20,028 nt of DNA from a virus: the IMG/VR virus record IMGVR_UViG_3300047564_005702, positions 1-20,028 of that record; one strand, written 5' to 3'. The notes beneath the pieces are model-generated. The model saw only the letters and a program-made list of their open reading frames with translations. It did no database searches and was not told the DNA's origin. Positions 1-20,028 of this stretch are shown in pieces. The position numbers and the translations under genes were made by a program. The first letter of the stretch is position 1; each line of letters opens with the position of its first letter.

Positions 1-53
1 GAAATAATGAAAACTTATTTCGTTCAATACTTGAAGAAAAAAGAAAAAAGTAA
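1..53 (+). CDS. C-terminal end of an unidentified upstream gene (partial)
   Basis: In the third forward frame the window opens with a short coding-like tail ending in residues SILEEKRKK and a TAA at 51-53. The gene begins outside the window and too little is left to name it; in related cyanophages the genes before thyX are often ribonucleotide reductase or small hypotheticals, but nothing here proves that. The first forward frame is also open up to a TAA at 106-108, so the frame choice is uncertain. A terminator follows at 117-150. Confidence 0.35.
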   Translation, partial: NNENLFRSILEEKRKK

Positions 54-116
54 AAAATTTTTGAAGATAGCACAAATCAATATGGCGATGAAATCACAAA
101 TTGCATAACTTTAAAG

Positions 117-150
117 GAAAGGGGGGGGACTTGACTCCCTTTCTTTTTTT
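117..150 (+). terminator. Rho-independent terminator after the upstream gene
   Basis: GAAAGGG (117-123) pairs with CCCTTTC (137-143), with a 13-nt loop, followed at once by a run of seven T (144-150). This is the standard intrinsic terminator layout on the + strand. The loop and 3' arm also contain the -35 hexamer of the next promoter. Confidence 0.65.
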
Positions 151-159
151 ATGTAGAAT
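131..159 (+). promoter_or_regulatory. sigma70-type promoter for the thyX-phoH operon
   Basis: TTGACT (131-136) and TAGAAT (154-159) each match the bacterial sigma70 consensus at five of six bases and are exactly 17 bp apart. Transcription would start near 166, just before the small ORF at 180. Host-sigma promoters of this kind usually drive early cyanophage genes. The -35 sits inside the upstream terminator hairpin. Confidence 0.6.
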
Positions 160-179
160 GGAATGGAATGAAATTGAAT

Positions 180-347
180 ATGCCAATGAACATAGAGAAA
201 GTAAATTTAATTGTCAAAAATATGGAACTTCTTGTTCAATCCTTAAAGGAAGAACTGAAAGATAGTAACATTGTTAAATTGCAAGATCTAATCGTATCAC
301 AGCAAATAATTGACGATGACCCAGACTATTATGAAGAGGAAGATTGA
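180..347 (+). CDS. Small conserved cyanophage hypothetical protein
   Basis: A 55-residue acidic protein, too short for many ORF callers. It starts MPMNIEKVNLIV and ends with a strongly acidic tail rich in D and E (DDDPDYYEEED). The N-terminal half looks helical and amphipathic; no catalytic motif is visible and I assign no function. In-frame ATGs occur at 168, 180 and 186. The predicted transcription start near 166 makes 180 or 186 more likely than 168, but no clear Shine-Dalgarno decides between them. Its TGA (345-347) overlaps the next ATG (347) by one base, a coupling typical of a real phage operon gene. Confidence 0.6.
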   Translation: MPMNIEKVNLIVKNMELLVQSLKEELKDSNIVKLQDLIVSQQIIDDDPDYYEEED

Positions 348-535
348 TGTATAACGAATTAACTCAATTTGAAAGAGCACTTGCTCGTTTTGGAGACAAG
401 GTTGCTCTTATTGCTGGACTTGAAATCTCAAATAAGATTTCTCCAGAAGAAGCATATCAGGAAATCAAAGATATGTATAAGGAACTAAAAAAACTTCGTA
501 AAGCAGAAAAAGAAACATGGGGGATTGATGAATGA
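347..535 (+). CDS. Small conserved cyanophage hypothetical protein
   Basis: A 62-residue protein starting MYNELTQFERALARFGDKVALI. It is mostly helical by composition, with a lysine-rich C-terminal half (MYKELKKLRKAEKETW). I recognise it only as a type of small ORF found next to thyX in cyanomyoviruses and assign no function. The ATG at 347 overlaps the upstream stop (TGATG); a TTG at 344 would add one residue but is less likely. The 3' end overlaps thyX in an ATGA arrangement (ATG 532, TGA 533-535), so all three are probably translationally coupled from the promoter at 131-159. Confidence 0.65.
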   Translation: MYNELTQFERALARFGDKVALIAGLEISNKISPEEAYQEIKDMYKELKKLRKAEKETWGIDE

Positions 536-1251
536 AAGATCAGGTCAAACTAATTGCTATTACTCAAGGAGCAGGAGAACTTGTAAATAGAAATGCTCAA
601 GATGTAATTTCATATATTGCTCGCGTAAGTAATCCAAATAATCAACTTAATTTTGAAACTTCTGCCGGTCTTCTTAAATATTGCATTAAGCATGAGCACT
701 GGAGCATCTTTGAACAAGCATACATGACTCTTGAGATTAATACTACAAGAGGTATTGCTGCACAAATTCTTCGTCATAGGTCATTCACATTTCAAGAATT
801 TTCTCAAAGGTATGCTGATACCAATCTTCTTTCCGATAAACCTGTGATTCCTGATCTTCGTAGGCAGGATAATAAAAATCGCCAAAACTCCATTGACGAT
901 TTTGGCGATTATGCTAAACTTAAAATGCAAGGTGAAATTGCTGAGTATTTTGAAAAAGGTCAAAAACTTTATAATAATCTTCTGGAAAAGGGTGTTGCTA
1001 AAGAATGTGCAAGATTTGTTCTTCCATTATCAACACCAACCAGAATTTATATGACTGGTTCTTGTAGATCTTGGATTCATTATATCAATCTACGATCTTC
1101 GCATGGAACTCAGAAAGAGCACATGGATATTGCTGAAGCATGTAAGTGTGTGTTTATCTGTCAGTTTCCTGATGTAGCAAAAGCACTTGAATGGAATAGA
1201 TCTAAAGATTGTCCAGAATGTTCTGATGCATCATCCATTACATTAGAATAA
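532..1251 (+). CDS. thyX: Flavin-dependent thymidylate synthase ThyX
   Basis: Makes dTMP from dUMP using methylene-tetrahydrofolate and reduced FAD, feeding phage DNA synthesis in the host cytoplasm. The 239-residue length is normal for ThyX. The signature RHRX7S is exact: R81-H82-R83, seven residues, then S91, in RHRSFTFQEFSQRY. The C-terminal half has the expected substrate-binding region (ARFVLPLSTPTRIYMTG, then SWIHYINLRSSHGTQKEH). The start overlaps the preceding ORF by four bases. The gene is known in most marine T4-like phages, where it replaces the T4 td enzyme. A perfect 11-bp inverted repeat lies inside the coding sequence (877-910). Confidence 0.96.
   Translation: MKDQVKLIAITQGAGELVNRNAQDVISYIARVSNPNNQLNFETSAGLLKYCIKHEHWSIFEQAYMTLEINTTRGIAAQILRHRSFTFQEFSQRYADTNLLSDKPVIPDLRRQDNKNRQNSIDDFGDYAKLKMQGEIAEYFEKGQKLYNNLLEKGVAKECARFVLPLSTPTRIYMTGSCRSWIHYINLRSSHGTQKEHMDIAEACKCVFICQFPDVAKALEWNRSKDCPECSDASSITLE
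877..910 (+). repeat. Perfect 11-bp inverted repeat inside thyX
   Basis: AATCGCCAAAA (877-887) is exactly complementary to TTTTGGCGATT (900-910), leaving a 12-nt loop. It lies fully within the thyX reading frame, in a weakly conserved part of the enzyme. No T-run follows, so it is not a standard terminator. Its role is unknown; it could be an mRNA processing or pausing structure, or chance. Confidence 0.75.
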
Positions 1252-1254
1252 ATA
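1248..1254 (+). promoter_or_regulatory. Possible T4-late-type promoter box before the 1280 ORF and phoH
   Basis: ATAAATA (1248-1254) overlaps the thyX stop codon and matches the core of the T4 late promoter (TATAAATA), read by the phage sigma factor gp55. It lacks the leading T of the full consensus. In AT-rich DNA a 7-mer can occur by chance, so this is a candidate only; it would add late transcription of the small ORF at 1280 and phoH. Confidence 0.35.
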
Positions 1255-1268
1255 ACCTTATATAAAAT

Positions 1269-1273
1269 GGAGG
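1269..1273 (+). promoter_or_regulatory. Shine-Dalgarno deciding a TTG start
   Basis: GGAGG at 1269-1273 lies six bases before TTG 1280-1282. The only nearby ATG (1267) reads straight into a stop, so this strong site supports TTG initiation of the 82-residue ORF. Confidence 0.7.
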
Positions 1274-1279
1274 TTTAAA

Positions 1280-1528
1280 TTGGCAACATATCCAATTATC
1301 AATACTATTACTGGTGAACAAAAAGAAATTTCTATAAGTGTTCACGAATGGGAACAGTGGAAAAAAGACAACTCTGAGTGGATACGGGATTGGTCAGATC
1401 CATCAACTTGCCCAGCAAGTGCTGAAATAGGTGAATGGAAAGATAAACTCGTTAAAAAGCATCCAGGATGGAATGAAGTATTAGAAAAAGCATCAAAAGC
1501 ACCTAAATCCCGTGTAAAGAAAATCTAA
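1280..1528 (+). CDS. Conserved cyanophage hypothetical protein next to phoH
   Basis: An 82-residue protein starting MATYPIINTITGEQKEISISVHEW and unusually rich in tryptophan (WEQWKKDNSEWIRDWSD). It has a single cysteine in WSDPSTCPAS and a basic C-terminus. The beginning recalls FmdB-like zinc-ribbon proteins (a strand-turn-strand with TGE), but the paired cysteines of that family are missing, so I do not call it one. The TTG start is set by the GGAGG six bases upstream. The next gene, phoH, begins directly after its stop codon. I recognise the ORF as a usual phoH neighbour in cyanomyoviruses; function unknown. Confidence 0.7.
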   Translation: MATYPIINTITGEQKEISISVHEWEQWKKDNSEWIRDWSDPSTCPASAEIGEWKDKLVKKHPGWNEVLEKASKAPKSRVKKI

Positions 1529-2293
1529 ATGGCAAGAAGAAAAAGGACTACTCAGGAAAATCCAATTGGTGTTGGACTAACTGCAAAGCAAATGAAACGT
1601 AGAAAACCAATCAATACAGAGTTACTTTTAAATATTGAACCATTAACAGATAATCAATCAAAGCTTTTTGATTCTTATTCTGAAGGTAAACATGTAGTTG
1701 CTTATGGAGCAGCAGGAACTGGTAAAACATTTATTGTTCTCTATAATGCTCTAAGAGATGTTTTGAATGAAAAAACTCCTTATGAAAAAATATACATTAT
1801 TCGTTCTTTAGTTCAAACAAGAGAAATTGGTTTTCTTCCCGGAGGACATGAGGACAAGAGTGCTCTCTTTGAAATACCATACAAAAATATGGTAAAATAC
1901 ATGTTCCAACTTCCTTCTGATGAAGATTTTGAAATGCTCTATGGAAATCTTAAGACACAGGGGACTATAAGTTTTTGGTCTTCTTCTTTCTTACGAGGAA
2001 CAACTTTTGATAATTGTATTCTTATTGTGGATGAATTCCAGAATATGAATGGACATGAGCAGGATTCTATCATTACTCGTGTTGGTGAAAATTGTAAGAT
2101 TATGTTCTGTGGTGATGCTTCGCAGAGTGACTTGGTTCGTCAGAATGAAAGAAATGGAATTCATGACTTTATAAAAATTCTTCAAATTATGCCTTCATTT
2201 GATTTTATCGAATTTGGTATTGATGATGTTTGCAGATCTGGATTAGTTAAGGAGTATCTAATTGCCAAGCACACTTTAAATATTGAAATCTAA
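1529..2293 (+). CDS. phoH: PhoH-like ATPase
   Basis: A 254-residue P-loop ATPase of the PhoH family, related to helicase superfamily 1 cores. Walker A is GAAGTGKT (residues 60-67) and Walker B is ILIVDEFQN (164-172); GDASQSD near 195-201 is the family's sensor-like motif. PhoH was named for phosphate-starvation induction in bacteria, and host PhoH2 relatives pair an RNase with a helicase, but this short phage form has only the ATPase domain and its role in infection is unproven. A basic tail (MARRKRTT) precedes the domain. The ATG directly follows the upstream stop, and its own stop directly precedes the exonuclease gene. Confidence 0.95.
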   Translation: MARRKRTTQENPIGVGLTAKQMKRRKPINTELLLNIEPLTDNQSKLFDSYSEGKHVVAYGAAGTGKTFIVLYNALRDVLNEKTPYEKIYIIRSLVQTREIGFLPGGHEDKSALFEIPYKNMVKYMFQLPSDEDFEMLYGNLKTQGTISFWSSSFLRGTTFDNCILIVDEFQNMNGHEQDSIITRVGENCKIMFCGDASQSDLVRQNERNGIHDFIKILQIMPSFDFIEFGIDDVCRSGLVKEYLIAKHTLNIEI

Positions 2294-2962
2294 ATGTTCA
2301 CACACCTTGATTTGAAACTTCCCGGACTTGAAAGGGAAACTATAGATGGAGTTCGTTATTATAAAATTGATGGGAAAAAAAAGAAATTAGTTTCTATTAC
2401 TTCCGTCATTAGTCATTATAACAAAGAAAAGTTTGCCAAATGGCGTAAAAGAGTTGGTGAGGAAGAGGCAAATAGAGTTACTAAAAGAGCAACCAGTCGT
2501 GGAACTGATATGCATCTTTTAACAGAATATCATTTGCTAAACAAAGAACTTCCTTCAGTTCAACCACTTTCTGAAATGCTATTTAAAATAGCAAAACCAA
2601 CTCTTAATCGTATAAATAATATTCGCACATTAGAAGGTGCTCTTTATAGTGAGATTTTGGGTGTTGCCGGAACTGTTGACTGTATTGCGGAATTTGATGA
2701 GGAACTTGCTGTTATAGATTTTAAAACATCCGCAAAACCTAAACCTCGCGAATGGGTAGAAGGATATTTTGTTCAAACCATGTTTTATGGAATGGCACTC
2801 TATGAAATGACTGGCATTCCAATTAAAAAGTTAGTCATTATAATGTCTTGTGAAAATGGAGAGTGTGTTGTTTATGAAGAAAGAGATTTGGAAAAATACA
2901 TGAGAATGGTAATTCAATACATCAAAAAGTTCGTAAACGATAAGTTGCAGGCGATTGCTTGA
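2294..2962 (+). CDS. PD-(D/E)XK exonuclease (MGME1/RecB-nuclease-like)
   Basis: A 222-residue nuclease with the RecB/MGME1-type arrangement: H74 (TDMHLL), E120 (ALYSE), D129 (AGTVD), D142 and K144 (VIDFKTS), then Q161 and Y165 (QTMFY), the QxxxY motif of this clan. The family cuts single-stranded or end DNA in a metal-dependent way, so a role in phage replication, recombination or host-DNA breakdown is likely; which one cannot be read from sequence. The ATG abuts the phoH stop. The last codons overlap the -35 hexamer of the promoter at 2959-2987, so the next operon begins inside the tail of this gene. Confidence 0.85.
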   Translation: MFTHLDLKLPGLERETIDGVRYYKIDGKKKKLVSITSVISHYNKEKFAKWRKRVGEEEANRVTKRATSRGTDMHLLTEYHLLNKELPSVQPLSEMLFKIAKPTLNRINNIRTLEGALYSEILGVAGTVDCIAEFDEELAVIDFKTSAKPKPREWVEGYFVQTMFYGMALYEMTGIPIKKLVIIMSCENGECVVYEERDLEKYMRMVIQYIKKFVNDKLQAIA

Positions 2963-2987
2963 CAACCGGATCCATAAATCCTATAAT
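2959..2987 (+). promoter_or_regulatory. Perfect-consensus sigma70 promoter for gp33-gp59-DUF1825
   Basis: TTGACA (2959-2964) and TATAAT (2982-2987) are both exact consensus, with a 17-bp spacer. The -35 overlaps the exonuclease stop. Transcription would start near 2994-2995, about 20 bases before the GTG at 3015. A strong host-sigma promoter here fits early expression of replication and late-switch genes. Confidence 0.8.
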
Positions 2988-3014
2988 GATTGAAATTGTG
3001 ATAAATTAGTTACT

Positions 3015-3305
3015 GTGTCTCTTACGCTTATTCAATTAATGAATTCTGACATCAATCAAGAATTAGAAAAGGTACTGGAAGAAAAGTTCTTTTGCCCATC
3101 AAGGTTTGCTCAAGAAGTTGAGAAACTTGTGGTAATTGAAAATATTTCTTACATTGATGCAGTAATTGCTTTCTGCGAAATCAATAAGATTGATTTGGAG
3201 TCGGTTCCAAAACTTCTTTCTAAACCACTTAAAGAGAAAATTAAGTACGAAGCAATGGAACTTAATTTTCTCAAAAAAACATCTAAAGCACGATTAGTAT
3301 TTTGA
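3015..3305 (+). CDS. 33: gp33-like late-transcription accessory protein
   Basis: A 96-residue protein close in size to T4 gp33 (112 aa), the co-activator that links RNA polymerase and sigma factor gp55 to the sliding clamp gp45 at late promoters. It has a helical core (VEKLVVIENISYIDAVIAF) and a basic stretch ending KARLVF; a short hydrophobic C-terminus is the kind of tail clamp-binding proteins use. I base the name on resemblance to cyanophage gp33 and on position just before gene 59; no diagnostic motif exists. The GTG at 3015 is chosen because it begins SLTLIQLM; no clear ribosome site precedes it and ATG 3039 is an alternative. The stop overlaps the next gene's region. Confidence 0.6.
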   Translation: MSLTLIQLMNSDINQELEKVLEEKFFCPSRFAQEVEKLVVIENISYIDAVIAFCEINKIDLESVPKLLSKPLKEKIKYEAMELNFLKKTSKARLVF

Positions 3306-3307
3306 AT

Positions 3308-3895
3308 GTGAATCCCTTTCAGGTCTATACTACATACTTAGCAATTAAGAATCATTTTACTAATAAGAACTATAATTACTTTACCTACAACGGAAAGATA
3401 AAGGCAAATATTCAATCCTTCTATAAACGCAAGGATAGATTTTATTTTGAAAAAATGTCTCGTCAGAAAACTGACGAAGAAATCATTAATTTCTTTGTGT
3501 CTAACTTTGCATCTTGTGATGATCCCCAATCATTATGGGTAGGTGAGATTATTAAAGAAGGAGAAAGTAATTATAAAAATTGGATGCGTAAGACCCAATC
3601 ACTTTCTTATATTTTTAGGGATGAAGTAAGCATCTTTAATTCTAAAAACTTCGATGAAATGTTCAAGATCGAAGGTAATAGGCATCCAAAAATTTTAAAA
3701 GAATTTCTTCAAAATAAAATATCATTAGAAACAATGATAATCTTGAATAAGATTCTTGGATATAAAAATCAATTTGACAAAAAACTTCAAGATCCTGTGT
3801 GGGAATTTGTATCAATGAAAATTGAAAAATACACTCCATTCCTACATATTGATAGTAATAAATTTAAACTAATTTTAAAGGAGTGTGTTCTGTGA
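3308..3895 (+). CDS. 59: Helicase loader gp59
   Basis: Homologue of T4 gp59, which loads the gp41 helicase onto gp32-coated DNA at forks and recombination intermediates. Matching features in order: the N-terminal FQVYTTYLAIKNHF, a YNYFTYNGKI segment, KRKDRFYFEKMS, and IINFFVSNF followed by WVGEI, all paralleled in T4 gp59. About 195 residues compares with 217 in T4. The start is either TTG 3302 or GTG 3308; I choose GTG (MNPFQVY) because family members usually begin that way, but TTG cannot be excluded. A 7-bp hairpin (3460-3477, AAAA loop) lies inside. The 3' end overlaps the next gene's GTG and contains its ribosome site. Confidence 0.85.
   Translation: MNPFQVYTTYLAIKNHFTNKNYNYFTYNGKIKANIQSFYKRKDRFYFEKMSRQKTDEEIINFFVSNFASCDDPQSLWVGEIIKEGESNYKNWMRKTQSLSYIFRDEVSIFNSKNFDEMFKIEGNRHPKILKEFLQNKISLETMIILNKILGYKNQFDKKLQDPVWEFVSMKIEKYTPFLHIDSNKFKLILKECVL
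3877..3883 (+). promoter_or_regulatory. Shine-Dalgarno fixing the GTG start of the DUF1825 gene
   Basis: AAAGGAG at 3877-3883 lies eight bases before GTG 3892. It supports that GTG over the in-frame GTG at 3883, which overlaps the site itself. Confidence 0.75.
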
Positions 3896-4236
3896 GTTTC
3901 TTTAAATCGGACATAGTTCGTGCAGAGATGACTGAAATCTCTATCTTGCAGGATGATATCTATCGCAATATTTTTGCTTTTTCTTCTATGAATAATGAAG
4001 AGAAAAGTTTTCATATTTCTCTTCTTGAAAAACTTCTAAATAAACAAAAAATTCTTTATACTCGTTTGAGTTTGTCTGATGATCCAGAGGCAATTGAAAT
4101 GAAAAAAAGAGTTATTGAATCTGCTCAACTTATGGGTATGCCACCAAATGTTGATGTGAATACCATATTCAACACTATGGGCAAACTGATTGAGGTCATG
4201 AAAGAGCAACTTGACATGGAAAAAGAAGCAGAGTAA
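3892..4236 (+). CDS. DUF1825 family protein shared with cyanobacteria
   Basis: A 114-residue helical protein starting MSFFKSDIVRAEMTEISILQ. The opening SFFxSDIV, the central FSSMNNEEKSFHISLLEKLLNKQKI region and the closing MGMPPNV / MGKLIEVMKEQLD helix match DUF1825, a small family found in cyanobacteria and their phages; its biochemical role is unknown. The start is GTG 3892, overlapping the gene 59 stop by four bases, with a strong AAAGGAG eight bases upstream. It sits between gp59 and gp32, suggesting a link to replication or host takeover. The 3' end carries the gp32 promoter (4211-4239). Confidence 0.75.
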   Translation: MSFFKSDIVRAEMTEISILQDDIYRNIFAFSSMNNEEKSFHISLLEKLLNKQKILYTRLSLSDDPEAIEMKKRVIESAQLMGMPPNVDVNTIFNTMGKLIEVMKEQLDMEKEAE

Positions 4237-4239
4237 GAT
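4211..4239 (+). promoter_or_regulatory. sigma70-type promoter for gene 32
   Basis: TTGACA (4211-4216, exact) and TAAGAT (4234-4239, four of six) are 17 bp apart, at the end of the DUF1825 gene. Transcription would start near 4246, at the base of the leader pseudoknot, giving gp32 a 55-base leader. Confidence 0.55.
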
Positions 4240-4246
4240 GTATATG

Positions 4247-4279
4247 GGCTGGACGATCCCTTAAGCCAAGTCACAAAGG
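4247..4279 (+). promoter_or_regulatory. Candidate pseudoknot translational operator in the gene 32 leader
   Basis: GGCT (4247-4250) pairs with AGCC (4264-4267), and CCTT (4259-4262) in its loop pairs with AAGG (4276-4279). This is an H-type pseudoknot with two 4-bp stems, at the predicted 5' end of the mRNA, followed by an unstructured A/U-rich stretch up to the AUG at 4301. T4 gene 32 is autoregulated by exactly this plan: a 5' pseudoknot nucleates gp32 binding that then covers the start site. The pairing is seen; the function is inferred. The stems are short. Confidence 0.45.
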
Positions 4280-4300
4280 CCAAATCCGTATTTAACTAAA

Positions 4301-5272
4301 ATGTCATTTGAATCTCTAAAAAAACAATCCAAACTCGGTTCTCTTACCGATAAACTGGTAAAGGAAGTCGAAAAGATGAATTCCGGTTCTCAAGGTGGAA
4401 CCGATGAACGCTTCTGGAAACCTACTATGGGTAAGGGAGATGTAGGTTCTGCGATTATTCGTTTCCTACCGGCTCCTGATGGTGAAGATCTACCTTGGGT
4501 AAAAATGTACAATCATGCATTCCAAGGCACTGGTGGATGGTTAATTGATAATTGTCTGACTACACTTGGTCAGAAATGTCCAGTATGTGCATCAAACTCA
4601 GAACTCTGGAATTCTGGAAATGATCGTGATAAGGATGTAGTTCGTCAACGTAAGCGTAAACTATCATACTACGCGAACATTTATGTGATTAAAGATCCTG
4701 CTCAACCAGAAAACGAAGGTAAAGTATTCCTCTTCAAATTTGGTAAGAAAATCTTTGATAAGATTCTGAACTCAATGCAACCAGAATTTGAAGATGAAGA
4801 ACCAATCAATCCTTTTGATTTCTGGAAAGGTGCAAACTTCCGTCTTAAAATTCGTAAAGTAGAAGGGTATTGGAACTACGATAAGTCAGAATTTGATTCC
4901 CCAGAACCTCTTCTGGATGATGATGATGCTCTAGAAGCAATTTGGAAACAGGAATATTCACTTTCTGCAATCGTTGCTCCTGATCAGTTCAAATCATTTG
5001 ATGATCTAGAAAAGCGTCTTAATAGCGTTCTTGGTATTGGTAAGGTTTCTCCTAAGTCCTCAACTGCGGATGAAGAAGATGAATATGAATCTTATATTCC
5101 AAAGCAAAACATTGAAGAAAATGTAATGCAGGAACTAGAAGAATCATACCGTAAGAGTAAGTCTGCTCCAAGTGTTCCAGAAAATCTTCGTTCTGAACTG
5201 AGCAATCTTTCTTCTAATTCTGATGAAGATGATGAGACTCTTTCTTACTTCCAAAAACTTGCCAACGAATGA
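4301..5272 (+). CDS. 32: Single-stranded DNA-binding protein gp32
   Basis: Coats ssDNA cooperatively at phage replication and recombination sites and partners with gp59. At 323 residues it is near T4 gp32 (301). Domains in order: a basic N-terminal cooperativity region (LKKQSKLGSLTDKLVK, 6-21); the OB core with zinc ligands H72, C85, C93 and C96 (T4: H64, C77, C87, C90); a central region with repeated FxFGKK and FWK elements; and an acidic tail (NSDEDDETLSYFQKL) that in T4 contacts other replication proteins. No Shine-Dalgarno precedes the ATG, consistent with leader-controlled translation. The stop lies directly against the convergent gp53 stop, and the terminator lies beyond, within gene 53. 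Confidence 0.95.
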   Translation: MSFESLKKQSKLGSLTDKLVKEVEKMNSGSQGGTDERFWKPTMGKGDVGSAIIRFLPAPDGEDLPWVKMYNHAFQGTGGWLIDNCLTTLGQKCPVCASNSELWNSGNDRDKDVVRQRKRKLSYYANIYVIKDPAQPENEGKVFLFKFGKKIFDKILNSMQPEFEDEEPINPFDFWKGANFRLKIRKVEGYWNYDKSEFDSPEPLLDDDDALEAIWKQEYSLSAIVAPDQFKSFDDLEKRLNSVLGIGKVSPKSSTADEEDEYESYIPKQNIEENVMQELEESYRKSKSAPSVPENLRSELSNLSSNSDEDDETLSYFQKLANE

Positions 5273-6397
5273 TCAAGTATAAAGTCTAATATTATCACCT
5301 TTTTTGAGGTTCTCAGTAACATATTGCTGAGAACCTTTTTTATATGGCATAATAGTATCCATATCATTAAATATTACGTTTAGATATCTTGGCTTAAGAA
5401 CATAGATATTTCTCTTTTCTTCTTGTAGTTGATTTTCGTACTCGTAATTTGTCACTTCTCTTATAAATGAAGATGAAGGAGCAACAACTGGATATCCAAG
5501 TCCAGGATCCCAGTATTCATAATAACGTGGATTAGTAGGACTGCTATTTAAAGAATTTTCCGATACTGTATAAATCACTTGTTCTTTTCCTGAGGTTGAT
5601 ACAATTGGAGTAATATTATTTGGTGGATTTGGAAGATCATATGTAAAATAATCTTGAAATATTTCTTTAATTATAAATCTTCCATTGTATTCTTTTTCGG
5701 AAACTCCAGAAATAAGAACTTGATCTCCCGGAAAAGCTGGGATATTATCTCTCATGAAAACAGTTACTGTTTTAATTGCAACATCTTTATTTGTTTCTGG
5801 ATCATAAGTGTACGCACTTAATGAATTAATAATTGAATTGATGGTTTCAATAAAGTTTCCGTTAGTTTTCCAAGTTGGTTGTATTTTTAGTCCAGATTTA
5901 AGAACAGTGACTCCTAAAGAATTTTTGATTTCTTTGGTTTCGTAATGATGTATTCCGCCATATAAAATTTGATATACTGATTCATCATTGAATGCTTTTG
6001 TTCTTTCTATTTCTTCTTTATCATAAATTGAATTTCCATCTTCATCTGTCAAAAAGTCCATGTTAGTAATATCGATACTTCTATATTTTTCTAACATTAC
6101 CTTATCAAAGGTCCTTTGAGTCATTGGCCATTCTGTTTGAATGTTCAGAATGTTATTCGAAAGAAGAATTACCCAATCAAGAGTTTCATCATCGTAAAAT
6201 TTATATGCCACATTGTCAGGACGTTCATCACCTATGATTGAATACTTTTCGAAGAAAGATAGATTTCCAAAAATATCTTCTCTTAGCTTTCCACGTTTAA
6301 AAAGATTTTTGACAGGGATATATTCTGAGATATATTTTTCGCCAGAATTTCTGGAGACATATTCAAAGTTCGGTACTTGTCTAAAGTAAGATGCCAT
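5273..6397 (-). CDS. 53: Baseplate wedge subunit gp53
   Basis: Homologue of T4 gp53, the last wedge protein, which clamps neighbouring wedges around the hub. At 374 residues it is much longer than T4 gp53 (196 aa), as usual in cyanophages. The N-terminal part is diagnostic: MASYFRQVPNFEYVSR, then YIPVKNLFKRGKL, then a LysM-like stretch (DERPDNVAYKFYDDETLDWVILLSNNI) ending in the WP/TQ region that also ends the T4 domain. The middle insertion (YTYDPETNKDV to YFTYDLPN) is beta-rich. It starts one base after the gp48 stop, so both are read from one leftward message. The last ~70 bases double as the terminator region of the opposing gene 32. Confidence 0.85.
   Translation of the reverse strand: MASYFRQVPNFEYVSRNSGEKYISEYIPVKNLFKRGKLREDIFGNLSFFEKYSIIGDERPDNVAYKFYDDETLDWVILLSNNILNIQTEWPMTQRTFDKVMLEKYRSIDITNMDFLTDEDGNSIYDKEEIERTKAFNDESVYQILYGGIHHYETKEIKNSLGVTVLKSGLKIQPTWKTNGNFIETINSIINSLSAYTYDPETNKDVAIKTVTVFMRDNIPAFPGDQVLISGVSEKEYNGRFIIKEIFQDYFTYDLPNPPNNITPIVSTSGKEQVIYTVSENSLNSSPTNPRYYEYWDPGLGYPVVAPSSSFIREVTNYEYENQLQEEKRNIYVLKPRYLNVIFNDMDTIMPYKKGSQQYVTENLKKGDNIRLYT
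5307..5341 (+). terminator. Intrinsic terminator for gene 32, inside the gp53 coding end
   Basis: AGGTTCTCAG (5307-5316) and CTGAGAACCT (5327-5336) are perfect 10-bp complements; three more pairs (one wobble) can extend the stem to 13 bp with a CATA loop. Five T (5337-5341) follow on the + strand. The reverse strand has no T-run after the stem, so it should act only on rightward transcription from gp32. Confidence 0.85.
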
Positions 6398-6398
6398 T

Positions 6399-7769
6399 TT
6401 AGTAACCTATGTGATTTTCTCCTAGACTATTATAATCATCATCAAATAGAGGTTCAATTTCACCAAAGGTTAATGTCATATCATATTGAGTCATTGCACC
6501 GTCCTCATATGTTGCATAGTTTCCTGCTGGAGTATAATTTACAACACAATTTTGTAGGGCACATGTTTTTATTTTATTAATAAATGTATGCTCAGAACTT
6601 TTATAATAATATTGAATATCAAAAATATTTGGACTTTTTAGAAAAAGTTCTGATTCTGATCTTTTAACGGACATTCCCTGCTTAAAAAATCTTATAATTT
6701 TTCTAATTTCTTCTGCTTCTTCTTTAAAACGAGCAGACATTGAAAAAGTAAAAGTAAATGAACGAAGTGCTGGACCTTCAAATAATAATTCTAAATTGTT
6801 ATTTAAAATTGCACCAGTTGTTCTTGTAAAAAATGATTGGTTTGCTCCTGCTGCTTGTCCGGCAAAGTGTTTTGCTAATGCTGTTGTAATATCTTCTTTA
6901 TTTTCGCCAATTGATTTACTAGCATTTGTTGCAGCCCCCGATATTCCTTTGCCTCCGTTTTGTATTCCTGCTAGTGCTATAGCTGCCATATTTGCATCTA
7001 TAGCATTTAAAGAATCTTCACCCCAAGCAACTGCATTTGAATCTGAAATAGATGGTTGAATTGGAAGCATAACTGTTCCCATAGAGATGCCTTTGTTTTG
7101 TCCAGAAGATGTTCCAAAATCAGGTCCTGATTCAAATTTTTTTGGTTGATATCTATACATTGTAAATTTAATACAATCTTGTTCAGTCATGAACTTTGCA
7201 TTTTTTGGATATCTTAAATTCCCATAGCTTTGTCTTACTCCACCTTTTTTGTCACTTATTTGTTGATTTAAAAGATCTTGATCAAAGGGTTTTCCTTCAT
7301 TTTCTGGTTTACTTTGTTGATCTCCAGATCCTTCTGTTGAAGTTGCAGCATTTGATTTGACTACTTTTTGCGTTTGCTGCTGTGTCAAACCACCTTTAGA
7401 TTGAAGTGTTTTTGTTGTTTGTGCCGCAACGTTTTTATTTAAATTTCCCGTAGGACTTAGAAGAGAATTTGCAGCATCAGCACCTAATACTTGATTTCCA
7501 TTCGCATCTTCTAATAAATTCCATTTTTTCCCATCTGTAGATCTTGCTGCAGGTTTCCAACTGCCTTGCCCTGTCCCAAAAGAAAAACCTGAAGATGTAT
7601 CTGGAATCCAAACATATAAAGTAGTAGTTCCTCCAGTAACTTCTGTCCCTGATCCTTGTGTCACTGCAGTTGATGTTCTCAAGAATAAATTTGTATTATT
7701 TGAACCAACTGCAGTTCCGAATTCATCGCTGCATATTTGCCCTTGCGGACATTGAAAATTTCCTGACAT
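6399..7769 (-). CDS. 48: Baseplate tail-tube cap gp48
   Basis: Homologue of T4 gp48, which caps the hub and, with gp54, starts tube polymerisation. At 456 residues it exceeds T4 gp48 (364). The conserved part is the C-terminal ~260 residues: DCIKFTMYRYQPKKF, MLPIQPSISDSNAVAWGEDSLN, RSFTFTFSMSARFKEEAEEI, and NYTPAGNYATYEDGAMTQYDMTLTFGE, a tube-like fold. The first ~190 residues are an extra low-complexity Gly/Ser/Thr/Gln region with two cysteines (C7, C13). A strong ribosome site (GGAGGAGAGG) precedes the ATG and a late-type box lies about 80 bases upstream. It is followed after one base by gp53. Confidence 0.85.
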   Translation of the reverse strand: MSGNFQCPQGQICSDEFGTAVGSNNTNLFLRTSTAVTQGSGTEVTGGTTTLYVWIPDTSSGFSFGTGQGSWKPAARSTDGKKWNLLEDANGNQVLGADAANSLLSPTGNLNKNVAAQTTKTLQSKGGLTQQQTQKVVKSNAATSTEGSGDQQSKPENEGKPFDQDLLNQQISDKKGGVRQSYGNLRYPKNAKFMTEQDCIKFTMYRYQPKKFESGPDFGTSSGQNKGISMGTVMLPIQPSISDSNAVAWGEDSLNAIDANMAAIALAGIQNGGKGISGAATNASKSIGENKEDITTALAKHFAGQAAGANQSFFTRTTGAILNNNLELLFEGPALRSFTFTFSMSARFKEEAEEIRKIIRFFKQGMSVKRSESELFLKSPNIFDIQYYYKSSEHTFINKIKTCALQNCVVNYTPAGNYATYEDGAMTQYDMTLTFGEIEPLFDDDYNSLGENHIGY

Positions 7770-7772
7770 TAA

Positions 7773-7782
7773 CCTCTCCTCC
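7773..7782 (-). promoter_or_regulatory. Strong Shine-Dalgarno for gene 48
   Basis: On the minus strand these bases read GGAGGAGAGG, three bases before the ATG (its GGAGG part lies eight bases before it). It is the strongest ribosome site in the window, where most genes have weak ones, and fits high-level late expression. Confidence 0.75.
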
Positions 7783-7847
7783 AGTCTTTAGAAAGATTAA
7801 AAAACTCAATTTTTTTTAGAGTGTGAGGCATTGATATGGTAAGGTTT

Positions 7848-7858
7848 TATTTATTTAG
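7848..7858 (-). promoter_or_regulatory. Late-type promoter for gp48-gp53 (leftward)
   Basis: Read on the minus strand this is CTAAATAAATA, holding both the CTAAATA and ATAAATA forms of the T4-like late promoter box. It lies between gp4 and gp48, 80-90 bases before the gp48 start, in a 107-base gap with no other gene. Confidence 0.5.
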
Positions 7859-7876
7859 ACGCAATATAAAAAAACT

Positions 7877-8326
7877 TTATCTGGATTTGATATTTAACTC
7901 ATCTTCAGTAATAATTTTAAATTCCAGCATTCTATCTGCACACCATTCTTCTGCAGCTTTCCACTTTGCTTTATTTACTGCATAGGTTCTGCACTCTTGC
8001 AAATAAGATTTGGTGACTCTTGATTTTTGCTTTGGTGGGACTGTCTGTTTTTTGGGTTTTACTTCAATAACATAAGTTTTGATTTTTCCAGATTTTTCTT
8101 TTACTTTAATTAAGTAATCTGGAAAATATCTATGAATACGATTATCAACTGGAGATATGTAAGAGATAGAAAATTCTTCAGAAGCCCAAGAAATTATATT
8201 TGGATTTTGATCGCAATAATAGCAGAATTTTCGTTCCCAACTACTTCTACATATAATATTTTTTGCATCACCCTGATATTTTTCTGGATTCAGTGGTTTG
8301 TATATGCTTTTAATACTTTCTGCCAT
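7877..8326 (-). CDS. 4: Head completion protein gp4 (TnsA/PDEXK-like fold)
   Basis: A 149-residue protein; T4 gp4 (also called gp50/gp65) has 150. T4 gp4 finishes filled heads before the neck attaches. The sequence shows a PD-(D/E)XK-type core as in TnsA: E31 (SSWERKF), D70 (RYFPDYLI), and E88 with K90 (YVIEVK). Whether it cuts DNA in the virion pathway, for example trimming packaged ends, is inferred from the fold. The start is MAESIKSIYKP at 8326; a 43-residue upstream extension in the same frame runs through the late promoter and the opposite gene and is rejected. TATAAATA lies about 29 bases upstream. Confidence 0.85.
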   Translation of the reverse strand: MAESIKSIYKPLNPEKYQGDAKNIICRSSWERKFCYYCDQNPNIISWASEEFSISYISPVDNRIHRYFPDYLIKVKEKSGKIKTYVIEVKPKKQTVPPKQKSRVTKSYLQECRTYAVNKAKWKAAEEWCADRMLEFKIITEDELNIKSR

Positions 8327-8354
8327 TTCAGCATATATAGTATACCCGTAAAAG

Positions 8355-8362
8355 TATTTATA
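8355..8362 (-). promoter_or_regulatory. T4-late promoter TATAAATA for gp4 (leftward)
   Basis: On the minus strand the bases read TATAAATA, the exact T4 late consensus. It lies in the 37-base divergent gap and would give gp4 a leader of roughly 20-25 bases. No comparable box is visible for the rightward gp54 gene. Confidence 0.7.
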
Positions 8363-8363
8363 G

Positions 8364-9386
8364 ATGGCAGTCAACGCTTTTGCAAATGGTTTAGATTTGG
8401 GAATTAATACGCCAACAATAAATCTCACAAATACAAACCTTTCAACAAACGCCACTAATAATACTTCAGTATCTTTTAATCAAGATACAAATGTTGCTCC
8501 AGGAGTTCCAAATCCTTCTCAGGCACAAAATCAAAGTCAAACTGTAACTACTGGTCGCAATGTCCCACAACCAAAAAAAGTTTCTGCTGATACTATAAAG
8601 GCAAGAATACTTCAACCTGCTTTAACGTCACATTTTGAATGTTATTTTGGACCTCCTCCAGAACGATGTTCAAATTTTATTAAACAGGGTGTTACTGATA
8701 ATGATATAACAAGTTTTTTAATATTATCTTGTTCTGAAGCATCTCTTCCTGGATCTAGTTTAACTACACATGAATTGAACAACGATATTACTGGAGTAAC
8801 TCAAAGACATGCATATCGTCGTTTATATGATGATATGGCTGATTTTACATTTTATGTTAATAATTCTTATACTCCTATTAGATACTTTGAAACTTGGATA
8901 AGATTTATTGCTGGAGAACAGGAAGCAAAAGAAATTTCTACGGATTTATATTATCCATATAGGGTTAAATATCCGGAAGAGTATAAGACCAGTGTTTATA
9001 TTACCAAATTTGAAAGAGACACTCAGGCAAAAGGTGCTAGAAGTCCTCAAAAAATTGTTTACACATTTCATAATGCATTTCCAGTTCAAATTCAATCAAT
9101 GCCACTTTCTTATGAGTCTTCTCAATTACTAAAGTGTACCGTGTCATTTTCTTATGATAGATATACATTAAGTAATACAGCCGTTTCTTCAATTTACACT
9201 AAAAACGAAGAACCAACTCAAACGCCTGCTGCTGGTGTTCCAAACCAAACTTATTCTACTTCTGGAATTCCAGAATTTCCTCCCATTGCCGCCGGCAATT
9301 TTAATGGAAATCCCATATTTGCAGATCCACCATTTGGTGTTGACAATATAAATCTAGGAAGTGGAGGAATTATTCCACCATTCTAA
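8364..9386 (+). CDS. 54: Baseplate tail-tube initiator gp54
   Basis: Homologue of T4 gp54 (320 aa; here 340), which sits on gp48 and starts assembly of tube protein gp19. The tube-like core spans about residues 70-275: RILQPALTSHFECYFGPP, LILSCSEASLPG, RHAYRRLYDDMADFTFYV, RYFETWIRFIAG, YYPYRVKYPEEY, YTFHNAFPVQIQSMPLSYE and LLKCTVSFSYDRY. The phrase 'NAFPVQIQSMPLSY' is typical of tube proteins. The first ~65 residues are an Asn/Thr/Gln-rich disordered leader and the last ~60 a Pro/Gly-rich tail. It starts at ATG 8364, divergent from gp4 with 37 bases between. No Shine-Dalgarno is obvious. Confidence 0.75.
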   Translation: MAVNAFANGLDLGINTPTINLTNTNLSTNATNNTSVSFNQDTNVAPGVPNPSQAQNQSQTVTTGRNVPQPKKVSADTIKARILQPALTSHFECYFGPPPERCSNFIKQGVTDNDITSFLILSCSEASLPGSSLTTHELNNDITGVTQRHAYRRLYDDMADFTFYVNNSYTPIRYFETWIRFIAGEQEAKEISTDLYYPYRVKYPEEYKTSVYITKFERDTQAKGARSPQKIVYTFHNAFPVQIQSMPLSYESSQLLKCTVSFSYDRYTLSNTAVSSIYTKNEEPTQTPAAGVPNQTYSTSGIPEFPPIAAGNFNGNPIFADPPFGVDNINLGSGGIIPPF

Positions 9387-9409
9387 AAAGTTTAAATTTT
9401 TTTATTCAC

Positions 9410-9417
9410 TATAAATA
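9410..9417 (+). promoter_or_regulatory. T4-late promoter TATAAATA for the hub/tape-measure operon
   Basis: TATAAATA (9410-9417) is the exact late consensus, in the 58-base gap between gp54 and gp26, 28 bases before the gp26 ATG. A T-run (9397-9403) just upstream could belong to a weak gp54 terminator, but no convincing stem precedes it. Confidence 0.7.
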
Positions 9418-9444
9418 ATCAAACCCGAATTGTTTTATCAAATT

Positions 9445-10164
9445 ATGCCTTTACCAAGAATTGCAACTCCAACATATGAATTGGAATTACCTTCAACTGG
9501 ACAAACTATAAAGTATAGACCATTCTTAGTTAAAGAAGAAAAACTTTTAGTTATTGCATTAGAATCTGAAGATACTAAACAGATTACTAATACAATTAAA
9601 ACCGTTATTAAAAATTGCATCGAAACAAAAAATATTAAAGTTGAAGCACTTCCTACATTTGATATTGAATATCTTTTCCTTAATATTAGAGGGAAATCTG
9701 TAGGTGAAGAAATTGAAGTTAATGTAATTTGTCCTGATGATGGGGAATCTTTTGCTCCGGTTAAAATAAATGTTGATGATATTAAAGTTCAAAAAAATGA
9801 TGAGCATTCAAATAGGATCAAATTGGATTCAACTTTAATGATGGAAATGAAATATCCATCATTAGATCAATTCATTAAAAGTAATTTTGATCTGTCCAGC
9901 AATAATGCTATGGAACAATCATTTGAATTAATTGCTTCTTGTGTGGATAAAATTTATAATGAAGATGAAGTTTGGGCATCTGCTGATGTAACAAAGAAAG
10001 AACTTATGGAGTTTTTGGATCAAATGAATTCATCTCAGTTTAAACAAATTGAGAAGTTTTTTGAAACTATGCCAAAACTTTCTCATACAGTTAAAGTAAC
10101 AAACCCCAATACTCAAGTTGAAAGTGAAGTAGTGCTGGAAGGTCTATCAAGTTTTTTCGCATAG
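9445..10164 (+). CDS. 26: Baseplate hub assembly protein gp26 (T4_baseplate family)
   Basis: A 239-residue member of the T4_baseplate family (T4 gp26, 208 aa). It begins MPLPRIATPTYELELPSTGQ, followed by IKYRPFLVKEEKLLVIALES, the family hallmark, then FDIEYLFLNIRGKSVGEEI and a CPDDGE loop. In T4, gp26 acts in building the central hub. The ATG at 9445 is preferred over TTG 9430 because family members start at MPLP. The gene ends ...LSSFFA: the codons for FF form a T TTT TTC slippery heptamer (10152-10158), with the next ORF in the -1 frame. Its place just before the tape-measure gene matches the tail chaperones of other tailed phages. Confidence 0.8.
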   Translation: MPLPRIATPTYELELPSTGQTIKYRPFLVKEEKLLVIALESEDTKQITNTIKTVIKNCIETKNIKVEALPTFDIEYLFLNIRGKSVGEEIEVNVICPDDGESFAPVKINVDDIKVQKNDEHSNRIKLDSTLMMEMKYPSLDQFIKSNFDLSSNNAMEQSFELIASCVDKIYNEDEVWASADVTKKELMEFLDQMNSSQFKQIEKFFETMPKLSHTVKVTNPNTQVESEVVLEGLSSFFA

Positions 10165-10182
10165 GATTGGTCCATATGGACC
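10137..10182 (+). other. Candidate -1 programmed ribosomal frameshift signal (gp26 to gp51)
   Basis: Three elements in the correct order are present. First, an SD-like GGAAGG at 10137-10142. Second, nine bases on, the heptamer T TTT TTC (10152-10158) in phase with gp26 codons AGT TTT TTC. Third, ten bases on, a hairpin GGTCC-ATAT-GGACC (10169-10182). The -1 frame after the slip (CGC ATA GGA TTG...) is open and runs into the next ORF, giving a fusion of about 302 residues. The layout is as in dnaX and lambda G/T. Function is inferred. Confidence 0.5.
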
Positions 10183-10352
10183 TAGAAAATTATTTTAAAT
10201 TAAATTTTTCGTTGATGCAATATCATAAATATTCATTGACGGAAATTGAAAATATGATTCCTTGGGAAAGAGACGTTTATGTTGAACTTCTCAGGCAACA
10301 TATAGAAGAAGAAGAGTACAAACAACAAGCGCAACAAAGTAATGGCTGGTAA
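10176..10352 (+). CDS. 51: Short gp51-like hub assembly protein
   Basis: A 58-residue protein starting MDLENYFKLNFSLMQYHKY and ending in an acidic then Gln-rich tail. The motif IENMIPWERDVYVELL is what cyanophage annotations call gp51, the hub assembly catalyst, though it is far shorter than T4 gp51 (249 aa), so the name is by convention rather than clear homology. Short PWExxxY-type ORFs are also typical of tail-assembly chaperone C-terminal parts. ATG 10176 has AGGA nine bases upstream but lies within the hairpin 10169-10182; TTG 10167 is a less likely start. It may be made alone or as a -1 frameshift fusion with gp26. Its stop overlaps the next gene's start by 11 bases. Confidence 0.65.
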   Translation: MDLENYFKLNFSLMQYHKYSLTEIENMIPWERDVYVELLRQHIEEEEYKQQAQQSNGW

Positions 10353-13092
10353 TCCACAAAATTTACCTACAGAAAATATAGATGGTGTAATTTTAAGATT
10401 ACTGGCCTTAGAGCCTAATGAAGTTGATGAATTAGATTATGAATCATATCGCCAATATTTAAAAGAACTTTTAGTTGAAATCGCTGCAGAAAGAAGAAAA
10501 ATTGGTAGTGATGAATTTAAAAATATAAGGGATGAATTTAAAAGAGTAAAGGGAAAAAAAGGTAGATTTAGAATAGTATCTAAAAAAACAAAGATAACTT
10601 CTAATAGTTTTGGGATTGGTAGAGTTAAAAATAACGTTGTTGAAAAGCAGAAAAAATTAATTCTTGCTCCCGTTGGTGGAGTTAAAAAGCAAAGTAAAGG
10701 GAATCAGGGAAAGGAAGAAAATGTAGAGAAAGTTTCTAAACCTAAAACTGATCCAATAATAATAGCATTACAAAGAATCATAAAAAATCTTGATTCTATT
10801 ATAAAAACTTTAAGTAATATCAATAAGGAAAATAGTAAAAGATATAATATAGAAAGAAAATCTGCAGAAACTAAAAAACGTAAATCTAAGGAAAATGAAT
10901 TAGAATCTTCTAAGTTTGGAGATGGAATAAAGAAAGCTATATCAACAATTGTTAAACCTTTCCAATCTATTTGGGATAAGATTATTAATTTTATTGGTAA
11001 TATTATCTTAGGTAGAATACTTATCAATATCATTAATTGGATAGGGGATGAAAAAAATCAGGGTAAAATTCAAAGTATAATTAGATTTTTTTCAGATCAT
11101 TGGCCTCTTCTTTTAGCATTATACTTAAGATTTGGAACTGGAATAGGAAAATTCATTGGAAAACTTAGTGGAGTTTTAATTAAAGGTGCTATTAAATTAG
11201 CTGGACTTGCTGCTAAATTGGCAGCAAAAGTTGGGTTAAAAGGTGCTGGAAAATTTGCTTCATTTTTAGGTGGTCCTAAAGGTAAATTATTAGGTGCTGG
11301 ACTAACTGTAGCTGCTAATGTTGCTGGAGTAATGGCAACATCTGGATTTATAAAAGATTTTGCTGGAGGTGGAGAAGATAAAACTAACCAAGAAGATTTA
11401 AAAGGACCTAATCCTTCTGAAGCAGTTCAAAAATATGCTGGTGGTGGTTTGAGTGGTGGATTTAAAAATTTCTTTGGTAATGCATTTAGTGGAATGGTGA
11501 GGGGTCCAGGAGGATCAAAAGGAGATAAAATTCCAGCAATGCTTAGTAATGGTGAATTTGTAATGTCTGCTGGAGCAGTTCAAAAGTATGGTGTAGATAC
11601 TTTAGAGTCAATGAATGCTGCTGGTGGTGGAACTAATATTCCTCAGATTGCTAATGGAATTGTTCGTGCTGCTGGTGGTGGATATGTTGGAGATGTTAGA
11701 GCAGCACAAGATGCTTGGATAAACTACATGAATGCAAATCCTGAAAAGTTTAATAAAACTGGTGTCTATGGAACTGCCGAAAGTACAAGTAATGCAACTA
11801 AAGATTTTCTAAAAACTTTTATGAAAACTGGACAACCTCCAGAATGGGCAAAAGTAACACAAAAAACTACAAAAGTTAATGCGCCACCAAACCAAGAATC
11901 TTATTCACAAAAACCACCAAAATCTCCTGGACAAAATACTCAATATAGTCAAACTCAATCATCAAGATCAACGCGACCAAACACTTCATCATCATCAATA
12001 AGTAGACAAACATCGGCACTTTCAACTAATGTAAGACCTCCGGTTCAAAGAATTAATACAAATATGAATGTACCTGGAGGTCGCATTCGCGGAGGTTCTC
12101 TTTCTGCTATACTGGCAGCATTTGAAATGAAACAGCGAAAGGATGAGGGTCAAACAAATCTTCAGGCAGGATTGGGTGCTGGAGGATCTGCTATTGGTGG
12201 ACAACTTGGTTGGATGGCTGGAGTAAAGACAGGTGCAATTGCTGGTGCGGCACTTGGAAGCGTTGTTCCTGGTCTTGGAACTGGTGTTGGTGCAGCGGTT
12301 GGTGCTGTTGTTGGTGGACTTGCTGGTGGATTTGGTGGAGCATCTTTGGGTGGAAAACTTGCAGATGATCTTTCTGGTGTCAATTCTGCTAAAGAAAGAG
12401 CAAGTCGTGGCGTTGGAGGGAAAGTGGTTGGTGGATGGGGATTAAAAGGGCAATCTTTTAAAGATGCTCCGAAAACTTCAATTATAACTGATGATAAGGG
12501 AAGACCTTCTGTTGGATTTAAGGCACTGAAAAATGGACAACTTACTTATGTAAGAAGATCTGCGCCTGGAACTGGAACAAGAAACCCACTTGAAATGCTT
12601 GGTAGGTTTATTAATCCAAATGCATATAAGGACAATGATGCAAAAATTGGAAGGCGACATCATAAAGAAGCAATGGTAAATGCCTTGGAAAGTATGCAAT
12701 CTCAAGGTATGGCTCCAGATGCTCAAGCAAGAATGATGAAGCAAATGGGTGGAAATCTAAAAGATGTTCAAAATGATTTAAGGTATAGAAACAAAACTAA
12801 AAAGCAACAATCAGATGAGCAGAAAAGACTTATGACTGGAGGTGATAAGGGTGCTGTAATGAGAAGAAATAATGCTGCCAGAATAGCAAGAAGTCAATCT
12901 TCAGCAAAACCTCCAGTAAAACCACTGCCAAGATCTAAACCAAAACCTTATGTTCCTGCTGGAGGTGGTATGAACGGAAGAAGAGGAAGTGGGTCAAATC
13001 CATCTGTACGCGGATCAAAAACAAGATCTCAAAATCCATCTCCAGGATCTTCATCAACTAGACTCGCAAGAAGCACATTAGGAATTAAATAA
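10342..13092 (+). CDS. Tape-measure-like virion protein (gp29-like position)
   Basis: A 916-residue structural protein. In order: an N-terminal helical region (20-70); a lysine-rich stretch (70-195) containing a short helix; hydrophobic segments (215-335: FIGNIILGRILINIINWI, WPLLLALYLRFG, KLLGAGLTVAANVAGVMA); several AGGG turns; a tape-measure motif near 386-412 (GGSKGDKIPAMLSNGEFVM), common in phage tape measures; a Ser/Thr/Gln-rich disordered linker (515-580); a glycine-zipper membrane-like segment (610-672); and a basic C-terminus. Position after gp26/gp51 fits T4 gp29 (590 aa), which sets tail length and crosses the membrane at ejection. The ATG overlaps the upstream stop and has no Shine-Dalgarno, so translation is probably coupled. 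Confidence 0.7.
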   Translation: MAGNPQNLPTENIDGVILRLLALEPNEVDELDYESYRQYLKELLVEIAAERRKIGSDEFKNIRDEFKRVKGKKGRFRIVSKKTKITSNSFGIGRVKNNVVEKQKKLILAPVGGVKKQSKGNQGKEENVEKVSKPKTDPIIIALQRIIKNLDSIIKTLSNINKENSKRYNIERKSAETKKRKSKENELESSKFGDGIKKAISTIVKPFQSIWDKIINFIGNIILGRILINIINWIGDEKNQGKIQSIIRFFSDHWPLLLALYLRFGTGIGKFIGKLSGVLIKGAIKLAGLAAKLAAKVGLKGAGKFASFLGGPKGKLLGAGLTVAANVAGVMATSGFIKDFAGGGEDKTNQEDLKGPNPSEAVQKYAGGGLSGGFKNFFGNAFSGMVRGPGGSKGDKIPAMLSNGEFVMSAGAVQKYGVDTLESMNAAGGGTNIPQIANGIVRAAGGGYVGDVRAAQDAWINYMNANPEKFNKTGVYGTAESTSNATKDFLKTFMKTGQPPEWAKVTQKTTKVNAPPNQESYSQKPPKSPGQNTQYSQTQSSRSTRPNTSSSSISRQTSALSTNVRPPVQRINTNMNVPGGRIRGGSLSAILAAFEMKQRKDEGQTNLQAGLGAGGSAIGGQLGWMAGVKTGAIAGAALGSVVPGLGTGVGAAVGAVVGGLAGGFGGASLGGKLADDLSGVNSAKERASRGVGGKVVGGWGLKGQSFKDAPKTSIITDDKGRPSVGFKALKNGQLTYVRRSAPGTGTRNPLEMLGRFINPNAYKDNDAKIGRRHHKEAMVNALESMQSQGMAPDAQARMMKQMGGNLKDVQNDLRYRNKTKKQQSDEQKRLMTGGDKGAVMRRNNAARIARSQSSAKPPVKPLPRSKPKPYVPAGGGMNGRRGSGSNPSVRGSKTRSQNPSPGSSSTRLARSTLGIK

Positions 13093-13094
13093 TA

Positions 13095-16000
13095 ATGGCA
13101 AAATTACTTCCTTCATCAAAATCCTCAATAGTTAAATTTTCACCGATAATTTCGAAGAAATCTTTTGGCGTATCTTCAAATAAAACTGAAGATACGCCAA
13201 ATAAATTCAATATTGGAATACTAAAATCAGTACTTAAAATTGATAAAAAGGTTATAGTAATTGATAAATTATTGAAAGATTCACTCTTTTTGACAAAGAA
13301 ATCCGAAGAAAATAAAAAAAAGCAAGAAGAAAAGAAAGAATTTTCTGATAAAGAAAAAAAATTAGAAAAGAAAAATTTACCAAAAGAAAAAGCAGGTATT
13401 AATCTTCCATCTCCTCCAAAGATGGGATTTTTGGATTGGATTAAAAACTTTATTACTCAAACTATTCTTGGATTCTTTGCAGTTAGATTGATTAAATTTT
13501 TGCCTAAATTGTTGGAGATACTTCCAACAATTATCAATGTTAGTGATTTTATTATATCTTGGGGTGGAAAACTTTTAGATGGATTAATAACCTTTGTTGA
13601 TTGGGGATATAAAGCAATTGATGGAACAAAAGAAACTTTAAAAAAATTTGGTGGTGATGGATTAGAAAGTAATTTTGATAAATTTATTGGAGCAGTAGGT
13701 AATATAATAGATATTGCCATTATTGCTGCTATTGCTACTGCTGATAGTGGATCATTTGGCAAAGATAATAAACCCTCCGTGAATAAAAGAGGGTTTGATG
13801 TAAAGGGGAATAGAGTAAATAGAAGCGTACAAAACAGATATGCTCAAAGATATGGTAGAAACCAATTCGTAGATAGGTTTGGTAAAAAGAACTTACAGAA
13901 TCTATATGGAGGTGCAAGAAGAGGAATGTTTCAAAAAGGTGCTCGTAGTGCCTTTATGGGACTTGCTGGAAAAGGTGGAGCAAAAGCAATTCTTGGAACA
14001 GTAAGACCTTTACTGAAACGACTTCCAATTATTGGTGCATTGATTGATTTTGGATTATCTGTGGCACTCGGAGAAAATCCTGGAAGAGCAGCATTTAAGG
14101 CAATTGGTGCTGCACTTCTCGGATCTTTAGGTGCTGCCGTTGGATCTGTCGTTCCTGTTGCTGGAACTTTTCTTGGCGGATTACTTGGCGGATTTGCTGG
14201 TGATGCTATTGGTGGAGCATTATATGATATGTTCTTTGGAAATAAAAAACCAAAAACTGGAAAAGTTGCAAAAGCTGCTGGTGGTGGAATGCCATCAACT
14301 CGTGGGGGAAAGTTAGTAGGGGGTCCTCCAAAGAGAACTATAAAGAAAAAGAAAACTCCAAGAACATTATCAGCAACAAGACCAAAATTAAAACCGGGTT
14401 CTGCAATTGGTGGTGAGAAAAAAATAAAAGAACTATATCCTGAACCCAAAGATAAGACTAAAATGAGTCCCTTTGAGTTCTTGAAAAAATCTTATAATAG
14501 ATTAACAAAATTGAAAGAACTTGGGGGAGTTGCTTCTCTTGGTATTAAATCTGTAATGGGTGATAGATTAAATTATATAGATTTTAAAAGTGCAGCAACT
14601 GGAATTAATAATTGGATAAACAAAACTATGACTCCAGAAACACTTGCATACGCTGGTGGAGGAGAAGTTAATGTTCAACAAGTAATTTCTGGAGAAGATT
14701 ATAGTGATGTAATAGCAAAATCACTTCAACACTCAGTTGCACCAGAATCTGAAAAAATTATTCAGGACTTGATGAAACAGTTGATGTTAAAGAAAACTGA
14801 ACAGGAGATTAAAGAAAAAGAACCTACAGGAGAACCTACAACTCCAGAAGGAATACCATTGGGTGAAGGTGAAACTGCAAGTGGAAGAGCATTAATGTCT
14901 GGGTTAGTGCAAAGAGGATTTACTAAAGAAGAAGCGGCAGCAATTGTTGGTAATTTGTGGGCAGAATCTGGATTTAGGACAACTGCAACTAATCCAACTT
15001 CTGGTGCTTTTGGTCTTATGCAATGGTTGGGTGGTAGAAAATCTAGATTATATTCTTATGCTGCAGAGCAGGGAAAGCAAGTTACTGATGTTAATCTACA
15101 ATTAGATTATATTAAGTGGGAATTGAAGGGTGGGAATGCTTATGAAACCGCGCAATTCCAAAAAGCAATGGCATATGGAAGTGGTGTTGCTGATAAAACT
15201 AGAGGATTTGCTCAAGAAGTAGAAAGAGCAAGTGCTAGAGAACTTAGTTCCTCTATGTCAAAACGAGTGGGTGCTGCTGAATCGGTTTACGGTGGAAGAA
15301 TGGTTGCTGGTGAAAATCCTATATCAAATGTAAATTTAAAAGGGGGTAGTGGAAAATTTGTTCAGGGTAATTCTGGAAATTCTGGAGGAATTCATTTTCA
15401 TATTGGACCAGGAACTCAACCTGGTCAAGTTGACACGAGATATAATTCTGATGCAAGAATATCAGCATCAAAAGTAATAAAACATTTTCTTGGTAAAAAG
15501 TCTTTATATGATGGTAGGAGGGATACAAGTTATACTTCAGGTAGTGGTGCCGAAGTTATGGCGGCACAAAAAGCTCATAGTGCTTCTGGATCTCAGGGAG
15601 GAATTGATATTCAAGTTGGTGGTGGATACGACCCAGGAGCAAAAGTTCAATTTCCATTTGCAGTTAGTAATATGGCCTATCGCCCAGGTGGGTTTGGAGT
15701 CAGTGCTAAAATTAATGGACTTAATGCATTTGTTGCTCACGGTAGATATGATGAAAATGGTAAAATCGCTAAGCAAGAAAGGGGAATTAATTTATATGCA
15801 TTTCACGGAATGAATAAAGTAATGTCCAAAGATGGATTATTAAAGTACCATAAAGGAGAGTTTATTAGTGTTACTGATGCAGATTCTTTTAGATTAGTTG
15901 GTAATATTCTTATGGATATTAATGGTATTGAAAATAAATCCCAATTGATCGCAAGAGCTCCATCAATCATTGAGAAACTCAAATCAATTTCTGGTTATAC

Positions 16001-16160
16001 TGACTATGAACAAGAACAATCGCAGATAGTATTTGTCCCTATGCAATCTGAATCTTCAGAATTTTTACCATTAGGATCTAAAACTTCTATACCTTCTTAC
16101 TATCCACCATCCATAGATAGTATGGGGGATCAAATGAGCGACTCTTTAATGTACGGATAA
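13095..16160 (+). CDS. Tape-measure-like virion protein with tail-lysozyme domain
   Basis: A 1021-residue virion protein. Layout: a lysine/glutamate-rich N-terminal helix (60-100); an amphipathic/hydrophobic region (110-220: WIKNFITQTILGFFAVRLIKFL); a basic RYGRNQF linker; a glycine-zipper segment (335-382) resembling that of the preceding protein (shared GSVVP); AGGG turns; a phage tail-lysozyme domain (about 590-735: GFTKEEAAAIVGNLWAESGF, GAFGLMQWLG, NLQLDYIKWEL) with the likely catalytic Glu in AESGF near 622; and a C-terminal region (760-905) with IHFHIGPG and VAHGRYDE that resembles a degenerate M23-type fold. It probably opens peptidoglycan during injection. It starts two bases after the upstream stop. 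A 15-bp hairpin lies near its 5' end. Confidence 0.75.
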   Translation: MAKLLPSSKSSIVKFSPIISKKSFGVSSNKTEDTPNKFNIGILKSVLKIDKKVIVIDKLLKDSLFLTKKSEENKKKQEEKKEFSDKEKKLEKKNLPKEKAGINLPSPPKMGFLDWIKNFITQTILGFFAVRLIKFLPKLLEILPTIINVSDFIISWGGKLLDGLITFVDWGYKAIDGTKETLKKFGGDGLESNFDKFIGAVGNIIDIAIIAAIATADSGSFGKDNKPSVNKRGFDVKGNRVNRSVQNRYAQRYGRNQFVDRFGKKNLQNLYGGARRGMFQKGARSAFMGLAGKGGAKAILGTVRPLLKRLPIIGALIDFGLSVALGENPGRAAFKAIGAALLGSLGAAVGSVVPVAGTFLGGLLGGFAGDAIGGALYDMFFGNKKPKTGKVAKAAGGGMPSTRGGKLVGGPPKRTIKKKKTPRTLSATRPKLKPGSAIGGEKKIKELYPEPKDKTKMSPFEFLKKSYNRLTKLKELGGVASLGIKSVMGDRLNYIDFKSAATGINNWINKTMTPETLAYAGGGEVNVQQVISGEDYSDVIAKSLQHSVAPESEKIIQDLMKQLMLKKTEQEIKEKEPTGEPTTPEGIPLGEGETASGRALMSGLVQRGFTKEEAAAIVGNLWAESGFRTTATNPTSGAFGLMQWLGGRKSRLYSYAAEQGKQVTDVNLQLDYIKWELKGGNAYETAQFQKAMAYGSGVADKTRGFAQEVERASARELSSSMSKRVGAAESVYGGRMVAGENPISNVNLKGGSGKFVQGNSGNSGGIHFHIGPGTQPGQVDTRYNSDARISASKVIKHFLGKKSLYDGRRDTSYTSGSGAEVMAAQKAHSASGSQGGIDIQVGGGYDPGAKVQFPFAVSNMAYRPGGFGVSAKINGLNAFVAHGRYDENGKIAKQERGINLYAFHGMNKVMSKDGLLKYHKGEFISVTDADSFRLVGNILMDINGIENKSQLIARAPSIIEKLKSISGYTDYEQEQSQIVFVPMQSESSEFLPLGSKTSIPSYYPPSIDSMGDQMSDSLMYG
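13164..13201 (+). repeat. Perfect 15-bp inverted repeat early in the tail-lysozyme gene
   Basis: TTTGGCGTATCTTCA (13164-13178) is exactly complementary to TGAAGATACGCCAAA (13187-13201), with an 8-nt loop (AATAAAAC). It is in coding sequence 69 bases after the ATG, in the disordered N-terminus. No T-run follows, so a simple terminator is unlikely. This is the longest perfect stem I found in the window. Confidence 0.85.
13770..13796 (+). repeat. 8-bp inverted repeat inside the tail-lysozyme gene
   Basis: AAACCCTC (13770-13777) is exactly complementary to GAGGGTTT (13789-13796), with an 11-nt loop. It falls in the basic linker of the 1021-residue protein. Weaker than the other hairpins and possibly chance. 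Confidence 0.55.
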
Positions 16161-16163
16161 AAA

Positions 16164-17507
16164 ATGATTAATGTAACCGAATCACTTAAAAAGTCTAGTA
16201 ATAATATACCAATTTTTGAACTCTTTCCAAACGAAGGAGGAGAACCAATTGCGTTAAATAAAGGTGTTTCTGAATTGCATTATTATGAAAATATATTAGC
16301 AGAAAGTATTAGAGTTCAAGCGGTTGTTGTTGATACCGGAAATTCTGGAGAGGCAGATGATGGCACAGGAGCATCGATAGGATTTGCAGAAGCACTTAAA
16401 ATTGGTAATGGGGAAAAAATATATTTACAGATAGAAGATGGATTTGATCCTCCTAATAAACTTTCATTTATTAGTGATCCTAATTCATTTCATTTAAATC
16501 AAACACAAAAAATATCAGAGCATACTCAAAAAAGTGTTTTTTCTCTTGACTTAGTATCAAGAGAATTTTTAAAGAATGAATCTTCAGATGCAAGAGTTGT
16601 AAAAAGATATGATGGAAAAATATCAGATCATGTTAAAAAAATTCTAGAAGAAAATTTAAAAACAGAAAAGGAACTTGATATTGAAGTTACTGAAAATAAG
16701 TTCAATTTTATTGGGACAACAAAAAAACCATTCTGGACAATTTATTGGTTGGCAAAAAAATCTGTTCCAGTTATTCCGGGTGCTTTAGGAAAAACTGCAG
16801 GATTCTTGTTTTTTGAAAATGCGGATGGTTATAAATTTAAGTCCGTTGATAAAATGTTTGATCGGATTGCAGTCAAAAAATATATTTTTAACAATACTAC
16901 TTCTACTATAGTTCCAGTTGGTTACGATGGAAAAATTTTAAACTACGAATCAACAGATTGTAGTGATTTTCAATCAAAACTTCAAATGGGAACATATCAC
17001 TCCGAGAACAAAGGAGTTGATTCCTATGAAAGTTTTTATGATGAAAAACCAGTTGATTTGAATTTACAAGAACCAATTGTAATTACTGGAGGAACTGATT
17101 TTAAATTTGTAAATGAAGAATTTACTGATTTCCCAACACGGTTTAATTGGAGTCTTGATTCTGTAGGATTTCTTCCAGAGGGAAATAGTTTAACTGAGCA
17201 ACTTAAAAAATCAAAAGAACTTGATATTGATAAGCAGCAAATTCAGAGTAGAGCTTCATCGAGATATAATCAATTATTTACTATAACTTTAAAGATTACT
17301 CTTGCGGGAGACTTTAGTTTGAGAGCTGGAGATTTGATACATTGCGATTTTCCCGAACTTTCGACTAAACCAAATCCAAGTTATAATCCAAGAATGAGTG
17401 GAATTTATATGATTTCCGCTTTATGTCATACTATCAGTGCAAATGAAACATATACAAATCTTGAATTGGTTCGTGATTCTTATGGAAGAAAACCAGCTCA
17501 AATGTGA
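16164..17507 (+). CDS. 27: Baseplate hub protein, gp27-like
   Basis: A 447-residue protein compared with 391 for T4 gp27, the trimeric hub that holds gp5. Features that fit: a beta-rich first domain (LHYYENILAESIRVQAVVVDTG, then EKIYLQIED), a segment HTQKSVFSLDLVSREF, the second-domain helix (DHVKKILEENL), FWTIYWLAKKSVP with GFLFFENADGYKF, and a closing FTITLKITLAGDFSLRAGDLIHCDFP followed by SGIYMISALCHTISANETYTNLEL. That last stretch is the 'low-affinity tube domain' pattern shared with gp27 and Mu gp44. The match is structural in style rather than clear identity. It lies three bases after the tape-measure-like gene and is followed by cp12, then gp5, its T4 partner. The late box at 17508 abuts its stop. 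Confidence 0.6.
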   Translation: MINVTESLKKSSNNIPIFELFPNEGGEPIALNKGVSELHYYENILAESIRVQAVVVDTGNSGEADDGTGASIGFAEALKIGNGEKIYLQIEDGFDPPNKLSFISDPNSFHLNQTQKISEHTQKSVFSLDLVSREFLKNESSDARVVKRYDGKISDHVKKILEENLKTEKELDIEVTENKFNFIGTTKKPFWTIYWLAKKSVPVIPGALGKTAGFLFFENADGYKFKSVDKMFDRIAVKKYIFNNTTSTIVPVGYDGKILNYESTDCSDFQSKLQMGTYHSENKGVDSYESFYDEKPVDLNLQEPIVITGGTDFKFVNEEFTDFPTRFNWSLDSVGFLPEGNSLTEQLKKSKELDIDKQQIQSRASSRYNQLFTITLKITLAGDFSLRAGDLIHCDFPELSTKPNPSYNPRMSGIYMISALCHTISANETYTNLELVRDSYGRKPAQM

Positions 17508-17514
17508 ATAAATA
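17508..17514 (+). promoter_or_regulatory. Late-type promoter box before cp12
   Basis: ATAAATA directly follows the TGA of the gp27-like gene and precedes the cp12 ATG by 25 bases, the same spacing seen for the gp26 and gp4 late boxes. The leading T of the full TATAAATA is an A here. Confidence 0.5.
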
Positions 17515-17539
17515 ATATGACTTATTTACTTGTGCTCAT

Positions 17540-17755
17540 ATGAGCAGGACACTTCAGCAACACATTAATAATGACCGTGATGAGTTAGATAATCCTAACA
17601 CTAGTGGTCAGCGTCGTCGTCATTTAGAAGGAGAACTTGATGCTCTTGAGCAATATCAAGTTAATCATCCGAATGATGACCATGATCCAAATGCTTTGGA
17701 ACTTTATTGTGATGCTAATCCAGATGCCCCCGAGTGTAGATTATATGAAGATTAA
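17540..17755 (+). CDS. cp12: CP12-like Calvin-cycle regulator (auxiliary metabolic gene)
   Basis: A 71-residue hydrophilic protein. The end, CDANPDAPECRLYED, matches the C-terminal CP12 signature: C57 and C66 eight residues apart, then ECRxYE, the part that inserts into GAPDH. The core helix LEGELDALEQY resembles the VEEL region; the N-terminal cysteine pair of plant CP12 is absent, as in several cyanobacterial and phage forms. In cyanobacteria, CP12 holds GAPDH and phosphoribulokinase inactive under oxidising conditions; phage CP12 is thought to shut down carbon fixation and favour the pentose phosphate pathway. It lies inside the hub cluster. The ATG sits in a 12-bp palindrome and has no Shine-Dalgarno. 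Confidence 0.75.
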   Translation: MSRTLQQHINNDRDELDNPNTSGQRRRHLEGELDALEQYQVNHPNDDHDPNALELYCDANPDAPECRLYED

Positions 17756-17757
17756 TT

Positions 17758-19548
17758 ATGTCTGACGTAACAACTGGAAAAGGATTTGATTCTGAATTTT
17801 TAACTCACCCGCCTCGTTGGTTTGGTCGTATAGAATCAAGTGAAACGTGGAGGGATAATATTGCCGCAAAAAAATTTGATCAACTTTCCGACATTAAAGG
17901 TTGGGGGTATCGATATAAAGTAAGAATTTTTAGTTGGCATACTGGGGATATGAATATCGTGCCCCCAGATCAAATGGTGATGGCAAATGTTGTTTTACCA
18001 GTAACATCTGGATCTGGACTTGGTGGATTTGGAGAAACACCATGCCTTTCCGCTGGTTGTATTGTAACTGGATTCTTTATGGATGGAATGGGTGGGCAAG
18101 AACCCTATATTGATGGTGTTCTTGGAAACTCAAATAATAATGTACCAAAAGAAAGAGGAGGACCTCCTCCAAATAATAATCCAACTGCAGCAAGATCTAC
18201 AGCACAAAATTTAGATAACTTAACTACTGCACAACTAAAAAATCTTTTAAACCCAGCAAAAACTCCAACAAAACAAGAATTTGCAGCTGCTGCCACAGCA
18301 AGAGAAGCAGCAACAGCAGCTGGACTCCCTAAAGATGAGATTGAAAGACAAGTTTTATTAGCAACAGTAAAAGCATCTCAACCAGAGCAATCTCCACCAA
18401 GACAAGTAAAGGAAAAGCAAAGCACTCTTGGATATCAATTATATGATTCAACTTTCAATAATCCAAATTTTGCAAAATTACCAGATTTTAGAACGGTAAG
18501 TAAATTAAATTTAGGTGGAGTTCCTGGCCCATCTAACTTTCCATTATATACATTTGATTCTTTACATCTTGATCCGGTTAAATCTTACTTAATGCAGGAT
18601 GAAGATAAAAAGATTTTAAGACCCTTAATAAGTTCATGTAAGAAAAAGAATTCCGAAGTGAAAGGAATTCAAAGAGTTATTAAAAATCTTTTAAATGAAG
18701 TAGAAAAAATAAAAAAATTTGCAGGAGAAGTGACTGCATTTGCAAATTCTATTGTCGATCAAGTTACAGGATTAATTAGCAAAGCAACTGAATATATTGC
18801 TTCATTTATGAAGAGTATATTAGATAATGTTATATCATATGTTCAGAATAAAGTTTCTGATGTGGTTAAGGAAGTTCAAGCATTTTTGTTTCCTGGAGAA
18901 ATTCCTACATTAACTTCAATTACAGAAAATGGTTTAGAAGGAATAAATTGTATATTTCAAAAAATTATAAGACAATTAATTCCTACTATCACCGAATTAT
19001 TAAAAAATCTTTTAGATAAAGCAATCAATGGTCCTTTATGTGCAACAGAGCAATTAATTTCTGATTTTCTTTTTAATGGTGTTTTAGATCAAATAAGTAG
19101 TATGGTAAATACTGCCATACAAGCTATAACAAACTTGGTTGGAATTGGTTCTAGTTTTGTAGGGAATATATTTAATGCTTTGGATTTTATTACTGGAATT
19201 TTAGAATTCTTTAAATGTGATGAAGAAAAATCATGCCCAGATTATAATGAAATAAATCTTATAGGACCTGCATTGCCTGGCGGTGATGTTCCTGCACCAG
19301 TGCCTGATGGAAATAAAACTCCTTCTGATGGCGATAAAACTATTGTTGGCGATACGCTTAATACCTCAGAGGGTCTAAGTGAAGGTAAGGCAGAAGCACA
19401 ACCACAATCTAATATTGCTGCTGGAACTGGATCTGTAAGTTCAACAAATCCTATACCTTCAGGCACAGAAGACACACGAACATTTGGGCAGATAGAACGG
19501 GATCAACTTAGGCAAGGTATTTCTCCAGGAGATGTTTCATTCATTTAA
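17758..19548 (+). CDS. 5: Baseplate hub/spike protein gp5 without a lysozyme domain
   Basis: A 596-residue protein. The first ~130 residues match the T4 gp5 OB-fold: RWFGRIES, YRYKVRIFSWHTGDM, PDQMVMANVVLPVTSGSGLGGFGE, then SAGCIVTGFFMDG and YIDGVLGNS. An Ala/Gln-rich linker follows (140-215). Then comes a long helical region (270-490) with heptad-like hydrophobics (KNLLNEVEKIKKF, VQNKVSDVVKEV, ITELLKNLLDKA, FNALDFITGILEFF) and five cysteines. A Pro/Gly-rich tail ends it. T4 gp5 has a lysozyme domain and a beta-helix with VKG-type octads; neither is visible here. The ATG follows the cp12 stop by two bases with no Shine-Dalgarno. Confidence 0.8.
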   Translation: MSDVTTGKGFDSEFLTHPPRWFGRIESSETWRDNIAAKKFDQLSDIKGWGYRYKVRIFSWHTGDMNIVPPDQMVMANVVLPVTSGSGLGGFGETPCLSAGCIVTGFFMDGMGGQEPYIDGVLGNSNNNVPKERGGPPPNNNPTAARSTAQNLDNLTTAQLKNLLNPAKTPTKQEFAAAATAREAATAAGLPKDEIERQVLLATVKASQPEQSPPRQVKEKQSTLGYQLYDSTFNNPNFAKLPDFRTVSKLNLGGVPGPSNFPLYTFDSLHLDPVKSYLMQDEDKKILRPLISSCKKKNSEVKGIQRVIKNLLNEVEKIKKFAGEVTAFANSIVDQVTGLISKATEYIASFMKSILDNVISYVQNKVSDVVKEVQAFLFPGEIPTLTSITENGLEGINCIFQKIIRQLIPTITELLKNLLDKAINGPLCATEQLISDFLFNGVLDQISSMVNTAIQAITNLVGIGSSFVGNIFNALDFITGILEFFKCDEEKSCPDYNEINLIGPALPGGDVPAPVPDGNKTPSDGDKTIVGDTLNTSEGLSEGKAEAQPQSNIAAGTGSVSSTNPIPSGTEDTRTFGQIERDQLRQGISPGDVSFI

Positions 19549-19550
19549 TT

Positions 19551-20028
19551 ATGACATTTACAAATAAAGTTCCGGATAGATCAATACGAGTTTCATTTTA
19601 TGATAAGGATGGAGTTCGCGTTGATAATGTAACAAAAGCACAAGCAACCACTGTTAATCCTGGTCTTGTAGAATTTTATGGAACAGATCGTGTATTTTAT
19701 TTCCAAGATAAAAATGGTCTTCAAAGAGAACTTACTCTAAATGAAGTACTACAATTAAAACCAGAAACTGATTTAATCAGCAGCACTGCTTTAATTGGAT
19801 CAGGGTGTCCAACTGCACCTCAACCCTGCGGACCACCAAAGGTTCAATTTTTTGGCGGTGAAGGAGTTGGAGCTATGGCAAATGCCGTAATTAGTCCAAT
19901 TTCTTCTGGTGTAATGGCATTTGATATAGTAAATCCCGGAAAAAATTATAAATCTCCTCCTATTACAGTTCTTCAAGATGAATGTGGAAAAGGTAATGGA
20001 AGTTCTTTAAAATCTATTTTAAGTAATG
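19551..20028 (+). CDS. Virion structural protein, N-terminal part (runs off the window)
   Basis: Open from ATG 19551 to the window end (159 residues so far). It begins MTFTNKVPDRSIRVSFYDKDG and has a beta-rich first domain (VEFYGTDRVFYFQDKNG). A CPTAPQPCGPP turn is followed by the unit VNPGKNYKSPPITVLQDECGKG. That 'PG-Y-SPP-V-DECG-G-G' pattern recurs in large cyanophage tail or baseplate structural proteins, where it often repeats; only one copy is seen here. No T4 counterpart is recognised. It follows gp5 by two bases, so it belongs to the same late operon and probably to the baseplate or spike. Confidence 0.65.
   Translation, partial: MTFTNKVPDRSIRVSFYDKDGVRVDNVTKAQATTVNPGLVEFYGTDRVFYFQDKNGLQRELTLNEVLQLKPETDLISSTALIGSGCPTAPQPCGPPKVQFFGGEGVGAMANAVISPISSGVMAFDIVNPGKNYKSPPITVLQDECGKGNGSSLKSILSN

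What the first reader, a model, noticed from the sequence alone, without database searches (positions are those of the whole stretch)
10137..10352. Candidate -1 frameshift fusing gp26 to the gp51-like ORF just before the tape measure
Seen: SD-like GGAAGG, nine bases, in-phase slippery T TTT TTC, ten bases, then a perfect GGTCC/GGACC hairpin. The next ORF is exactly in the -1 frame and open from the slip point, giving a product of about 302 residues. Known: many tailed phages (lambda G/GT and others) use a -1 frameshift to make two tail chaperones directly upstream of the tape-measure gene; T4 gp26/gp51 are usually treated as separate proteins. Inference: these cyanophage 'gp26' and 'gp51' may be a G/GT-type chaperone pair.
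Basis: partly seen in the sequence, partly recalled or inferred. Interest (0 to 1): 0.78.

Follow-up and report, generated by a model that had tools for sequence, protein, structure and literature searches.

The report
Frameshifted tail chaperone gene, cyanophage
Two neighbouring genes of this ocean virus of bacteria, annotated in its relatives as separate baseplate proteins (gp26 and gp51), are almost certainly one gene read in two ways by a programmed ribosomal slip, making a short and a long tail-building chaperone; this arrangement was already proposed for T4-like phages in 2022.

Summary

Comparison makes it far more than chance. The heptamer is kept in phase in 143 of 148 distinct loci. 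The exceptions are one premature stop, one T4-type gene and three Ackermannviridae-like phages. Two synonymous slip positions show zero changes on the gp26 tree, against a median of 26 at other conserved codons. In 30 of 143 loci no start codon precedes the conserved gp51 block. The hairpin is backed by compensatory changes and by a recoding test, but it is lineage-restricted (absent in syn9-like phages).

The predicted gp26 fold matches the HK97 tail assembly chaperone (Z 8.0). T4 gp51 is a gp26 paralogue plus the gp51 domain, and T4-type gp26 genes have lost the heptamer, which is a natural control.

Best reading: gp26 is the short chaperone (TAC-N), and gp26-gp51 is the long form (TAC-NC) made by -1 frameshifting, as in lambda G/GT. 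The idea is published (Vladimirov, Gautam and Davidson 2022). This is a new member of a known kind, with extra evidence on the stimulatory hairpin.

The parts
9445..10164 (+). gp26-like ORF, short tail assembly chaperone (TAC-N, 239 aa)
   Evidence: PF12322 T4_baseplate E 4e-76; phrog_150 E 9e-81; predicted fold pLDDT 88 matches HK97 tail assembly chaperone 2ob9, Z 8.0
10137..10142 (+). SD-like GGAAGG upstream of the slip site (Glu-Gly codons), possible stimulator
   Evidence: at this Glu-Gly pair GAG 94 / GAA 36 in relatives versus GAG 1013 / GAA 2306 elsewhere in gp26; 22 of the 36 GAA cases are followed by GGG
10152..10158 (+). slippery heptamer T TTT TTC, site of the -1 slip
   Evidence: in phase in 143 of 148 distinct loci; zero third-position changes at NNT and at the first TTT, against median 26 (range 10-47) at 35 other conserved two-fold columns
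10162..10164 (+). gp26 stop codon, passed by the -1 slip
10169..10182 (+). downstream hairpin GGTCC-ATAT-GGACC, lineage-specific stimulator
   Evidence: 77 relatives: 85% of cells paired, 37 cells with changes on both sides versus 10.8 in shuffles; synonymous recoding weakens it from -8.7 to -4.1 kcal/mol
10158..10352 (+). -1 frame extension (gp51 / T-like domain, 64 aa: RIGLVHMDLENYF...), the C-terminal part of TAC-NC
   Evidence: phrog_634 E 1e-26 and C-terminal end of phrog_150, 242-279 of 282; homologous to the C-terminus of T4 gp51, E 5e-6; open in all 143 loci, 56-69 aa
10342..13092 (+). next ORF, probable tape-measure-like protein (916 aa), overlapping the end of gp51 by 11 bases
   Evidence: weak tape-measure profile hits, e.g. 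phrog_25241 E 6e-11; position as in P-SSM2 and other relatives
8364..9386 (+). upstream tail tube protein gene (context: tail tube - chaperone - tape measure)
   Evidence: PF23849 Phage_TTP_2 E 1e-16; phrog_45 tail tube E 4e-34

Best explanation
gp26 and gp51 of this cyanophage-type myovirus are one gene. Most ribosomes stop at TAG 10162 and make the 239-aa short tail assembly chaperone (TAC-N, like lambda gpG). A minority slip back one base on T TTT TTC, helped by the upstream SD-like purines and, in this lineage, by the downstream hairpin, and make a 302-aa long form (TAC-NC, like lambda gpGT) that carries the gp51/T-like domain. By analogy with lambda the two forms coat and load the tape measure protein for tail tube assembly. 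Shown computationally: the signal, its conservation, the absence of an independent start in many relatives, the chaperone-like fold of gp26, and the shared domain make-up with T4 gp51. Inferred: that slippage occurs in vivo, its efficiency, binding to the tape measure, and that gp51 is not also made alone from ATG/TTG in lineages that have such a codon.
For: Heptamer, phase and open -1 frame kept in 143 of 148 distinct loci; the others are three Ackermannviridae-like phages, one T4-type gp26 and one gene cut by a premature stop. Preceding codons differ (AGT, TCT, GAT, AAT, GCT, GGT) but always end in T; internal FF pairs never have the slippery form (0 of 158) and only 4 of 158 are TTT TTC. 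Fitch changes at the two synonymous slip positions 0 and 0, against median 26 elsewhere. In 30 of 143 loci no ATG/GTG/TTG lies before codon 12 of the extension, although homology starts at the slip site (RIALLH..L..YY..NF). In annotated Aeh1 and ACG-2014e no gp51 gene is called, yet the -1 frame carries it (phrog_634 E 1e-13 for Aeh1). Hairpin covariation and recoding test. gp26 fold matches HK97 TAC 2ob9 Z 8.0 and 3fgx Z 7.9, next rows 4.9 and below. T4 gp51 is a gp26 paralogue (hhalign E 4e-15, ending at the FF junction; E 1e-17 against T4 gp26) plus the T-like domain (E 5e-6). In T4-type phages, where 26 and 51 are separate genes, the heptamer is lost, e.g. GAG TTC TTT.
Against: No proteomic or reporter evidence is available. 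The SD-like motif overlaps a conserved Glu-Gly, so part of its conservation is protein-level. The hairpin is not universal: syn9-like phages lack it (recoding z 0.11). In the window itself TTG 10167 and ATG 10176 could start gp51 independently. The FF dipeptide is conserved even in several T4-type gp26s, so some constraint on these codons is protein-level. The T4-type gp51 model did not bring up the chaperone fold in the PDB second look.
Confidence: 0.95

Rival explanations
1. gp51 is a separate protein, translated from its own start (TTG 10167 or ATG 10176) by coupling or reinitiation after gp26 stops, with GGAAGG as its Shine-Dalgarno sequence; the fusion is not made.
For: Start codons exist in the window and in most relatives of its lineage; databases annotate gp51 as a separate gene.
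Against: 30 of 143 loci have no ATG/GTG/TTG before codon 12 of the extension although the conserved block starts at the slip site; annotated gp51 starts in syn9 and Syn1 cut off conserved residues. GGAAGG lies 24-33 bases from the possible starts, too far for a normal SD (sequence). Coupling would not need zero synonymous change in the heptamer.
Confidence: 0.03
2. Transcriptional slippage on the T run, not ribosomal slippage, makes mRNAs with one base changed and so the fusion.
For: All signals contain at least six T; pelagiphage and Melnitz sites have eight (AGT TTT TTT TAA).
Against: Most runs are only six T. The phase NNT TTT TTN is fixed in 143 of 143 loci, which slippage of RNA polymerase would not require. 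The downstream RNA hairpin and upstream SD-like purines fit ribosomal stimulation.
Confidence: 0.02

Closest known systems
Tail assembly chaperones of T4-like phages (Vladimirov, Gautam and Davidson, Virology 2022, 566:9-15)
   Same: As cited in PMC10885494 and PMC12846349: T4-like phages have TAC-N and TAC-NC; polyT slippery sites in TAC-N genes; some T4-like phages carry a separate short gene and a separate longer fusion gene. That these are 26 and 51 in T4, and that several T4-like groups keep the frameshift, I recall from the abstract (paper not held).
   Different: The window is an uncultured cyanophage-type genome. The covarying hairpin, the synonymous-site test, the start-codon test and the pelagiphage and alphaproteobacterial members are added here; whether the 2022 paper has any of these could not be checked.
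Lambda gpG / gpGT
   Same: Short and -1 frameshifted long chaperone encoded between the tail tube and tape measure genes.
   Different: Heptamer T TTT TTC instead of lambda's G GGA AAG (from memory); gp26 is longer (239 aa) and the extension shorter (64 aa); no pairwise sequence comparison with lambda was run.
Phage T4 gp26 and gp51
   Same: Homologous to gp26 (E 3e-27) and, as the fusion, to gp51 (E 4e-15 for the gp26 part, 5e-6 for the T-like part).
   Different: In T4 they are two genes on opposite strands, so no frameshift is possible, and the gp26 heptamer is lost.

Membership tests
Frameshifted tail assembly chaperone (G/GT, TAC-N/TAC-NC) genes | Gene lies between the tail tube gene and the tape measure gene | tested here: met
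   Tail tube 8364-9386 upstream; 916-aa ORF with weak tape-measure profile hits downstream; the downstream half is the weaker part
[quoted passage not shown]
   143 of 148 distinct loci; 0 synonymous changes
Frameshifted tail assembly chaperone (G/GT, TAC-N/TAC-NC) genes | Downstream ORF open from the slip point in the shifted frame in all members | tested here: met
   56-69 aa open in 143 of 143
Frameshifted tail assembly chaperone (G/GT, TAC-N/TAC-NC) genes | Short protein has a known tail-chaperone fold | tested here: met
   HK97 tail assembly chaperone 2ob9, Z 8.0, 84 residues, rmsd 4.0; best row, background rows near Z 2. Predicted model, first domain (residues 1-86) only; Z is at the edge of what the tool calls middling
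Frameshifted tail assembly chaperone (G/GT, TAC-N/TAC-NC) genes | Both short and long proteins made in infected cells at a set ratio | not testable with these tools
   Needs proteomics or a reporter assay
Frameshifted tail assembly chaperone (G/GT, TAC-N/TAC-NC) genes | Long form binds the tape measure protein and is needed for tail assembly | not testable with these tools
   Needs interaction assays or mutants
T4 gp26/gp51 family | Sequence homology of gp26 and of the gp51 domain | tested here: met
   PF12322, phrog_150 and phrog_634, hhalign
T4 gp26/gp51 family | T4 arrangement: separate complete short and long genes | tested here: not met
   In the window gp51 is only the C-terminal domain, in the -1 frame directly after gp26

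The most novel reading that the evidence does not exclude
Across marine T4-like phages 'gp51' is never a protein of its own, and the invariant polyT slip site is paired with lineage-specific RNA stimulators: a covarying hairpin in the window's lineage, a differently placed long hairpin in P-SSM2, none in syn9-like phages. T4 itself replaced frameshifting by gene duplication, after which the slip site decayed, so chaperone ratio control switched mechanism within one family of phages.
Probability: 0.6. Interest if true: 0.45.

Novelty: new member of a known kind. Interest (0 to 1): 0.35.

Why it matters
It corrects the annotation of a gene pair in very abundant marine phages: gp51, often called a baseplate hub assembly catalyst, is the frameshifted tail of gp26, and in some genomes is not annotated at all. 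It gives a simple account of why T4 needs both gp26 and gp51 (short and long chaperone). It also offers a clean case in which the same two-protein output is made by frameshifting in one branch and by gene duplication in another. The mechanism and the T4-like assignment were already proposed in 2022, so the gain is confirmation, breadth and detail.

Tried and rejected
A single-sequence fold of 10140-10230 gave z = -0.17; by itself it does not support the hairpin. Sequence searches of solved structures with gp26 and T4 gp51 profiles found nothing meaningful. NCBIfam gave nothing above cut-off. The T4-type gp51 model did not list the HK97 chaperone among PDB matches; its alignment had only six sequences, and absence of a match is not evidence of a different fold. 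BLASTP of the 916-aa ORF with the HTVC008M tape measure was not significant, so tape-measure identity stays tentative. An in-frame upstream start for gp51 inside gp26 was considered; the -1 frame usually has a stop 13-88 bases before the gp26 stop, and such a start would still leave the heptamer conservation unexplained. The Vladimirov 2022 paper could not be read.

Full report
Observation. The sequence at 10137-10352 is as described. GGAAGG (10137-10142) is followed after nine bases by T TTT TTC (10152-10158), read AGT TTT TTC GCA TAG in the gp26 frame. Ten bases later comes GGTCC-ATAT-GGACC (10169-10182). The gp51 ORF is in the -1 frame and open through the slip point, so a slip gives 238 + 64 = 302 residues, ending in RIGLVHMDLENYF...NGW. 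gp26 is PF12322/phrog_150 (E 4e-76, 9e-81). The gp51 part is phrog_634 (E 1e-26) and also matches the C-terminal end of the gp26 family profile phrog_150, positions 242-279 of 282.

Chance. The window is 34% GC and has 70 in-phase XXXYYYZ heptamers in 6117 codons, so a heptamer alone means little; TTTTTTC occurs once, and only three genes have any heptamer within ten codons of the stop. The 91-nt single-sequence fold is not unusual (z -0.17). The case rests on comparison.

Conservation of the slip site. Eighty IMG/VR loci at 70-85% protein identity all have the heptamer in phase and gp51 in the -1 frame. After more scans and annotated phages, 148 distinct junctions were compared: 133 TTTTTTC, 9 TTTTTTT and 1 TTTTTTG (143 in all); the five others are three Ackermannviridae-like phages with CTTTTC or CCTTTTT, one T4-type gp26 (SonariX), and L190, which has a premature stop inside gp26 so that its junction was not examined. 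Cultured phages with the site: P-SSM2, syn9, Syn1, SynMITS9220M01, DSL-LC02, ACG-2014e, HTVC008M, Melnitz, Cr30, pf16, Moby, R11Z, AF3 and Aeh1. The codon before TTT varies (AGT 69, TCT 51, GAT 11, AAT 7, GCT 3, GGT 2) but always ends in T; internal FF pairs in gp26 are TTC TTT in 102 of 158 cases, TTT TTC in 4, and never in the slippery form. On a gp26 tree the third positions of the preceding codon and of the first TTT have zero changes, and the last position five, against a median of 26 (range 10-47) at 35 conserved two-fold columns. Sequences are related, which the tree count allows for and the raw counts do not.

No independent start. In 30 of 143 loci there is no ATG, GTG or TTG before codon 12 of the extension, although homology begins right at the slip site (for example RIALLHTNLQAYYEGNFSLM). 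In syn9 and Syn1 the annotated gp51 starts cut off this conserved block. In Aeh1 and ACG-2014e no gp51 is annotated, but the -1 frame carries it (phrog_634 E 1e-13 for Aeh1).

Stimulators. The Glu-Gly codons upstream are biased towards purine runs: GAG 94 / GAA 36 against GAG 1013 / GAA 2306 elsewhere, and 22 of the 36 GAA cases are followed by GGG. In 77 relatives with CAYATG at the loop the five-pair stem is formed in 85% of cells, with 37 cells changed on both sides against 10.8 in shuffles, and sliding the partner lowers every measure except the number of further pair types, which only ties at +3. Recoding the extension synonymously weakens the fold from -8.7 to -4.1 kcal/mol (mean z -2.2) in this lineage; other phages outside the syn9 group show z -1.7, syn9-like ones z 0.1, and control stretches further down are no stronger than z -1.0. 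P-SSM2 has a stronger hairpin in another position (-15.6 kcal/mol). The hairpin is therefore real but lineage-specific, and the heptamer is the common element.

Relation to T4. In T4, genes 26 and 51 are adjacent on opposite strands. T4 gp51 residues 14-200 align with frameshift-type gp26 up to its terminal FF (E 4e-15) and residues 207-246 with the gp51 domain of cyanophages (E 5e-6). T4 gp26 and gp51 are paralogues (E 1e-17), and both fall in phrog_150. T4-type gp26 genes often keep the FF motif but have lost the heptamer (TTC TTT, TTC TTC and others), a natural control that points to selection for slippage where the T-like domain follows in the -1 frame.

Fold. AlphaFold2 models of gp26 (pLDDT 88) and of a T4-type gp51 (pLDDT 88) have the same order of elements, with three extra helices at the end of gp51. 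The gp26 model's best PDB matches are the HK97 tail assembly chaperone (2ob9, Z 8.0) and 3fgx (Z 7.9), then 5ir0 (Z 4.9) and 6vek (Z 4.1), the rest near Z 2. The match covers residues 1-86 or so, and Z 8 is at the edge of what the tool calls middling, but the named family is the expected one.

Prior work. [quoted passage not shown] PMC12846349 cites the same paper for polyT slippery sites in TAC-N genes of T4-like phages and reports GTTTTT in Vandenendeviridae. The 2022 paper is not held; from memory its abstract says frameshifting is kept in several T4-like groups and that T4 uses genes 26 and 51. The finding is therefore a new member of a known kind.

Verdict. What remains unproven is the slip in vivo, its rate, and binding to the tape measure.

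Noticed in passing
L090:2095-2140, L091:2200-2245, L094:2200-2245: Ackermannviridae-like phages (Vibrio K369, phiA8-29, Kuja) have a -1 frame extension after gp26 but CTTTTC or CCTTTTT instead of a tandem heptamer; perhaps a single-tRNA slip.
   Followed up: partly
L084:3178-3384 and L097:2199-2387: The gp51 domain is present in the -1 frame but unannotated in Aeromonas phage Aeh1 and Synechococcus phage ACG-2014e.
   Followed up: yes
L085:3218-3260: P-SSM2 has a long hairpin (-15.6 kcal/mol) downstream of the slip site, placed differently from the one in the window.
   Followed up: partly
window:10342-10352: The next ORF starts (ATG) inside the last codons of gp51, suggesting translational coupling.
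   Followed up: no
L082:4306-4929 (-): T4 gp26 weakly matches phrog_1140, the gp28 baseplate hub distal subunit family (E 9e-4); gp28 may be a further relative.
   Followed up: no
window:7877-8455 (-): The head closure protein (gp4-like) carries a TnsA-like endonuclease N-terminal domain (PF08722, E 1e-23).
   Followed up: no
L190:2034-2732: A stop codon (TAA CAA) interrupts gp26 in this otherwise 99% identical pelagiphage contig; sequencing error or a real mutation.
   Followed up: no
L203, L205: Two contigs have T TTT TTT but lack the Glu-Gly SD-like motif upstream.
   Followed up: no
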